From Salinisphaera sp. T31B1 (lineage in GTDB: Bacteria; Pseudomonadota; Gammaproteobacteria; Nevskiales; Salinisphaeraceae): 64,000 nt of DNA. The first letter of the stretch is position 1. Each line of letters opens with the position of its first letter. This document shows, in pieces, positions 1 through 64,000 of this stretch. The notes under the pieces are model-generated. The model saw only the letters and a program-made list of their open reading frames with translations. It had not been told where the DNA came from and did no database searches. Position numbers and translations under genes: made by a program. The stretch lies in the NCBI RefSeq assembly GCF_040361275.1, contig NZ_APNH01000001.1:868001-932000 (forward strand), written 5' to 3'.

Positions 1-1
1 G

Positions 2-1102
2 GCCCACGGCCAACGTCGATTCGCCATTATCGCTGATACGAGCCCGCGGCCCGAAAACGCCGTGGGCGGCGTCGGTGCCACGGCGTTTCATGTCCGTGGT
101 TCTGTCGAAGCGTTCCTGAGCCAGTCGATCACCGATACGCGCCAGGATGTTCTGTGCCAGGAGCTGTTCCGCACGCTGGACAGCGGCGACGTCGATGGTG
201 TGTTCATCGAGGCGGGGCTGACCGCGGACCCGGCCACGATGGTCGCGGCATTACGCCAGCAACGGCCGGGCTATGCGCTGGTCGACCTTCTGGATGTTGC
301 GCGCGTGGTGACCGTGCTCGACTGTGCGCGTCTGCAGGACGACTATGCCAGTACCCAGGCATTGGTCGAGCGCGATCGCCGCATACCGCCGTCCGACGAA
401 CGTACCGTGGCCAACATCGTGGCATTGCAGATCGAGTCTGCCGATACGATCGTGCTCAACAAGACCGATCTCGCCAGCGCTCAGCTCAGGCGTGAGGTTT
501 GCGATATAGCGACGGTGCTCAATCCCGGCGCGCAGCGAATCCAGACGCGTTTCGGCGAGCTCGAAGAATCGGGCATGGCCGCCGATGACTTGTTCGGACG
601 CGTTGATCGTGCTCATTACGGCCCGGGTTGGTTGCGCTACCTCGAAGAAACTCTGCCGACGACCCACGCCTACCAGGTGTCTCGCTGCGTTTATAAACGC
701 CGCCGGCCATTTCACCCCGAGCGATTGATGACATTGCTCGACAACGGCTGGCCCTGGACGCTGCGCACGCGCGGCCAGTTCTGGATCGCCAGCCGGCCCG
801 ACTGGGCAATCGACATACAGCAGGCCGGTACGTCGGTCGCCATCCAGCCCTTCGGTTATTGGTGGGCAAGCGATGTGGTGGGAGGGTGCACGCCCGAGGA
901 TCCCCAGTTGCTCGAGGCCCTGAACCAACTCTGGCATCCGCTGTACGGCGACCGTCGCCAGCATGTTGCGATCCTGGGCGTTGATTTCGATCCGGTGACG
1001 TTAGAACGAGACCTCGACGACTGCCTGCTCACCGATGCGGAACTGGCCGGCGGCTGGAACCACTGGCGTGCCATGGCCGATCCCTGGCCGGTCTGGCGCT
1101 GA
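2..1102 (+). CDS. CobW/ZNG1-family GTP-binding metallochaperone, 5'-truncated by window edge
   Basis: The frame is open to the first bases of the window, so the true start and the Walker A motif lie upstream; the GTG at 62 is an internal valine codon. Visible parts are the G-domain strand IEAGLTADP (family form IExSGxADP), the G4 motif NKTD, and a C-terminal CobW_C domain with a Trp-rich segment (PWTLRTRGQFW) and the typical end CLLTDAE. G3E GTPases of this class deliver zinc or another metal to client proteins and are often induced by zinc starvation. The neighbours (zinc sensor, ABC operon) support zinc. The exact metal is inferred. Confidence 0.88.
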   Translation, partial: AHGQRRFAIIADTSPRPENAVGGVGATAFHVRGSVEAFLSQSITDTRQDVLCQELFRTLDSGDVDGVFIEAGLTADPATMVAALRQQRPGYALVDLLDVARVVTVLDCARLQDDYASTQALVERDRRIPPSDERTVANIVALQIESADTIVLNKTDLASAQLRREVCDIATVLNPGAQRIQTRFGELEESGMAADDLFGRVDRAHYGPGWLRYLEETLPTTHAYQVSRCVYKRRRPFHPERLMTLLDNGWPWTLRTRGQFWIASRPDWAIDIQQAGTSVAIQPFGYWWASDVVGGCTPEDPQLLEALNQLWHPLYGDRRQHVAILGVDFDPVTLERDLDDCLLTDAELAGGWNHWRAMADPWPVWR

Positions 1103-1162
1103 TCCCGGCCCATGGGGGCCGGTTGTTCGAATAGATATGTTCGATAGCAGCCCGTATAGGAG

Positions 1163-1407
1163 ATGACGATGAAACCGACCGGTATCGAGGCGCTCTTCGA
1201 TCAGACCTGCGCGTCGGGCTACGACCAGCTGCAGTCCCGATTGGCACCGCTACGCGATGTGCTGCATCTGCTGACCGGCGTCATCCTCTCCGAGCTCCCG
1301 GCCGATGCGCGCGTGCTTTGCGTCGGCGCCGGGACTGGCACGGAGTTGATCGCCCTTGCCGAAGAGTTCCCGGCTGGTATTTCACCGCGGTAGAGCCGTC
1401 GCGCTGA
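1163..1407 (+). pseudogene. Remnant of a class I SAM-dependent methyltransferase (frameshifted and truncated)
   Basis: The gene begins with a good ribosome site (AGGAG before ATG 1169; another ATG at 1163). It reads about 70 residues, with the SAM-binding motif VLCVGAGTGTEL near residue 50, then ends early at a TAG at 1391. Skipping one base near 1370 restores the expected continuation GWYFTAVEPS, the acidic end of strand 2, which then stops at 1405-1407. No further methyltransferase sequence follows. Intact family members are more than 200 residues. A one-base loss plus 3' deletion explains what is seen. A product from the short frame would lack most of the fold. Confidence 0.7.
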
Positions 1408-1550
1408 CGCTGATCGCCATCGGGTTCGTTTTAGGCGGGTATGGGGCGAGGCGTTCCAGCCGGCCTCGTTCGGAGAATCGAGAGGGGCAGGAAAGCCGGG
1501 TAGGCCTGGCTCGTAACGCCACCCACGCGTGATGCGACCACGGTGTCTAT

Positions 1551-2344
1551 TCAGCGGCGGATCACCCGCGCATCGGTCAGGCGGTAGAGCAGGCCGTCGT
1601 CCGATTGTGTTTCACCGGCGAGACGCCCTTCGACCACGATCGGCTCCCAGGTCATTTCCGTGGCCTGCACACTGTGTACGTCGACGACGGTCGCCGGGCC
1701 GCCGGGCAAGTGAAAGAAGCACACCGGTGGATTGGCGGAGAGAATGAAGCGGGTCTGTTCTGCCGACATCTGGATCGGCAGCATGTAACCAGCCAACCGC
1801 ACGGTATCGCCGAAATGTGCTCGCAGGGCGGGCGGGTAAGTCGCCGATACGCGAAACGTCTCGTCGTAGTCGAGATTTGCCTGCATCAGCGTAGCCCAGC
1901 CGAGAATCCCGTCGATCGCATCCGTGCCGTCTAACGTAGCGGCATATTCGTCGACGGTTGCAGCCGCGCGAACATCGAGGTCGATCTTCGTGGAGACCGG
2001 CCCTGCCGTTATCGTGAGCGTGTCGCGGCCCAGCGAACGGGCGACCAGGGTGATATCGGTATAGCCGCCGTCGCGGGTGAACGGTGTCGGGCCGACGCGC
2101 CGATTGTTGTTGATCGAACGCAACGTGATCGGCACGCCGTCGAGCAGGTCGCCGTCGGCATCGCGTACCTCGGCGGCGAGATAGACGACGTCGTTCTGAA
2201 TGGCCGGAATCACTGGTGCACCGTCTGTCGGAGCGAGCTGCTCGTAGATCAACTCGATCGAGGCCGGCGTGTCTGCCAGGACCGTTTGCGTGCCCATCAG
2301 CAGCGCCAGGCCCAGCGCACCTGCGAGCCGCCGCGCGGCGCGTT

Positions 2345-2348
<4 letters not shown>
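1551..2348 (-). CDS. Exported DUF3299 protein of the zinc-linked ABC operon
   Basis: This 265-residue protein starts with a clear signal peptide (MKRAARRLAGALGLALLMG, cleavage near VLA-D). The C-terminal half resembles DUF3299: GWATLMQ, then RLAGYMLPI, NPPVCFFH and a final strand VEGRLAGET. The start at 2348 overlaps the permease stop in an ATGA, so translation is coupled; the frame is open further upstream, but that part only shadows the permease gene. The order ATPase, FtsX-like permease, DUF3299 matches a Pseudomonas operon (PA4064-PA4066) that I recall as induced by zinc starvation. It is probably periplasmic; biochemical function unknown. Confidence 0.8.
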
Positions 2349-3642
<1,294 letters not shown>

Positions 3643-3646
<4 letters not shown>

Positions 3647-4290
3647 GTCGCCACGCCATCGGTGCCGATCGTCAGCCGGCGTTTAAAGCGATCGGCGAGT
3701 CGGTGATCGTGCGTGGTGACGATAAGCGCGGCGCTCTCGGCTTCGGCACGCTCGATAAGCAAAGTGGCGACGCGCGCGGCGTTGGCATCGTCGAGGCTTG
3801 AGGTCGGCTCGTCCGCCAGGATCAGACTCGGCTCGTTGACAAGCGCACGGGCCAGGGCAACCCGCTGACGTTGGCCCCGACTGAGCTGCGCCGGGAGGCA
3901 GGGTTCGTACGCTGCAAGCCCGACGCGCTCGAGTGTATCGGTGATTCGGCTTGGATCGGGCGGCAGCCCGGCCAGATAGCGGGCCAGTGCGAGGTTATCG
4001 CCCACCGATAAGGCGCCAAGCAGATGCAGATTCTGATAGACCAGCCCGATATGACGTCCGCGAAAACGATCGCGCACGGCCTCGCTCATTCCGCCGAGCG
4101 GCTGTTCGCGGACGCGAATATCACCCTGTGTGGGCAGCAGTACACCGGCCAGCAGATGAAGCAGCGTGGACTTACCGCTTCCTGAAGGTCCGAGAACAAC
4201 GAGTTGTTCACCCGCGGCAACCTTGAGCTGCGGAAGTCGTATCACCGGCTCGCGGGCATAACAGTGGACGATATCGCGGGCGCAAAGCAT
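3643..4290 (-). CDS. ABC transporter ATP-binding protein (MacB/LolD type)
   Basis: This 215-residue ATPase has Walker A GPSGSGKST (near residue 35), signature LSRGQRQRVALARAL, and Walker B LILADEPTSSLDD. The R in place of the second G of LSGGQ is common in this family. It is the first gene of the three-gene operon and overlaps the permease by 4 bp. It should power the FtsX-like permease downstream. The 15-bp palindrome at 4308-4322 lies just upstream of its ATG, suggesting operon control there. Confidence 0.93.
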
Positions 4291-4307
4291 CTAGGATTCT
4301 GTGCAGA

Positions 4308-4322
4308 TTATAGATGCTATAA
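4308..4322. promoter_or_regulatory. Perfect palindrome upstream of the ABC operon, candidate operator
   Basis: TTATAG and CTATAA form a perfect inverted repeat around ATG, 18 bp before the ATPase start, in an AT-rich patch. The half-sites resemble Zur or SmtB-type boxes, but the spacing does not match the usual Zur box. The regulator is not identified. Confidence 0.5.
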
Positions 4323-4385
4323 CGTTACATTCTCGTGCTGGAAAAGTCGCGTTCGATGAACGCGGTCCACGCACGCTTCAGGCCG

Positions 4386-4409
4386 GCCCGGGCGTCGTGA
4401 CGCCCGGGC
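4386..4409 (-). terminator. Hairpin downstream of the zinc sensor gene
   Basis: GCCCGGGCGTC and GACGCCCGGGC form a perfect 11-bp stem with a 2-base loop (4 bases in practice), 27 bp after the stop at 4436. There is no T-run, so it is a weak terminator candidate or an mRNA 3' end stabiliser. Confidence 0.45.
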
Positions 4410-4435
4410 ATCAATCGCTGCCTGCTGCGAGAGGC

Positions 4436-4792
4436 CTAGTTCACGACTTCCAGCGGGCCGTGATCGTCGCAGTGATCGCCGTGGGGATGGTGCAGGTGGC
4501 CGTCGACGAGATAATCGATATGGTCGCCGTGCGGCACGGCTTCGTGGCCGCAACCCGGGCCATGTGTATGCGACGCGTCATGGCCATCGCAATCATGCGT
4601 CGGCGTGCATTCGTCCGGATTCTGCGCCGATATCTCGATCACGTGCTCATCGACATGATCTTTGTGTGGATGGTGCAGATGCCCATCGTGCAGATAATCG
4701 ACGTGGTCGCCGTGACGCACCCCGGTGTGTTCGCATTCCGGGCCGTGCGTATGCGGATGGGGCTGGTGCTGGTCGTGACTGCATTCGGTCAT
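4436..4792 (-). CDS. His-rich zinc-binding protein with two tandem modules, nested independent start
   Basis: ATG 4792 is preceded by CAGGAG at a 6-base spacing, a strong ribosome site, so a separate 118-residue product is likely besides the fusion. It holds two copies of a roughly 35-residue module: GPECEHTGVRHGDHVDYLHD and GPGCGHEAVPHGDHIDYLVD, each followed by GHLHHPH and an acidic His end. Close relatives are small cytosolic proteins found beside zinc regulators, sometimes misnamed zinc transporter permease; there is no membrane segment here. Likely roles are zinc buffering or handing metal to the sensor. It shares its frame with the upstream ArsR domain. Confidence 0.75.
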   Translation of the reverse strand: MTECSHDQHQPHPHTHGPECEHTGVRHGDHVDYLHDGHLHHPHKDHVDEHVIEISAQNPDECTPTHDCDGHDASHTHGPGCGHEAVPHGDHIDYLVDGHLHHPHGDHCDDHGPLEVVN

Positions 4793-5194
4793 GTGAGTCT
4801 CCTGATTGGAAGGGTGATGTGTCGTTCGCGCACTCGATCGGCGCGAGCTCGTCGCCTCGGTTGAATGCTCGAGGGCTGCGACGACCAGCTGCAAGACATG
4901 GTCGTCGGTCAGCCGGTAGTACATGTGCTTGGCCTCGCGGCGACGCTCGACCAACCGGGCGGTGAGCAACAACTTCAACCGCGCCGATATCGTCGTGACT
5001 TTCTGATCCTCGAGCGCTGCCAACTCGGTGACACAGATCTCACCGCCGGCAAGGCGGACAAGCAATTGCAGCCGATCCGGGTCTGCCAGCGCTTTGAACA
5101 TGCCGGCGGCCAACGAAAGATCGGCGTCGACCGGCAGGCTGGCAGGCGCGGGATCGACATGGTGATCGCATGCTGCACTCTGGATGACAGTCAT
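4436..5194 (-). CDS. SmtB/ArsR-family zinc sensor fused in frame to a His-rich zinc-binding module
   Basis: The 252-residue frame has two parts. Residues 25-115 are an ArsR/SmtB winged helix (FKALADPDRLQLL, then VTTISARLKLL as recognition helix and the KHMYYRL wing). The last helix carries D97-x-H99-x10-H110-x2-E113, the exact pattern of the SmtB alpha-5 zinc site. N-terminal C9, H11 and H12 plus C54 could form a second site. From residue 135 the frame continues without a stop into a His-rich module normally encoded as a separate small protein. A good internal ribosome site precedes residue 135. Start 5194 is chosen by domain length; its ribosome site is weak and the candidate operator lies just upstream. 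Confidence 0.8.
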   Translation of the reverse strand: MTVIQSAACDHHVDPAPASLPVDADLSLAAGMFKALADPDRLQLLVRLAGGEICVTELAALEDQKVTTISARLKLLLTARLVERRREAKHMYYRLTDDHVLQLVVAALEHSTEATSSRRSSARTTHHPSNQETHMTECSHDQHQPHPHTHGPECEHTGVRHGDHVDYLHDGHLHHPHKDHVDEHVIEISAQNPDECTPTHDCDGHDASHTHGPGCGHEAVPHGDHIDYLVDGHLHHPHGDHCDDHGPLEVVN

Positions 5195-5203
5195 TTGATT
5201 TAC

Positions 5204-5229
5204 ATCATTGCATGAATTGATGAAATGAT
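5204..5229. promoter_or_regulatory. Candidate operator of the SmtB-like sensor
   Basis: Half-sites ATCATTGCAT (5204-5213) and ATGAAATGAT (5220-5229) are inverted repeats matching at 9 of 10 positions around the 6-bp spacer GAATTG. The site ends 10 bp before the sensor ATG at 5194, suited to autorepression relieved by zinc. AT content contrasts sharply with its surroundings. Confidence 0.65.
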
Positions 5230-5438
5230 AGAGCGAACCCTCAGCGCTGTGCAAGTGTTGGCGGCTCGCTACAGGTGGCCGCCTGGCCGGCGTCACTCGT
5301 TATTCGAGCACGGCTTGTCCGCCCTGAAGGATATGAAGGCTGGCCGTTAAAGAGCGCGATCGCCGCCGACATCGCGGGACGTTCCGTCGAACTGTCTGTC
5401 TCGTTCCGGCATTCGAGCGGACGGTCGCTGCGACATGC

Positions 5439-5467
5439 TTTAAACTGCATACGGTATTCAGTTAAAC
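5439..5467. promoter_or_regulatory. Imperfect palindrome upstream of pyruvate carboxylase
   Basis: The centre ATACGGTAT (5449-5457) is a perfect 9-base palindrome, flanked by ACTG on the left and CAGT on the right and by T/A-rich arms, giving about 11 of 13 matching pairs. It lies about 57 bp before the pyc start. Regulator unknown. The rest of 5230-5523 shows nothing else I can support. Confidence 0.45.
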
Positions 5468-5523
5468 ATTAATCGCGGTGCGCGCCGGTTTTTCTGGCGA
5501 CGATGCCGTATTGCGGGGAGTCC

Positions 5524-8500
5524 ATGCCAAGTCAGGTACGTAAGCTTCTGGTCGCCAATCGCGGCGAAATCGCTATCCGTGTCATGCGTGCGGCCAACGA
5601 AATGGCGATTCGTACGGTCGCCATCTATGCCCACGAGGACCGGTTTGCGCTGCACCGGTTCAAGGCCGACGAGAGCTATCTGGTGGGCGTGGGTGCCAAG
5701 CCGATCGCGGCCTATCTGGATATCGAGGCGATCATCGATATCGCCCGCAATGCCGGTGTCGATGCGATTCATCCCGGCTATGGCTTTCTGGCGGAGAATC
5801 CCGAACTGGCACGCGCCTGCAAGGCCGCAGGCATCGCCTTCATCGGGCCGCCCGCAGAAGTGCTCGAGGCGTTCGGCGACAAGGTCTCGGCGCGGCACGC
5901 CGCCCAGCGCACGAACGTGCCCGTCATCCCCGCCTCGGAGGTGCTGCCGGATGACGACGAGGCCATCGTCAAGATCGCCGACGAGCTCGGCTATCCGCTG
6001 ATGATCAAGGCCAGCTGGGGCGGCGGCGGACGCGGCATGCGTCGGGTCGAGGATGCCGACAAGCTGCTCGGCGAGGTGGAGACCGCACGCCACGAGGCCG
6101 GTTCGGCCTTTGGCAACGACGCGGTCTATCTCGAGAAACTCATCGAACGCGCCCGGCATGTCGAGGTTCAGGTGCTGGGCGACACGCACGGCAACGTCGT
6201 ACATCTGTTCGAGCGCGATTGTTCGGTACAGCGGCGCAACCAGAAAGTGGTCGAGCGTGCGCCGGCCCCTTATCTGGACGAAGACACGCGCCAGGGCCTG
6301 TGCGCCGCGGCACTGCGGCTGTGCGACGACGTCGGCTATGTCGGCGCGGGCACGGTGGAGTTCCTGCTCGACGTCGACTCCGGCCAGTACTACTTCATCG
6401 AGGTCAACCCGCGTATACAGGTCGAACATACGGTGACCGAAGAGATCACGGGCGTGGATATCGTACGCGCCCAGATCCGGATCGCCGAAGGCGCGGCCAT
6501 CGGCGCCGACGATGCACTGCCGGCCCAGGACGATATTCATATCGACGGCCATGCGCTGCAGTGCCGGGTGACCACCGAGGATCCGGACAACGGTTTCGCC
6601 CCCGATCACGGCCGGCTCACCGCCTATCGCAGCTGTGCCGGCTTCGGCGTGCGCCTGGACGGCGGCACGGCGTACACGGGCGCGGTGATCACGCCGTTCT
6701 ATGACTCGCTGCTGGTCAAGGTCACGACCTGGGCACGTACGGTCGATGCCACCATCGCGCGCATGGACCGGGCCCTGCGCGAATTCCGTATTCGTGGGCT
6801 GTCGACCAATCTCCAGTTTCTTGAGAACGTCATCGGCCATCCGCAGTTCGTAGCTGGCGAATACACCACCCGGTTCATCGATACCACGCCCGAGCTGTTC
6901 CAGTTCGAGGCCCGGCGTGACCGCGCTACGCGCCTGTTGCGCTATATCGGCGACGTGACCGTCAACGGCCACCCGGAAATGGCCGGCCGGACCGTGCCCG
7001 ACACCGTGTTCGCCGATGCGCCGTTGCCCCGGATCGATCTGAGCACGGCGGTGCCACGCGGCCTGCGCGACGAATTGCTCGAGCGCGGCCCGGCCGCCTT
7101 CGGCCAGTGGATGCGCGAACAGGACCGCGTACTGCTGACCGACACGACCATGCGCGACGCCCACCAGTCGCTGCTGGCCACCCGTATGCGCACCCGCGAT
7201 ATCGCCGCTGTCGCTCCGCATTACGCGCGCATGCTGCCGGGGCTGTTATCGCTCGAATGCTGGGGCGGGGCGACCTTCGATGTGGCCATGCGGTTTCTCA
7301 AGGAAGACCCCTGGGAGCGGCTGCATTTGATCCGCGAGGCCGCGCCCAACGTTCCGCTACAGATGCTGCTGCGCGCGTCCAACGCGGTCGGCTATACCAA
7401 CTATCCCGACAACGTCGTTCGCTATTTCGTACAGCAGGCGGCGGCCAACGGCATCGATATCTTCCGCGTGTTCGATTCGCTCAACTGGGTCGAGAACATG
7501 CGTGTGGCCATGGACGCAGTCATCGAATCCGGCGCGGTCTGCGAGGGTACGATCTGCTACACCGGCGATCTGTTCGACGACGCCCGGCCCAAGTACAACC
7601 TCAAGTACTACGTCGACAAGGCCAAGGCGCTGGAGGCGGCCGGCGCCCATGTGCTGGGCATCAAGGACATGGCCGGTATCTGTCGGCCACGGGCAGCCCA
7701 CGAACTGGTTCGTGTGCTCAAGCAGGAGGTCGGCCTGCCGATCCACTTCCATACCCATGACACCTCGGGCATCGCTGCCTCCACGCTGTTGTCGGCCATC
7801 GATGCCGGGGTGGATGCGGTCGACGGCGCGCTGGACTCCATGAGCGGATTGACCTCGCAGCCGAATCTGGGCTCGATTGCCGCCGCGCTGGAGCACAGCG
7901 AGCGGGATCCGGGCCTGGATCGCGAGGCCATGCAGCAGCTGTCCGATTACTGGGAAGGCGTGCGCAGCTATTACGCGCCTTTCGAAGCCAACATCAAGGC
8001 GGGCACATCGGACGTCTATCGTCACGAGATGCCCGGCGGTCAGTACACCAATCTGCGTGAACAGGCACGCGCGCTCGGCCTGGCGGATCGCTGGCCGCAG
8101 ATCGCCAAGGCCTACGCAGAGGTGAACCAGCTGTTCGGCGATATCGTCAAGGTCACGCCGACCTCCAAGGTGGTCGGCGATCTGGCGCTGCATATGGTGT
8201 CCAATGACCGGACGGCCGAAGAGATCGCCGACCCGGACGTGGATATCGACTTTCCGGATTCGGTGGTCGCCCTGTTCAAGGGCGAGCTGGGCTTTCCGGC
8301 CGACGGCTTTCCTCGTGCCCTGCAGGACAAGGTATTGCGCGGCGAAGCACCGCTTACCGATCGCCCGGGCGCGCTGCTCGACGCCGTCGACCTTAACGCC
8401 GAGCGCGCGGCTGCGTCCGAAAAGCTGGGCTATGACCTGAGCGATGCCGATCTGGCTTCGCATCTGATGTACCCGAAGGTCTTCGGCGATTTCGTCGAGC

Positions 8501-8973
8501 ACCGTTCGCGCTATGGCGAAGTCAGTGGTCTGTCGACCCAGGTGTTCTTCTACGGCCTGCGCGGCGAAGAGGAAACCCATGTCGACCTGGAGGCGGGAAA
8601 GCGACTGGTCATCAGTTTGCAGGGGCAGGCTGAGGCCGACGAGGAAGGGCTGGTCAAGCTGTTCTTCGAACTCAACGGCCAGCAGCGGCCGGTGCGGATC
8701 GCGCGCGCCGACAGCGATGCGCTTGAGGCGCATCCCAAGGCAGACAAGGCCAATCCCGATCACGTCGGCGCGCCGATGCCCGGCATGGTCGTGCACGTGG
8801 CGGTCCAGGCCGGCCAGGAGGTCAAGTCCGGCGAAGCGCTGCTGGGCCTGGAGGCGATGAAGATGGAGACCACCATCTCCGCGCCCCGCGACGGCCGTAT
8901 CGCCGAGATCCAGGTGGGCAGTGGCACGACCGTGGCGGCCGGCGATCTGTTGGTGACGATGGCCCCGGCCTGA
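5524..8973 (+). CDS. pyc: Pyruvate carboxylase, single-chain
   Basis: It converts pyruvate, bicarbonate and ATP to oxaloacetate with biotin as carrier. Domains in order over 1149 residues: biotin carboxylase (about 1-455; KASWGGGGRGMR ATP-grasp loop, FIEVNPRIQVEH), carboxyltransferase (about 535-800; DTTMRDAHQS, carbamylated Lys near 714 in GIKDMAG, metal ligands HFHTHD near 741-746), the PYC/OADA domain, and a biotinyl domain with Lys 1113 in EAMKMET. Start 5524 is preferred to the ATG at 5503 because GGGGAG stands before it. The length matches single-chain enzymes, not the two-subunit form. It has its own promoter region with a palindrome; no operon partner is evident. Confidence 0.96.
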   Translation: MPSQVRKLLVANRGEIAIRVMRAANEMAIRTVAIYAHEDRFALHRFKADESYLVGVGAKPIAAYLDIEAIIDIARNAGVDAIHPGYGFLAENPELARACKAAGIAFIGPPAEVLEAFGDKVSARHAAQRTNVPVIPASEVLPDDDEAIVKIADELGYPLMIKASWGGGGRGMRRVEDADKLLGEVETARHEAGSAFGNDAVYLEKLIERARHVEVQVLGDTHGNVVHLFERDCSVQRRNQKVVERAPAPYLDEDTRQGLCAAALRLCDDVGYVGAGTVEFLLDVDSGQYYFIEVNPRIQVEHTVTEEITGVDIVRAQIRIAEGAAIGADDALPAQDDIHIDGHALQCRVTTEDPDNGFAPDHGRLTAYRSCAGFGVRLDGGTAYTGAVITPFYDSLLVKVTTWARTVDATIARMDRALREFRIRGLSTNLQFLENVIGHPQFVAGEYTTRFIDTTPELFQFEARRDRATRLLRYIGDVTVNGHPEMAGRTVPDTVFADAPLPRIDLSTAVPRGLRDELLERGPAAFGQWMREQDRVLLTDTTMRDAHQSLLATRMRTRDIAAVAPHYARMLPGLLSLECWGGATFDVAMRFLKEDPWERLHLIREAAPNVPLQMLLRASNAVGYTNYPDNVVRYFVQQAAANGIDIFRVFDSLNWVENMRVAMDAVIESGAVCEGTICYTGDLFDDARPKYNLKYYVDKAKALEAAGAHVLGIKDMAGICRPRAAHELVRVLKQEVGLPIHFHTHDTSGIAASTLLSAIDAGVDAVDGALDSMSGLTSQPNLGSIAAALEHSERDPGLDREAMQQLSDYWEGVRSYYAPFEANIKAGTSDVYRHEMPGGQYTNLREQARALGLADRWPQIAKAYAEVNQLFGDIVKVTPTSKVVGDLALHMVSNDRTAEEIADPDVDIDFPDSVVALFKGELGFPADGFPRALQDKVLRGEAPLTDRPGALLDAVDLNAERAAASEKLGYDLSDADLASHLMYPKVFGDFVEHRSRYGEVSGLSTQVFFYGLRGEEETHVDLEAGKRLVISLQGQAEADEEGLVKLFFELNGQQRPVRIARADSDALEAHPKADKANPDHVGAPMPGMVVHVAVQAGQEVKSGEALLGLEAMKMETTISAPRDGRIAEIQVGSGTTVAAGDLLVTMAPA

Positions 8974-8998
8974 CGTTTCTCCACATGACCCGGAGCAC

Positions 8999-9397
8999 AT
9001 GACTCGAACCGATATACAGGCCCATGCCCGCAAACGCCTGGCCGCCGGCGACCGTCTGATCGGCGTGTTCCAGGCCGTACAGATGCCGCGATTCTGGTTG
9101 TGTCTGGTGATCGGGCCGCTGGCGGGGCTGCTGATCAAGAGCTGGTTCGTGGCTGTGACCGAACAGGCCGTGGTGTTCTATCGGCGGCCGTTGCTGGGCG
9201 GCATCGCCGACGGCCAGCCCGTGCCATACGAGCGTATCAGCGCGTTGCATATCGGTCGGGCGGGTATGACACGTGCGCTGCGGTTTGTGTTCGCCGACGG
9301 TAGCCAGCGCCGACTCAAGGCACAGAACAAGGGGCGCGCGGGCGTGGCCACGCTTGATCCGCCGACACTGGCGCAGCTCACGCGAATCGGCGGGTAA
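8999..9397 (+). CDS. Small membrane-associated protein of unknown function
   Basis: A 132-residue protein 25 bp after pyc with CGGAG upstream of ATG. One hydrophobic stretch lies at about residues 29-48 (FWLCLVIGPLAGLLI), followed by short beta-like strands (AVVFYRRP, YERISALHIG, RALRFVFADGS) that recall a bacterial PH-like membrane protein, but the match is only structural in flavour. The stop lies 3 bp from the convergent sulfatase gene. No function is assigned. Confidence 0.6.
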   Translation: MTRTDIQAHARKRLAAGDRLIGVFQAVQMPRFWLCLVIGPLAGLLIKSWFVAVTEQAVVFYRRPLLGGIADGQPVPYERISALHIGRAGMTRALRFVFADGSQRRLKAQNKGRAGVATLDPPTLAQLTRIGG

Positions 9398-9400
9398 GCC

Positions 9401-11044
9401 TCATGGCGTCGACGTCTCGTCGAGCGCATGGGGCGACTGGCTGAAGGCAATGAGAAAGCGTTCGTAGAACGCATCCATCGGCCAGACCGCGAGGTCGGGC
9501 GGCGGCGTCATGCCGAGACCCCAATGCCAGGCATCGATAGCCGCGAGTACGGCCGGGTCGCGCGCGATGATATGCATCGGCACATCGCGCGTGGCTTCGG
9601 CGCCGGTGATCAACGGCGCCGGCTGATGATCGCCGAGTACGATGATCACCAGATCGTCGCGTGCGCGTTCGGTGATGAACGAGGCGAGCGTGGCCAGTGA
9701 ATAGTCGATCGCCTTGCGGTACTGGCGGCGTACGCGATCGGCATCCTGCCAGACCACCTCGGGCGGGTCGCCTGCCCGGGCGTATTCGTCGAAAACGGCG
9801 CCGTCGCCCACCTGTTGCCAGTCGATCAGGGGCGGAATCGGTGTCCACGGCGCATGGCTGGAGATCAGCGCGGTCTCGATCATCACCGGGCGGTCGTGAC
9901 CTGGCGCGAGCAGGCGTCGATCCAGGGCGGCCAGGGTGTACTGGTCGGGCATCGTCACCCAGTTGAAGGGTGGGCCGGCATACCCGAGGTTGCGTGAATC
10001 GTAGAGCCGGTCGTAGCCGAACCAGCGTGCTTGCGGCCAGTCGCGGGTGATCGCGGGCATGACCGCGGCCGTGCGCCAGCCGGCGCGCGCGAACTGGCGG
10101 TTCAGCGATACCCGTTCGCTGTCCACGAGTGCTTCGTAGCGAGGTTGATTGTCGATCCATAACCCGGACAGGAGCGTGCCGTGGGCCAGCCAGCTCTGGC
10201 CGCCAGCGGTCGGCGAGCGCAGCCAGCCGCTGCGCGCGTCAAACCCCGCGGCCGCGATCTGTCCCTCGAATGCGCTCAGCCGGGCACCGATCGTTTGGGC
10301 ATACAGCGGACGCTCGAATACGGTACGACCGTAGGATTCGACGAACACCAGCAGCACATCATGGCCGGCCAGTCCGGCCAACAGCGTATCCGGCGGATGC
10401 GCTGAGCCCTCTTTGGCCAATGCCTGGCGGAACTCATGAAGATCGCGTGCCGCGCGGATCACTGACACCGTGCGGTCGACTACCAGCCGGGTGGCCTGAA
10501 ACTCGAGCGGCGCCGCGCCTGGCGCGCTGGTCCGGATGATCGCTGACACGACGATCGCGACCAGGCACAGACCGGCGATGGCGCCTCGTGTCGGGCCCGG
10601 CCAGACGCGCAGACCGGCCAGCGCCCAGCCGATGAGCGCCATCACGACAAGCCAGACCGTCAGCACGGCGACGACGCTCAGCACGGCCAGCGGCGTACCG
10701 ATCGACGTGGACAGCACGTTCCAGCCAAAGCCCGGCAGCTGATGGTCGAGCAGCGGATTGAAGGCTCGGTTGAAGGCCGCGAACGTCGCGATATCGGCCA
10801 GCTTGATTGCAGTGACCAGGGCGACCAGCACCACGATCAGACCGGCTGCCGGGGCCAGCAGTCGATACGGCGCGATACAGAGCACGGCGAGCGCGATACA
10901 TAGCTCGACCGGCAGCCCGGGCACGCTCGGGGTCGCGGTGAGCGCGGCCAGCCGGTCGGGCATCGCCAGCGCTGCCCACAGCAGTATCACGCCCAGCAGC
11001 ACCCGGCCCGTGTGCAGATAGGTCTCCTGGCGTGGCCCGATCAT
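9401..11044 (-). CDS. Inner-membrane sulfatase/alkaline-phosphatase superfamily protein
   Basis: The 547-residue protein has about five N-terminal membrane segments within residues 10-200 and a periplasmic sulfatase-like domain after residue 240. Visible motifs are VLLVFVESYGRTVF (metal-ligand Glu), GGQSWLAHGTLLSG (region of the nucleophilic Ser/Thr) and VIIVLGDHQPAP near the C-terminus. The plan matches LtaS/phosphoethanolamine-transferase-like enzymes that move phospho-groups onto envelope glycans or lipids. The start at 11044 lies 22 bp after the enoyl-CoA hydratase stop; the longer upstream frame is the shadow of that gene. The substrate is unknown. Confidence 0.75.
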   Translation of the reverse strand: MIGPRQETYLHTGRVLLGVILLWAALAMPDRLAALTATPSVPGLPVELCIALAVLCIAPYRLLAPAAGLIVVLVALVTAIKLADIATFAAFNRAFNPLLDHQLPGFGWNVLSTSIGTPLAVLSVVAVLTVWLVVMALIGWALAGLRVWPGPTRGAIAGLCLVAIVVSAIIRTSAPGAAPLEFQATRLVVDRTVSVIRAARDLHEFRQALAKEGSAHPPDTLLAGLAGHDVLLVFVESYGRTVFERPLYAQTIGARLSAFEGQIAAAGFDARSGWLRSPTAGGQSWLAHGTLLSGLWIDNQPRYEALVDSERVSLNRQFARAGWRTAAVMPAITRDWPQARWFGYDRLYDSRNLGYAGPPFNWVTMPDQYTLAALDRRLLAPGHDRPVMIETALISSHAPWTPIPPLIDWQQVGDGAVFDEYARAGDPPEVVWQDADRVRRQYRKAIDYSLATLASFITERARDDLVIIVLGDHQPAPLITGAEATRDVPMHIIARDPAVLAAIDAWHWGLGMTPPPDLAVWPMDAFYERFLIAFSQSPHALDETSTP

Positions 11045-11066
11045 CGCGGCCCGGACCGGATCGGAC

Positions 11067-11846
11067 TCACGCGCGTCGCTTGATGAACGGCGCCATGTAG
11101 CGCGCCGGCTCATCCTCGGTGAAGGCGGCGCCGAAATGGTCGACGCTGCGATCCATCGCAGCGGTCGGGCTGGCATGCTGCCAATAGCGCAACAGCTGTT
11201 TCTGCGAGCGTATGGCCCGCGGCCCGCTGGCCACGATGGGCCCGACCGTGGCCTCGACCGTCGCATCCAGCGCATCGGGTTCGCTGAGAAACTCGACCAG
11301 TCTCCAGGCCAGCGCCTGTTCTGCATCCACGTTCTCGCCGGTCAGCAGCAGCCAGTTCGTAGCACCCTGGCCGATCAGCCCCGGTAACAGGGCGGCCTGG
11401 ACCACCGACGGCAGCCCCACGCGGACCTCCGGCATGCCGAAGACCGCATTCGTGGAAGCCAGGCGTATATCGCAGGAAGCGGCCAGCTCGAGACCGGCGC
11501 CCAGACAATAGCCGGGTATACGAGCGACGGTGGGCACGGGCATTGCCTGGACCGCACAACACAGTTCGCGCACGCCGGTGATGAACACACGCGCGCGCTG
11601 CGGATCGAGCGCGGCCATTTCATGGATATCGGCCCCGGCAACGAATGCGCGTTCGCCGCTGCCGCGCAGGACCAGCGCTCGGATATCGTTGCGTGCGGCC
11701 AGCCAGCGCAGCGCGTCGATCAGGCTCGCGATCACCGGCGTACCCAGAATATTGAGCGACTTCGCATCGGTAATCGTCAGCGTATAGACACCGCGCTCGT
11801 CGCAGGCCAGCCGGGCATGGTCAAAGTGAGCAAGTGAATCGGTCAT
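11067..11846 (-). CDS. Enoyl-CoA hydratase/isomerase family protein
   Basis: A 259-residue crotonase. The oxyanion-hole segments are GSGERAFVAGADIHEM and IPGYCLGAGLELAASCD, followed by FGMPEVRVGLPSVVQAALLP. The Glu in PEVRVGLPS is one usual hydratase acid; the second Glu position is Val-rich, so the reaction is uncertain. It starts at 11846 with no clear ribosome site and runs opposite to the isobutyrate island. It is separate from the mmsA cluster's own hydratase at 16504. It may serve another acyl-CoA. Confidence 0.8.
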   Translation of the reverse strand: MTDSLAHFDHARLACDERGVYTLTITDAKSLNILGTPVIASLIDALRWLAARNDIRALVLRGSGERAFVAGADIHEMAALDPQRARVFITGVRELCCAVQAMPVPTVARIPGYCLGAGLELAASCDIRLASTNAVFGMPEVRVGLPSVVQAALLPGLIGQGATNWLLLTGENVDAEQALAWRLVEFLSEPDALDATVEATVGPIVASGPRAIRSQKQLLRYWQHASPTAAMDRSVDHFGAAFTEDEPARYMAPFIKRRA

Positions 11847-12432
11847 GGGAGGTACCCAGGTAGGAAATCGGAGCCGACGCATTTCGTCGGGCCGGCCGCG
11901 CGGCCGACCCATCTTAGCGGCCCCGGGACGCCGCGGCCCAGTCTGCCGAGGCCTTGGCGGCGCGGGTTGCCGCGGCGAGGCCTGGCGCGCTCGTCGGCCG
12001 GTCGGTACCCCATACAGGACACGGATCGGCCATCGAGCCATACCCGGCCGTGCGCGGGAACGGACAAAAAGGCTCGGCCGGGCTCGCGGCGGACAACGCG
12101 TACGCACGTGTCATGCGACCGCGGTATGTCGCGGCCCGCATCGGCTTCAACGAAACGAATGGACATCGGTTCGTGGGAACCGGGACCGAATGCCAAACAA
12201 GCCGGACGCGCCCGGCGGCCGTAAACGTGTTGTTTGGTGCCGCGTTGCAGATCGAATCCGCGTCCGCGCTTCGAGTGTCCTTATCGGATGGGTGCCAAGA
12301 CGTGGCATCGACGATAGTTGTATTGGCCAGTAAGCGCAGAGGGTGGATGATCCTGCGCTGATACCAATGTCCAATGGGCCGTTGTCGATCGCCTGCTGCA
12401 TGGTGTTGTCAAACAACGGAAAAGGAGAGGAG
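11847..12432. other. Long divergent intergenic region
   Basis: This region separates the minus-strand hydratase from the plus-strand binding protein and should contain both promoters. Frames here show no recognisable protein. A small inverted repeat, GTTGT and ACAAC around CAA (12405-12417), lies just before the ribosome site of the binding-protein gene. Nothing else is supported. Confidence 0.5.
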
Positions 12433-13659
12433 ATGAACACAAACGGTATATGGCGCTCGGCGATCTCGCTGGCTGCGGGCAGTGTGCTGCTCGCCGCCGG
12501 TGCCGCTCAGGCCGCGGGCAACGCGGACGGGAGTGTCAAGATCGGCGTCATGGGGGATATGTCGGGTGTGTATTCCACCGGCTTTTCCGGTAACGGGGCG
12601 GTGGCCGCGGTGAAGATGGCGGTCAAGGATTTCGGCGGCGAGGTGCTGGGCAAGCCGATCGAGGTCATCTCCGCCGACCATCAGAACAAGGCCGATATCG
12701 CGTCGGCGAAGTCGCGCGAATGGATTGACCGCGAGAATGTCGATCTGATCATGGATCTGACCAACAGTGCGGTCGGTCTGGCCGTTCAGCAGCTGGCCTC
12801 GGCCAAGGGAATCATCACGATCAATACGGGCTCGGCGACGTCCGAACTCACGGGCAAGGCCTGTACCCCGTACGGTATCCACTACGGCTACGATACCCAC
12901 GCGCTGCCGGTCGGCACGGCCACCGCCATCGTCAAGAACGGCGGCAAGAAATGGTTTTTCATCACCGCTGATTACGCCTTCGGCCAGGCCTTGGAGGCCA
13001 ATACCTCTGACGTGGTCAAGGAACTCGGCGGCAGCGTGGTCGGCTCAGTCCGGGCGCCGCTGAATACCAACGACTTCTCTTCCTATCTGCTGCAGGCCCA
13101 GGGTTCGGGCGCGCAGGTGATCGGTTTGGCCAATGCCGGTACCGACACCATCAACTCGGTCAAGCAGGCCAACGAGTTCGGCATCGTCGCCGGGGGCCAG
13201 CAGCTGGCCGGCATGCTGGTGCTGCTGTCGGACATCGAGAGCCTCGGCCTGGATACCGCGGCCGGCCTGCAGTTCACCTCCGGCTGGTACTGGGACGGCG
13301 ATGACGCCTCGCGCAAATGGACCCAGCGCTATTACGACAACGGCGGCACCACGCCGACGTTTCCGCATGCCGCGCTCTACTCGGGAACCATGGCCTATCT
13401 GAACGCGGTCAAGGCCGCCGGAACCGATGAAAGCGATGCCGTTCGCAAGGCGATCGGCAACAAGCCGATCGACGATTTCTTTGCCAAGGGCGGCGAGATC
13501 CGCGACGACGGCCTGCTGGTTCATGACATGTACCTGCTCAAGGCCAAGGAGCCGTCGGAGTCCAAGAGCCGCTGGGATCTGGTGACCCTGGAGCGCACCA
13601 TTCCGGGTGACCAGGCGTATCCCTCGCTGGCCGATTCCGGCTGCGCGGCGGTTCAGTAG
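12433..13659 (+). CDS. Periplasmic branched-chain/amide-type ABC substrate-binding protein
   Basis: The 408-residue protein has a signal peptide ending at AAQA, then a type I periplasmic-binding fold (VKIGVMGDMSGVYS, VISADHQNKADIA, WFFITADYAFG, GLANAGTDTINSVKQA). AGGAGAGGAG precedes ATG 12433. It is closely similar along its length to the binding protein at 23541-24752, so the two are paralogs. No transporter gene follows; the island's membrane and ATPase parts are at 21659-26250 and may be shared. Location next to mmsA suggests a branched short acid or amino acid ligand. Confidence 0.88.
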   Translation: MNTNGIWRSAISLAAGSVLLAAGAAQAAGNADGSVKIGVMGDMSGVYSTGFSGNGAVAAVKMAVKDFGGEVLGKPIEVISADHQNKADIASAKSREWIDRENVDLIMDLTNSAVGLAVQQLASAKGIITINTGSATSELTGKACTPYGIHYGYDTHALPVGTATAIVKNGGKKWFFITADYAFGQALEANTSDVVKELGGSVVGSVRAPLNTNDFSSYLLQAQGSGAQVIGLANAGTDTINSVKQANEFGIVAGGQQLAGMLVLLSDIESLGLDTAAGLQFTSGWYWDGDDASRKWTQRYYDNGGTTPTFPHAALYSGTMAYLNAVKAAGTDESDAVRKAIGNKPIDDFFAKGGEIRDDGLLVHDMYLLKAKEPSESKSRWDLVTLERTIPGDQAYPSLADSGCAAVQ

Positions 13660-13670
13660 TTGTTGTGCGG

Positions 13671-13707
13671 GCGCCGGTACGCGCACCTGCGTGTGCCGGC
13701 GCTTTTT
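13671..13707 (+). terminator. Rho-independent terminator after the binding-protein gene
   Basis: A stem of about 14 pairs (GCGCCGG left, CCGGCGC right, two G-U pairs) is followed by TTTTT at 13703-13707, 12 bp after the stop. It separates high-level binding-protein mRNA from the mmsA operon. Confidence 0.85.
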
Positions 13708-13779
13708 CTATTCCAGACGATGTTCAACTCACAGCCGTGCCGCCCGAGCGGCACGTGTTCTTTTCGAGAGTAGGTCTTC

Positions 13780-15306
13780 ATGAGCGACAAGCAGATCGAG
13801 CGTATTCGCAGCAACGGACGGGTGCCCTTGTTCATCGACGGTGAATTCGTCGACAGCACCAGCGACGACTGGATCGAACTGAACAACCCGGCCACGCAGG
13901 AGGTCATCGCCCAGGTGCCGGTGGCCACCGAAGCCGAGATGCAGCGGGCGGTCGAATCGGCCAAGGCCGCGTTCGTCGAGTGGCGTCATGTGCCCACCAT
14001 CGAGCGCGTGCGTTATCTGTTCAAGTATCAGGCCCTGCTCAAGACCCATCAGGAAGCGATCGCGCGCGTGCTGTCCGAGGAAACCGGCAAGACCTTCGCC
14101 GATGCCATGGGCGATGTCTGGCGCGGCATCGAGGTGGTCGAACACGGGTGTGGCATGACCACGCACATGATGGGCGAGACGACCGAGAACGTGGCCCGGA
14201 ACATCGACACCCACAGCTACGTGCATCCGATCGGGGTCTGTGCCGGCATCACGCCGTTCAACTTCCCGGCGATGATCCCGCTGTGGATGTATCCGCTGGC
14301 CGTGGTCTGTGGCAATGCGTTCATTCTCAAGCCCTCGGAGCAGGATCCGCTCACCCCGACCATGCTGACCGAGCTGTTCGCCGAAGCCGGTTTTCCGAAA
14401 GGTCTGCTACAGGTTCTTCATGGTGACAAGCGGCAGGTCGATTTCCTGCTCGACCACCCGGATATCAAGGCCGTGTCGTTCGTTGGCTCGGTGCCGGTGG
14501 CAGAGCATGTCTATCGTCGCGGCACTCACAACCTCAAGCGCGTCCAGGCGATGGCCGGCGCCAAGAACCATATGGTGGTCATGCCCGACGCCGACCGCGA
14601 CCAGGTGGTCTCCAGTCTGGTGGGTTCGTCCTGCGGTGCGGCCGGTCAACGTTGCATGGCGATCTCGGTGGCGGTGCTGGTGGGCGAATCCACCCGCGAA
14701 TGGGTCGACGACATCAAGACGGCGCTGGCCGCTATTCGACCCGGCGCGCCGGGCGACGAGAGCGCCGCCTATGGACCGTTGATCAATCGCAAATCCCGCG
14801 ATCGGGTGCGTGAGCTTATTCAGGGCGCGGCCGCCGAAGGCGCCGATGTGTTGCTCGACGGTTCAGAGGCTACCGTCGAGGGTTACCCGGATGGCAACTG
14901 GATCGGCCCGACGTTGTTCGACAATGTCACTACCGACATGAGGATCTACAACGAAGAGATCTTCGGTCCGGCGCTGTGCGTAATGCATGTCGATACCTTG
15001 GAAGAGGCGATCGAGCTGGTCAATTCCAGCCCCTACGGCAACGGCACGTCGATCTTCACCAAGTCGGGCGCAGCGGCACGCAAGTATCAGCACGAGACCG
15101 AGGTCGGGCAGGTCGGTATCAACGTGCCGATTCCGGTGCCGGCGCCGTATTTCTCGTTCACGGGCTCCAAGCGTTCGTTCTTCGGCGATTTGCACGCCTA
15201 CGGCAAGCAGGCGGTGCGTTTCTATACAGAAACGCGAACCGTGCTGTCGCGCTGGCCGGAAGCGGACGTGCCCGAGGGCCCGAACATGACCATCAGCATG
15301 AAGTAG
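13780..15306 (+). CDS. mmsA: Methylmalonate-semialdehyde dehydrogenase (CoA-acylating)
   Basis: It oxidises methylmalonate semialdehyde to propionyl-CoA with NAD and CoA, the last step of valine/isobutyrate breakdown. The 508-residue aldehyde dehydrogenase has [17 protein letters not shown], the nucleotide site [28 protein letters not shown] and the MmsA-specific GAAGQRCMA with catalytic Cys near 292. The NAGA of ordinary ALDHs is replaced as expected for the CoA-dependent group. It leads the run of catabolic genes on the same strand. Confidence 0.95.
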
Positions 15307-15346
15307 GCCTGTTCTCGGCGCGGACTCACATGATTACGGCTGGCCC

Positions 15347-16507
15347 ATGAATTTCGATCTCGACGACACCCAGATCGCCCTGCGCGGGGCGGCGCAGGAC
15401 TTCGCCCGCTCGGCGCTCGCCCCGCATGCCGCGCAATGGGATGCCGAAGCGATCTTTCCGCGCGAGGTGATCGGGCAGGCCGGTGAGCTTGGGTTCTGTG
15501 GTCTGTATACCCCGGAGGCATACGGCGGACTGGGCTTGGCACGGCTCGACAGCGCCATGATCTTCGAGGCCCTGGCTGGCGGCTGCACCTCTACCGCGGC
15601 TTATATCAGCATCCACAACATGGCGACCTGGATGATCGCGGCCTTTGGCGGCGACGCGGTACGCGAGACCTGGTGCGGCGAACTCGCGGCCGGCGAGAAG
15701 CTGGCGTCCTATTGTCTGACCGAGCCGGGTGCCGGCTCGGATGCGGGGTCGCTCAAGACACGCGCGGTCGCCGACGGCGATGATTACGTGCTCGATGGCA
15801 GCAAGTGCTTCATCTCCGGGGCGGGCGATACCGACGTGCTGGTGGTGATGGCACGCACCGGCGATGCGGGGCCCTCCGGGATCAGCACCTTTGTCGTGCC
15901 CGCCGATGCGCCGGGCATCAGCTACGGGCGCAAGGAACCCAAGATGGGCTGGAACAGCCAGGCCACGCGCACGATCACCTTCGAGGGCGTGCGCGTGGCG
16001 GCGACCAACCGGCTGGGCGATGAGGGTCAGGGGTTCTCAATCGCCATGAAGGGGCTGGATGGCGGGCGGATCAATATCGCTGCCTGTTCGCTTGGTACCG
16101 CCCAAGCCGCGCTCGACGCGGCCCGGCGCTATATGAGCGAGCGCCGCCAGTTCGGCCGGCCGCTGGCCGAGTTCCAGGCGCTGCAGTTCAAGCTGGCCGA
16201 TATGGCGACCGAGCTGATTGCCGCGCGCCAGATGGTCTGGCTGGCCGCCACGCGGCTCGACCAGGGCCACGACGAGGCGACGACCTTTTGTGCCATGGCC
16301 AAGCGTCTGGCGACCGATCAGTGTTTCGACATCTGCAACGCCGCGCTGCAGATTCACGGCGGCTACGGCTATATCCGTGAGTATCCGCTGGAGCGGCACG
16401 TCCGCGACGTGCGCGTGCACCAAATACTGGAAGGTACCAACGAGATCATGCGTCTGATCATTGCCCGTCGGGTGCTGGCAGACGACAACGGAGACAATCT
16501 GCGATGA
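15347..16507 (+). CDS. Acyl-CoA dehydrogenase, probably isobutyryl-CoA dehydrogenase
   Basis: A 386-residue FAD flavoprotein with YCLTEPGAGSDAGS (FAD/substrate loop), MGWNSQATRTITFE, the arginine-containing SERRQFGRPLAEFQ and the C-terminal IHGGYGYIREYPLERHVRD with ILEGTNEI. Position between mmsA and a hydratase, in an island with HIBCH and mmsB, indicates isobutyryl-CoA to methacrylyl-CoA. Sequence alone would also allow short/branched-chain acyl-CoA. Its stop overlaps the next start by 4 bp (ATGA). Confidence 0.9.
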   Translation: MNFDLDDTQIALRGAAQDFARSALAPHAAQWDAEAIFPREVIGQAGELGFCGLYTPEAYGGLGLARLDSAMIFEALAGGCTSTAAYISIHNMATWMIAAFGGDAVRETWCGELAAGEKLASYCLTEPGAGSDAGSLKTRAVADGDDYVLDGSKCFISGAGDTDVLVVMARTGDAGPSGISTFVVPADAPGISYGRKEPKMGWNSQATRTITFEGVRVAATNRLGDEGQGFSIAMKGLDGGRINIAACSLGTAQAALDAARRYMSERRQFGRPLAEFQALQFKLADMATELIAARQMVWLAATRLDQGHDEATTFCAMAKRLATDQCFDICNAALQIHGGYGYIREYPLERHVRDVRVHQILEGTNEIMRLIIARRVLADDNGDNLR

Positions 16508-17277
16508 GTGACAGCGAACCGAAGATCGAGAAAGTCGGGCGCGTGGCCGTGCTGACGCTGGACTGTCCGCCGGCCAACACGTTCTCTGTGACCGCGCTGG
16601 CCGGGCTCGACAGCCAGCTCGCGCGTCTCGAGCAGGATCGCAGCGTCGATGCGATCGTGATGACTGGCGCCGGGGATGCCTTTTTCTCGGCCGGCGATGA
16701 CCTGCACATGTTCGTCGGAGCCGATCGTGCCGGCGCCCGTGAACTCGGCCGTCTGTTGGCCGCGGCCGCTGCTCGGCTGGCGCGTTTCCGTGGTCTGACC
16801 GTGGCCGCGATCAATGGTTATTGTCTTGGTGCCGGCCTGGAATTCGCGCTGGCCTGTGATATCCGGATCTGTGAAGAGCACGCACTGCTCGGGCTGCCCG
16901 AAGCGCGTGTGGGCCTGTTGCCCTGTGGCGGTGGCACGCAGCGCCTGCCCTGGCTGGTCGGCGAAGGCTGGGCCAAACGCATGATTCTGTGCGGCGAGCA
17001 GGTCGATGCCCAGACGGCGCTGCGTATCCGGCTGGTTGAAGAGGTCGTGGCCAAGGGGCAGGCCTACGACACCGCACTCGGCCTGGCCGACAAGCTTGCA
17101 CGCCAGAGCCCGCGTGCGGTCGCCGCCAGCAAGCGCCTGATCGACAGTGCCCGCCTGCAGGCACTGGAGACCGGCCATGCACGCGAGATCGAGGCGTTCT
17201 CGACGCTGTTCGAGGGCGACGATCCCAAGGAGGGCGTGGCCGCCTTCTTCGACAAACGCGAGCCGGTCTGGAAATAG
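16504..17277 (+). CDS. Enoyl-CoA hydratase, probable methacrylyl-CoA hydratase
   Basis: A 257-residue crotonase with GAGDAFFSAGDDLHMF and INGYCLGAGLEFALACD oxyanion segments and GLPEARVGLLPCGGGTQRLP, which keeps the Glu positions used for hydration. It is coupled to the dehydrogenase by a 4-bp overlap. In this pathway it hydrates methacrylyl-CoA to 3-hydroxyisobutyryl-CoA. A wider substrate range is possible, as for most short-chain hydratases. Confidence 0.88.
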   Translation: MSDSEPKIEKVGRVAVLTLDCPPANTFSVTALAGLDSQLARLEQDRSVDAIVMTGAGDAFFSAGDDLHMFVGADRAGARELGRLLAAAAARLARFRGLTVAAINGYCLGAGLEFALACDIRICEEHALLGLPEARVGLLPCGGGTQRLPWLVGEGWAKRMILCGEQVDAQTALRIRLVEEVVAKGQAYDTALGLADKLARQSPRAVAASKRLIDSARLQALETGHAREIEAFSTLFEGDDPKEGVAAFFDKREPVWK

Positions 17278-17280
17278 CCC

Positions 17281-18435
17281 ATGGCCGATAACACCGACAG
17301 CATCGTCTTCGACGAACGTGAATGCCCGGGCGGCCGGCGGGTGGCTTTTGCACGCCTGAACGCCGAGAAGGCGCTCAACTCACTATCCAAGACGATGATC
17401 GATGCGCTGCAGCCGCAGATGGAGCGCTGGGCTGCACGTGACGATATCGCCTGTGTGGTCCTGTATGGCAGCGGCGAGCGGGCGTTCTGTGCCGGCGGCG
17501 ACGTCATCGGGCTGTACCAGGCGATGAAGGACGCCGACGGGGCGCCCAGTCCAACTGCTGAAGCGTTCTTCGCCGCCGAATATCGACTCGATCACACGAT
17601 CCACCGGTTTCCCAAGCCGGTGCTGTGCTGGGGCCACGGTATTGTCATGGGCGGCGGACTCGGCCTGATGGCCGGCGCTTCCCACCGCGTGGTCACCAAG
17701 GCGAGCCGGATCGCCATGCCCGAGGTCACGATCGGTTTGTTTCCCGACGTCGGCGCGCGCTGGTTTCTCGGGCGTATGCCGGCCGGAATCGGGCGTTTCC
17801 TCGGTCTGACGACCACGCCTATGAACGCGGGCGATGCCTTGTGGCTGAACATGGGCGACTACCTGCTCTGCTCGGAGGATCGCGAGCCTGTCTTCGATGC
17901 CTTGACCGGGCTTCGCTGGACGGGCGTACGCGCGGCTGACGATGCCGCGCTGGCCGATTGCCTGCGCGACTTCGGCGATGCGCAGGCGCTGCAGACCGCC
18001 TGCGCCGAGTCGCCGCTGTTCGCACACCAGTCCGCGATCGCCGGTATCGCCGCTGCACCGGACGTGGCCTCGTTCATCGAGCGGCTACAGGCGGCCGCAG
18101 AGCATGCGGCGCTGTTCGAACACGGCGTGCGTGCGGTCGCCGGCGCCTCGCCGCTGTCGATGGCCGTGGTGCACCGGCAGCTGGACGGCGACCCGCGGAT
18201 GTCCATCGAGCAGGTGCTGCAGGCCGACTATGCCATGGCCGTGGCCTGCACCCGGCGACCGGATCTGGCCGAGGGCATCCGCGCACTGCTGGTGGACAAG
18301 GACAAGCAACCCGCCTGGCAGCCGGCCGAACTGGCCGACGTGCAGGCCGACGATATCGATGCCCATTTCCGGCTGCCATCCGACTACAACGGCCGGCATC
18401 CTCTGGGCGATCTCAACCATGACGGGAGACCATAG
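17281..18435 (+). CDS. 3-hydroxyisobutyryl-CoA hydrolase
   Basis: The 384-residue protein is longer than a hydratase and fits the HIBCH branch of the crotonases: GSGERAFCAGGDVIGLYQ, HGIVMGGGLGLMAGASHRVV and MPEVTIGLFPDVGARWFLGRMP. It releases free 3-hydroxyisobutyrate, avoiding build-up of toxic methacrylyl-CoA. It begins 3 bp after the hydratase stop and its stop directly abuts mmsB, so it is in the same operon. Confidence 0.93.
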   Translation: MADNTDSIVFDERECPGGRRVAFARLNAEKALNSLSKTMIDALQPQMERWAARDDIACVVLYGSGERAFCAGGDVIGLYQAMKDADGAPSPTAEAFFAAEYRLDHTIHRFPKPVLCWGHGIVMGGGLGLMAGASHRVVTKASRIAMPEVTIGLFPDVGARWFLGRMPAGIGRFLGLTTTPMNAGDALWLNMGDYLLCSEDREPVFDALTGLRWTGVRAADDAALADCLRDFGDAQALQTACAESPLFAHQSAIAGIAAAPDVASFIERLQAAAEHAALFEHGVRAVAGASPLSMAVVHRQLDGDPRMSIEQVLQADYAMAVACTRRPDLAEGIRALLVDKDKQPAWQPAELADVQADDIDAHFRLPSDYNGRHPLGDLNHDGRP

Positions 18436-19347
18436 ATGAGCGCCAACGTCGCATTCATCGGGCTGGGTAACATGGGCGCGCCCATGGCCGCCAACCTGAT
18501 CGCCGCCGGCTACAGCCTGACCGTATTCGACCGGGTCGAGTCCGCCATGGGCGAGGCCGTGGATCAGGGCGCACGACGCGCCGACAGTGCGGTCGACGCG
18601 GTGGCCGACGCCGAGATCGTGTTCTCGATGCTGCCCGCCGGCAAGCATGTACGCGAGCTCTATCTCGATGCCGACGACGCCGGCCAGGGCATTCTCGCCG
18701 CCGCCGGCGCCGACACTTTGCTTGTCGATTGCAGCACCATCGATGCCGAGACGGCCCGTCTGGTCGCCGCACGGGCAGGCGAGCGTGGCCTGACCATGCT
18801 CGACGCGCCGGTGTCCGGGGGCGTCAACGGCGCCAAGGCCGGCGGACTGACCTTCATGGTCGGCGGTGACGCGGCCGGCCTGGAACGGGTGCGGCCATTG
18901 CTGGACGTCATGGGCAAGAACGTCTTCCACGCCGGCGAAGCCGGTGCCGGCCAGGTCGGCAAGATGTGCAACAACATGCTGCTCGGCATTCTCATGACCG
19001 GCACATCGGAGGCCATCAATCTGGCGGTGGCCAACGGGCTCGATCCGAGCGTGATCTCGGAGATCATGAAGAATGCCTCGGGCGGCAATTGGGCACTCAA
19101 CGTCTATAACCCCTACCCGGGCGTCATGGACAATGCGCCGGCGTCCAACGACTACAAACCCGGTTTCGGCGTCGATCTGATGCTCAAGGACCTGGGCCTG
19201 GCGATGGATTCGAGCCTCAAGAACGGGGTCGCGACGCCGCTGGGCTCCATGGCCCGCAGCCTGTATTCGATCCATAGCCGCTCCGGGGCCGGCGCGCGCG
19301 ACTTCTCGAGCATCCTCGAGTTGCTGCACGGAATGCAGGAACACTGA
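18436..19347 (+). CDS. mmsB: 3-hydroxyisobutyrate dehydrogenase
   Basis: The 303-residue NAD(P)-dependent enzyme has the dinucleotide fold GLGNMGAPMAANL, the substrate loop DAPVSGGVNGAKAGGLTF and the catalytic Lys in GQVGKMCNNM. It oxidises 3-hydroxyisobutyrate to methylmalonate semialdehyde, the substrate of MmsA. The ATG follows the previous stop with no gap. Confidence 0.95.
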   Translation: MSANVAFIGLGNMGAPMAANLIAAGYSLTVFDRVESAMGEAVDQGARRADSAVDAVADAEIVFSMLPAGKHVRELYLDADDAGQGILAAAGADTLLVDCSTIDAETARLVAARAGERGLTMLDAPVSGGVNGAKAGGLTFMVGGDAAGLERVRPLLDVMGKNVFHAGEAGAGQVGKMCNNMLLGILMTGTSEAINLAVANGLDPSVISEIMKNASGGNWALNVYNPYPGVMDNAPASNDYKPGFGVDLMLKDLGLAMDSSLKNGVATPLGSMARSLYSIHSRSGAGARDFSSILELLHGMQEH

Positions 19348-19435
19348 TATCCGCACCGGCCTGTCGGGCCGGTATACGACGCAACGACTGGCTCGTGCCG
19401 ACACACCGTATGGCCGGGCTTGAGGAGCACAGCGC

Positions 19436-21118
19436 ATGCAATCGATCGACGCATTCAAGGCCGCGCGGCAGATGCTGCTGGAGCGGCGCGAGGACTATAC
19501 GCGCGCCTATGAGGACTTCCGCTGGCCGCAGCTGGAGCAGTTCAACTGGGCGTTGGACTGGTTCGACGACTACGCCGCGGACAACGACAAGACGGCCCTG
19601 TGGCTGGTCGACGCCGACGGCAGCGAGACCAAGTGCAGCTTCGAGCAGATGCGCCAGCGTTCCAACCAGGTGGCCAATTTCCTGCGCGCCAGCGGTGTCG
19701 AACGCGGCGATACGATGCTGGTCATGCTCGACAACGTCGCCCCGCTGTGGGAGACCATGCTCGCGGCCATCAAACTCGGCGCCGTCGTCATTCCGGCTAC
19801 CACTCTGCTGTCGCAGAACGACCTCGGCGACCGGCTGTCTCGCGGCGGCGTGACACATATCGTGGCCGCCGACGAGCACGTGGCCAAGTTCGAGGGCGTG
19901 GCCGGCGGGCTGACCCGGATCGTGGTCGGCGAGCCGGCGGGCGACTGGCTGGTCTTCGACGATGCCTACCACGCCGAGACCGAGTTCGAAGCCCGCGGCG
20001 TGACCCACGCCAACGATCCCATGCTGCTGTATTTCACCTCCGGCACGACGTCCAAACCGAAGCTGGTGCAGCATACGCATCAGAGCTACCCGGTCGGTTC
20101 ACTGTCGACCATGTACTGGCTCGGTCTGCAGCCGGACGACGTGCATTTCAATATCAGCTCGCCCGGCTGGGCCAAGCACGCGTGGTCGAATCTGTTCGCG
20201 CCCTGGGATGCCGGCTGTACGGTGTTCGTGTATCGAAGCGCACGGTTTTCCGCTCCGGAGGTGTTGTCGGTGATTGCCGACAAGGGCGTGACGAGCCTGT
20301 GTGCGCCGCCCACGGTCTGGCGGCTGCTCATCCAGGAAGACCTGGCCGCGTACGACGTCAGGCTGCGTAGCCTGGTGGGAGCCGGCGAGCCGCTCAACCC
20401 CGAGGTCATCGCCCGCGTGGAACGCCTGTGGGGGCTCAAGATCCGCGACGGCTACGGACAGACCGAGACCACTGCCCAGATCGGCAATCCGCCGGGCCAG
20501 GCGATGAAATCCGGCTCGATGGGGCGACCGCTGCCCGGCTACCGTATCGCGCTGCTCGACCCGTTCGATCAGGAACACGACGAAGGCGAGATCGCCATCG
20601 ACATCCGTGATGTCCGTCCGCTCGGACTGATGGCTGAATATCGCGACGATCCCGAGCGCATGAAGGCCGCCATGCGTGACGGCTACTATCGCACTGGCGA
20701 CGTAGCCAGCCGCGACTCCGAAGGCTATTTCTGGTACGTCGGACGTGCCGACGACGTGTTCAAGTCGTCGGATTACCGCATCAGCCCGTTCGAACTCGAA
20801 TCGATCCTCATCGAGCATGAATCAGTGGCCGAGGCCGCGGTCGTGCCGGCTCCCGATGACATGAAGCTCAGCGTGCCCAAGGCCTATGTCGTGTTGCGTC
20901 GAGGATTCGAGCCGTCGCGCGAGAGCGCCAAGGCCCTGTTCGAGTTTTCCCGGCAGCGGCTCGCACCCTATGCCCGTATCCGCGAACTCGAATTCGCCGA
21001 GCTGCCCAAGACCATCTCGGGCAAGATTCGGCGGGTCGAACTGCGTGCCCATGCAGCCGGCAACGAGCACGGCGAACATGCGTACGCGGAGAGCGATTTC
21101 CCCGAATTGAAGGTCTAG
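19436..21118 (+). CDS. Acyl-CoA synthetase (AMP-forming), short/medium-chain type
   Basis: A 560-residue ANL-family ligase with YFTSGTTSKPKLVQHTH (P-loop), GAGEPLNPEV, DGYGQTETT and YRTGDVASRDSEGYFW, and the C-terminal PKTISGKIRRVEL carrying the adenylation Lys. GAGGAG precedes the ATG by 8 bases. The form resembles MACS-like ligases that act on short or branched acids. Following mmsB on the same strand, it most simply makes isobutyryl-CoA from isobutyrate; propionate or 2-methylbutyrate are alternatives. Confidence 0.87.
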   Translation: MQSIDAFKAARQMLLERREDYTRAYEDFRWPQLEQFNWALDWFDDYAADNDKTALWLVDADGSETKCSFEQMRQRSNQVANFLRASGVERGDTMLVMLDNVAPLWETMLAAIKLGAVVIPATTLLSQNDLGDRLSRGGVTHIVAADEHVAKFEGVAGGLTRIVVGEPAGDWLVFDDAYHAETEFEARGVTHANDPMLLYFTSGTTSKPKLVQHTHQSYPVGSLSTMYWLGLQPDDVHFNISSPGWAKHAWSNLFAPWDAGCTVFVYRSARFSAPEVLSVIADKGVTSLCAPPTVWRLLIQEDLAAYDVRLRSLVGAGEPLNPEVIARVERLWGLKIRDGYGQTETTAQIGNPPGQAMKSGSMGRPLPGYRIALLDPFDQEHDEGEIAIDIRDVRPLGLMAEYRDDPERMKAAMRDGYYRTGDVASRDSEGYFWYVGRADDVFKSSDYRISPFELESILIEHESVAEAAVVPAPDDMKLSVPKAYVVLRRGFEPSRESAKALFEFSRQRLAPYARIRELEFAELPKTISGKIRRVELRAHAAGNEHGEHAYAESDFPELKV

Positions 21119-21658
21119 CTCGGCTGGAACGGGCTGCGTGATGCCGCGCCCATAGGCGGCATCGCACGCGCTCTTGGGCGTTGGCGGGCGCCCGAACCCG
21201 AACGCCGGGCCGTCAGCCTCGGGCGCCCTCGGTCGATGACAGGCGGGGCGACACCCGCACGAAGCCGGTATCCGCTATGGCGGGGTCGAGCACTGTCTGT
21301 CGTCAAAAACGCCGGTTGCGCGTTCTGCCAAGCGCATGCGCTGCGGCCGTGATTGCGTCCGGGCTACGGTCCGCACGGAGCGCTATTGTCGTTCTCCAGC
21401 CGGTTCGGGGCACGGCATAAACCGGGCATACGGCAGGTGCCGGTGCTTATCGACAGTGCTGGGCACGGGCCAAAGACCGGCGGCGAATCCCGGATGGCCG
21501 GTATGTCCGGTTTTCGTGTATCAGTACGATCAGGTAATTGGTAGCCCGATGAGTCGCAGCACGACGGCTCGCGCCGATCGAGTGATCGCGTGGCCACGGC
21601 GTGCTACGGCCTTGCGCCGAAGAGCTGCGTGCGCTCCAAGGCCTTGCGAGCGGGCGTA
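21119..21658. other. Convergent intergenic region without a recognised gene
   Basis: About 540 bp lie between the 3' ends of the acyl-CoA synthetase and livM. Short open frames here have no family features and no ribosome sites. No clear hairpin with a T-run was found. Confidence 0.5.
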
Positions 21659-22591
21659 TCAGGTGGATTTGGCCTTGAGCAGCCGCGCCAGTTCACCGAC
21701 GAAGCCCCGCCGGAAGATGAGCACGCACACCACGAAGATCGCCCCGATGGCGACCTGAACCCACGAGCCGAACGAGGCCAGCTCGTCCTGCATGGTAATC
21801 ACCACGCCGGCGCCGGCGACCGGTCCGAACAGCGTGCCCATGCCCCCCAGCAGCGTCATCAGCACGACTTCGCCCGACATCTGCCAGTGCACGTCGGTGA
21901 GCGAGGCGAACTGGAAGATGATCGCCTTGGTCGCTCCGGCGGTGCCGGCCAGGGTGGCTGATATGATGAACGCGATGAGCTTGAAGCGTTCCACGTTGTA
22001 GCCCAGCGAACGGGCGCGAGGCTCGTTTTCGCGGATGGCGGTCAGAATCTGGCCGAACGGCGAATGGATGGTGCGATAGATGATCAGGAAACCGATCATG
22101 AAGATCGCGAACACCACGTAGTAGATCGCGAGCGGGTCGTTCAGATCGATCAGCCCGAGCATATGCCCACGAGGAATTCCCTGCAGACCGTTTTCGCCGC
22201 CCGTGAACGGCAGCTTTAGCGCGAGAAAGAAGATGATCTGGGCCAGAGCCAGCGTGATCATGGCGAAGTAGATGCCCTGACGCCGGATGGCAAGCGCACC
22301 GAAGATCGCGCCGAGAACCATCGCGAACAGCGTGCCGGCCAGAATGCCGATCAGCGGGTCGAGCTGCATCACCTTGATGACGTGGCCGGTGATATAGGCC
22401 GCCCCGCCGAAAAAGGCCGCGTGACCGAACGAGAGCAGGCCCGTGTAGCCGAGCAACAGGTTGAATGCGCAGGCGAACAGCGCAAAGCACAGCAGCTTCA
22501 TGGCGAACACGGGGTAGACGAGATACGGCGCGGCCAGGCCGAAGCCGAGCAGCAGTACCCAGAAGACACCGTTCATGGTGATGTGACGCAT
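21659..22591 (-). CDS. Branched-chain-type ABC transporter permease (LivM family)
   Basis: The 310-residue integral membrane protein has about 8-9 hydrophobic segments and the LivM signature GYTGLLSFGHAAFFGGAAY, RRQGIYFAMITLALAQ, AIRENEPRARSLGYN and LLGGMGTLFGPVAGA. It is the last gene of the five-gene minus-strand importer. Together with LivH it forms the channel. The substrate (branched-chain amino acid or short acid) is inferred from the adjacent catabolic genes. Confidence 0.93.
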   Translation of the reverse strand: MRHITMNGVFWVLLLGFGLAAPYLVYPVFAMKLLCFALFACAFNLLLGYTGLLSFGHAAFFGGAAYITGHVIKVMQLDPLIGILAGTLFAMVLGAIFGALAIRRQGIYFAMITLALAQIIFFLALKLPFTGGENGLQGIPRGHMLGLIDLNDPLAIYYVVFAIFMIGFLIIYRTIHSPFGQILTAIRENEPRARSLGYNVERFKLIAFIISATLAGTAGATKAIIFQFASLTDVHWQMSGEVVLMTLLGGMGTLFGPVAGAGVVITMQDELASFGSWVQVAIGAIFVVCVLIFRRGFVGELARLLKAKST

Positions 22592-22595
22592 GGTT

Positions 22596-23495
22596 TCAGA
22601 CTTCCTTGCCGAACAGGCCGGCCGGACGAATCAGCAGCACCACGACCATGATGAAGAAGATGACGGTATTGGCGGCCGGCGGATACAGCGCCTGGGTCAG
22701 GCCCTGTACCAGCCCCAGCCCCAGCCCGGTGACAATCGCGCCCAGAATGGAGCCCATGCCGCCGATAACCACTACCGCGAACACGGTGATGATCAGATCG
22801 GCGCCCATCAGCGGGCTGACCGAGTAGATCGGCGCGGCCAGCACGCCGGCCAGCGCGGCCAGCGCCACACCGAACCCGAACGTCAGCGTCACCATGCGTG
22901 GCACGTTGATACCGAACGCCTCCACCAGCTTGGGGTTCTCCACGCCGGCCCGTAGCACCGAGCCGAGGGTGGTTCGCTCGATCACGAACCATGTGGCAAA
23001 GCACACCACGATCGAGAACACGATCGCGAACAGCCGGTATTTCGGGAAATACATGAAGCCGAGATTCACGATACCGCTCAATACATCGGGCTGGGCCGGG
23101 TAGGCGGTGCCCGAGATATTGAAGTAGTTCGAAAGAATACCCTGCAGGATCAGCGCGATGCCGAAGGTCAGCAACAGGCCGTAGATATGATCGAAGGCGT
23201 ACAGACGGCGTAGCAGGAACCGTTCGATGAGCATGCCGAAAATGCCGACTACCAGCGGCGCGACGATGAGCGCGGTCCAGAAGCCCATGTGGTAGTCGTC
23301 GAAACCCAGCCACGGCCCGAGATAGGAATAGCCGATCAGCGCCACGAACGCACCCAGCATGTAGAGCGCGCCGTGGGCGAAGTTGATCACGTTCAGCAGC
23401 CCGAAGATGATCGCAAGACCCAGGCTGAGCATGGCGTAGAACACGCCGGTGCTCAGCCCCAACATGGTTTGCGCAAGAATCGCGTTGAGACTCAT
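22596..23495 (-). CDS. Branched-chain-type ABC transporter permease (LivH family)
   Basis: A 299-residue membrane protein with the LivH start (TGVFYAMLSLGLAIIFGLLN, then NFAHGALYMLGAF), YNISGT-like loop residues and the C-terminal VVVIGGMGSILGAIVTG. It lies 4 bp before livM and 45 bp after the binding-protein gene, so all are co-transcribed. Confidence 0.93.
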   Translation of the reverse strand: MSLNAILAQTMLGLSTGVFYAMLSLGLAIIFGLLNVINFAHGALYMLGAFVALIGYSYLGPWLGFDDYHMGFWTALIVAPLVVGIFGMLIERFLLRRLYAFDHIYGLLLTFGIALILQGILSNYFNISGTAYPAQPDVLSGIVNLGFMYFPKYRLFAIVFSIVVCFATWFVIERTTLGSVLRAGVENPKLVEAFGINVPRMVTLTFGFGVALAALAGVLAAPIYSVSPLMGADLIITVFAVVVIGGMGSILGAIVTGLGLGLVQGLTQALYPPAANTVIFFIMVVVLLIRPAGLFGKEV

Positions 23496-23540
23496 GGCTT
23501 TATGCGTCGTATCGTGGTCATTCGACTACTCGTCGGCGGG

Positions 23541-24752
23541 TCACTTGAGCAGCGGGCAGGCGCTGTCGGACAGAGCGATATAGGCTTTCTCGGCGGGAAT
23601 CGTGCTCACGATGTTGAGCAGGTCCCAGTCGCTTTTGGATTCTTCTGGCGTCTTGACCTGGGCCAGATACATATCGTGCGACATGAGCCCGTTGGCTTCG
23701 ATCTTGCCGTTCTTGACGAAGAAGTCGTTGAGCTGCATTTCGCCGAGCTGCTTGCGTACCGGCGCGGCTTCGTCGCTGCCTGCGGCCCTGATCGCTTCCA
23801 GGTAGTGGGTCACACTCGAGTAGACGCCGGCCTGGACCATGGTCGGCATGGCGCCGTGCTTGTCGAAAAAGCGTTGCGACCATTTGCGCGATTCGTCGTT
23901 ACGGTCCCAGTAGAATGCGGTGGTGAACTCCAGACCCTTGGCGGTATCCAGGCCGAGTGCCTTCACGTCGGTCAGGAACACCAGCATGCCGGCGAGTTTC
24001 TGGCCGCGTTCGACGATGCCGAACGCATTGGCCTGCTTGATCGAATTGACGGTATCGCCGCCGGCGTTGGCCAATCCGATCACGTCCGCCCCGGAGCCGC
24101 TGGCCTGCAGCAGGTAGGACGAGAAATCGGTGCTGCTCAGCGGCGCTTCGATGCTACCCAGTACCTCGCCGCCGAGTTCCTTGACCACGCGCGAGGTGTT
24201 GTCACGCAGCGAATGCCCAAACGCGTAGTCGGCGGTGATGAAGAACCATTTCTTGCCGCCGTTCTTGACGATCGCCGTGGCCGTGCCGACCGGCAAGGCG
24301 TAGGTGTCGTAGACGTAGTGAATGCCGTACTTGGAGCACTGGCTTTCGGTGAGTTCGGAAGAGCCCGCACCGGTGTTGATGGTGATGGTGTTCTTTTCCG
24401 AGGCCAGGCCCTGAACAGCCAGCCCGACTGCCGAATTGTCCATGCCCACGAGCATGTCGACATGGTTCTGGTCGATCCACTTGCGCGCGATCGACGAGGC
24501 GACGTCGGCCTTGTTCTGGTGGTCGGCGGAGACGATCTCGATCGGTGCGCCCAGTACCTGGCCGCCGAAATCGTCGGCGGCCATCTGCGCAGCGATCACC
24601 GCTCCCGGCCCTTCGATCGCCTTGTAGACCCCGGACATATCGGTCAGGACTCCGATCTTGACGCTGTCATTGGAGGCCTGGTCGGCGGCCTGCGCGCCGG
24701 AGAAGGCCATCAGGCCAGCGGTGCACGCCGCGGTCAGTAGTGACTTGTTCAT
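23541..24752 (-). CDS. Periplasmic substrate-binding protein of the Liv-type importer
   Basis: This 403-residue protein has a signal peptide ending near AQA, and a type I binding fold (VKIGVLTDMSGVYK, DHQNKADVASSI, GMDNSAVGLAVQ, WFFITADYAFG). GAGGGGA precedes its ATG. Strong similarity to the protein at 12433-13659 shows duplication within the island. It sits between the ATPase genes and the permease genes. Confidence 0.92.
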   Translation of the reverse strand: MNKSLLTAACTAGLMAFSGAQAADQASNDSVKIGVLTDMSGVYKAIEGPGAVIAAQMAADDFGGQVLGAPIEIVSADHQNKADVASSIARKWIDQNHVDMLVGMDNSAVGLAVQGLASEKNTITINTGAGSSELTESQCSKYGIHYVYDTYALPVGTATAIVKNGGKKWFFITADYAFGHSLRDNTSRVVKELGGEVLGSIEAPLSSTDFSSYLLQASGSGADVIGLANAGGDTVNSIKQANAFGIVERGQKLAGMLVFLTDVKALGLDTAKGLEFTTAFYWDRNDESRKWSQRFFDKHGAMPTMVQAGVYSSVTHYLEAIRAAGSDEAAPVRKQLGEMQLNDFFVKNGKIEANGLMSHDMYLAQVKTPEESKSDWDLLNIVSTIPAEKAYIALSDSACPLLK

Positions 24753-24800
24753 CGGGTTATCCCCTCGTTGACATCGCTTTCAGGGTGAGCACCGGCCGGT

Positions 24801-25505
24801 TCAGACGCTCAGGAACTGGTTGATGCGTTCTTTCTTGGCCTTGGCCTGTGAGGCCTCGATCACTTCGGCGACCTCGCCGTGTTCGATGATGTAGTGGCGG
24901 TCGGCCAGCGGCGCGGCGAAATGGAAATTCTGCTCGACGAGCACGATGGTCAGGCCACGCTCCTTGATCTGCCGGATGGTGTTGCCCAGCGCCTGCACGA
25001 TCACCGGCGCCAGGCCTTCGGTGATTTCGTCGAGCAGCAGCAGCTGGGCGCCGGTGCGCAACACGCGCGCCATGGCCAGCATCTGCTGTTCGCCGCCGGA
25101 CAGCTGCGTGCCCAGGCTGCGCCGGCGTTCGGCCAGGTTCGGAAACATCTCGTAGATCTCGGACACGCTCATGCCATCGTCGCTCAGGCGCGGCGGCAGG
25201 TTGAGGTTTTCCTCCACGTTCAGGCGCGAGAAGATGCCGCGCTCTTCCGGGCAGTAGCCGAGCATGCCAAGACGCGCGATCTTGTGGGTCGGCTGCTTGA
25301 TGATTTCGGTGCCATTGACCCGGATCGAACCGGTTCGCTTGTCCACCAGGGCGAGGATCGACTTGAGTGCGGTGGTGCGCCCGGCGCCGTTGCGCCCGAG
25401 CAGGGTGACCACCTCGCCCCGCGCCACCGACAGGTCGATGCCGTGCAGGATGTGCGATTCGCCGTACCAGGCGTTGAGATTTTCGATACGCAGCAGTTCA
25501 GACAT
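24801..25505 (-). CDS. LivF-type ABC ATPase with Lys-to-Arg change in Walker A
   Basis: A 234-residue ATPase with signature LSGGEQQMLAMARVL and Walker B LLLLDEITEGLAPV. Walker A reads GRNGAGRTT: Arg 43 replaces the lysine that normally contacts ATP phosphates. The codon is CGC, two changes from a lysine codon. The second LivF in the window keeps Lys. The rest of the ATPase is intact, so it may be a tolerated subfamily trait or a catalytically weak subunit working with LivG. Its start overlaps livG by 8 bp. Confidence 0.92.
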   Translation of the reverse strand: MSELLRIENLNAWYGESHILHGIDLSVARGEVVTLLGRNGAGRTTALKSILALVDKRTGSIRVNGTEIIKQPTHKIARLGMLGYCPEERGIFSRLNVEENLNLPPRLSDDGMSVSEIYEMFPNLAERRRSLGTQLSGGEQQMLAMARVLRTGAQLLLLDEITEGLAPVIVQALGNTIRQIKERGLTIVLVEQNFHFAAPLADRHYIIEHGEVAEVIEASQAKAKKERINQFLSV

Positions 25506-26250
25506 CCTCGGTCCCCATATAGGCCTGTCTGACGGCCGGGTCGCGGGACACTTCCGAGTACGGGCCCTCGGCCAATATCTCGCCGCGATTGAGCACGGTG
25601 ATCCGGTCGGCCAGCGACTCCACCACCTTGAGGTTGTGCTCGACCATGAGAATGGTGCGATTGGCAGCGACCTGCTGGATCAGCGCCGTGACCTTGCCGA
25701 CGTCCTCCGAGCTCATGCCCTGAGTCGGTTCGTCGAGCAGCATCAGACGCGGATCGAGCGCCAGAGTGGTGGCGATCTCCAGTGCGCGCTTGCGCCCATA
25801 AGCCAGTTCCACGCTGGTTACCTCGGCGAACTCGGCCAGGCCGACTTCCTCGAGCAGCGCCATGGCCCGGTCGGTCAACGAATCCAGCACCCTGGACGAG
25901 CGCCAGAAGTGATACGACAGGCCCAGATGCTGCTGTAGCGCCACGCGAACATTATCCAGCACGCTCAGGTGCGGAAAGATCGCCGATATCTGGAATGATC
26001 GAACCATGCCGCGATTGGCGACGTCGGTCGGCTTGTGACGGGTGATATCGGTGCCGTCGTAGACGATCCTGCCGGCCGAGGGCTCGATGAACCGTGTGAG
26101 CATGTTGAACACGGTTGTCTTGCCTGCCCCGTTCGGGCCGATCAGTGCATGGATGCTGCCCCGCTGGACGTCCAGATCCATGCTTTCGACCGCGGTGAAA
26201 CCGGCGAACTTCTTGCTCAGCCCACGGGCCTGAAGAATCGCCTCGCTCAC
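25498..26250 (-). CDS. LivG-type ABC ATPase
   Basis: The 250-residue ATPase has Walker A GPNGAGKTTVFNM, the LivG-specific HMI-like region RSFQISAIFPHLSV, a signature in degenerate form (VELAYGRKRALEIATTLA) and Walker B LMLLDEPTQGMSSED. Start is GTG 26250. It is first in the importer operon (livG, livF, binding protein, livH, livM). The preceding 207 bp contain the promoter, not resolved further. Confidence 0.94.
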   Translation of the reverse strand: MSEAILQARGLSKKFAGFTAVESMDLDVQRGSIHALIGPNGAGKTTVFNMLTRFIEPSAGRIVYDGTDITRHKPTDVANRGMVRSFQISAIFPHLSVLDNVRVALQQHLGLSYHFWRSSRVLDSLTDRAMALLEEVGLAEFAEVTSVELAYGRKRALEIATTLALDPRLMLLDEPTQGMSSEDVGKVTALIQQVAANRTILMVEHNLKVVESLADRITVLNRGEILAEGPYSEVSRDPAVRQAYMGTEDV

Positions 26251-26457
26251 AGCCGGTATGCCGTTCGCGAACGGGCCGCGCCCGTCGATGTGTCGTCGTC
26301 CTGCGCCATAGATAGTCTTTGGTGTATTGCCCCTCGCCGCGCCTGGTCAGACGCGCGAAATCAGTCTAGACGCAGGTCGCGTCAGGGGTTATCCCACCTT
26401 AGTCGCAGGATTGGAGGCCGGTACGGACATCGCCGGCCCCCGGCGTAATCGCCGCGA

Positions 26458-26958
26458 TCAGTCGCTGCGATGCTGCGAACAGGCTTCGCAGATACCGCCG
26501 ACTTCGATCGTCTCGTGGTCGATGGCAAAGCCCGCCCGACGCGCCTCGGCGGCGATCGCGGCATCGATCGGCTGGCTGGCGATCTCGGCGACGCGCTCGC
26601 ATTGGCGACAGATCAGGAATTTCGGATGGCCGGACTCGTGGGGCGCATCGCAGCCGATGAACGCGTTCAGCGATTCGATCTTGTGAATCAGCCCCGCGTC
26701 GAGGAGAAAATCCAGCGCGCGATAGACCGTGGGCGGCGCGGCGTTGCCGCGCTCGGCGCTGATCGCGTCGAGCAGATCATAGGCCTTGGTCGGGCGATGG
26801 TTGTCCCAGATCAGCTCGAGTACGCGCCGGCGAATGGCGGTCAGGCGCAGGCCCCGCTGGGCACATCGAGCGTCTGCCCGTGCCAGTGCATCGGCGATAC
26901 AGGCCGAATGATCGTGTCCGCGGGCGTCGAATACCGAAGCGTTGGCGTTCTCAGTCAT
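26458..26958 (-). CDS. zur: Zinc uptake regulator Zur (Fur family)
   Basis: The 166-residue protein has the Fur fold: helix LRLTAIRRRVLELIW, recognition helix APPTVYRALDFLLDAGLIHKIE, then the Zur-typical LNAFIGCDAPHESGHPKFLICRQCERV with the structural CxxC, and a final CEAC. HKIESLNAFIGC favours Zur over Fur. With zinc bound it represses uptake genes. It lies 42 bp after merC on the same strand, and a Zur-box candidate stands upstream of merC, suggesting autoregulation. Confidence 0.92.
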   Translation of the reverse strand: MTENANASVFDARGHDHSACIADALARADARCAQRGLRLTAIRRRVLELIWDNHRPTKAYDLLDAISAERGNAAPPTVYRALDFLLDAGLIHKIESLNAFIGCDAPHESGHPKFLICRQCERVAEIASQPIDAAIAAEARRAGFAIDHETIEVGGICEACSQHRSD

Positions 26959-27000
26959 GGCCGGTGGCAGTGCGCAAACAGAACCGCAGTATCGCGCATT

Positions 27001-27465
27001 CTAGCGATCGATACCGCATTGGTCGTCCGGCTCGACCGCCACGCCCGGCGGCCGATGATGCGCATGCCGGTGCAGCCGCCGGCTGAGCCGGAAATTGCGG
27101 ATATGGGCGGCCGCGAGCACCAGCCCGCCCGCCACGGTGATCGCGCGCTCCAGACGCTCGCCACCGTATTCGTGGACGATGAACGCCGCAGCAATGAGTG
27201 CGGCGATGCCGATCACCCCCAGCAAGGCGACGGTCCGGCTGCGATGACGCGCCCAGCCCAAGCCCAAGGCCACGGCCGTGGTCGGTACCACCAGGATCAG
27301 GATCAGCTGGTGAAACGTCTCGTGGCTGACCAGCGAAAAGCCCAGGACCGGGAACAGGGCGATCGCGAACGGCAGCAGCAGGCAATGCACCAGGCAGAGT
27401 CCCGACAGCGCGACTGCGGTCTTATCCAGTTTGCCGGTAAAATCGGAGAACGAGTCGGAACGCAC
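27001..27465 (-). CDS. MerC-domain membrane protein
   Basis: A 154-residue protein with four hydrophobic segments and the MerC motif GLCLVHCLLLPFAIALFPVLG carrying a conserved Cys pair spaced by the first helix. The C-terminus is His-rich (RRLHRHAHHRPPG). Start is GTG 27465. MerC proteins take up mercuric ion in mer operons, but zur-linked versions lack other mer genes and are thought to serve metal homeostasis. No other mer gene is present here. Confidence 0.85.
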   Translation of the reverse strand: MRSDSFSDFTGKLDKTAVALSGLCLVHCLLLPFAIALFPVLGFSLVSHETFHQLILILVVPTTAVALGLGWARHRSRTVALLGVIGIAALIAAAFIVHEYGGERLERAITVAGGLVLAAAHIRNFRLSRRLHRHAHHRPPGVAVEPDDQCGIDR

Positions 27466-27503
27466 GAGCGGAGCTTCCCTGCTGGGCTGGGTTGGGCCAG
27501 AGC

Positions 27504-27516
27504 GTTAATATATAAC
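27504..27516. promoter_or_regulatory. Candidate Zur box between merC-zur and the PCu(A)C gene
   Basis: GTTAATATATAAC matches the 13-bp core of the gammaproteobacterial Zur box (GTTATA-N-TATAAC) at 11 positions, and the right flank continues with ATTT as in the consensus. It lies 39 bp before the merC start and 22 bp before the PCu(A)C start, so it could control both directions. Confidence 0.65.
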
Positions 27517-27537
27517 ATTTGGAAAGGAGTGGGCGAG

Positions 27538-28128
27538 ATGCACAGGACATTCGTTCGATGCGCGACGGTCGGGCTGGCCGCAACACTGGCCGCGCTGGCG
27601 CTGACCGGCTGCAGCGAGTCAGAGGCCCCGGACTGCGGCGCATTGACCGTGAAAGAGCCCTGGGTGCGCGTTGCACCTGCCGGCGCCGAAGTGATGGGTG
27701 CGTATTTCACGCTCTCCAATACCGGCGACGCGAAGGTGGTCGTCAACGGTGTGACCAGCAGCCAGTTCGATCGCGCCGAGATGCACGAGACCGTAGTCAA
27801 CGACAACGGTCAGGCAAGCATGCAGCCGTTGGAGAAGGTGACCGTGCCGGCAGGCGAAAGCATCGACTTCAAGCCGGGTGGTCGCCACGTGATGCTGTTC
27901 AACCCCACCCAGCCCTATGCAGCCGGCGACCAGGTCGAGCTGATCCTGGCCTGTGGCAGCCAGAATGCGGAACTGCCGGTGGCGGCGACCGTGCGTGCCG
28001 AGCAGCCGGGCGCGCAGAACGAGGGGGATACGGCCCGCGGCATGGACCACGCCATGGATCACGATATGGCACCGGCCGATCACGCTGACGAGGGCGCAGC
28101 CGCCGACGATGCGGCTACCGCGAGCTGA
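27538..28128 (+). CDS. PCu(A)C-type periplasmic copper/metal chaperone lipoprotein
   Basis: The 196-residue protein has a lipoprotein signal with lipobox LTGC (Cys 25). The PCu(A)C domain shows the metal motif MHET...M...PGGRHVML with His and Met ligands. The C-terminal tail is His/Met/Asp-rich (DHAMDHDMAPADHADE). AAAGGAG precedes ATG 27538; upstream open frame is only antisense to zur/merC. It carries Cu(I) toward cytochrome oxidase in known cases. Location beside a Zur box suggests metal-dependent control. Confidence 0.9.
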   Translation: MHRTFVRCATVGLAATLAALALTGCSESEAPDCGALTVKEPWVRVAPAGAEVMGAYFTLSNTGDAKVVVNGVTSSQFDRAEMHETVVNDNGQASMQPLEKVTVPAGESIDFKPGGRHVMLFNPTQPYAAGDQVELILACGSQNAELPVAATVRAEQPGAQNEGDTARGMDHAMDHDMAPADHADEGAAADDAATAS

Positions 28129-28133
28129 TCGAC

Positions 28134-28991
28134 ATGGCGCTGGCTTTCACCAAGATGCACGGTCTGGGCAACGATTTCGTCGTGCTCGACGGGACCCGCC
28201 GCGCGATCACCCTGGATGCCGCCTCGGCACGTGCGATCGCCGATCGTCATTTCGGTATCGGCTGCGACCAGATCCTCATCGTCGATCCGCCCCGCTCGCC
28301 CGAGGCGGACTTCGGCTATCGCATTCTCAACGCCGACGGCAGCGAATCGGGGCAGTGTGGCAACGGGGCGCGCTGTTTTGCGCGTTACGTGCGCGAACAA
28401 GGCCTGACCGACAAGCGCCGGATCGTGGTGGACATCCGCGACGGCCAGATGGTGCTCGAACAGCTCGACGGAGCCGAGCACCGCTATCGCGTGGCGCTGG
28501 GTGTACCGGTCTTCGAGCCGGCCGATATTCCGCTGGCCGGCTTCGAACGGGCGGCCGACTATTGCCTGACCGATGTGGCTGGCCGACAGGCCGTGGATTT
28601 CGCGGCGCTGGCGATCGGCAATCCGCATGCCATCATCCAGGTCCCGGATATCGACTCCGCCGACGTTGCAGTGCTGGGACCGGCGCTGGAGTCGCATCCG
28701 GCGTTTCCGGAACGGGTGAACGTCGGGTTCGTACAGGTCGTGGCCCGTGATCATGTTCGCCTGCGCGTGTTCGAGCGCGGGGCGGGGGAGACCCTGGCCT
28801 GTGGCAGTGGCGCGGCGGCCGCGGTCGTGGCCGGCATCGACGCCGGACGGCTGGATCCGCATGTCGCCGTGGACCTGCCGGGCGGGCGTGCCGAGGTCGA
28901 TTGGGCCGGGCACGGCGAGCCGGTATTTCTTTCCGGCCCGGCAGAGCGCGTATTCGATGGCAAGCTGGTATCGTCTGAGGTGCGGGCATGA
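28134..28991 (+). CDS. dapF: Diaminopimelate epimerase
   Basis: It interconverts LL- and meso-diaminopimelate for lysine and peptidoglycan. The 285-residue protein has both catalytic cysteines: Cys 75 in GQCGNGARCFARYV and Cys 223 in GETLACGSGAAAAVVAG. The N-terminal KMHGLGNDFVVLD is diagnostic. It starts 5 bp after the PCu(A)C stop and begins the conserved dapF-DUF484-xerC order. Confidence 0.97.
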   Translation: MALAFTKMHGLGNDFVVLDGTRRAITLDAASARAIADRHFGIGCDQILIVDPPRSPEADFGYRILNADGSESGQCGNGARCFARYVREQGLTDKRRIVVDIRDGQMVLEQLDGAEHRYRVALGVPVFEPADIPLAGFERAADYCLTDVAGRQAVDFAALAIGNPHAIIQVPDIDSADVAVLGPALESHPAFPERVNVGFVQVVARDHVRLRVFERGAGETLACGSGAAAAVVAGIDAGRLDPHVAVDLPGGRAEVDWAGHGEPVFLSGPAERVFDGKLVSSEVRA

Positions 28992-29073
28992 GACGCGCCA
29001 ATGCGGACTTCATGCCTCGCCCGACGCCTGTCATGCGTATCGGTGTGTATCGATGCCACTTACGATGGTTGCC

Positions 29074-29790
29074 ATGAACGAAGCCGAACAACAGCGCCAG
29101 ACCCCCGAACTCGACGCCGCCGATGTCGCAGCCTATCTGGAAGCGCATCCGGATTTTCTGCGTCGGCATCCCGAAGTGCTGGAGGTGCTGGATACGCGTC
29201 ACGACAGCGGTAACGCCGTGTCGCTGATCGAGCGCCAGGTGGGCGCGTTGCGTGCGACCAACCGCCAGCTGCAGTCGCGGTTCAACGAACTCATCGAGAC
29301 CGCGCGCGACAATGAGCAGCGGGTGGTGCAGCTCAACCGTCTGGCCCGTGTGCTGGTCGCAGCCGTCGCGCCGGCCGAGCTCGTGCGCGAACTGGCCTAC
29401 TGCCTGAAACAGCATCTCGACGTCGACCACGTGTATATCGGCCTGGAAAAGCCGGCCGATCACGCTGAAGGCGAGATACAGGTCATCGATCACGACAGCC
29501 CGGCCGGCCGCGCGCTGACCAACGTATTCCGGCGCGGCAAGCCGATCTGCGGGCCGCTGTCGGAAGAGCATTCGGAAGCCCTGTTCGCCACCCGTACGAA
29601 CGATGTGCCGGCCCTGGCGAGCGCGGCGATGATTCCGCTGGGTATTCACGGCGTGCATGGTGCACTCGTGCTGGCCAGCCGCAAGCCGCAGCGGTTCGTG
29701 CCCGATGCCGGCACGCTGTTTTTGGAGCTCACCGGCGAACTGGTCACCGCGGCACTGCGCCGTCTGCTGGGCGACGACGCCCTGTCGTGA
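29074..29790 (+). CDS. DUF484 family protein
   Basis: The 238-residue protein begins with VAAYLEAHPDFLRRHPEVLE and ends in a GAF-like domain (IPLGIHGVHGALVLASRKP). SLIERQVGALRATNRQLQSR looks like a coiled-coil linker. In-frame starts at 29053 and 29065 are also possible; none has a good ribosome site. The family always sits between dapF and xerC in gammaproteobacteria, but its role is not settled. Confidence 0.88.
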   Translation: MNEAEQQRQTPELDAADVAAYLEAHPDFLRRHPEVLEVLDTRHDSGNAVSLIERQVGALRATNRQLQSRFNELIETARDNEQRVVQLNRLARVLVAAVAPAELVRELAYCLKQHLDVDHVYIGLEKPADHAEGEIQVIDHDSPAGRALTNVFRRGKPICGPLSEEHSEALFATRTNDVPALASAAMIPLGIHGVHGALVLASRKPQRFVPDAGTLFLELTGELVTAALRRLLGDDALS

Positions 29791-29832
29791 GGATTCTCCG
29801 GCGGTGAACCGGCCCATGGGTGCAGGCCCGCG

Positions 29833-30768
29833 ATGAATCGGCTGTCCGAGCGTATTGCCACGTTCATCGATCATCTGGCACACGAGCGACGGGCCTCGGC
29901 CCATACCCGCGGCGCATATCGGCGCGATCTCAACGCGGTCGCCGAGTGGTTGGGCGAACGCGCGGTGGATGACTGGTCGCGTGTCACGCCGGCCGATCTG
30001 CGCGAATTCATGGCCGCCCGTCATCGAGGCGGTCTGGCGCCGGCCAGTCTGGCGCGCAATCTCTCGGCACTGCGCAGCTTCTATGTGTGGCAGATGCGCG
30101 AAGGCTGGGTGCGTGCCAATCCGGCAGTCGACGTACGCGCGCCCAAGCGGGCGTCCAAGCTGCCCGAGACCGTGGATGTCGACGATCTGGCCGGCATGCT
30201 GGACGTCGTGCCCGAGGCCGAGATCGATATACGCGACCACGCGTTGCTGGAGCTGTTCTATTCGGCCGGCCTGCGGCTGGCCGAGGCCATTGGCCTGGAC
30301 ACCGTCGACCTGGACACGAGCGCCGGCGAAGCGCGGGTCCTTGGCAAGGGCGCGCGCCAGCGCACGGTGCCGGTCGGCCGACGGGCCATCGACGCGCTCG
30401 AACGCTGGCTGCTGATACGTCCCGGCTGGGCCGATGCGGACGAGCCGGCGCTGTTCGTGTCCCAGCGCGGCCGACGCATCTCGCGCTCGAGCGTGGCTGC
30501 GCGCATGGACGCCTGGGCACGGCGGCACGGGCTGCCGGTCCATCTGCATCCGCACAAGCTGCGCCATTCCTTCGCCACTCACGTTCTGGAGTCCAGTGCC
30601 GATCTGCGCGCGGTTCAGGAACTGCTGGGCCATGCCCATATCGCGACCACGCAGATCTATACGCATCTGGATTTCGCCCATCTGGCGCGGGTCTACGATG
30701 CCGCCCACCCGCGGGCTCGGCTGGGCGGCGACGACGGCCCCCCGGATCGGGGCGAGCCGCTGGGCTGA
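29833..30768 (+). CDS. xerC: Site-specific tyrosine recombinase XerC
   Basis: With XerD it resolves chromosome dimers at dif. The 311-residue protein has the N-terminal SAM-like core-binding domain (HLAHERRASAHTRGAYRRDL) and the catalytic residues: Arg in SAGLRLAEAIGL, Lys in LGKGARQR, HKLRHSFATH, LLGHAHI and Tyr in TTQIYTHLDF. Its place after dapF and DUF484 supports XerC rather than XerD or a phage integrase. Confidence 0.95.
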   Translation: MNRLSERIATFIDHLAHERRASAHTRGAYRRDLNAVAEWLGERAVDDWSRVTPADLREFMAARHRGGLAPASLARNLSALRSFYVWQMREGWVRANPAVDVRAPKRASKLPETVDVDDLAGMLDVVPEAEIDIRDHALLELFYSAGLRLAEAIGLDTVDLDTSAGEARVLGKGARQRTVPVGRRAIDALERWLLIRPGWADADEPALFVSQRGRRISRSSVAARMDAWARRHGLPVHLHPHKLRHSFATHVLESSADLRAVQELLGHAHIATTQIYTHLDFAHLARVYDAAHPRARLGGDDGPPDRGEPLG

Positions 30769-30799
30769 ACGGGCGCAGAACGGCGTCCGGCCGGCGTTG

Positions 30800-30828
30800 C
30801 TTGAATCGCCCGAGCGGCGGCCCCAAGT
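30800..30828 (+). promoter_or_regulatory. Candidate sigma-32 heat-shock promoter of hslVU
   Basis: CTTGAAT (30800-30806) and CCCCAAGT (30821-30828) are separated by 14 bp and match the RpoH consensus CTTGAAA / CCCCATNT closely. The predicted start site would be near 30835, giving a leader of about 27 bases before hslV. Confidence 0.75.
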
Positions 30829-30861
30829 CGTGTCAGACCGATATCAACCCGGTTCGACGTT

Positions 30862-31404
30862 TTGAAACAATTCGACGGCACAACCATTCTCGCCGTTCGA
30901 CACAAGGGGCAGGTCGCCATAGCCGGCGACGGCCAGGTGTCGATGGGCAATACCATGTTCAAGGGCAATGCGCGCAAGGTGCGCCGGCTCTACGACGACA
31001 AGGTGCTGGCCGGTTTCGCCGGTGGAACGGCCGATGCATTCACGCTGTTCGAGCGCTTCGAGGGCAAGCTCCAGCAACACGGCGGACAGCTGGTCAAGGC
31101 CGCGGTCGACATGGCCAAGGACTGGCGCACCGATCGGGCACTGCGGCGTCTGGAGGCGCTGCTGCTGGTCGCCGATACCAACGCGACGCTCATGATCTCC
31201 GGCAACGGCGACGTCATGGAGCCTGAGTTCGCCTGCATGGCCATCGGTTCCGGCGGTTCGTTCGCCCAGGCAGCCGGCCGTGCGCTGGTCGAGCATACCG
31301 ACATGGATGCGCCGACCATCGCCGAGACTGCCATGCATATCGCGGCCGATACCTGCATCTATACCAATCACCACATCACCGTCGAGGTGTTGGACCATGC
31401 CTGA
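30862..31404 (+). CDS. hslV: ATP-dependent protease peptidase subunit HslV (TTG start)
   Basis: The 180-residue proteasome-like subunit forms dodecamers that degrade proteins unfolded by HslU. TTG 30862 gives the six-residue leader MKQFDG before catalytic Thr 7 in GTTILAVRH; the leader is removed in the mature enzyme. Family signatures follow: [31 protein letters not shown] and ITGNGDV-like [10 protein letters not shown]. Start choice rests on this conserved leader; there is no strong ribosome site. Its end overlaps hslU by 8 bp. Confidence 0.95.
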
Positions 31405-32809
31405 TACAGCCCCTGAAACCTTGAGTGTCGATGAGCGCGCGACGACCGCGCTGCCCAGACACGAAATGACGCCGCGCGAGATCGTCGCCGAGCTTGATCG
31501 GCATATCATCGGACAGGCCGATGCCAAGCGGGCGGTCGCCATTGCACTGCGTAACCGCTGGCGGCGCATGCAGCTCGACGAGGCGATCCGCGGCGAAATC
31601 ACGCCCAAGAACATCCTCATGATCGGGCCGACCGGCGTCGGCAAAACCGAGATCGCACGTCGCCTGGCCAAGCTGGCCAATGCGCCGTTCACGAAGGTCG
31701 AGGCGACGAAGTTCACCGAAGTCGGCTATGTCGGCAAGGAAGTGGACTCGATCATTCGGGATCTGGTGGAAGTCGGCATCAAGATGACCCGGGAAGCCGC
31801 CAAGGCTCAGGTACGGGTCAAGGCCGAAGATGCAGCGGAAGAGCGTATCCTCGATGCGCTGCTGCCGCGCCCCAAGAACTGGGACGAGGCCGCCGAGTCG
31901 GATCAGAAGGCCACCGAATCCACCGCGACGCGTCAGGTGTTTCGCAAGCGCCTGCGCGAAGGCAAGCTCGACGATAAGGAAATCGAGCTCGACCTGCGCC
32001 AGTCGCAGAAGGGCGTCGAGATCATGGCGCCGCCCGGTATGGAGGAGATGACCAACCAGCTGCAGTCCATGTTCCAGAACATGGGCGGCTCGGAGAAGAC
32101 CAAGCGCAAGAAGATCAAGATCCAGGACGCCTATCGGCTGCTCGTCGATGAAGAGGCCGCCAAGCTCGTCGATGAGGAGCAGATCAAGACTCAGGCGATT
32201 CACGAGGTAGAGAACGGCGGCATCGTATTCATCGACGAGATCGACAAGGTCTGCAAGCGCTCGGATGCCGGCGGCTCGTCGGGCGGCGATGTGTCCCGTG
32301 AGGGCGTTCAGCGCGACCTGTTGCCGCTGGTCGAGGGATCCACGGTCTCCACCAAATACGGCATGGTGCGGACCGACCATATCCTGTTCATCGCTTCGGG
32401 CGCGTTCCATGTCGCCAAGCCTTCGGATCTGATTCCCGAGTTGCAGGGCCGGCTGCCGATCCGGGTCGAACTGGACGCGCTCAAGGCCGAGGATTTCGTA
32501 CGCATTCTGACCGAGCCTCACTGTTCGCTGACCGAGCAGTACAGCGAACTGATGAACGTCGAAGGGGTGACGCTTGCGTTCACCGACGACGGCGTGTCGC
32601 GCATCGCGGAAATGGCGTTCAAGGTCAACGAAGGTACCGAGAACATCGGTGCACGCCGGCTGCATACGGTCATGGAACGGCTCATGGAAGAGATTTCCTA
32701 CGATGCCCCGGACAAGGCGGGCGAGACGCTGTCGATCGATGCCGCCTATGTCGATTCCAAGCTCAAGGATCTGGCGGCCGACGAGGATCTGTCGCGCTAT
32801 ATCCTTTAA
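31397..32809 (+). CDS. hslU: ATP-dependent protease ATPase subunit HslU
   Basis: The 470-residue AAA+ unfoldase has Walker [18 protein letters not shown], pore motif [11 protein letters not shown], Walker [10 protein letters not shown], an intermediate domain (about residues 125-240) and the sensor region [16 protein letters not shown]. The C-terminus SRYIL is the tail that docks into HslV. The N-terminus is about 20 residues longer than in E. coli. Co-transcribed with hslV from the heat-shock promoter. Confidence 0.97.
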
Positions 32810-32853
32810 AACGGGCGCGGCGTTTGTCCGCGACGCGGCATTCGTGCGACAAC

Positions 32854-32888
32854 AGCCGGTGCAGGCCAGCCCTGCGCCGGCTTTTTAT
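32854..32888 (+). terminator. Rho-independent terminator after hslU
   Basis: AGCCGG...GCAGG and CCTGC...CCGGCT form a stem around CCAG, followed by TTTTTATT. It stands 45 bp after the hslU stop and overlaps the leader of the DUF971 gene, which must start within or after it. Confidence 0.8.
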
Positions 32889-32908
32889 TGCCACCGGAGG
32901 TTTTGAAC

Positions 32909-33268
32909 ATGGACGCGCCGACCGATATCGTTCTGCACAACAAATCCCGCACGCTGGAAGTGGTCTATACCGACGGCGTCACCTACAGCCTACCGCTGGA
33001 ATATCTGCGCGTGTACTCGCCCTCTGCCGAGGTGCGGGGTCATGGCGGGCCCATGGAACTGGTCACCGGCAAGCGCGAGATCGGTGTGACCGAAATCGAG
33101 CCGGTGGGCAACTATGCGATCCAGCTGCATTTCGATGACGGTCATAACACCGGCATCTATTCGTGGGAAACGCTGCGCGAGCTGGGCGCGGCCTACGAGA
33201 CGAACTGGAACGATTATCTGGAGCGGCTCCGCGCAGCCGGTGGCTCGCGCGATCGACTCTGGCACTGA
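32909..33268 (+). CDS. DUF971 (GBBH-like N-terminal domain) protein
   Basis: The 119-residue protein matches the small DUF971 fold: IVLHNKSRTLEVVYTDG, LPLEYLRVYSPSAEVRGHG, and IQLHFDDGHNTGIYSWETLREL. GGAGG precedes ATG 32909. This domain binds zinc/iron in gamma-butyrobetaine hydroxylases, but the stand-alone protein has no dioxygenase part. It follows hslU in many gammaproteobacteria. Function unknown; a link to iron-sulfur handling has been proposed for relatives. Confidence 0.87.
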   Translation: MDAPTDIVLHNKSRTLEVVYTDGVTYSLPLEYLRVYSPSAEVRGHGGPMELVTGKREIGVTEIEPVGNYAIQLHFDDGHNTGIYSWETLRELGAAYETNWNDYLERLRAAGGSRDRLWH

Positions 33269-33458
33269 CGTGCGATCGACTGCGGTCAGTCAAGCGCTCT
33301 GCTGCCCGCACGAATCAGGGGGCCATGCCGGCTGGCCCGCCGGCCCGGCCGGGCGTAGCTACCGTGAACGGCCGCGATCGGGCCGTCAGGGTTGCCGAGA
33401 CCCGCGCGCGGCAGCCGGTATCGGCTAGAGGCCGAGCGCGCAGGTCGCGGCGTGCCCA

Positions 33459-34520
33459 TCAGGCCATCGACAGCGCATGTGACAGATCGGCGATCAGCCG
33501 ATCGATCAGTTCGGCGGTGGTGTTCCAGCCGCACACGAACCGTACGCCGCCCTCGCCGATGAAGGTATAGAAAGTCCATCGCTCGTCGCGCAGGCTTTGT
33601 TGGACGGCCGGGGCGAGCTCCAGGAATACACTGTTGGCCTCGACAGGGAACATCAGCTTGACGCCGTCGAGATGCTGCACGCCGGCGGCCAGGCGTTGGG
33701 CCATGGCATTGGCGTGACGCGCGTTGTCCAGCCACGCCCCGGTTTCGAGCAAGCCGAGCCAGGGCGCTGAGAGATAGCGCATCTTGGATGCCAGCTGTCC
33801 GGCCTGTTTGCAGCGATAGTCGAAATCGCGGGCCAGCTCACGATCGAAGAAGATCACCGCTTCACCGAAGGCCAGTCCGTTCTTGGTGCCCGAGAAGGTC
33901 AGCACATCGATACCGGCCCGCCAGCTGAGTTCGGCGGGGGCCAGGTCGAGCCCGGCACAGGCGTTGGCAAAGCGTGCGCCGTCCATGTGCAGGCGCAGCG
34001 CATGCCGATCGGCCACTTCGCGAATCGCTCGGAGCGCGTCGGGGTCGTAGACCGTGCCAAGTTCGCTCGCCTGAGTCAGCGAGACGACCTTCGGGCGCGG
34101 GTAGTGGATATCGTTGCGTCGGGTGACGGTGCGCTCGATATGATCCGGGCCGATACGCCCCATGTCACCCGGTACGGTGAGCAGCTTGGAACCGTTGGAA
34201 AAGAACTCCGGGCCGCCGCATTCGTCGGTCTCGATATGGGCGAGCTGATGGCAGATGACGCTGTGGTAGGGCTGGCACAACGCTGCCAGCGACAGCGAGT
34301 TCGCGGCCGTGCCGTTGAACACGAAAAACACCTCGCAGTCGGTTTCGAACAGCGTTCGGAATCGATCGCTGGCTAGCGCCGTCCAGCGATCGTTTCCGTA
34401 GGCTAGATCGTCGGTGTCGTTGGCTCGCAGGAGATACTCCAGGGCCTGCGGACAGATGCCGGAGGTGTTGTCGCTGGCCAGGAAGCGGGGTGTGTCGAGG
34501 CGATCGGACGGGTAGGGCAT
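33459..34520 (-). CDS. Low-specificity L-threonine aldolase family protein
   Basis: A 353-residue PLP enzyme of the beta-eliminating lyase group. Key pieces are FLASDNTSGICPQ, NGTAANSLSLAALCQPYHSV, LHMDGARFANA and FSGTKNGLAFGEAVIFF with the PLP-binding Lys. It cleaves threonine or allo-threonine to glycine and acetaldehyde. Start 34520 was chosen because alignment with the family begins there; it lacks a clear ribosome site. Confidence 0.88.
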   Translation of the reverse strand: MPYPSDRLDTPRFLASDNTSGICPQALEYLLRANDTDDLAYGNDRWTALASDRFRTLFETDCEVFFVFNGTAANSLSLAALCQPYHSVICHQLAHIETDECGGPEFFSNGSKLLTVPGDMGRIGPDHIERTVTRRNDIHYPRPKVVSLTQASELGTVYDPDALRAIREVADRHALRLHMDGARFANACAGLDLAPAELSWRAGIDVLTFSGTKNGLAFGEAVIFFDRELARDFDYRCKQAGQLASKMRYLSAPWLGLLETGAWLDNARHANAMAQRLAAGVQHLDGVKLMFPVEANSVFLELAPAVQQSLRDERWTFYTFIGEGGVRFVCGWNTTAELIDRLIADLSHALSMA

Positions 34521-34740
34521 GACGATCCGGAGGTGGGATAGCTGAGCAACGCGAGACGCTAGAGCCCGCGGCGGCCGACTGCAAGCTCGTCGACGCGGTG
34601 ATCGTGGTCGAAGCGACAACAGAGCGGGCCACGTCGGGCCAGAGTGAACCGCCCGAACCGGCGGCTTCCGCTACCGCTCGATGGCCGGCGTCGTCGCCGC
34701 ATGGCCGGTCTTGCCGTTATAGGCCCGGCCGGCGGCGGGG

Positions 34741-35493
34741 TCAGCGCAGGAGTTGACCGCCGTCCACGGTGAGCGTCTGGCCAGTGACCCAGGAGGCCAG
34801 CGGGCTGGCCAGAAACACGACCGCTCGAGCGATCTCGTCCGGGCGGCCGAAGCGCCCGAACGGAATGCTGGCCAGCGTGGCCTCATACAGCGCGGGATTT
34901 TTCGCCTTGCGCTGCTGCCAGAGCCCGCCCGGGAAATCGATCGAATCCGGGGCGACGGCGTTTACGCGAATGCCTTGGCCAGCCATGGCAGCCGCCTGCG
35001 ACTGGGTGTACTGGATCAGCGCGGCCTTGACGGCACCGTAGGCGGCGGTTCGTGCAGACGCGGCCTGGCCGGCGATCGAGGCAATATGCACGATCGTGCC
35101 GGCACCGCTGGCCTCGAGCCAGGGCCGGGCGGCACGGCTGGCCCGTACCGCGCCGAGCAGGTCGACCTCGACACTGGTCGCCCAGCCGTCTTCGCTGTCG
35201 CCCTCGCCGAAGCCGGAGGCGTTGTTGACCAGGATATCCAGACCGCCAAGCGTGTCGGCCGCCTGGTCTATATACGCGGTGAGCGCCGGACCGTCGGCCA
35301 CATCGCAGACGGCGGTATGTACGGGCACATCATGTACGCCGAGACGCTCGGCGGCTTGATCGAGTCCTTCCCGGTCTCGAGCGCAGATCGATAGCTGAAC
35401 GCCTTCTGCGGCCAGGGCCTCGGCGATGGCCAGGCCGATGCCGCGGCTGCCCCCGGTAATCACGGCGCGGCGGCCGGCAAGCTGTGTCTGCAT
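34741..35493 (-). CDS. Short-chain dehydrogenase/reductase
   Basis: The 250-residue Rossmann enzyme has cofactor motif TGGSRGIGLAIAEAL, NNASGFGEG and active site S...YGAVK (HIASIAGQAASARTAAYGAVK region), with the C-terminal ending TGQTLTVDGGQLLR usual for FabG-like SDRs. The substrate cannot be told from sequence. It is transcribed away from the diguanylate cyclase gene and is not clearly in an operon. Confidence 0.85.
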   Translation of the reverse strand: MQTQLAGRRAVITGGSRGIGLAIAEALAAEGVQLSICARDREGLDQAAERLGVHDVPVHTAVCDVADGPALTAYIDQAADTLGGLDILVNNASGFGEGDSEDGWATSVEVDLLGAVRASRAARPWLEASGAGTIVHIASIAGQAASARTAAYGAVKAALIQYTQSQAAAMAGQGIRVNAVAPDSIDFPGGLWQQRKAKNPALYEATLASIPFGRFGRPDEIARAVVFLASPLASWVTGQTLTVDGGQLLR

Positions 35494-36007
35494 GTTCGAT
35501 TGTCCTTCGAGGTCTGTCGACAGGCCAGCCGATCGAGGCTCGGCCTCCGCTGAGCGACCATCCTAGGGCCTTGCAAGAATTTATTCGAGACGATACGTCC
35601 GTACACCGGTACCCGCCGGTGATCGCGCGGGCCGATTCCGGCGGCATGCGATCAGACCTGTTGGCTATCGTGGCCGGCCGCTATGCCCGTAGTTGCAAAG
35701 CCGCCGCCCGGGCTTGGATAGCGTGTGGTCGCCGAGTGCCTAAGGGTACGGCGATGGGTCCGGCGGCGCCGTCGCGGCGCGGATGAACACCGCCTGGCAC
35801 GATTGTGGGCGGATTCATATGGCGTGCTATCGTCTGGGGGCTTGGCCTATTGCATCTGCGCGCTGCTGGATAGCGCCCTTGGCGGCAGGCCGGAGGCATC
35901 GGGGGTTACGACGTATCCGGCGGTTTCGGGCCGCGGCAGGAGCAGCCGGGCACGGGTCCGTTCGCCAGGTCGGGTCTTCGGTGCGAAGCCCAGTTCGGAT
36001 TCGATCG
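35494..36007. other. Divergent intergenic region of about 500 bp
   Basis: It lies between the SDR and the diguanylate cyclase and should hold both promoters. The cyclase frame is open upstream to 35783, but that part is rich in Arg/Gly/Ala, has no family features, and I treat it as untranslated. A 6-bp inverted repeat (CACCGG/CCGGTG, around 35608-35625) was seen. Nothing else is supported. Confidence 0.45.
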
Positions 36008-37174
36008 ATGGCACGAGGCATACGGGGAAAGCGCGGCGGACGTGGGCAACAGGCGGCATCGCGCTATGCCGACAGCACGACCGATATCGGCCGCGAGCAG
36101 CGTTTCTGGTTGGCCATGCTGTATGCGGCGCTGGCCGGTTACCTGTCGGTATTGGCCGTCGTCCATATCTATATCCGGCTGACTTCGGCGCTGCCCAATC
36201 GTGGTTGGATCAACGCCATTCTGCTGGCGACGCTGGCGTTCACCGCGGGTTTTTACCTGTGCCGCCATCAGATCGTGACCATGCGCTATCGGCTGGTCTA
36301 TCTGGTGCTGGCCGATATCCTGGCTGCAGCAATCATCCTGGCGATCAGCGCGCTGGACGGTGGTATCGGCAGCCCGGTCGCCGGATTGCTGATCCTGCCG
36401 ATCGTATATCTGGCGATCGGTTATCCCAGGCCGGCGGTTCTGGTCTGCGGCATGGCCATCCTGGCCGGGGCAGCGGCGGTATTCGTCACGTCGAATCCAG
36501 GTGCCGACGTGTTCACGGCGATATTCCGTTTCATCGCGCTGGCGATCGCGTTGCTGCTGGCCGGTATCGGGGCCACGGCCCGGGACTGGGAAAAAGGCGA
36601 GATCAGACGTCTGCGCCTGCGCCTGGAGCAACTCGCCTCCACCGACGAGCTGACCGGTTGTGTGAATCAGCGCGCCTTCGGTGAACGCCTGGCCGACGAA
36701 GTCGAACGCGCTCATTCGGCTGGCCACCCGCTGTCACTGATGGTCATCGATATCGACCGTTTCAAACAGATCAATGACCGGCACGGTCACGATGTGGGCG
36801 ATCGTGTACTGCGCCAGCTCGGCGGGCAGCTTCGGCTGCTCGCCGGCGACCAGGCGATACCGGGCCGCCCCGGCGGCGACGAACTGGCGATCCTGGCGCC
36901 GGGCGCGGATTGCCGTGCTGCGCTCCGACTCGCCGAACGTCTGCGCTGCGCATTCGCCTCGCGCGCGGATCCGATCCGCACCACGGTCAGCGTCGGCGTG
37001 GCAGAGTTGGGTGCGGCGCCGGACACCGCTGCCATGCTGTTCCGTCGTGCCGATCAGGCTTTGTATCGAGCCAAGGCCGAAGGCCGTGACCGGGTGGCGA
37101 CGGCACCCGTGTCGGATCCTCGGTTAGAGGCCGGCCGGCATTCGACCAACACACTGGCAAGCCGTGAGCGTTAG
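36008..37174 (+). CDS. Membrane diguanylate cyclase with GGDEL active-site variant
   Basis: The 388-residue protein has about five or six membrane segments (residues 35-190) and a GGDEF domain from about 205 to 365: STDELTGCVNQRAF, MVIDIDRFKQINDRHGHDVGD, then GRPGGDELAIL at 289-293 and TTVSVGVAEL. It would make cyclic di-GMP from two GTP. The fifth motif residue is Leu instead of Phe. The RxxD inhibitory site that normally stands upstream is absent. The start at 36008 is the best domain-based choice, a longer frame being open from 35783. Confidence 0.85.
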   Translation: MARGIRGKRGGRGQQAASRYADSTTDIGREQRFWLAMLYAALAGYLSVLAVVHIYIRLTSALPNRGWINAILLATLAFTAGFYLCRHQIVTMRYRLVYLVLADILAAAIILAISALDGGIGSPVAGLLILPIVYLAIGYPRPAVLVCGMAILAGAAAVFVTSNPGADVFTAIFRFIALAIALLLAGIGATARDWEKGEIRRLRLRLEQLASTDELTGCVNQRAFGERLADEVERAHSAGHPLSLMVIDIDRFKQINDRHGHDVGDRVLRQLGGQLRLLAGDQAIPGRPGGDELAILAPGADCRAALRLAERLRCAFASRADPIRTTVSVGVAELGAAPDTAAMLFRRADQALYRAKAEGRDRVATAPVSDPRLEAGRHSTNTLASRER

Positions 37175-37267
37175 GCCGGTGTGTCGACGGTCGCGCAGGC
37201 GATCAGTGCCGCGACGTTCGTAAGCCTGAGCCGACAACCGTTCCCTGCCGGAGTGCTGACTCCAAGA

Positions 37268-37293
37268 GAAACGCCTCCCGGAGGAGGCGTTTC
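37268..37293. terminator. Hairpin between the convergent cyclase and asd genes
   Basis: GAAACGCCTCC and GGAGGCGTTTC form a perfect 11-bp stem with loop CGGA. A-rich and T-rich ends on both strands make it a bidirectional terminator candidate. Confidence 0.75.
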
Positions 37294-37327
37294 ACGGGGC
37301 CGCGATCTGTCGCGTGCGCGGGGTCGT

Positions 37328-38443
37328 TTAGTGGTGCTCGCGCAGTATGGCCAACATGCGCTTGAGCGGCTCGGCCGCACCCCAGAGCAGCTGATCGCCG
37401 ACGGTATAGGCGGACAGATATTCGCCGCCCATGGCGAGTTTGCGCAGCCGCCCGACCGGAATGCTCAGCGTGCCCGAGACGGCTGTGGCGGTCAGATCGC
37501 GCAGGGTTGCTTCCTTTTCATTGGGCACGACCTTGACCCATTCGTTATGACGAGCGATCCGGTCTTCGATTTCGTCGATCGGCACGTCGCGCTTGAGTTT
37601 GATGGTGAACGCCTGGCTGTGACAACGCATCGAACCGATACGTACACACAGTCCGTCCATCGGAATCGGATCGCCCTCGCGGCCCAGAATCTTGTTGCTC
37701 TCGGCGCCTGCTTTCCATTCTTCCTTGGACTGGCCGGTTTCCATGATCGTGTCGATCCAGGGCAGCGCCGATCCGGCCAGGGGATGGCCGAACTGCTCGA
37801 CCGGGAAATCCGCCGAGCGCATCTTGGCGGTGACGTCACGATCGATATCCAGGATCGCCGAGGAGGGCGTAGCCAGCTGATCGGCCACGCTGTCGCGCAG
37901 ATCGCCCATCTGAACGAGCAGCTCACGCATATGCTGTGCACCGGATCCGGAGGCGGCCTGATAGGTCATCGCCGACATCCACTCGATCAGATCGGCCTCG
38001 AACAGCCCGCCAAGACCCATGAGCATCAGGCTGACGGTGCAGTTGCCGCCACAGAACGTCTTGGTGCCGCGCGCCAGCTGGGCATCAATCACGTCGCGGT
38101 TGACCGGGTCCAGCACGATCGTCGCGTCGTCGGCCATGCGCAGCTTGCTGGCGGCGTCGATCCAGTAGCCTTTCCAGCCCGCTGAACGCAGCGGCTCGTA
38201 GACTTCGCCGGTGTAGTCGCCGCCCTGGCAGGTCACGATTACATCCATGGCCTTGAGCGAATCGATGTCCTTTGCGTCCTGGAGCTTGGGCACGTCCATG
38301 CCGATATCCGGGCCGTCCTGACCGGCCTGGGACGTGGAGAAGAATACCGGCTCGAGACCCTGATAGTCGTTGTCGTGAAGCATGCGCTGCATGAGCACGG
38401 AACCGACCATGCCACGCCAACCAACGAATCCGACTTTCAACAT
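37328..38443 (-). CDS. asd: Aspartate-semialdehyde dehydrogenase
   Basis: It reduces aspartyl phosphate to the semialdehyde for lysine, threonine, methionine and diaminopimelate. The 371-residue protein matches the Gram-negative enzyme: [18 protein letters not shown], catalytic Cys in [17 protein letters not shown], and [12 protein letters not shown]. Start 38443 is preferred to 38449 because GAGG sits 7 bases before it. The gene reads away from the Tat-signal binding protein. Confidence 0.96.
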
Positions 38444-38653
38444 TCTCATACCTCGTCTGAGCGGGTCGTTCGACCCTGAGTGTTTGGCCATTCTAACGCG
38501 GACGCGGATCGAGAGCGCATCCCGGCCGCTGGAGATCGCGCGGCGTGGCGGGGCCCCGGTCCTGCCGGCCAGGCTCTGTCGAATTGCCCGCACCGCTGTC
38601 CGCGCCGGCCATCGTCCGGCCGAAGCCGAGACCCGGCCCTGACCGGTCGACCG

Positions 38654-38777
38654 TAATTTGTTAGAAAATAAGCGCTTCGAAGTGACGAACGGGCATTGAT
38701 CGATCACCCTGCAACTAAAGTTGCATTTACCACGGACGCGCCGGCTCCTTAATTTGTTATTCACCTTGAATCAAGGT
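38654..38777. promoter_or_regulatory. Promoter region with operators upstream of the second Liv-type importer
   Basis: An AT-rich block within the 355-bp gap 38444-38798 holds three elements: a direct repeat TAATTTGTTA at 38654-38663 and 38750-38759; a perfect palindrome TGCAACTAAAGTTGCA at 38710-38725; and a perfect palindrome ACCTTGA-A-TCAAGGT at 38763-38777. The last ends 21 bp before the GTG start. At least one regulator binding site is likely; none is named. Confidence 0.6.
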
Positions 38778-38798
38778 CATAACGAGAGGGGAGAACAG

Positions 38799-40151
38799 GT
38801 GAGCGATAATAAGAAGTGGATCGACACATCGATCAGCCGCCGTGGACTTTTGAAAAGCGGGTCCATGGCCATGGGCGGGCTGCTGGCCACGTCGATGTTT
38901 CCCGGCCGTGTGCTGGCCGCTGATGGTTCGCCGCTGGGCAATTATCCGGCCGGCGTGGCCAAGGACAGCTGCTTCATCGGTCTGGGCTGCGAGTCCACCG
39001 GGCCGTACAGCGCCCAGGGCACCGATATGCTCAAGGGCTTTCAATTAGCGATCGAGCACCTGAACAGCGGGAACGAACTCGTCCGTGCGATCTCTCCCGA
39101 TTCCAAGAAGGGCATTCTCGGCAAGCGGATCGAATACGGCAACGTGGACACCGCCTCCAAGCCGGATCTGGCGATTCAGGGCATGACGCGGTTCATCAAT
39201 CAGGACAAGGCGATCATGACGGCGGGCAGCGTCAGCTCGGCGGTGGCCATTGCCTGTGAAAAACTTGCCCAACGCGAAAAGGTCATCTACCTGGCGGGCA
39301 TTTCCGGCTCCAACGAAACCACCGGTGCCGATTGTCAGCGCTACGGTTTCCGTTCCTGCATATTCGGCTACACCGCTTCCAAGGCACTTCTGCCCGTGTT
39401 GCGCGACGAGATCGGTAAGGACAAGAAGGTCGCCTATCTGATTCCCGACTACACCTACGGGCATACGGTTCGCGACTCGATGAAGGAGTTCACCCAGCAG
39501 ATCGGCTGGTCGGCCGCCACCGAGCAACTCTCACCCTTGGGTACCAGCGACTTCAGTTCCTATCTGCTCAACGCGGCGGCCTCCGGCGCAGACGTGTTCG
39601 TCAACATCTGCTTCGGTGCGGATGCGGTCAACTCGATCAAGCAGGCCAAGAATTTCGGAATTCTCGACAAGATGACCATGGTCATCCCCTACATGACGCC
39701 ATTTCTGGCCAAGGAAGTCGGTCCGGAGATCATGCAGGGCATCTATTGCGTCACCGATTTCTGGTGGACGATGGAAGAGAAGAACGATCTGGCGAAGTCG
39801 TTCGTTTCCCAGTTCGAGAAGAAGAACGGCTACAAGCCGGAATGGGGCGCCGAGGCGGCCTATCTGCAGATGGCGATGTATGCCGAGGCCTGCGAGCGAG
39901 CCGGCACGTTCCGACCCGAAGAAGTCATCAAGGCTTATGAGGCCGGCAAACAGCTCGACACCATGCTCGGCAAGGTGCACATGCGCGCCAACGATCATCA
40001 ACTGGTGCACGACGTGCCGATCATCCGTGGCAAGAAACCGTCGGAGATGCGCTCAGACGACGATTACTTCGACCTGGTCAGCCTCACGCCGGGCGACGAT
40101 GTCATGCCGCCGCCGGACCTGCTGGGCTGCAAGCTCGGCTCGTATACCTGA
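38799..40151 (+). CDS. Tat-exported ABC substrate-binding protein (urea/amide/branched-chain type)
   Basis: GTG 38799 follows GGGAG. The 450-residue protein starts with a twin-arginine signal (ISRRGLLKSGSMAMGGLLA), then a type I binding fold: FIGLGCESTGPYSAQG, GMTRFINQDKAIM, KVAYLIPDYTYGHTVRDS and VNICFGADAVNSIKQA. It is only distantly like the two binding proteins of the first island. Tat export suggests folding before export. The next genes encode its permeases and ATPases. Confidence 0.9.
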   Translation: MSDNKKWIDTSISRRGLLKSGSMAMGGLLATSMFPGRVLAADGSPLGNYPAGVAKDSCFIGLGCESTGPYSAQGTDMLKGFQLAIEHLNSGNELVRAISPDSKKGILGKRIEYGNVDTASKPDLAIQGMTRFINQDKAIMTAGSVSSAVAIACEKLAQREKVIYLAGISGSNETTGADCQRYGFRSCIFGYTASKALLPVLRDEIGKDKKVAYLIPDYTYGHTVRDSMKEFTQQIGWSAATEQLSPLGTSDFSSYLLNAAASGADVFVNICFGADAVNSIKQAKNFGILDKMTMVIPYMTPFLAKEVGPEIMQGIYCVTDFWWTMEEKNDLAKSFVSQFEKKNGYKPEWGAEAAYLQMAMYAEACERAGTFRPEEVIKAYEAGKQLDTMLGKVHMRANDHQLVHDVPIIRGKKPSEMRSDDDYFDLVSLTPGDDVMPPPDLLGCKLGSYT

Positions 40152-40169
40152 TCCGGGGTTAGTCATGTG

Positions 40170-40199
40170 GCGGCCGCCGGCCTGATCGGCGGCCGCTTT
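40170..40199 (+). terminator. Hairpin between binding-protein and permease genes
   Basis: GCGGCCGCCG and CGGCGGCCGC pair around a 7-base loop, followed by TTTGTT. Such partial terminators lower expression of membrane genes relative to the binding protein, or protect the upstream mRNA. Confidence 0.6.
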
Positions 40200-40258
40200 G
40201 TTGATGTTCGTCCATCAGGCCGCCATGCGCGGCCGCGTTACAGGTCGTCCCCACCACG

Positions 40259-41164
40259 ATGTTCACCGATTTCATCAATAGTCTGCCGCCCTGGGGGCTG
40301 GTGGAAGCGCAGATGTTCAACGGCCTGCAGCAAGGCATGCTGCTGGCGCTGATCAGCACCGGTCTAACGATCGTCTACGGCACGCTGGGGGTGCTCAACG
40401 TGGCGCACGGCGCGCTGTACACGCTGGGCGCGTATGCGGGGTTCGTGGCCTACCAGGCCACCGGTTCGTTCGTGCTGGCCATCGGCGCCGGCGCGCTGGG
40501 TACGCTGGTCATCGGGCTGGTGATCGAGCGCGGCATCATCCGCTATTACTACAAGCGACCCGACGAGGACCAGATCATCGTGACCTTCGGTCTGGGCATC
40601 ATCATCGTCGAGTCGATTCGAGCGTTCTTCGGCGGGACCAGCCAGAACATGCCCACGCCCGGCTGGGGCCAGGGCGCTTCGCAGCTCGGTTTTCTCCAGT
40701 ATCCGTTTCCGCTTTACAAGATCGAGACCATCGCGCTGTCGGCGATCATCCTGCTGATCTTCTACCTGGTGCTATACCGGACCCGGCTCGGACTGGTTGT
40801 GCGGGCCGGCATCGAAGACTCCGGCATGGTGAGTCTGTTGGGTATCAATGTCTTCCGCGCCTTTTTCGTGGTATTCGCGATCGGCGCGATGGCTGCCGGC
40901 CTGGCCGGGGTGATCAATGCGCCGATCACCGCACCGACGCCGGACGGTGGTGAGAAATTTCTGGTGTTTTCTTTCGTGGTCGTCGTACTGGGCGGGGTGG
41001 GTTCGTTTCCCGGCGCGATCGTCGGCGGACTGATTGCCGGCGAGATCATGACCCTGACGTCACTGTTCTATCCGTCGCTGTCCGAGGTGATGCTGTACGT
41101 GGCCATGGCGCTGATCCTGATCTTCCGTCCGCGCGGCCTGTTCGGACAGGCGGGCCGGGTATGA
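40259..41164 (+). CDS. Branched-chain-type ABC permease (LivH family), second system
   Basis: A 301-residue protein with LIS TGLTIVYGTLGVLNVAHGALYTLGAY at the N-terminus, about eight membrane segments and VVVVLGGVGSFPGAIVGG. It resembles LivH/UrtB. The last codons overlap the next gene by 4 bp, so the two are translationally coupled. Start ATG 40259 has no clear ribosome site. Confidence 0.9.
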   Translation: MFTDFINSLPPWGLVEAQMFNGLQQGMLLALISTGLTIVYGTLGVLNVAHGALYTLGAYAGFVAYQATGSFVLAIGAGALGTLVIGLVIERGIIRYYYKRPDEDQIIVTFGLGIIIVESIRAFFGGTSQNMPTPGWGQGASQLGFLQYPFPLYKIETIALSAIILLIFYLVLYRTRLGLVVRAGIEDSGMVSLLGINVFRAFFVVFAIGAMAAGLAGVINAPITAPTPDGGEKFLVFSFVVVVLGGVGSFPGAIVGGLIAGEIMTLTSLFYPSLSEVMLYVAMALILIFRPRGLFGQAGRV

Positions 41165-43008
41165 CTACCGGTACCGCGAACGCAGGCGCCCCGTCGCCCC
41201 GGCCGCGTCGGTGGGGGCATCTGGCAGTGGAGGCTGCCGTTCTGGTCGGTCTCGTGGCGGCGCCGTTCGTGCTGCCCTGGATCAACATGACCATGGATGT
41301 GATGACCCGGAGCCTGATCTGGGGCCTGTTCGGCCTGGGCTTTTCGATCCTGTTCGGGTTCACCGGGCTGCTGTCACTGGGCCAGGCCGCGTTCTACGGT
41401 TCGGGTGGCTTCATCACGGCCTATCTGCTCACCCACGGTGTACTGGAGCAGACGCTGGTCGCGCTGTTCATCGGCACGCTGGCCGCCGCGGTATTGGGGT
41501 TGGGTATCGGGCTGCTCGTCGAGCGTCGCAAGGGCATCTATTTCGCGATGATCACGCTGGCCTTCGGCGAGATGCTGTTTCATCTGGACTACTCGACGCT
41601 GTCGGCCTATACCGGCGGCGAGAACGGCATGGCCGGCGTGCCCGTGCCGCTGATCGGCTCGTATGTCATCCGGTCGAGCCTGGGCATGTATTACTTTGTG
41701 GCCGTACTGTTCTTCGGCGGCTATCTTCTGGCCCGGCGCGTGGTCGCCTCGCCGGTCGGGCGCATGCTGGTGGCGGTACGCGACAACGAGGAACGAGCCA
41801 AGGCCACCGGCAATGCGACGCATCTCTACAAGCTGGTGGCCATTGTGCTATCGGCAGCCTACGGCGGCTTGGCCGGCGGGCTGCTGGGTATCTTCCAGAA
41901 CTATATGCCTCCGGGCGCATTCGCGTTCGAAAGTTCGGCGCAGTTGCTCATCCAGACCGTCATCGGCGGCGCGGGCGTGCTGCTCGGGCCACTGGTCGGC
42001 GCCAGCGTATGGTTGTATCTGCAGGATCTGCTCCAGCACACGCTGGGGCTCGGGCAGAGTTGGAAGCTGGTGCTGGGCGTGATCTTCGTGCTTCTGATTA
42101 CATTCCTGCCCACCGGGCTGCTGGGCGAGGCACGACGCCTGGGCCAGTGGCGCTGGGGCAGAACGCGCTCAGGCGACGATGCCGATGCCGATCAGTCCGC
42201 GCACGCGGTCAACGCGGCGAATGCGTCCGTCGCAGAGCCGCTGCCCGAATACGGGCCGGTCATTCTCGAGGCGCGCGGCGTGAGCAAGCATTTTGGCGGC
42301 CTGGCCGCCAACCACGACATCGATTTCTCGGTGCGCGAGTTCGAGGTGCGTGCGCTGATCGGGCCGAACGGAGCCGGCAAGAGCACGTTCTTCAAGATGC
42401 TGGCCGGCGTGATGCCGCCGAGCGAGGGAAGCATCTATTTCCAGGGCCGGGATATCACGGGCGCAGGCGTCACCCGGGTCTGTCAGCTCGGCATGAGCAC
42501 CAGCTTCCAGATCAATCAGCTGTTCGACCGACTGTCGGTACGCGACAACCTGATGATCCCCTGCCTCGGCCAGTCGCGGGGCCGGTTCAAGCTCGACATG
42601 CTGCGCCGTGCCGAACGGGTGGCCGGTCTCGATGAACGGATCGACGAAACGCTGGCGCTGGTGGGACTGTCGCACCGCGCCGATACGCCGGTCTCGCATC
42701 TGCCGTACGGCGAAAAGCGCCGGGTCGAAATCGGGCTGGCCCTGGCCACGCAGCCGTCGCTGTTGCTGCTCGACGAGCCGCTCGCCGGCATGGGTCCGGA
42801 AGAGCGGGCCAGCACGGTGGCGCTGATCAAGTCGCTGCGCAAGGGGCGTACGGTGATCGTGGTCGAGCACGACATGGATGCGGTGTTCGAACTGGCCGAT
42901 CGCATCAGTGTACTGGTGGAAGGCGAGATCCTCGTCGAGGGGGCGCCGGAAGAGATCCGGTCGCATCCGAAAGTACAGCAGGCCTATCTGGGCGGAGTCG
43001 AGGCATGA
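41161..43008 (+). CDS. Fused LivM permease-LivG ATPase
   Basis: One 615-residue frame joins two usually separate subunits. Residues 1-325 are LivM (FGFTGLLSLGQAAFYGSGG, RRKGIYFAMITLAFGE, AVRDNEERAKATG). A hydrophilic Asp/Ala-rich linker follows (about 335-355), then LivG (365-615) with Walker A GPNGAGKSTFFKM, signature region LPYGEKRRVEIGLAL and Walker B LLLLDEPLAGMGPEE. There is no internal stop or strong internal ribosome site that I can see. The LivF partner gene overlaps its end. Confidence 0.92.
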   Translation: MTTGTANAGAPSPRPRRWGHLAVEAAVLVGLVAAPFVLPWINMTMDVMTRSLIWGLFGLGFSILFGFTGLLSLGQAAFYGSGGFITAYLLTHGVLEQTLVALFIGTLAAAVLGLGIGLLVERRKGIYFAMITLAFGEMLFHLDYSTLSAYTGGENGMAGVPVPLIGSYVIRSSLGMYYFVAVLFFGGYLLARRVVASPVGRMLVAVRDNEERAKATGNATHLYKLVAIVLSAAYGGLAGGLLGIFQNYMPPGAFAFESSAQLLIQTVIGGAGVLLGPLVGASVWLYLQDLLQHTLGLGQSWKLVLGVIFVLLITFLPTGLLGEARRLGQWRWGRTRSGDDADADQSAHAVNAANASVAEPLPEYGPVILEARGVSKHFGGLAANHDIDFSVREFEVRALIGPNGAGKSTFFKMLAGVMPPSEGSIYFQGRDITGAGVTRVCQLGMSTSFQINQLFDRLSVRDNLMIPCLGQSRGRFKLDMLRRAERVAGLDERIDETLALVGLSHRADTPVSHLPYGEKRRVEIGLALATQPSLLLLDEPLAGMGPEERASTVALIKSLRKGRTVIVVEHDMDAVFELADRISVLVEGEILVEGAPEEIRSHPKVQQAYLGGVEA

Positions 43009-43703
43009 GTCTGCTCGCGGTCGACAAACTCAACAGCTATTACGGCGATTCGCATGTCCTGTTCGATGTCAGCCTGACCGTCGAACGCCGTGAGGTGGTG
43101 GCGCTGCTGGGGCGCAACGGCGCAGGCAAGACGACGACGCTCGAATCCATCGCCGGCGCGATCAAGCCGCGCAGCGGCAGTATCCGGCTCGGCGAGCACG
43201 AGGTCTGCGGCCGACCGGCCTTCGAGGTCGCCCGCCACGGGCTCCAACTGGTGCCCGAAGAGCGGCGTATATTCGGCGCGCTGACGGTCGAGGAAAATCT
43301 CAAGCTGGCCGCCTTTTCGGCCGAGCAGGCCGAACCGCTCGCGCGGATCTACGAACTGTTCCCGCGTCTGGAAGAGCGGCGGCGCAGTGGCGGCAAGATG
43401 CTGTCGGGCGGCGAACAGCAGATGCTGGCAATCGCACGCGCGCTGATTCGCAAACCCGAGATCATTCTGCTGGACGAACCCTTCGAAGGGCTTGCACCAG
43501 TCATCGTCCAGAACCTGATGGCCGTCTGCGAGCGGATTGCGGCCGAAGGCCAGACCATTGTGGTGGTCGAGCAGAACGTTTATGCCGCGCTCAAGTTCGC
43601 CCACCGCGCCTATATTCTCAACAATGGACATGTGGTCTACGAAGGCACGCCCGATGACCTGAACGGCCAGCCCGAAATACTGCACCAGTATCTGGGGGTC
43701 TGA
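43005..43703 (+). CDS. LivF-type ABC ATPase, second system
   Basis: The 232-residue ATPase has Walker A GRNGAGKTTTLESI with the normal lysine, signature LSGGEQQMLAIARAL and Walker B IILLDEPFEGLAPV. Its ATG overlaps the fused gene by 4 bp. It completes the importer: binding protein, LivH, LivMG and LivF. Confidence 0.93.
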   Translation: MSLLAVDKLNSYYGDSHVLFDVSLTVERREVVALLGRNGAGKTTTLESIAGAIKPRSGSIRLGEHEVCGRPAFEVARHGLQLVPEERRIFGALTVEENLKLAAFSAEQAEPLARIYELFPRLEERRRSGGKMLSGGEQQMLAIARALIRKPEIILLDEPFEGLAPVIVQNLMAVCERIAAEGQTIVVVEQNVYAALKFAHRAYILNNGHVVYEGTPDDLNGQPEILHQYLGV

Positions 43704-43874
43704 GCAACCGTAGAATCGTCCGCACGGAGTCTGGCGTCTTTTCAAGGCGATCAGGTCGACAACCGACCCGCGTGAAGGCAATGGGAGGCGTTGCCCGCTG
43801 CCTGACTGTCGTTGGTGAGAGCTGCGCAAGTACGACGTATCGAGAGAGTGTGTACGGTAAGCCGGGAGGAACAG

Positions 43875-44480
43875 ATGAAATATCGAGTCCCTTTTGCTCT
43901 ATTGCTGTTTTCAACGCTCGTTTGCGCAGCAGCTGTCGTGCAGGCTGAAACGCTGACAGCTGCGGAGCTGATCGAAAAGGCGCGTGCCCAGTCGCGTGAA
44001 ATCGAAGAACTGAAAAAGGTCATGGACAGTCCGGACCGCAATCTGCGGCTCGCGGCCTTCCAGCTGATGATGGACAGCGATAACCCGGTCTATCGTGAAC
44101 TCGCGATCGAATCCGGGCTGTCGAGCACTGACAACCTGCTTCGGTCCCAGGCGCTCAAGACCGCGCTATTCAATATGAACGCGCTGTATGTCGATCTGGC
44201 GATCGATCAGAACGCACCCAAGGATGCCCAGGAAGCTTCAGCAAACGCGCTTGCTGAAGGATTGCCACGCATCGTGATCGACTTTACCCAAAAACATCCG
44301 GAGACGGACTCGATCGATATCAGGACAGGAAACGCCGGGGGCTCGGAAATCCAGGGGATCAACTATGTGTTTCATGCCAGTGGCAGGGTCGGGACACTGA
44401 CCCTCAAGGACGGGGCGTTGCTCCAGGGGCCAGTGACGATTTCCGACCGTCGGTATATCGGCACCGCGCGTCTTCGTTAG
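43875..44480 (+). CDS. Exported protein of unknown function
   Basis: The 201-residue protein has a strong ribosome site (GGGAGGAA) and a signal peptide (MKYRVPFALLLFSTLVCAA, cleavage near VQA-E). Helical charged residues follow (ELIEKARAQSREIEELKKVM) with HEAT-like pairs (RLAAFQLMMDSDNPVYRELA, LLRSQALKTALFNM), then a C-terminal beta-rich part with GRVGTLTLKDGALLQG. No catalytic motif is seen. Its stop overlaps by 4 bp the stop region of the convergent protease-like gene. Confidence 0.7.
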   Translation: MKYRVPFALLLFSTLVCAAAVVQAETLTAAELIEKARAQSREIEELKKVMDSPDRNLRLAAFQLMMDSDNPVYRELAIESGLSSTDNLLRSQALKTALFNMNALYVDLAIDQNAPKDAQEASANALAEGLPRIVIDFTQKHPETDSIDIRTGNAGGSEIQGINYVFHASGRVGTLTLKDGALLQGPVTISDRRYIGTARLR

Positions 44481-45583
44481 TCCATTAATCTGATACGCCG
44501 TAATGACAGGCGTTTGCTGCCGGACGGATAGAGCTTGATACGAATGATGCGGGCCCGCGTCGGCGCGAGGGCAATTGCCGATCGGCGACTCGACTCGGAA
44601 TACACGAGATCGCCGCCCCATACGCTTCTTGCGTAGCGGAACTGCGCGTCGTTTCCCAGCACGATCTCGGCGGCGACGGGCCTTAAACTCGGATCGACCC
44701 CTTTGGCGTCCAGCACGATTCCGGTGATCGCGGTGCCGGGTGCGACTTCGAAATCCAGCAGCACCGGCCCGTCCAGCTTGCTGGTGATCCACGGCGGCGT
44801 GGCCGGATCGGCGGATAGCAAATTCGCAGCTCGGTTAACAGACGAGGCGGCAGGCGCGGTCCAGGCCGCTAGTGTCATGGGCGACGATTCCGGGCCGCGA
44901 GGCGATGCAGTTGCGCTCTTGTCGAGCTGTGCAGCCGACCTGTCGTCGCTGAGCGCCTGTTCGCCGCGCTCCAGCAGCCGGTCGATACGCATGACCGTGC
45001 CGACCCCGGAGCGTGTGCTTACCGAAAGCAGCATGCCGATCGGCGTGTTATCCGCGGTCATGAGCAGGCTGCCACTCATGCCCTTGCGGAGTACTCCGCG
45101 AGCGGAGGCCGGCCGAATTCGAATGAACTGCTGGCGATCGTCATCAAGCCAGACGACCGGCTCGAAGCCCAGCGAGCCGTCGCCGTTCACGAAACGCAGT
45201 GTGCCCTGGGTGCTTTCAGAGAGTTTCTGATCCACCGCCCGGCTGAACGAGTCGAGGCTGTGTCCGCAGTTACGCGTGATGCCGCCCAGAACGGTGCCCA
45301 TACTCAGATCGCCTCCCAGATCGCGTATGTCGACCAGATCGCCGAGCGTTGCTTGGCCGGCCCCCACATATCGCAGCGAAGGCACGGAGGCTTCGTCGAC
45401 CACGTGAGTGGGCAGAAGTGCCACGCAATGGTCGCCGCGATGCCCCACGAGCGCCTGGCCGACTTCCAATGGCACCTCGCCGGGCTTGCGCACGACCGCC
45501 TGGTCGGCAGCGGCCCAGGCGGCCGTGCCGCAGCCAAGAAACATCGCGAGCACGCTGAAGCAGACCAGAGGTTTGGTTGGCAT
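44477..45583 (-). CDS. Exported trypsin-like protease-fold protein with C-terminal beta domain
   Basis: The 368-residue protein has a signal peptide (cut near AWA). A chymotrypsin-like half is suggested by LLPTHVVDE (His 60), GGDLSMGTVLGG (possible Asp 92) and KGMSGSLLM with Ser 170 in the GxSGS position, followed by GMLLSVS. The C-terminal half (about 260-368) looks like a discoidin-type sandwich (DGPVLLDFEVAPGTAITGIV). Distance from known proteases means activity is uncertain. It is the third gene of the minus-strand envelope cluster. Confidence 0.6.
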   Translation of the reverse strand: MPTKPLVCFSVLAMFLGCGTAAWAAADQAVVRKPGEVPLEVGQALVGHRGDHCVALLPTHVVDEASVPSLRYVGAGQATLGDLVDIRDLGGDLSMGTVLGGITRNCGHSLDSFSRAVDQKLSESTQGTLRFVNGDGSLGFEPVVWLDDDRQQFIRIRPASARGVLRKGMSGSLLMTADNTPIGMLLSVSTRSGVGTVMRIDRLLERGEQALSDDRSAAQLDKSATASPRGPESSPMTLAAWTAPAASSVNRAANLLSADPATPPWITSKLDGPVLLDFEVAPGTAITGIVLDAKGVDPSLRPVAAEIVLGNDAQFRYARSVWGGDLVYSESSRRSAIALAPTRARIIRIKLYPSGSKRLSLRRIRLMD

Positions 45584-45597
45584 GAGCTGCTATCTCG

Positions 45598-46707
45598 TCA
45601 GGGGCGCAAATTCGTGCGCCGGATCAATCGCACTGCCTCGGCCAGCGTGGCAAGCGCCGACAGGCTGCCGAACAGCACAAGGGTTGCAATGACGACCCAG
45701 CTATCGTGTGTCAGGCGCGCCCACATGCTGGGCTGAAAATCCAGGCCTGCGTCACCGTAGCGCTCGATACGCACCTGATTCGACAGCCCGAATGCGACCA
45801 CTTTCATCTGCGGCCAGGTGCTGGCCATCTGCTCGGCGGTGATGCGTACGAAGCCGCGGGGCAGCGCTTCGGCCTCCGTCTCGCCGAGGGAACTTGCGAT
45901 CTGAACGCTGTCGCCTTCGAGAAGCTCGATAGAGTCGACGACGCTGCGTCCGCCCGCGGTATCGTCGGATGCGCTGTACACGGCGATGTGGCCAGCCTCG
46001 AGTAATTCGTGACGGCTGGTCGTCACGTCCTGGCCGATGCGCAGCGCGGCGGTATAGGGAAATATCAGCGACATGTTCTGCGTCTGCGCGGTCGGCCATA
46101 CGAGTACGACGTCGCCGTTGAGCGTCAAGGGCGTTTGACCCGCGGTCTGAATCGCAACGCCGTCAGCCGGTTGTGTCGAAAACGGCGCGATACGCACCAG
46201 CAACCGTCCATCGGCCAGCGTGGACAATCGCACCGTCGCGCCATGGCTCCTCGGCTGGCCGTTGCCGCCGATACGGGCAGTCAGTTCGGCTGCGGCGCCG
46301 TTTTCACTTGCCGGCCGATATGCATGCCAGCGTCGCGGCGTACCGCATCGTCGGCGTATCACTGCGATATCGTCGATCTTTTCATAGATCGAGGTGTCCT
46401 CAGGCAGCAAGTCATGCCGGCATAACGTCGCCTTGGATATGTCCCATTGCGTGAGGGAACTGGCGTCGAGCGTCAATTCCACCAGGCGAGCGTCCGCGCT
46501 CAATGCGAAAGGCCAGTGGCTGCTCTGAACGATGGCATGCACGACAAGCGCGATATACAACAGCAGACACCACGGCAGGACCCGCAACAGCACTGCGGTA
46601 ATCGCGGCCCAGAACTGATCGTTGCGATCTACGAAGTGATCGAGCCTGCGATTGCCTGCGCGTCTTGGGGAACGCAAGCGAGGACCGGGACGGCTGGATC
46701 GCAGCAC
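45598..46707 (-). CDS. Bitopic membrane protein of unknown function (GTG start)
   Basis: The 369-residue protein starts at GTG 46707. It has a membrane segment at about residues 34-62 (FWAAITAVLLRVLPWCLLLY), a long beta-rich extracytoplasmic region with two Cys (LCRHD, RRRCG), and a second segment near 340-360 (VVIATLVLFGSLSALATLAEA). It lies 20 bp after the upstream gene and 14 bp before the protease-like gene. No family recognised. Confidence 0.65.
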   Translation of the reverse strand: MLRSSRPGPRLRSPRRAGNRRLDHFVDRNDQFWAAITAVLLRVLPWCLLLYIALVVHAIVQSSHWPFALSADARLVELTLDASSLTQWDISKATLCRHDLLPEDTSIYEKIDDIAVIRRRCGTPRRWHAYRPASENGAAAELTARIGGNGQPRSHGATVRLSTLADGRLLVRIAPFSTQPADGVAIQTAGQTPLTLNGDVVLVWPTAQTQNMSLIFPYTAALRIGQDVTTSRHELLEAGHIAVYSASDDTAGGRSVVDSIELLEGDSVQIASSLGETEAEALPRGFVRITAEQMASTWPQMKVVAFGLSNQVRIERYGDAGLDFQPSMWARLTHDSWVVIATLVLFGSLSALATLAEAVRLIRRTNLRP

Positions 46708-46727
46708 GCTCGTTTAGTCCGCGAGCT

Positions 46728-47441
46728 TCAGTGGCCGTCTGCGGCCACAGTGAAGGAAGCGGGCGGCAGGGCGCGGCCATACCGCTCGCGTTCTACAACG
46801 ATCTTGACCGGACTGTCCTGGGTCGCGGCGAGGCCGATATGGCACCAGAAGTCGAACACCGTGGTCCGTCCGTTTCGTAGCGGATCGCAACTACCGCTCA
46901 TGTTCTGACCGGAAACACTGTAGAAGACGTCCGTGGCACCGAAGCCGTTGACCATGAGGTTGACGCCGGAGCCCTCGGCGGTGTTTGGTCCGTACGGCTT
47001 GAGAAACCGCTGGGTGGGCTCTTGGCAGGCGCCTTCGACAACGGAAATGCCGAGATGCATCTGGTCGTATTGCCTTAGCAGATCGAGCGCACCCGACTGA
47101 TCGTAAGGTAGATTGATGGCGTCGCCGCCAATCTGTGCCGGAAGAATATAGGTGTTGCGTGCCAGATAGACGCCATCACGTGATTGCACGGTCAGACATA
47201 CTTCGGAGCCCGCCAGTGACCTCGGCGGGCGGATGGACAGCTGGGTGAGGTCGCTGCCGGAAAGCAGCGTGCCGGTGGTCAGACCTACCACCACGATACC
47301 GCTGACATCTACATCGCGCTGAACGGATTCCCAGAACGGGCTCGCCTTGAGGGTGGCGTCGGCCGCGTAGGTCGCGCTACCGCCCGCTGCGAGCACACCC
47401 AGCATGGCCGTGCATACGCGGGTTAACCATAAACCCTTCAT
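46728..47441 (-). CDS. Exported four-Cys protein of unknown function
   Basis: The 237-residue protein has a signal peptide ending near TYA-A and a GGGGGG-rich ribosome site before ATG 47441. The mature part is beta-rich with four Cys (EVCLTVQ, GACQEPT, GSCDPLR, FWCHIG), which may form two disulfides. It is first in the three-gene minus-strand cluster and sits under the palindrome at 47458-47477. No known family. Confidence 0.65.
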   Translation of the reverse strand: MKGLWLTRVCTAMLGVLAAGGSATYAADATLKASPFWESVQRDVDVSGIVVVGLTTGTLLSGSDLTQLSIRPPRSLAGSEVCLTVQSRDGVYLARNTYILPAQIGGDAINLPYDQSGALDLLRQYDQMHLGISVVEGACQEPTQRFLKPYGPNTAEGSGVNLMVNGFGATDVFYSVSGQNMSGSCDPLRNGRTTVFDFWCHIGLAATQDSPVKIVVERERYGRALPPASFTVAADGH

Positions 47442-47457
47442 AACGCCCCCCGGTGTC

Positions 47458-47477
47458 ATACGCTCGATCGAGCATAT
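47458..47477. promoter_or_regulatory. Near-perfect 20-bp palindrome, candidate operator of the envelope cluster
   Basis: The core GCTCGATCGAGC (47462-47473) is a perfect 12-bp palindrome, extended by ATA/TAT arms with one mismatched pair. It ends 16 bp before the start of the first cluster gene, where a repressor would block transcription. Regulator unknown. Confidence 0.55.
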
Positions 47478-47511
47478 GAGAATCGGCCTGCGAGCGCTAT
47501 TCCGTAGCACT

Positions 47512-47533
47512 TGGTGTCGATCAGTCGACACCA
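47512..47533. other. Perfect 9-bp inverted repeat with 4-base loop
   Basis: TGGTGTCGA and TCGACACCA pair around TCAG, between the EamA gene and the envelope cluster, on whose strand no T-run follows. It may be a second operator or a weak transcription stop for the EamA mRNA. Confidence 0.5.
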
Positions 47534-47616
47534 GACACTACTCGAATAGGTCGTTCAATCAGACACCTGGATGTAGGCTGTCGCGGCACCTCGAATGTGT
47601 CGTACGAATGACAGGG

Positions 47617-48510
47617 TCAATCCGGATAGGGTGTTTCGATGGTTTCCGCAGTTTTGCCGGTCACGGTCGTGCCGATCGAGGCGGCAATGACCGCCGCGAT
47701 GGCCAGCCACTGCGCTAGCGCCAGTGACTGACCGAGGAACAACAGACCGGACAACGCGCCGAATGCCGGTTCGAGGCTCATGAGGGTGCCGAACGTCTGC
47801 GTTGGCAGACGGGGCAGGGCGATCATTTCCAGTGTATAGGGCAGCGCGGTCGACAGGATCGCCACGCCGAGCGCGAACCACAGCACATGGACACCGAGTG
47901 CTCCGGTATCGGCGCCGACCAGCCCGATCGGTGCGACAACCAGGGCACCGATCGTGATACCCCAGATAGCGCTGTTCAGGCCGCTGACCTCACCGGCTTT
48001 CTGCCCGAACAGGATATAGGCCGCCCAGCAGGCGCCGGCACCCAGCGCACAGGCCACTCCGTACAGATTCAGCGTTCCGCCGTTATTGTGGCCCGCGCCC
48101 AGCAGCACTGCGAGTCCGACGATTGCGATCGCGACCCAGAGCAGGTCCAGCCGACGCTTGGACGCCAGCAATGCCACTGTCAGCGGCCCGGTGAACTCGA
48201 AAGCCACCGCGATGCCCAGCGGAATATGCGCCATCGCCTGATAGAACAGGAAGTTCATCGAGGCCAGTGCAATCCCGTAGATCGCAATGTTGGGCCATTC
48301 TCTGCGTGCCACCGGTCTGCGCCAGGGCCGGAACAGGGTCAGAAGCAGCGTGGCGGCGATCAGCAGCCGCAGCGAGGTCGTCGCTCCCGGACCGATCAAG
48401 GGGAACAAGGTCGCGGCCAGCGCGGCCCCGCCCTGAATGCTGGCCATGGCGACCAGCAGCAGTCCGATCGGCAGCAATCGCGATACGATGGAAGACGAGT
48501 GGACGGCCAT
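47617..48510 (-). CDS. EamA/DMT-family exporter, RhtA-like
   Basis: The 297-residue protein has ten hydrophobic segments in two EamA repeats. Features such as SIQGGAALAATLFPLIG, IPLGIAVAFEFTGPLTVAL and LPRLPTQTFGTLMSLEPAFGAL match RhtA-type threonine/homoserine exporters. The ATG at 48510 lies 42 bp from the divergent XRE-cupin gene, which likely regulates it. Other amino-acid-like substrates are possible. Confidence 0.87.
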   Translation of the reverse strand: MAVHSSSIVSRLLPIGLLLVAMASIQGGAALAATLFPLIGPGATTSLRLLIAATLLLTLFRPWRRPVARREWPNIAIYGIALASMNFLFYQAMAHIPLGIAVAFEFTGPLTVALLASKRRLDLLWVAIAIVGLAVLLGAGHNNGGTLNLYGVACALGAGACWAAYILFGQKAGEVSGLNSAIWGITIGALVVAPIGLVGADTGALGVHVLWFALGVAILSTALPYTLEMIALPRLPTQTFGTLMSLEPAFGALSGLLFLGQSLALAQWLAIAAVIAASIGTTVTGKTAETIETPYPD

Positions 48511-48552
48511 GGCAATACTCGTGGCACGTGGTCGAAGCGCGGGCGCGCGCGC

Positions 48553-49149
48553 ATGATGACCCAGAACGATGGGGTGAGCAATATAGTGCACAATTTGGGC
48601 GAGCGGCCGAACGTGCTGGTGCACGTGGCTGGTAACGTGCGTCGGCTTCGTATGGCCGCCCAGCTCAGCCAGCAGGCGCTGGCCGAGCGGGCGAGCGTAA
48701 GTCGCCGCATGCTGGTCAATATCGAAAAGGGCGACGTGAACGTCAGCCTGAACACTCTGGATCGCATTGCCGAAGCGCTGGGCGCGGTTTTTCATACCAT
48801 CGTGCAGCCGCCGGACCAGATTGATACGCACCGTATCGATACGCTGGCCTGGGCCGGCGCCGACCCGACCAGCCGAGCCGTGCTGCTGGCCAGCCTGCCG
48901 GCACGTACCGAAGTCGAGTTATGGTCATGGTCGCTGGCACCGGGCGAACGCTACGATTCCGCTGCCAATCCGCCCGGCTGGCAGGAGATGATCGTGGTCA
49001 CCGAGGGCTGCCTGAGTCTGTATCTCGGCCAGGCGCCGGTACGCGTGGTGGATACGCACGACTTCCATGTCTTTGCCAGCGACTGCGAGCACGCGTACGT
49101 TAATGAAGGCCGCACGACGGTGCGTTTCGTACGCAATGTCATCTACTGA
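48553..49149 (+). CDS. XRE-type regulator with C-terminal cupin domain
   Basis: The 198-residue protein has an HTH-XRE domain (VRRLRMAAQLSQQALAERAS, then VSRRMLVNIEKGDVNVSLNTL; residues 28-80) and a cupin domain (AWAGADPTSRAVLL to the end, with WSWSLAPGERY). This architecture controls adjacent exporters and senses small molecules in the cupin. It is divergent from the EamA gene with a 42-bp shared promoter region. The ATG pair at 48553/48556 leaves a one-residue ambiguity. Confidence 0.87.
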   Translation: MMTQNDGVSNIVHNLGERPNVLVHVAGNVRRLRMAAQLSQQALAERASVSRRMLVNIEKGDVNVSLNTLDRIAEALGAVFHTIVQPPDQIDTHRIDTLAWAGADPTSRAVLLASLPARTEVELWSWSLAPGERYDSAANPPGWQEMIVVTEGCLSLYLGQAPVRVVDTHDFHVFASDCEHAYVNEGRTTVRFVRNVIY

Positions 49150-49193
49150 TCGCGGCGAGTGACGCGCGTGCCTGAAGTAGGGACGACCCTCGC

Positions 49194-49844
49194 ATGACGC
49201 ATACCGATCGCCGCGTGTCTGCCCTGCTTGCGTTGCACGGGCGGACCTTCGCCGCAGAACTGGGCGCGCGTATCTCGCGCAATACGCCCGCGCCGTTATT
49301 CCGGCTGCTGTGTCTGGCCAATCTGAGCGGGGCGCCGGTACAGGCGGCAATCGCGATGCGGGCAGCCATCGCCCTGGCCGATGCCGGCTGGACCACGCCC
49401 GCCAAACTGGCCCACAGCTCGTGGCATGCCCGCGTGCGCGTACTCAACCAGGCCGGCTATGCGCGGGTTGACGAAAAGACCGCGACCCAGCTGTCGGCCA
49501 TGGTCGCGACACTCGAACAGCGTTACAACGGCGATCTGCGCCGGCTACGCAAGGCGGCCGGTGGCGATGTGGGCGCGCTGCGACGCGCCTTGACGGGGTT
49601 CAAGGGCATCGGCGATACAGGCGCCGCAATTTTCGTGCGTGAGATGCAGATCGTTTGGCCCGAGTGTTATCCCTTCGTCGATCGCGCGGCGGCGAAGGCC
49701 GCCGCGGCCCTTGGTCTGCCACAGGATCCGGCCGGCCTGGCTTCGCAGGTCGAGCGAGTCGATTTCCCACGGCTCGTGGCCGCGCTGGTGCGTGCCGGGT
49801 TGGCCCGGGACTTCGATGCCGTGAGGGCGGCCGCCGACAGGTGA
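49194..49844 (+). CDS. HhH-GPD base-excision-repair-like protein lacking catalytic Lys and Fe-S cluster
   Basis: The 216-residue protein has the helix-hairpin-helix FKGIGDTGAAIFVREMQ and FVDRAAAKAAAALGL, whose Asp aligns with the catalytic Asp of the EndoIII family. The lysine in the hairpin (LPGVGRKTA) is replaced, and there is no C-terminal four-Cys cluster. It could be a monofunctional glycosylase or a DNA-binding relative. Its start has no strong ribosome site; it stops 16 bp before poxB's stop. Confidence 0.75.
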   Translation: MTHTDRRVSALLALHGRTFAAELGARISRNTPAPLFRLLCLANLSGAPVQAAIAMRAAIALADAGWTTPAKLAHSSWHARVRVLNQAGYARVDEKTATQLSAMVATLEQRYNGDLRRLRKAAGGDVGALRRALTGFKGIGDTGAAIFVREMQIVWPECYPFVDRAAAKAAAALGLPQDPAGLASQVERVDFPRLVAALVRAGLARDFDAVRAAADR

Positions 49845-49860
49845 CCCTGCGTGCGACGGG

Positions 49861-51570
49861 CTAGCGCCAGAAGTTGTTCTTCACCAGGTCCACCACCTCG
49901 TCCATGCGGCCGCTGAAGATCGCCTTGGTGGAATAGAGCGCGGTCGAGGCGACCTGGCCCGCTTCGATCGTGGGCGGCATCACCAGTTCCATCCGGTTGA
50001 CCTTGACATCCAGAATGCCGGGCCCGTCCTGGGCAAGCAGATCTTCCACACCGGCCTCGAGATCGTGCTTGTGCTCGATCTTGCGGCCCCACATGCCGAT
50101 GGCCTCGGCGAGCCGGCCGAAATCCGGGTTCTTCAGCTCGGTGAAGGCATCCAGCAGACCGTCGACCTTCTGTTCGATCTCGACGAAACCCAGCGAGCTG
50201 TTGTTGAACACGATCAGCTTGACCGGGATCTGCTCCTGCACGAGCGTGAGCAGATCGCCCAGCAGCATACTGATGCCGCCGTCGCCGCACATCGCAACGA
50301 CCTGACGGCCGGGAAAGGCGCGGGCGATGCCCAGCGCCTGCGGATAAGCGTTGGCCATGGTGCCGTGAACGAGGCTGGGCAGGGTGCGACGCTGGCCGTT
50401 GGCACGGATATGGCGCAGACACCAAACCATCGGGCTGCCACCGTCGGCGGTGAACACCGCGTCCTCGGCGGCATGCTTGTCGATCAGCAGGGTCAATTCC
50501 TGTGGATGGATCAAGTCGTCGTCGTCGGTCTTGGCAGCCGCGTGGTCGAGTGACTCCAGATAGGTCTTGCGGCAATCGTTGACCCAGTCGCGGTTGTCGT
50601 GACGGGCCACCCGTTCAAGCAGTGCGGCACAGGTGTCGCGCACGCTGCCGACCACGCCGATATCCACTGGATGGCGCAGGCCGATCTTGCCCGGGTCGAT
50701 ATCCACCTGGATGATCGTGGCATCGTCGGGATAGAACTGGGCCCAGGCGAAGCTGCATCCCAGCAACAGCAGGGTGTCGCATTCGGACACCGCGCGATAG
50801 CCGCCTTCGAGGCCGAACACGCCGGTCATGCCGACTTCGAGCTCGTTGCCGTACTCGACGAAATCCTTGGCGCGCGAGGTCCAGGCGATGGGCGCACCGA
50901 GGCGGTCGGCCAGCGCGATCAGCTCGTCGTGGGCGTTATGACAGCCATAGCCGGCATAGATCGAGACCTTCTTGCCGGCATCGAGCTTTTCCACAATCGC
51001 GCTCAGATCCGCGTCGTTCGGGCGCAGCACCGGGTCGAAGCGCATGGTTCGCCAGGGCAGGGTCTTCGCAGGCTTGGCCGTGAACAGGTCGCCCGGCACG
51101 ATGAGCACCGCCAGGCCACCTTCGTTGAGCGCTTTCTGGGCGGCGATCGCAGTCAGGCGCTGGGCATTGTCGGGGCTGGATACATATTCACAGAACACGC
51201 TGTACTGCGCATAGATCGGGCGCTGGTCGACGTCCTGCGGAAAGCCGACGCCCATTTCGGCGGTGGCGACCTGCGAGGCGATGAACACCACCGGGGCGCC
51301 GTTCCGGTGACTTTCGATCAGCCCGTTGACGAAGTGCACGCTGCCGGGGCCGCAGGTACCCGCACAGCAGGCCAGCTCGCCGGTCATGAAGGCCTCGCCG
51401 CCGGCCGCGAAACCGCCCACTTCTTCATGGCGCACGTGGACCCAATCCATCTCCGAGCGTCGGATGGCGTCGGTCAGATGATTGATGGTGTCGCCCACCA
51501 CGCCATAGCAGCGTTTTGCGCCGGCCTGTAGCAGGACATCGACCATGGTTTCAGCAACGTTCGCGCTCAT
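49861..51570 (-). CDS. poxB: Pyruvate dehydrogenase (quinone)/pyruvate oxidase
   Basis: The 569-residue ThDP/FAD enzyme oxidatively decarboxylates pyruvate to acetate, passing electrons to quinone at the membrane. Motifs: activating Glu in RHEEVGGFAAGGEA, FAD-domain GYGCHNAHDELIALADRL, and ThDP/Mg motif CGDGGISMLLGDLLTLV with NN 29-30 residues on. Length and order fit E. coli PoxB (572). The C-terminal end (KNNFWR) may bind lipid as in PoxB. A close alternative is a related acetolactate-type enzyme, but the FAD domain and length favour PoxB. Confidence 0.9.
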   Translation of the reverse strand: MSANVAETMVDVLLQAGAKRCYGVVGDTINHLTDAIRRSEMDWVHVRHEEVGGFAAGGEAFMTGELACCAGTCGPGSVHFVNGLIESHRNGAPVVFIASQVATAEMGVGFPQDVDQRPIYAQYSVFCEYVSSPDNAQRLTAIAAQKALNEGGLAVLIVPGDLFTAKPAKTLPWRTMRFDPVLRPNDADLSAIVEKLDAGKKVSIYAGYGCHNAHDELIALADRLGAPIAWTSRAKDFVEYGNELEVGMTGVFGLEGGYRAVSECDTLLLLGCSFAWAQFYPDDATIIQVDIDPGKIGLRHPVDIGVVGSVRDTCAALLERVARHDNRDWVNDCRKTYLESLDHAAAKTDDDDLIHPQELTLLIDKHAAEDAVFTADGGSPMVWCLRHIRANGQRRTLPSLVHGTMANAYPQALGIARAFPGRQVVAMCGDGGISMLLGDLLTLVQEQIPVKLIVFNNSSLGFVEIEQKVDGLLDAFTELKNPDFGRLAEAIGMWGRKIEHKHDLEAGVEDLLAQDGPGILDVKVNRMELVMPPTIEAGQVASTALYSTKAIFSGRMDEVVDLVKNNFWR

Positions 51571-51836
51571 TCAAATCACCGTTCGGTTTGCAAGGGCCCG
51601 CGCATGGGTACGACCGCCCGCTGGCACCCGGTCGTAACGGAGCGGGCGGGGCAGCGCAGAAACGCAGTTGGTTGGTGCAGTATGCATAAGCCGCGTCGAT
51701 GTAGAAATGCGTGTATCCGCGTAGCGCCCTTCCTCCGGCCAGCGTGCGCACGACGGCTTCCGCGCATGGGCCGGTGGTCGCGCCGGCGGGCCCAACACCC
51801 GAACGCCGGGCGGCCGAGCCGGCGATGACGGTCGTG

Positions 51837-52763
51837 CTAGGCCCGGGCCGACTCCGGCAGCGGATAGCGACGGCTCGACGGACCGGCCTTGACCACCTGT
51901 CCGGGCACCGCGTGGCCGACAATGTCCGGCAGTGTGGCCGCGACCGTGAGCAGGGCATCGAGATCGACGCCGGTGGCGACGCCCATCTGTTCGAACATGT
52001 GGACCAGATCCTCGGTACAGACGTTGCCGGTCGCCCCCGGGGCGAATGGGCAGCCGCCGAGGCCGCCCAGGGCGGCGTCGAACCGCTCGACCCCGGCCTG
52101 CCAGCCGGCCAGGGCGTTGGCCAGGCCCATGCCGCGGGTGTTGTGCAGGTGCAGGGTCAGCGCGAGTGCCGGATGGCGTCGTCGAACCTGTTCGCACAGC
52201 GTGCCGACCTGGTGCGGGTTGGCCATGCCGGTGGTATCGCACAGGGTCACGCCCTGCATGCCGATGTGTTCGAGTTGCGCGACCAGGTCCAACACCCGCT
52301 CGGGGCTCACCGTGCCCTCGAACGGGCAGCCGAACGCGGTGGATATGGAAGCGTTGAGAAATCCGGATTCGCCCGCGGCCAGGTCCACCATCCGCGCAAA
52401 CCGTTCCAGGGACTGGTCGGCGCTCATGCGCAGGTTGGCGCGGCCGTGGCTGTCGCTGGCGGACATGACGAAATTGAACTCGTCGGTGGCACAGGCGATC
52501 GCGCGTTCCAGACCCTTCTCGTTGGGAATCAGGGCGACATAATCCACGCCGGGTGTGCGCGTGATGCCCTGCATGACGGCCTCCCCGTCGCGCAGATTCG
52601 GGATTGCCCTCGGCGAGGTGAACGAGGTCGCTTCGATCTTGGCCAGACCGGTCGCCGACAGTGTGTCGATGAGCGCGATCTTGTCGGCGGTCGGCACGAA
52701 CTCGGCCTCGATCTGGAAACCGTCGCGCGCGGCGACATCGTTGATATATACGCGATTGTGCAT
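51837..52763 (-). CDS. Hydroxymethylglutaryl-CoA lyase family protein
   Basis: The 308-residue TIM-barrel enzyme has RDGFQIE (catalytic Arg-Asp), metal ligands in HLHNTRGMGLAN, and the Cys loop GGLGGCPFAPGATGNVCTED. It would cleave HMG-CoA to acetoacetate and acetyl-CoA. The Phe and Ile in RDGFQIE (family RDGLQNE) hint at a related short substrate such as a citramalyl- or methylated analogue. It starts 1 bp after the CoA-transferase stop, so the two are coupled. Confidence 0.85.
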   Translation of the reverse strand: MHNRVYINDVAARDGFQIEAEFVPTADKIALIDTLSATGLAKIEATSFTSPRAIPNLRDGEAVMQGITRTPGVDYVALIPNEKGLERAIACATDEFNFVMSASDSHGRANLRMSADQSLERFARMVDLAAGESGFLNASISTAFGCPFEGTVSPERVLDLVAQLEHIGMQGVTLCDTTGMANPHQVGTLCEQVRRRHPALALTLHLHNTRGMGLANALAGWQAGVERFDAALGGLGGCPFAPGATGNVCTEDLVHMFEQMGVATGVDLDALLTVAATLPDIVGHAVPGQVVKAGPSSRRYPLPESARA

Positions 52764-52764
52764 G

Positions 52765-54012
52765 TCAGGCCTCGTCGTCGGCGGTAAAACAGACCCCGCG
52801 CTCGCGCAGCTGCGCCTGTGTATCGGCATCGATGCCGAGTTCGTCCAGCACGCTCTGGGTATGCTCTCCCAGTGCGGGGCCACCGCCGCCGATCCGTCCG
52901 GGCGTGCGGCTCAGGCGCGGCAACACACCGGGCACCTTGAGCGACTGGCCGTCGCGGGTGGTGATGGTCTGGATCATCTCGCGCGCGGCGTAGTGCGGAT
53001 CCTCGACGATATCCTTGGCCGTGTAGGGATGCCCGGCCGGCACGCGCGCGGCCTCCAGCACTTCAAGCACCTCATCGCGCGCATGGCGGCTGGTCCAGTT
53101 GTTGATGGCGGTATCGATCATCGCCGCGTTGTCGCTGCGCCCGTCATTGTGTGCCAGCGCCGGATCCTCGCCCAGGTCGTCGCGGCCGATCGCGTGCATC
53201 AGACGCTTGAAGATGGAATCACCGTTGCCTGCGATCAGCACTTCGCTGTCGTCGGCGCATCGATAGGCGTTGGACGGCGTGATGCCGGGCAGGGCGCTGC
53301 CGCTGGGATGCCGGATCACGCCGGCGCCGTCGTATTCGGGGATGAGCGATTCCATCATCGCGAACACCGATTCGTACAAGGCTACGTCGATATACTGGCC
53401 GAGCCCGCTGTGGCGGCGCTCCTGCAGGGCGAGCAAGGCGCCGATCACGCCGTACAGCGCCGACAGCGAATCGCCGATGGAAATCCCCACGCGCACCGAC
53501 GACTCGCCCGGGTGGCCGGACAGATAGCGCAGCCCGCCCATGGCCTCGCCGATCACGCCGAAGCCGGGCAGATCTCGATACGGGCCGGTCTGGCCGTAGC
53601 CAGAGATGCGGACCATGATCAGGCCCGGGTTGATCGCCGACAGCGCGTCCCAGCCCAGGCCCCATTTCTCCAGCCGACCGGGGCTGAAGTTCTCGACCAC
53701 GATATCGGCCTCGGCCGCCAGCCGCTTGACGATGTCCTGACCTTCCTCGGACTTCAGATCCAGCGACACCGAGCGTTTGTTGCGGGTCTGGACATGCCAC
53801 CACAACGAGGTGTCGCCGCGCATCACGCGCCAGCGACGCAACGGATCGCCCGTGCCCGGCGGTTCGATCTTGATCACATCGGCGCCGAACTCGCCCAGCA
53901 GCTTGGTGGCGAACGGGCCGGCGATGAGCTGGCCGAGTTCGAGCACTTTCACCCCTTCGAGCGCCATGCTCGAGGGCTGGGTCGGTATGTGATCGTTGTT
54001 GGTCGAAGTCAT
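52765..54012 (-). CDS. CaiB/BaiF family CoA-transferase
   Basis: This class III CoA-transferase (415 residues) has LELGQLIAGPFATKLLGEFGADVIKIEPPGTGDPLR with the catalytic Asp expected near residue 180 (around SGYGQTGPYRDLPGF) and GSPRMLR-like NKRSVSLDLKSEEG. It moves CoA between carboxylic acids. Pairing with an HMG-CoA lyase-like enzyme, a LysR regulator and a symporter suggests activation of an imported dicarboxylic acid. Start 54012 is the domain-based choice. Confidence 0.86.
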   Translation of the reverse strand: MTSTNNDHIPTQPSSMALEGVKVLELGQLIAGPFATKLLGEFGADVIKIEPPGTGDPLRRWRVMRGDTSLWWHVQTRNKRSVSLDLKSEEGQDIVKRLAAEADIVVENFSPGRLEKWGLGWDALSAINPGLIMVRISGYGQTGPYRDLPGFGVIGEAMGGLRYLSGHPGESSVRVGISIGDSLSALYGVIGALLALQERRHSGLGQYIDVALYESVFAMMESLIPEYDGAGVIRHPSGSALPGITPSNAYRCADDSEVLIAGNGDSIFKRLMHAIGRDDLGEDPALAHNDGRSDNAAMIDTAINNWTSRHARDEVLEVLEAARVPAGHPYTAKDIVEDPHYAAREMIQTITTRDGQSLKVPGVLPRLSRTPGRIGGGGPALGEHTQSVLDELGIDADTQAQLRERGVCFTADDEA

Positions 54013-54119
54013 GAAGCAATCGCCACGCGGATGAAACTCGGAATCGAGACTAGGCAAGGCATGCGCGTAGAACAATCATCCGATCGGCAATCGAGCCTTC
54101 GCGGCTCGCGTACGCATGC

Positions 54120-55007
54120 TCAGTCGGCGGTCAGGTGGTCGACCATTTCCCGCGCCAGCACCGACAGGCTGTTGATATCGCGTACGGCAAGCCACAGCTG
54201 ACGCGTCGCCCAGACATCGCTCAGCGGCACGATCGACAGGCCCAGCCGCGGGCCGAGCGTATCGAAGGCCTTGTCCGGCAGTACGCCGACACCCATGCCG
54301 AAACCGATCATGCGGCAGATGCCCTCGAAGCTGCGGACCTGAACCCGCATGCGCAGGGGCAGGCCGGCATCGCGCGCGGCAGTCACGATCATCTGGTGCA
54401 GAGAGGCGTCCTGCTGCAGGCCGATGAAATCGTAGGCGACGGCCTGTTCCAGACTCACGGCTTCGCGTCGGGCCAGGGGATGGTCGCTCGGTGTGACCAG
54501 GACCAGTCGGTCGCAGCGATACGGCCGTACGTCGAGGTCTTCGACCGCCTGGCGGCCGGCGAACAGGCCGATATCGGTACGACCCTCGCGCACGGCCTGT
54601 ACCACTTCGCTGCTGATGCGCTCCTGCAGATCGATCTTCACCTCGGGGTGACGGCGGCTGAAGGCGGCCAGATCGGCCGGCAGAAACTCGATGATCGACG
54701 AGGTGTTGGCATACATGCGTACATGGCCGCGCACGCCGCGGCTGTACTCGCTCAGATCCGCCTGCAGTTCATGCATGGCCTCGAGCACGCCACGGGCATG
54801 GTGAAGCAGGGCATCGCCCGCCGGGGTCAGCTCGACGCCGCGCGGCCGCCGATAGAGCAGCTCTGCGTCCAGGCGTATCTCCAGGTCGCGGATCCGTTTG
54901 CTGACCGCGGCCAGCGCCATGTGTTCGCGCTCGGCCGCGGCGGTCAGGCTGTGCTCGGCGGCCACGGCCACGAACAGCCTCAACGTGGTCAGATCGATTC
55001 GGTACAT
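54120..55007 (-). CDS. LysR-family transcriptional regulator
   Basis: The 295-residue protein has the N-terminal HTH (LRLFVAVAAEHSLTAAAEREHMALAAVSKRIRDLE) and a LysR substrate domain (residues 90-290). It reads away from DUF3311-SSS and toward the CoA-transferase/lyase pair. The inverted repeat at 55035-55055 fits its binding site. It most likely activates one or both transcription units when the imported acid or its CoA ester is present. Confidence 0.93.
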   Translation of the reverse strand: MYRIDLTTLRLFVAVAAEHSLTAAAEREHMALAAVSKRIRDLEIRLDAELLYRRPRGVELTPAGDALLHHARGVLEAMHELQADLSEYSRGVRGHVRMYANTSSIIEFLPADLAAFSRRHPEVKIDLQERISSEVVQAVREGRTDIGLFAGRQAVEDLDVRPYRCDRLVLVTPSDHPLARREAVSLEQAVAYDFIGLQQDASLHQMIVTAARDAGLPLRMRVQVRSFEGICRMIGFGMGVGVLPDKAFDTLGPRLGLSIVPLSDVWATRQLWLAVRDINSLSVLAREMVDHLTAD

Positions 55008-55034
55008 CGGTAGTAAACCAGCGGTGACAGACTT

Positions 55035-55055
55035 GGCTTCGCGATTGACGAAGCC
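55035..55055. promoter_or_regulatory. Candidate LysR box
   Basis: GGCTTCG and CGAAGCC are perfect 7-bp inverted repeats around 7 bp, fitting the T-N11-A rule (T 55039, A 55051). It lies 28 bp before the LysR start and about 170 bp before the symporter operon. Confidence 0.65.
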
Positions 55056-55223
55056 TGCCTTACCGATTGCCTGATTGTCGGGCCTCCGGTGGCACCGCCA
55101 TCCTAATTCAAGCGGCATGACTGCGGGGGCGCGGCTGTGGGCAGCATTCACCGGCCGTCGTAGCATGCCCTCGACTGGGCGGTCGTCGTCCTGTCGCCGA
55201 ACAACATAGAGAGGAGACGTGCC

Positions 55224-55466
55224 ATGGCACGACAAAGCAAGGAGCCGATCAAGCGGCCGATCGTATGGATCGTGTTCATCGCGGTCTTCGCGCTGATCAA
55301 TCCCTGGTATTTCACCGACGGCGCTTATACCCCGCTGATCTGGGGCGTGCCGTACTGGGCATGGATCATTCTTGCCGCCTCGCTGGCGTTATCGGTCTTC
55401 GTGACCTGGGTGGTCTGCTGTCACTGGGACATGCAGACCGACGAGCAAGACGGCGGCGGAGACTGA
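55224..55466 (+). CDS. DUF3311 small membrane subunit of an SSS symporter
   Basis: The 80-residue protein has two hydrophobic segments (IVWIVFIAVFALINPWYF and WIILAASLALSVFVTWVV) and a polar C-terminus. AGGAG precedes ATG 55224. DUF3311 proteins are found one base or a few bases before SSS symporters and are likely accessory subunits; here the gap is 1 bp. Confidence 0.88.
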   Translation: MARQSKEPIKRPIVWIVFIAVFALINPWYFTDGAYTPLIWGVPYWAWIILAASLALSVFVTWVVCCHWDMQTDEQDGGGD

Positions 55467-55467
55467 T

Positions 55468-56958
55468 ATGGAACTGGCATTCGGCGGCGCGGCCGGCATC
55501 ATCGTGCTGGTCGCCTACGGCGTGCTCATGCTCGCAGTCGGGCTGATCACATACCTGCGCAATCGCAATATCCTGGAAAGCCTGGATGAATACTATCTCG
55601 GCGGTCGCGGGCTGGGCGTCATGGTGTTGTTCTTCACCTTCTTCGCGACCCAGTACAGCGGCAATACCGTCGTTGGCTACCCGCCGACGGCCTACCGGAT
55701 CGGTTACCAGTACCTCGTATCGGTGCCGTTTTTCATCTGCATCATCGCGGCCTATCTGTTCTTCGCGCCGAGGCTGTACGCACTCGGACGGCGTTTTTCG
55801 CTGCTGACACCGGTCGACTGGATCGATATCCGGTTCAAGTCCAAGGCCGTGACCATCCTGGCAGCCACGCTCATGCTCTATGCGCTGGGCAACTACCTGC
55901 TCGAACAGTTCGTGGCCATCGGCCAGGGCGTGTCGGGGCTGACCGGTGGCACCATTCCATACCAGGTCGGCGTGGTGTTCTTCATCGTGATCATGGTTGC
56001 CTACAGCTGGCTGGGAGGCATGCGTTCGGTCGCCTATACCGACACCATCCAGGGCATCGCGCTGCTGTTCGGCGTGTTCATGCTGCTCATCGGCTCGCTG
56101 ATCTATTTCGGCGGCCCGGCCGCGTCGGCCGAGGTCATGCGCGTACAGACGCCGGAGAAGCTGGGCGCGCCGGATGCCGCCGGTGTGGCGCACTGGTTCA
56201 GTCTGCTGTTGCTGGTCGGTATTGGCGCCGCGGTCTATCCGCATGCGGTCCAGCGTATCTTCTCGGCGCGTAGCGAGGCCACGCTCAAGCGTTCGTTCAT
56301 CCGCATGGCCTATATGCCGTTCATCACCGCCGGCGTGGTCTTTTTCGTCGGCATCATCGGCATCGCGGCCTTTCCGGATCTGACCACGGCCGAATCCGAA
56401 CAGCTGGTCGGGCGGATCGCCAATGCGCTGGCCAGCCGCAGCCTGGTCTTCTACTGGGCCATGGTGCTGCTGTTCGGCGGCGTGATCGCGGCCATCGTGT
56501 CCACCGCGGACTCGGTGTTGCTCACTTTTTCCTCGATCGTGTCCAATGACCTGTACGGACGCTATATCCATCCCGAAGCCAGCGAGCAACGCAAGATCCT
56601 TGTCGGCAAGCTGATCGGCCTGGTCGCGGTGGTCGTGCTGGTGATCATCGCCTGGTATCCGCCGTCCACGCTGTACCAGATCTTCGTACTCAAGTTCGAG
56701 CTGCTGATTCAGGCCGCGCCGGCGCTTATCCTGGGCCTGTACTGGAGCCGGCTCAACAGCCGGGCCCTGTTCGCGGGCATGCTGGCCGGCGCGGTACTGG
56801 CCGCGGCCATGACGTTCGCCGGCTGGCGTCCGCTGGGTGTGTTCAGTGGCCTTTGGGGGCTGCTGCTCAACCTGGTGATCTGTATCGGCGCGAGCCTGGT
56901 CATGGGCGTGGACCGCGAAGAGCACGAACGTGCCGTGGAGGTCATCGGCACCTACTGA
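55468..56958 (+). CDS. Sodium:solute symporter (SSS family)
   Basis: The 496-residue protein has about 13 membrane segments; features include GGRGLGVMVLFFTFFATQYSGNT, GGMRSVAYTDTIQG and the signature-like IVSTADSVLLTFSSIVSND. The family imports acids, amino acids or sugars with sodium. Its neighbours (CoA-transferase and HMG-CoA-lyase-like enzyme across the LysR gene) suggest a short carboxylic acid. Confidence 0.92.
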   Translation: MELAFGGAAGIIVLVAYGVLMLAVGLITYLRNRNILESLDEYYLGGRGLGVMVLFFTFFATQYSGNTVVGYPPTAYRIGYQYLVSVPFFICIIAAYLFFAPRLYALGRRFSLLTPVDWIDIRFKSKAVTILAATLMLYALGNYLLEQFVAIGQGVSGLTGGTIPYQVGVVFFIVIMVAYSWLGGMRSVAYTDTIQGIALLFGVFMLLIGSLIYFGGPAASAEVMRVQTPEKLGAPDAAGVAHWFSLLLLVGIGAAVYPHAVQRIFSARSEATLKRSFIRMAYMPFITAGVVFFVGIIGIAAFPDLTTAESEQLVGRIANALASRSLVFYWAMVLLFGGVIAAIVSTADSVLLTFSSIVSNDLYGRYIHPEASEQRKILVGKLIGLVAVVVLVIIAWYPPSTLYQIFVLKFELLIQAAPALILGLYWSRLNSRALFAGMLAGAVLAAAMTFAGWRPLGVFSGLWGLLLNLVICIGASLVMGVDREEHERAVEVIGTY

Positions 56959-56963
56959 CCCGC

Positions 56964-56994
56964 GCCGGCGGGCCGCCTCGAGCGGCCTGCCGGC
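56964..56994 (+). terminator. Strong hairpin after the symporter gene
   Basis: A 13-pair stem (GCCGGCGGGCCGC and GCGGCCTGCCGGC, one G-U pair) around CTCGA starts 5 bp after the stop. The T-run is poor (TTG), so termination strength is uncertain. Confidence 0.6.
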
Positions 56995-57358
56995 TTGCGC
57001 GTCCGACAAACCGGTCGCCCCCGAGATCGAGCGCCAGCGTTCGGTCTCGGCGCGCTGGCCGCGTGGCAATCCGTTCCACGCTCTGAATGCCCGGTGCCCG
57101 GTGCCGCAACGACCGACCTGCGCAAGCTTGGCTCTTAAGGCCTAGGCCGGGTCCCGCGGATCAATGCGAACGACCTGGCCACGTCGCTCGCCTGCGGACG
57201 GATCCTCGGTGCATCGGCTTTTCGATCGCGCGCCCCGATAGCGATTGCCGGCGTTTTCAGGCGGCTCGTCGCTAGGGCCGTGTCGCTCGCCGGTCGGGCC
57301 GGGTAAGGCAGCCAGGCGCGGCGGCGTCGTTTTCCGGCCCGGCTCCTGCGGCGCCGTG
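56995..57358. other. Convergent intergenic region without a recognised gene
   Basis: This 364-bp stretch lies between the 3' ends of the symporter and the saccharopine-dehydrogenase-like gene. Open frames here are short and Arg/Pro-rich, typical of GC-rich shadows. Nothing else is supported. Confidence 0.5.
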
Positions 57359-58582
57359 TCAGTCGACGAGATCGAAGCTCACGCCGGCATGCGTCTGCAG
57401 CCGTTCGATCAAGGCGTCGCCGAAAAGCGTGGCCGGTGTCCAGAAGCCGCCAGGTACCTCGCTGCCGATATCACGCGCCAGGCAGGCGCCGGCTTCGCCC
57501 AGCATCTTGCAGGTCGAACCGTAGCCCGGGTCTCGATCACCGCGTACGCGCGCGGTCAGGCGCTCACCGTCAGCAGTGCGGCCAAACAGGCGGATATCGT
57601 AGAAGCCGTTGGCCTGGGCTTCGGGACTCGGGCCCTCGCCGGGCGCCGGCAGCACGAAACGCTCGAGCACGGCACGGGTCGGCGCCAGGGCGACGCCCAG
57701 CAGAAAGCCGCCCAGGCCGAGCGTCAGCCCGTGGGCAGCCATGCGGCCCTTGATGCCGCGGCCCATCAGCATCGCTTCGTCGTACTGGAAGTCCCTGCCG
57801 TATGCCTGCTCGGATAGCGCGTTGCTTCGCTGGACCACCCGCTCGTTGGTGGTGGCCATGATGAACGGCGCGATCCAGGCGTTGGCGGTGTCGTCGTATC
57901 GAGCCGCACGTACGCTCGGCTGGCGTACGCCGGGGTCGTAGCCTGGCGGGCAGATCGAATAGGGGTTGGCCAGTTCCCGGCGCAGGGACGGATCGCGGCG
58001 CAGCGCCTTGGCCAGGGCAGTCATGCTGGCGACCGTACCGCCGGAAAAACCGCCACGCATGGCCTTGACGCGCATCTTGACGCGGTTGCAGGGTACGCCG
58101 AAACGCTGTCCGGCTGCCTGTTGCAGAAAATGCACGCCCAGATCCGAGGGCAGCGAGTCGAAGCCGCAGCAGGGCACGATCCGGGCGCCGGTCTGGCGCG
58201 CACGGGCTTCGTAGCGTGACAGCATCTGCTTGATCCAGTGCACCTCGCCGGTCAGATCGCAGTAGTCGGTGCCGGTCTCCGTGCAGGCGGCGATCATGGG
58301 CTCGCCATAGAGCGCATAGGGGCCGACCGTGGAGACCACCGCCCGTGTCTGTTCACACAGGGCGGTGAGTGACGCCGGGTCCTGGGCATCGGCGACGATC
58401 AGATCGATATCCGGTCGTCCGATCTGGTCACGAACCCGTTCCAGCTTGGCCGGGGTGCGTCCGGCCATGGCCCAGCGGAAATCGCCATCGGCCTCGTAGC
58501 GCTGCGCCAGATAGGCACAGACCAGCTGACCGACGAAACTGGTGGCGCCGAAAATCACGATGTCGTAGCCGTTGGCGGGCAT
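57359..58582 (-). CDS. Saccharopine dehydrogenase-like/trans-acting enoyl reductase family protein
   Basis: The 407-residue protein has an N-terminal Rossmann motif ([19 protein letters not shown]), [32 protein letters not shown] and [18 protein letters not shown], all typical of this family. The C-terminal part includes one short hydrophobic segment ([17 protein letters not shown]). GAGAGG precedes ATG 58582. Relatives reduce lipid or polyketide double bonds in mycobacteria; here the substrate is unknown. Confidence 0.85.
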
Positions 58583-58715
58583 GGCCCTCTCCGATTGCGG
58601 ATTCGATAAACCACAGCCTACGGGAAACATGGATTACGCTCGCCGTGCCGGGTCCGGCTTGGCCGGTCCGGGTGCCTCGCGTAAGCTTGCCGCAGCCCTA
58701 TTTCCCAGGTGTGCC

Positions 58716-59525
58716 ATGACCGAGCACGATCCGCAGTCCGCCCCCAACCGCAGCCAGGCCGGACCCCAAGGCGCCGCCGAGCCCGACGACAGCATCGACT
58801 TCGGCTACGAGCGCGTCGCTCGCGGCGAGAAACAGGGCCGGGTCGCCGCGGTGTTCGATTCGGTGGCCGATAACTACGACATCATGAACGATCTGATGTC
58901 GATGGGAATCCATCGCGCCTGGAAGCGTTTCACCCTCGAGCTGGCGGCGGTTCGGCCGGGCGATCGGGTGTTGGATCTGGCCGGGGGGACAGGCGATCTG
59001 GCCGCCGGTTTCGCGCGTCGGGTCGGCCCCGAAGGCCGTGTACTGCTGTCGGACATCAACGCAGCCATGCTGGCCAATGGCCGCGACCGGCTGGCCGATC
59101 GCGGCGTCGTTGGAAACGTCGATTACTGCCTCGCCAATGCCGAACGCCTGCCTTTCGCCGACAACAGTTTCGACTGCGTGACGATCGGTTTCGGTCTGCG
59201 CAACGTCACCGACAAGCCGGCCGCCCTCGCGGAGATGGCTCGTGTGACCAAGCCCGGCGGTCGCTCGCTGGTGCTGGAGTTCTCCAAGCCAGCCGTGCCC
59301 GGCCTGGATAAGCTCTATGATCTGTACTCGTTCACGGTACTGCCGTGGCTGGGCAAGAAGGTGGCCAACGACGAAGCCTCCTATCGCTATCTGGCGGAAT
59401 CGATCCGCATGCATCCGGATCAGGCCACGCTGCAGCGCATGATGGAGACGGCCGGCTTCGTTCGCTGTGGCTATCACAACCTCACCGGCGGCATCGTGGC
59501 CGTTCATCGCGGCTACGCGGCATGA
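58716..59525 (+). CDS. ubiE: Ubiquinone/menaquinone biosynthesis C-methyltransferase UbiE
   Basis: The 269-residue SAM methyltransferase adds the C-2 methyl group in ubiquinone synthesis. [33 protein letters not shown] and [16 protein letters not shown] are diagnostic. The N-terminus carries about 25 extra residues. The stop overlaps ubiJ (ATGA). Confidence 0.96.
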
Positions 59526-60130
59526 ACCTGCCGAGCCCCGCCCTGGGCGCGATCGAGATCGCCCTGCACCGCTATATCGCCGCCGATGCGCGCGCTCTGG
59601 CGCGTTGCGAAGCTCTGGCCGGGCACTCGCTGGCCATCCGTCTGTCTGACCTGGGTTTCGGCCTGTGCTTCGTTGCCGAACGTCACGGGCTACAGGTGCG
59701 CACGCTGCAGGCCGATGCGGATGTAAGCCTGACTGGGCGTAGTAGTGCCTTCGGCCGAGTCCTGTTCTCCGGCGCGCGTGAGGGGTTGACCGGGGGCGGT
59801 CTGCGCATCGAGGGCGATGTCGGCATCGCTCAGCGTTTTGCCGACCTGTTTGCCGGCGTCGATTTCGATATTGCCGATATCGTGGATGCGCGTTTCGGGC
59901 CGGTGCCCGCCTATGTCGTCGGCCGCGGGCTGGCCGGCGCGCGCCGGCTGTTTGCGCGTGCTGCCCGTGAGCTGCCCGAGCAGACCGCGGAATATCTTCG
60001 TGAGGAGACCCGAGACGTGATCGGCGACTGGGAGCACGAACAATTCATGCGCCGGGTGGAGACGCTGCGCGACGACACCGAGCGCTTCGAGGCACGGCTA
60101 CGGCGTATCGAACGCGGGCGGGCGCACTGA
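59522..60130 (+). CDS. ubiJ: Ubiquinone biosynthesis accessory factor UbiJ (SCP2 domain)
   Basis: The 202-residue protein has an SCP2-like lipid-binding N-terminal half ([39 protein letters not shown]) and a helical C-terminal half ([21 protein letters not shown]). UbiJ serves as a scaffold and lipid carrier of the Ubi complex. It is coupled to ubiE by 4 bp and its stop overlaps the ubiB start by one base. Confidence 0.9.
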
Positions 60131-61749
60131 TGTTCTCGCGCAGCCGCCGTCTGCTGGGGATTCTGCGCACCGTTCGCCGCTACGGGCTCGGCGAACTGAT
60201 GGGTGAGTCCGCGCCGTCCTGGCTGGTGGGCGCACCGCGTGCGTTCGATCAAGACATCAACGTCCGACTGCGGCTGGCGCTGGAATCGCTGGGGCCGGTG
60301 TTCGTGAAGTTCGGTCAGACGCTGTCCACGCGCCGCGATCTCCTGCCGCCGGGCATGGCCGAAGAGCTATCCAGGCTTCAGGACGACGTGCCGCCCTTCG
60401 AAGGCGCCGAGGCGCGGCGGCTGATCGAGGCTGCCTATGGTCACCCGCTGGACGTGTTCTTCGAATCCTTCGAGACCGAGCCCATGGCCGCGGCCTCGAT
60501 CGCCCAGGTGCATGCCGCGAGGCTGCATGCACGGGCCGGCGAACCCCAGGGCCGTGAAGTCGTGGTGAAGGTGTTGCGGCCCGACGTGCACGAGCGCATC
60601 GACCGCGATATCGCCGTGCTCTACCGGCTGGCCGGGCTGGCAGCGCGTTTTCATCCGGAGGCCAAACGCCTGCGGCCCATCGAGATCGTGGCCGAGTACG
60701 ATCGCATCATCCACGATGAGCTGGACCTGATGCGCGAGGGCGCCAACGCCAGTCAGCTCGGGCGCAACTGGGCCGGCTCGGATCTGATCATCCATCCCGA
60801 GATCCATTTCGATTACAGCACCGAAAGCGTGCTGGTCATGGAGCACATGCACGGGGTGCCGATCGACGATATCGACACGCTCAAGGCGGCCGGCGTGGAC
60901 TTCAAGGTGCTGGCCGAACGCGGCGTGGAGATCTTCTTCAAGCAGGTATTCCGCGACAACTTCTTCCATGCCGACATGCACCCCGGCAACATCTTCGTAC
61001 AGACGGACCACCCGCATCGGCCACGTTACGTGGGGCTGGATTTCGGCATTGTCGGATCGCTGACCGCCGACGATCAGCGTTATCTGGCCGAGAACTTCCT
61101 GGCATTTTTCAACCAGGATTACCGCAAGATCGCCGAGCTGCATGTCGAATCGGGCTGGATGCCCGCGGACACCAGCATCGAGGAATTCGAGGGCGCCATC
61201 CGCACGGTTTCCGAGCCGATCATGAACAAGCCGCTGGCCGAGATATCGTTCGGCCTGTTCCTCGTCCGGTTGTTCAAGATTGCGAGGCGCTATCGCTACC
61301 AGGTCCAGCCCCAGCTGGTGCTGTTGCAGAAGACCGTGCTCAATGTGGAAGGGCTGGGTCGCGATCTGTACCCCCAGCTCGATCTGTGGGCCACGGCCAA
61401 GCCCGTGCTCGAGGAGTGGATGCGCCATCGTGCGAGTCCGAAAGTCGCGGCCGAGCGCATGCGCAATCAGCTGCCTCAGATCATGGACAGCCTGCCGGGC
61501 CTTGCAACCAAGCTGGTCAAGCGGCTCGACGACGGCACCAGCCCGGCCGCACGAGAGCTCGGACACGCGCTCACCGATATCACGGCCGAACTGCGCAGTG
61601 CGCGTCGAGCGATGCGCTGGACGATGGTCGGCACCGGGCTGGTGGTGTCCGGCGTGCTGCTGGGGTTGTATGCCGGCGTTTCGGCCTGGCTGGGGGGAGC
61701 GGTCGTCGTCGCGGGGCTGGCCAGCTGGGTACGCGCCTGGCGCGGATGA
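60130..61749 (+). CDS. ubiB: ABC1/UbiB-family ubiquinone biosynthesis protein
   Basis: The 539-residue atypical kinase-like protein has the KxGQ motif (VFVKFGQTLSTRRDLLPPGM), AAASIAQVHAARL (A-rich loop), the catalytic-loop region HADMHPGNIF, and YVGLDFGIVG (DFG). Two C-terminal membrane segments (near 500-535) anchor it. UbiB ATPase activity is needed for ubiquinone production. It ends the ubiEJB operon. Confidence 0.95.
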   Translation: MFSRSRRLLGILRTVRRYGLGELMGESAPSWLVGAPRAFDQDINVRLRLALESLGPVFVKFGQTLSTRRDLLPPGMAEELSRLQDDVPPFEGAEARRLIEAAYGHPLDVFFESFETEPMAAASIAQVHAARLHARAGEPQGREVVVKVLRPDVHERIDRDIAVLYRLAGLAARFHPEAKRLRPIEIVAEYDRIIHDELDLMREGANASQLGRNWAGSDLIIHPEIHFDYSTESVLVMEHMHGVPIDDIDTLKAAGVDFKVLAERGVEIFFKQVFRDNFFHADMHPGNIFVQTDHPHRPRYVGLDFGIVGSLTADDQRYLAENFLAFFNQDYRKIAELHVESGWMPADTSIEEFEGAIRTVSEPIMNKPLAEISFGLFLVRLFKIARRYRYQVQPQLVLLQKTVLNVEGLGRDLYPQLDLWATAKPVLEEWMRHRASPKVAAERMRNQLPQIMDSLPGLATKLVKRLDDGTSPAARELGHALTDITAELRSARRAMRWTMVGTGLVVSGVLLGLYAGVSAWLGGAVVVAGLASWVRAWRG

Positions 61750-62275
61750 GCCCGAACGAGGGCGTGCACGCGCGTCGCTGGCTCGCGCCCGGGTTGCGGT
61801 TGCGCCAAGCCCTGTGCTTCGACCAGGCGTTGCTGTTTGCCTGGCACGCCGAGGCGTTGCGTGCCCATATCGAGCGGTTGTGGGGATGGGACGAAGCCTG
61901 GCAGCGTCGCGATTTCGCTCGTCTGTTCGAGGCGCTGCCGCCTTGGTGGTGATCCGCGAGCAGCAGGCGTGCGGATATATCCAGATTCAGCCGCGCGCGC
62001 AGACACTGCATCTGGCCAATATCGCGCTCGCCCGAGACGAACGGGGCCAGGGCATCGGCAGCCGGCTGATCGGCTGGCTGCAGGCCACCGCAGCGGCGAC
62101 CGGCCGCGACGTGAGCCTGGCCGTGTTCCGGACCAATACGCGAGCGGCGAGCTTCTATACTCGACACGGGTTTCTACCCGAACGTACGACCCCGACCCAC
62201 GATCATCTGCGCTGGTGCCGGGCCGCAGACCGTGTCAGGCCGCTCAACGCGAGCGCAGGATATACAGCCCCTTGA
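61746..62275 (+). pseudogene. GNAT N-acetyltransferase gene split by a frameshift
   Basis: Frame one starts at ATG 61746, overlapping the ubiB stop (ATGA), and gives 68 residues (LWGWDEAWQRRDFARLFEAL) ending at a TGA at 61950-61952. The rest of a GNAT domain continues in another frame from about 61931: VVIREQQACGYIQIQPRA, then the acetyl-CoA loop RDERGQGIGSRLI and a C-terminal NTRAASFYTRHGF, to 62275. One missing base near 61933 (GAGGC-GCTGCC) would join them. Its 3' end overlaps ctpA by 32 bp. A sequencing error is an alternative. Confidence 0.75.
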
Positions 62276-63569
62276 GCAGGTTGAGCGCCTCGTAGAGCGG
62301 ATAGTCGTCGGCCGCCAGGTCGTCCTCGGTACGGGCCTGTTCGGCGTCTTGCGGCGGAGCGGACTCGTTGGCCAGCGCGCCGGCAAGATCGGCTTCGGAG
62401 AACGGGGTCACGCTGCTGGCCTTGGCGGCGGTGACGTTGACGTCCTGAATACCCACATCGGGCTGGATTCCCTCGGCCTGGATCGATCGACCGCTGGGTG
62501 TGTAATAGCGTGCCGTGGTCAGCTTGAGCGCGGCACCGTTGGCCAGCGGGATGAGCGTCTGCACCGAGCCCTTGCCGAACGTACGATGGCCCATGATCAC
62601 CGCGCGGCTGTCGTCCTGCAGGGCGCCGGCCACGATTTCCGATGCCGAGGCCGAGCCTTCGTTGACCAGTACGACCATCGGCGCGCCGTAGAGCATGTCG
62701 CCGGGGTTGGCGTCGAACTGCTGATCGGTATTCGGGGCACGGCCCCGGATCGAGACGATGCCGCCGCTGTCGAGGAATGCGTCGGACACATCGACCGCTG
62801 CGCTGAGCACGCCGCCGGGGTTGTTGCGCAGATCCAGGACAATGCCGTGCAGCCCGTCGGCGCCAGCCTTGGATTGCAGCGTCTCGATTGCCTGTTTGAG
62901 CGCATCGCCGGTATTGCTCGAGAACTGCGTGATCCGTACATAGCCGTAGCCGCGATCGAGCATCCGCGACTTGACGCTTTCCACACGTACGACCGCGCGT
63001 TTGAGCGTGACCTTGAACGGTTCATCCCGGCCCTCGCGCAGGACCGTCAGCGTGATGTCGCTGCCCACATCGCCGCGCATCTTGCGCACCGCCTCGCTCA
63101 GACTCATGCCTTTGACCGCCGCGTCGTCGATTCGCACGATCAGATCGCCGGCCTGAATGCCGGCCTTTGCCGCGGGCGAGTCGTCGATGGGCGCGACCAC
63201 CCGTACGAAGCCGTTCTGCAGCTGAACTTCAATTCCGAGACCGCCGAACTTGCCGGAGGTCGAAATCGACAGCTCGCGGAACTCTTCCTTGTTGAGATAG
63301 GCCGAATGCGGATCCAGTCCGTCGAGCATGCCGCGAATCGAGTTTTCCAGCAGATTCTGATCGCTGACGTCCTCGACATAACCTTGCTTGACGCGATTGA
63401 GGATCTCGACGAACGTGCGCAGTTCGTCGAGCGGCAGACCCTGATCGCCGTCATCGGCGGGCGCCACGGAAGGCTGGCTCTGAGCCACCGCCGATGGGCC
63501 GATGGCCGCTGTCATGCCGAGGATTATGCTGCCGGCGATCAGCAGTGCGCTGCGAATTGTCGACCGCAT
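62244..63569 (-). CDS. ctpA: Carboxy-terminal processing protease (S41 family)
   Basis: The 441-residue protein has a signal peptide (MRSTIRSALLIAGSIILGM, cut near AVA), a PDZ domain (about 80-175; GGLGIEVQLQNGFVRVVAPI, PAAKAGIQAGDLIVRIDD) and the S41 core with catalytic Ser in NEGSASASEIVAGAL and Lys in TFGKGSVQT. It acts in the periplasm on envelope proteins. It follows envC on the same strand, as in many gammaproteobacteria. Confidence 0.94.
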   Translation of the reverse strand: MRSTIRSALLIAGSIILGMTAAIGPSAVAQSQPSVAPADDGDQGLPLDELRTFVEILNRVKQGYVEDVSDQNLLENSIRGMLDGLDPHSAYLNKEEFRELSISTSGKFGGLGIEVQLQNGFVRVVAPIDDSPAAKAGIQAGDLIVRIDDAAVKGMSLSEAVRKMRGDVGSDITLTVLREGRDEPFKVTLKRAVVRVESVKSRMLDRGYGYVRITQFSSNTGDALKQAIETLQSKAGADGLHGIVLDLRNNPGGVLSAAVDVSDAFLDSGGIVSIRGRAPNTDQQFDANPGDMLYGAPMVVLVNEGSASASEIVAGALQDDSRAVIMGHRTFGKGSVQTLIPLANGAALKLTTARYYTPSGRSIQAEGIQPDVGIQDVNVTAAKASSVTPFSEADLAGALANESAPPQDAEQARTEDDLAADDYPLYEALNLLKGLYILRSR

Positions 63570-63796
63570 GTAATGAGAACTCCCCGCAGCCGCAACAGCG
63601 GCCAGACCACACATCGCGTGCGTCGAATAGTGTGCGGTTTACCACCGCCGGCTTGACGCTGCGAAGATACCATAAAACGTGTACGGAACAGGCGTTTGCC
63701 GATGTTGTTGCGGTCATCGGTCAATCATCCGCCTCGGTTTACGTCGCCGGTGTCGCTCCGGATGCCCCGAGCGCGCCGGCCGGTGGGCACGCGGGG

Positions 63797-64000
63797 TCAG
63801 CCGGACAGCCAGTCGGCCGGGTTGATCGGGGTCTGTCCGCGCCGGATTTCGAAATAGGTGCCGCTGCGCCGATGGCCGCCGGTGCGCCCGGCTCGTGCGA
63901 TGGTCTGGTTCCGGGTCACGGCATCGCCAACCTCTACATACGTGCTCTCGGCATGGCCGTATAGCGTGTAGTAGTTGTGCCCGTGATCGATGATCACGAT
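63797..64000 (-). CDS. envC: EnvC-type murein hydrolase activator, 3' end only
   Basis: The frame is open to the window edge, so the N-terminus, signal and coiled coil lie beyond. The visible part is the end of a LytM/M23 domain: IIDHGHNYYTLYGHAE, VGDAVTRNQTIARAGRTGG, and GTYFEIRRGQTPINPADWL. The metal-binding HxH of active M23 enzymes is replaced by TYF, as in EnvC, which activates amidases instead of cleaving peptidoglycan. The 227 bp before ctpA (63570-63796) show no further gene. Confidence 0.82.
   Translation of the reverse strand: MVIIDHGHNYYTLYGHAESTYVEVGDAVTRNQTIARAGRTGGHRRSGTYFEIRRGQTPINPADWLSG

Follow-up and report, generated by a model that had tools for sequence, protein, structure and literature searches.

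Zinc sensors of the SmtB type are textbook switches, and in Synechococcus the zinc repressor SmtB is paired with the metallothionein SmtA, a cytoplasmic zinc binder under SmtB control. On the uptake side, zrgABCDE is outlined as a Vibrio zinc uptake operon (PMC9820375). In the stretch of Salinisphaera sp. T31B1 DNA analysed here (contig NZ_APNH01000001.1; 64,000 nucleotides, hereafter “the window”), an SmtB-type sensor and a His-rich protein lie in one open reading frame. The reading we consider probable is that of an autoregulated two-gene zinc unit with a lost gene boundary, in which the loss of a stop codon is tolerated and both a fusion and a free buffer are made.

Sensor and His-rich protein in one frame

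From 5194 to 4436 the minus strand holds a single open frame of 252 codons, running from ATG 5194 to a TAG at 4438-4436 with zero internal stops. An ArsR/SmtB sensor is followed in it by a 16-codon linker and then by a His-rich module, internally duplicated and with a start of its own:

4841..5194, minus strand: ArsR/SmtB sensor part, 118 codons, from ATG 5194 to the codon preceding the former stop
4856..4906, minus strand: alpha-5 site D97-x-H99-x10-H110-x2-E113, read from the codon table
4838..4840, minus strand: CGA codon at the position of the relatives' sensor stop, from the DNA alignment (TGA in G003, TAA in G006, TGA in G004)
4793..4840, minus strand: linker of 16 codons (48 bases), former intergenic spacer, from the DNA alignment and codon table
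4799..4804, minus strand: internal Shine-Dalgarno sequence CAGGAG, exactly 6 bases 5' of ATG 4792-4790, from the codon table
4436..4792, minus strand: His-rich module or nested ORF, 118 codons plus TAG, with two repeats, from the codon table and self-alignment

A first-pass annotation had claimed an SmtB-type sensor with a complete alpha-5 site (D-x-H-x10-H-x2-E), a stop-free ArsR frame leading into a duplicated His-rich module, CAGGAG 6 bases before an internal ATG at 4792, and products of about 27 and 13 kDa. The frame is indeed there, on the minus strand (the strand had been left unstated); the motif is present at 4804-4799, before ATG 4792-4790, and the calculated masses are 27.8 kDa for the 252-residue fusion and 13.1 kDa for the 118-residue nested product. 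The claimed capacity for both products agrees with a single frame that includes a nested start with a kept ribosome site.

The sensor belongs to the ArsR/SmtB metalloregulators, its winged-helix domain scoring above curated cut-offs when the whole frame is searched (Pfam HTH_5, 25.6 bits against a cut-off of 22; NCBIfam HTH_metalloreg, 75.3 bits against 55). SmtB itself (1r1t) is its closest solved relative by sequence (E 7.5e-15), and the alpha-5 site is intact (D97/H99/H110/E113); aligned to SmtB, the motif sits in the sensor's last helix, residues 98-122 in an AlphaFold2 model of the fusion. That model has a folded sensor, a flexible linker and a folded His domain, the linker being of low confidence (pLDDT under 50 at residues 129-133) and predicted to be flexible.

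The module has 28 His and 6 Cys in 118 codons and is internally duplicated: its two halves align over 37 residues with a score of 175, whereas 500 shuffles reached 93 at most. Modelled by AlphaFold2, it has two predicted beta repeats (mean pLDDT 86.3, pTM 0.80); a search for PDB relatives found none. It matches no Pfam or NCBIfam family. Identity with an SmtA-like metallothionein was considered and rejected, given 28 His versus only 6 Cys and this lack of a family match. Relatives are numerous: a scan of named genomes gave at least 594 pattern matches, 529 of the matches listed encode a relative, and the best 80 loci were taken. Among these 80 family members there was no NCBIfam match at E 0.01 and a single, marginal Pfam match (E 0.0099). 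The family is widespread, without a convincing Pfam or NCBIfam match, and is predicted to be a folded beta protein, possibly with a new fold. A profile search placed an ArsR gene directly upstream at 44 of these best 80 loci.

Loss of the sensor stop, and fusion elsewhere

An open linker is by itself unremarkable: given the window's composition, a run of 16 random codons lacks a stop with P ~0.65, and is both open and correctly phased with P ~0.22. The notable feature is rather a stop that is missing by comparison with relatives. At E 1e-5 the His module is found in 6 of 14 genomes of the genus, only partially in G004 and G009, and not in the other 8, making the pair patchy. In all five other same-genus genomes with at least part of both, sensor and module each have a frame of their own. 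At its end the sensor reads ...SVSR-TGA in G003, ...SSR-TAA in G006 and ...LSR-TGA in G004, and the window has CGA at the same codon. Since the relatives' stops are at a homologous codon and their frames separate, the fusion goes back to a stop lost in the window lineage, which has joined two operon partners across former intergenic DNA. In G006 and G004 the spacer is out of phase; in G003, which is 80% identical to the window over 252 residues, it is in phase with no other stop, and G003 is thus one substitution short of fusion. In a class sample of 369 genomes, the module was found at E 1e-10 or better in 12, and a frame longer than 157 residues in the window only.

CGA differs from TGA by one base, and with five same-genus relatives keeping the two pieces apart, an assembly or base-call error at 4840-4838, the true genome having a stop there, has to be weighed. 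It is rather improbable: the assembly has 9 contigs and is 100% complete, and fused frames are found in seven other genomes, three of them in one clade, although these are no voucher for the base here.

Two of the relatives are peculiar in other ways. G004 (L007 1884-2144) keeps the sensor, but its His-rich gene is a disrupted copy that follows the family for 20-30 residues and then diverges; G009 (L011 1872-2036) has a short His protein of ~54 residues with a single repeat. The disrupted copy and the absence of the module from 8 of 14 genus genomes would fit a fusion that marks the onset of decay, with a sensor impaired by its new tail and a pair on the way to being lost. Decay and a tolerated change overlap as readings, so that the odds of the two are not strictly exclusive, but as an explanation of its own decay is very improbable. 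Both halves keep their motifs, a promoter and palindrome are present upstream, and dN/dS (NG86) is low in both the sensor and the His part (0.12-0.14 for the sensor against two same-genus genes), as an average over the whole divergence that is blind to recent change.

The same fusion was found in seven other genomes, including a clade of three species, so the arrangement occurs elsewhere. A scan with the His module as query gave three fused frames among the 44 ArsR-adjacent loci of the best 80: Xanthobacteraceae bacterium 501b, a Burkholderiales MAG and a Planctomycetia MAG. Searches around each, covering at most 30 loci apiece and therefore liable to miss fused frames, gave differing pictures. 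In the family of 501b, 27 of 248 genomes match (at most 11 candidates scored per genome) and, among the loci taken, the fused frame was found only in 501b; the full-length matches closest to it among those scored, 73% and 72% identical, both have TGA. An alphaproteobacterial sample (385 genomes, 4 with a match, at most 7 candidates scored per genome) yielded no further fused frame among the loci taken. Around the Burkholderiales MAG 2 of 200 genomes match, one of them fused; the planctomycete search gave matches in 40 of 95 genomes, with at least three species fused; and a class sample of 397 genomes (71 with a match, at most 6 candidates scored per genome) gave at least two further fused genomes.

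These loci were brought together in a census of 103 distinct adjacent pairs out of 211 loci, the remainder being dropped by filters (both E <1e-5, sensor match reaching model position 85, His match starting before 40, gap of -60 to 300). Fusion is seen in eight of them, spread over Gamma-, Alpha- and Betaproteobacteria and Planctomycetia, and 95 are separate; since 60 of the 103 come from fused-query searches, among them the three fused loci that the scan with the His module had turned up, 8/103 is an upper-side estimate and no clean frequency. The exact alpha-5 pattern is present in 98 of the 103 sensors, all eight fused ones included. Among the separate pairs, 21 of 95 are in phase, 19 of these with a single intervening stop. 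Most pairs examined have kept the stop, which suggests that the two proteins are normally made separately. Fusion as the usual state is not borne out, the nearest relatives having two genes, as do 95 of 103 pairs; with this, half of the refuting condition named in the first-pass annotation applies, that of separate frames in close relatives, the other half being a long product that escapes detection.

All eight fused pairs have an internal ATG with a Shine-Dalgarno sequence of 4 or 5 matching bases, and 87 of the 95 separate pairs have one of 4 or more bases, the script having chosen the best-motif in-frame start in both groups alike. With the second gene's start site kept in every fused case, these have the appearance of real, mostly recent fusions. 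On a quick maximum-likelihood tree without bootstraps there are six changes between fused and separate, at least five of them forced by starred branches; some may be losses besides gains. Only 5 of 500 label shuffles gave as few as six changes, so the fused label is somewhat clustered: the fused rows are five singletons and one clade of three planctomycete species.

One possibility is that the fusion has been selected, the tethered His domain setting the repressor's zinc threshold in cis and internal initiation supplying free buffer. Recurrence in Gamma-, Alpha- and Betaproteobacteria and Planctomycetia could be so explained, as could the predicted build of a folded sensor, flexible linker and folded His domain, and the three-species clade, in which the open frame, the internal SD-ATG and a linker of 18-19 residues are all retained. 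We nonetheless think this unlikely, and similarly doubtful that the cis effect would work by competing for zinc or by feeding zinc to the alpha-5 site. The tree rows nearest the window, 501b, the Burkholderiales MAG and the two planctomycete singletons are all separate, and the eight linkers (27-63 nt) differ in length and sequence. Within the clade the linkers (54, 57 and 57 nt) are highly divergent in sequence, and all are open; the flanking parts have dS 0.85-1.85, and a frame open at such divergence could be a sign of selection. A neutral simulation without indels, however, gave P 0.31-0.60 for two further descendants keeping an open linker, and neutral drift suffices for the clade's open linker. 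One clade member, G428 (L176), lacks any ATG, GTG or TTG start in the first 57 codons of its fused frame, a further point against selection; the operator-like palindrome upstream of it is kept. Most likely, then, the fusion is a change specific to its lineage that is tolerated, and not a sensor design favoured by selection.

Regulation and working of the unit

Candidate control elements flank the gene on both sides:

5207..5226, minus strand: operator-like palindrome ATTTCATCAATTCATGCAAT (ATTTCAT-N6-ATGCAAT), touching the -10 hexamer, from a genome pattern search
5225..5254, minus strand: sigma-70-like promoter TTGCAC / TATCAT, from a scan (which reports TGCACA-17-TATCAT) and the upstream alignment
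4342..4409, minus strand: two hairpins 3' of the gene, the second followed by ACUUUU, a possible transcription end, with a folding z of -3.5

The promoter scan found one site against 0.5 expected from shuffles, and the terminator scan did not list the hairpins at 4342..4409. At up to one mismatch the palindrome pattern occurs once in the window's own genome and once in that of G006, where it precedes the sensor; it was not found in the genomes of G003 and G004, whose upstream sequences align with only partial similarity. Conservation across five aligned upstream regions is partial. The simplest reading would be local autoregulation through the putative operator.

In the tolerated-change reading, the ancestral state, seen in most relatives examined, would be an SmtB-type repressor gene with a His-rich protein gene close behind it that has its own start. 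When zinc is scarce, the repressor would occupy the palindrome at the promoter of its own gene; binding of zinc to the alpha-5 site would release it, and the unit would be transcribed. The His-rich protein then made would bind and buffer cytoplasmic zinc, as SmtA does under SmtB. With the repressor stop now a sense codon and the 48-base spacer open and in phase, ribosomes would read on into the His-rich protein, giving a 252-residue fusion, and translation from the ribosome site kept at 4799-4804 should continue to supply the free 118-residue protein, though internal starts could be silent under read-through. It is from the stop loss, the conserved parts, the recurrence and the kept internal start that we infer zinc binding, repression, both products and buffering.

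A more elaborate model would make this a nested gene encoding a tethered sensor-buffer and a free buffer, their ratio setting the zinc threshold, a state that would have arisen several times over, each time independently, and been conserved by one planctomycete clade or more; we think it on the unlikely side. Whichever applies, the natural set of fused and unfused sensors would allow a direct test of whether a sensor's threshold moves when a metal buffer is tethered to it.

Putative zinc surroundings and described systems

Several frames and sites elsewhere in the window are of putative zinc type:

3643..4290, minus strand: ABC ATPase of a zinc-uptake-like unit (best NCBIfam matches LolD and FtsE, both below cut-off)
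2345..3646, minus strand: FtsX/MacB-type permease with a long His/Asp/Glu loop, from a Pfam/profile match
4314..4330, plus strand: Zur-box-like palindrome before the ABC unit, with 3 mismatches to the consensus
26458-26958, minus strand: Zur-like Fur-family gene (124.9 bits, below the cut-off of 167)

Against the Zur consensus, the window has two Zur-box-like matches where 0.12 are expected; a Zur-box-like site at 27502-27518 is near the Zur-like gene. A DUF3299 protein adjoins the ATPase and permease. A COG0523/ZigA-like GTPase frame lies at 62-1102 on the plus strand (219.6 bits, below the cut-off of 600); it matches its profile only from position 74, and its start is therefore perhaps outside the window. 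Over the permease's His loop a ZrgA match reaches 14.3 bits, below its cut-off of 27.4, and no separate ZrgA was identified among the window frames scanned. The ABC unit may be a zrg-like zinc importer with the His loop within the permease itself.

Among 127 proteins scanned as nearest neighbours of the His-rich family (from crude frame calls, at most one neighbour each side) were 8 of the Fur/Zur family, 5 ZIP, 4 CobW and 3 ABC-3 proteins. These neighbours, with the zinc-type surroundings of the gene in the window, make zinc the likely metal, and judging by composition and context the His-rich protein probably binds it. Often found near zinc genes, the family may well represent a class of bacterial zinc buffers or chaperones that is as yet undescribed; a description of it was looked for and not found. 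A literature search, judged by titles and the starts of abstracts among the hits listed, gave no paper on a sensor/His-rich fusion, and a search for three motif strings gave no paper containing them in the library covered.

Among described systems, the unit near the fused gene resembles Vibrio zrgABCDE, as outlined in PMC9820375, in pairing an ATPase with a MacB-like permease with a His-rich loop; it differs from that outline in having the His loop in the permease, a DUF3299 protein and probably its own promoter. For the fused gene itself, a Pantoea ananatis plasmid (NZ_CP099537.1) carries a metalloregulator ArsR/SmtB gene directly followed by a “hypothetical protein” of this His-rich family, but as two separately annotated genes. 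With SmtB-SmtA of Synechococcus the locus shares an ArsR-family repressor with the alpha-5 pattern D-x-H-x10-H-x2-E beside a small, presumed zinc-binding protein; SmtA, however, is a Cys-rich metallothionein, whereas the window partner is His-rich, predicted to be a beta protein, downstream on the same strand, and fused.
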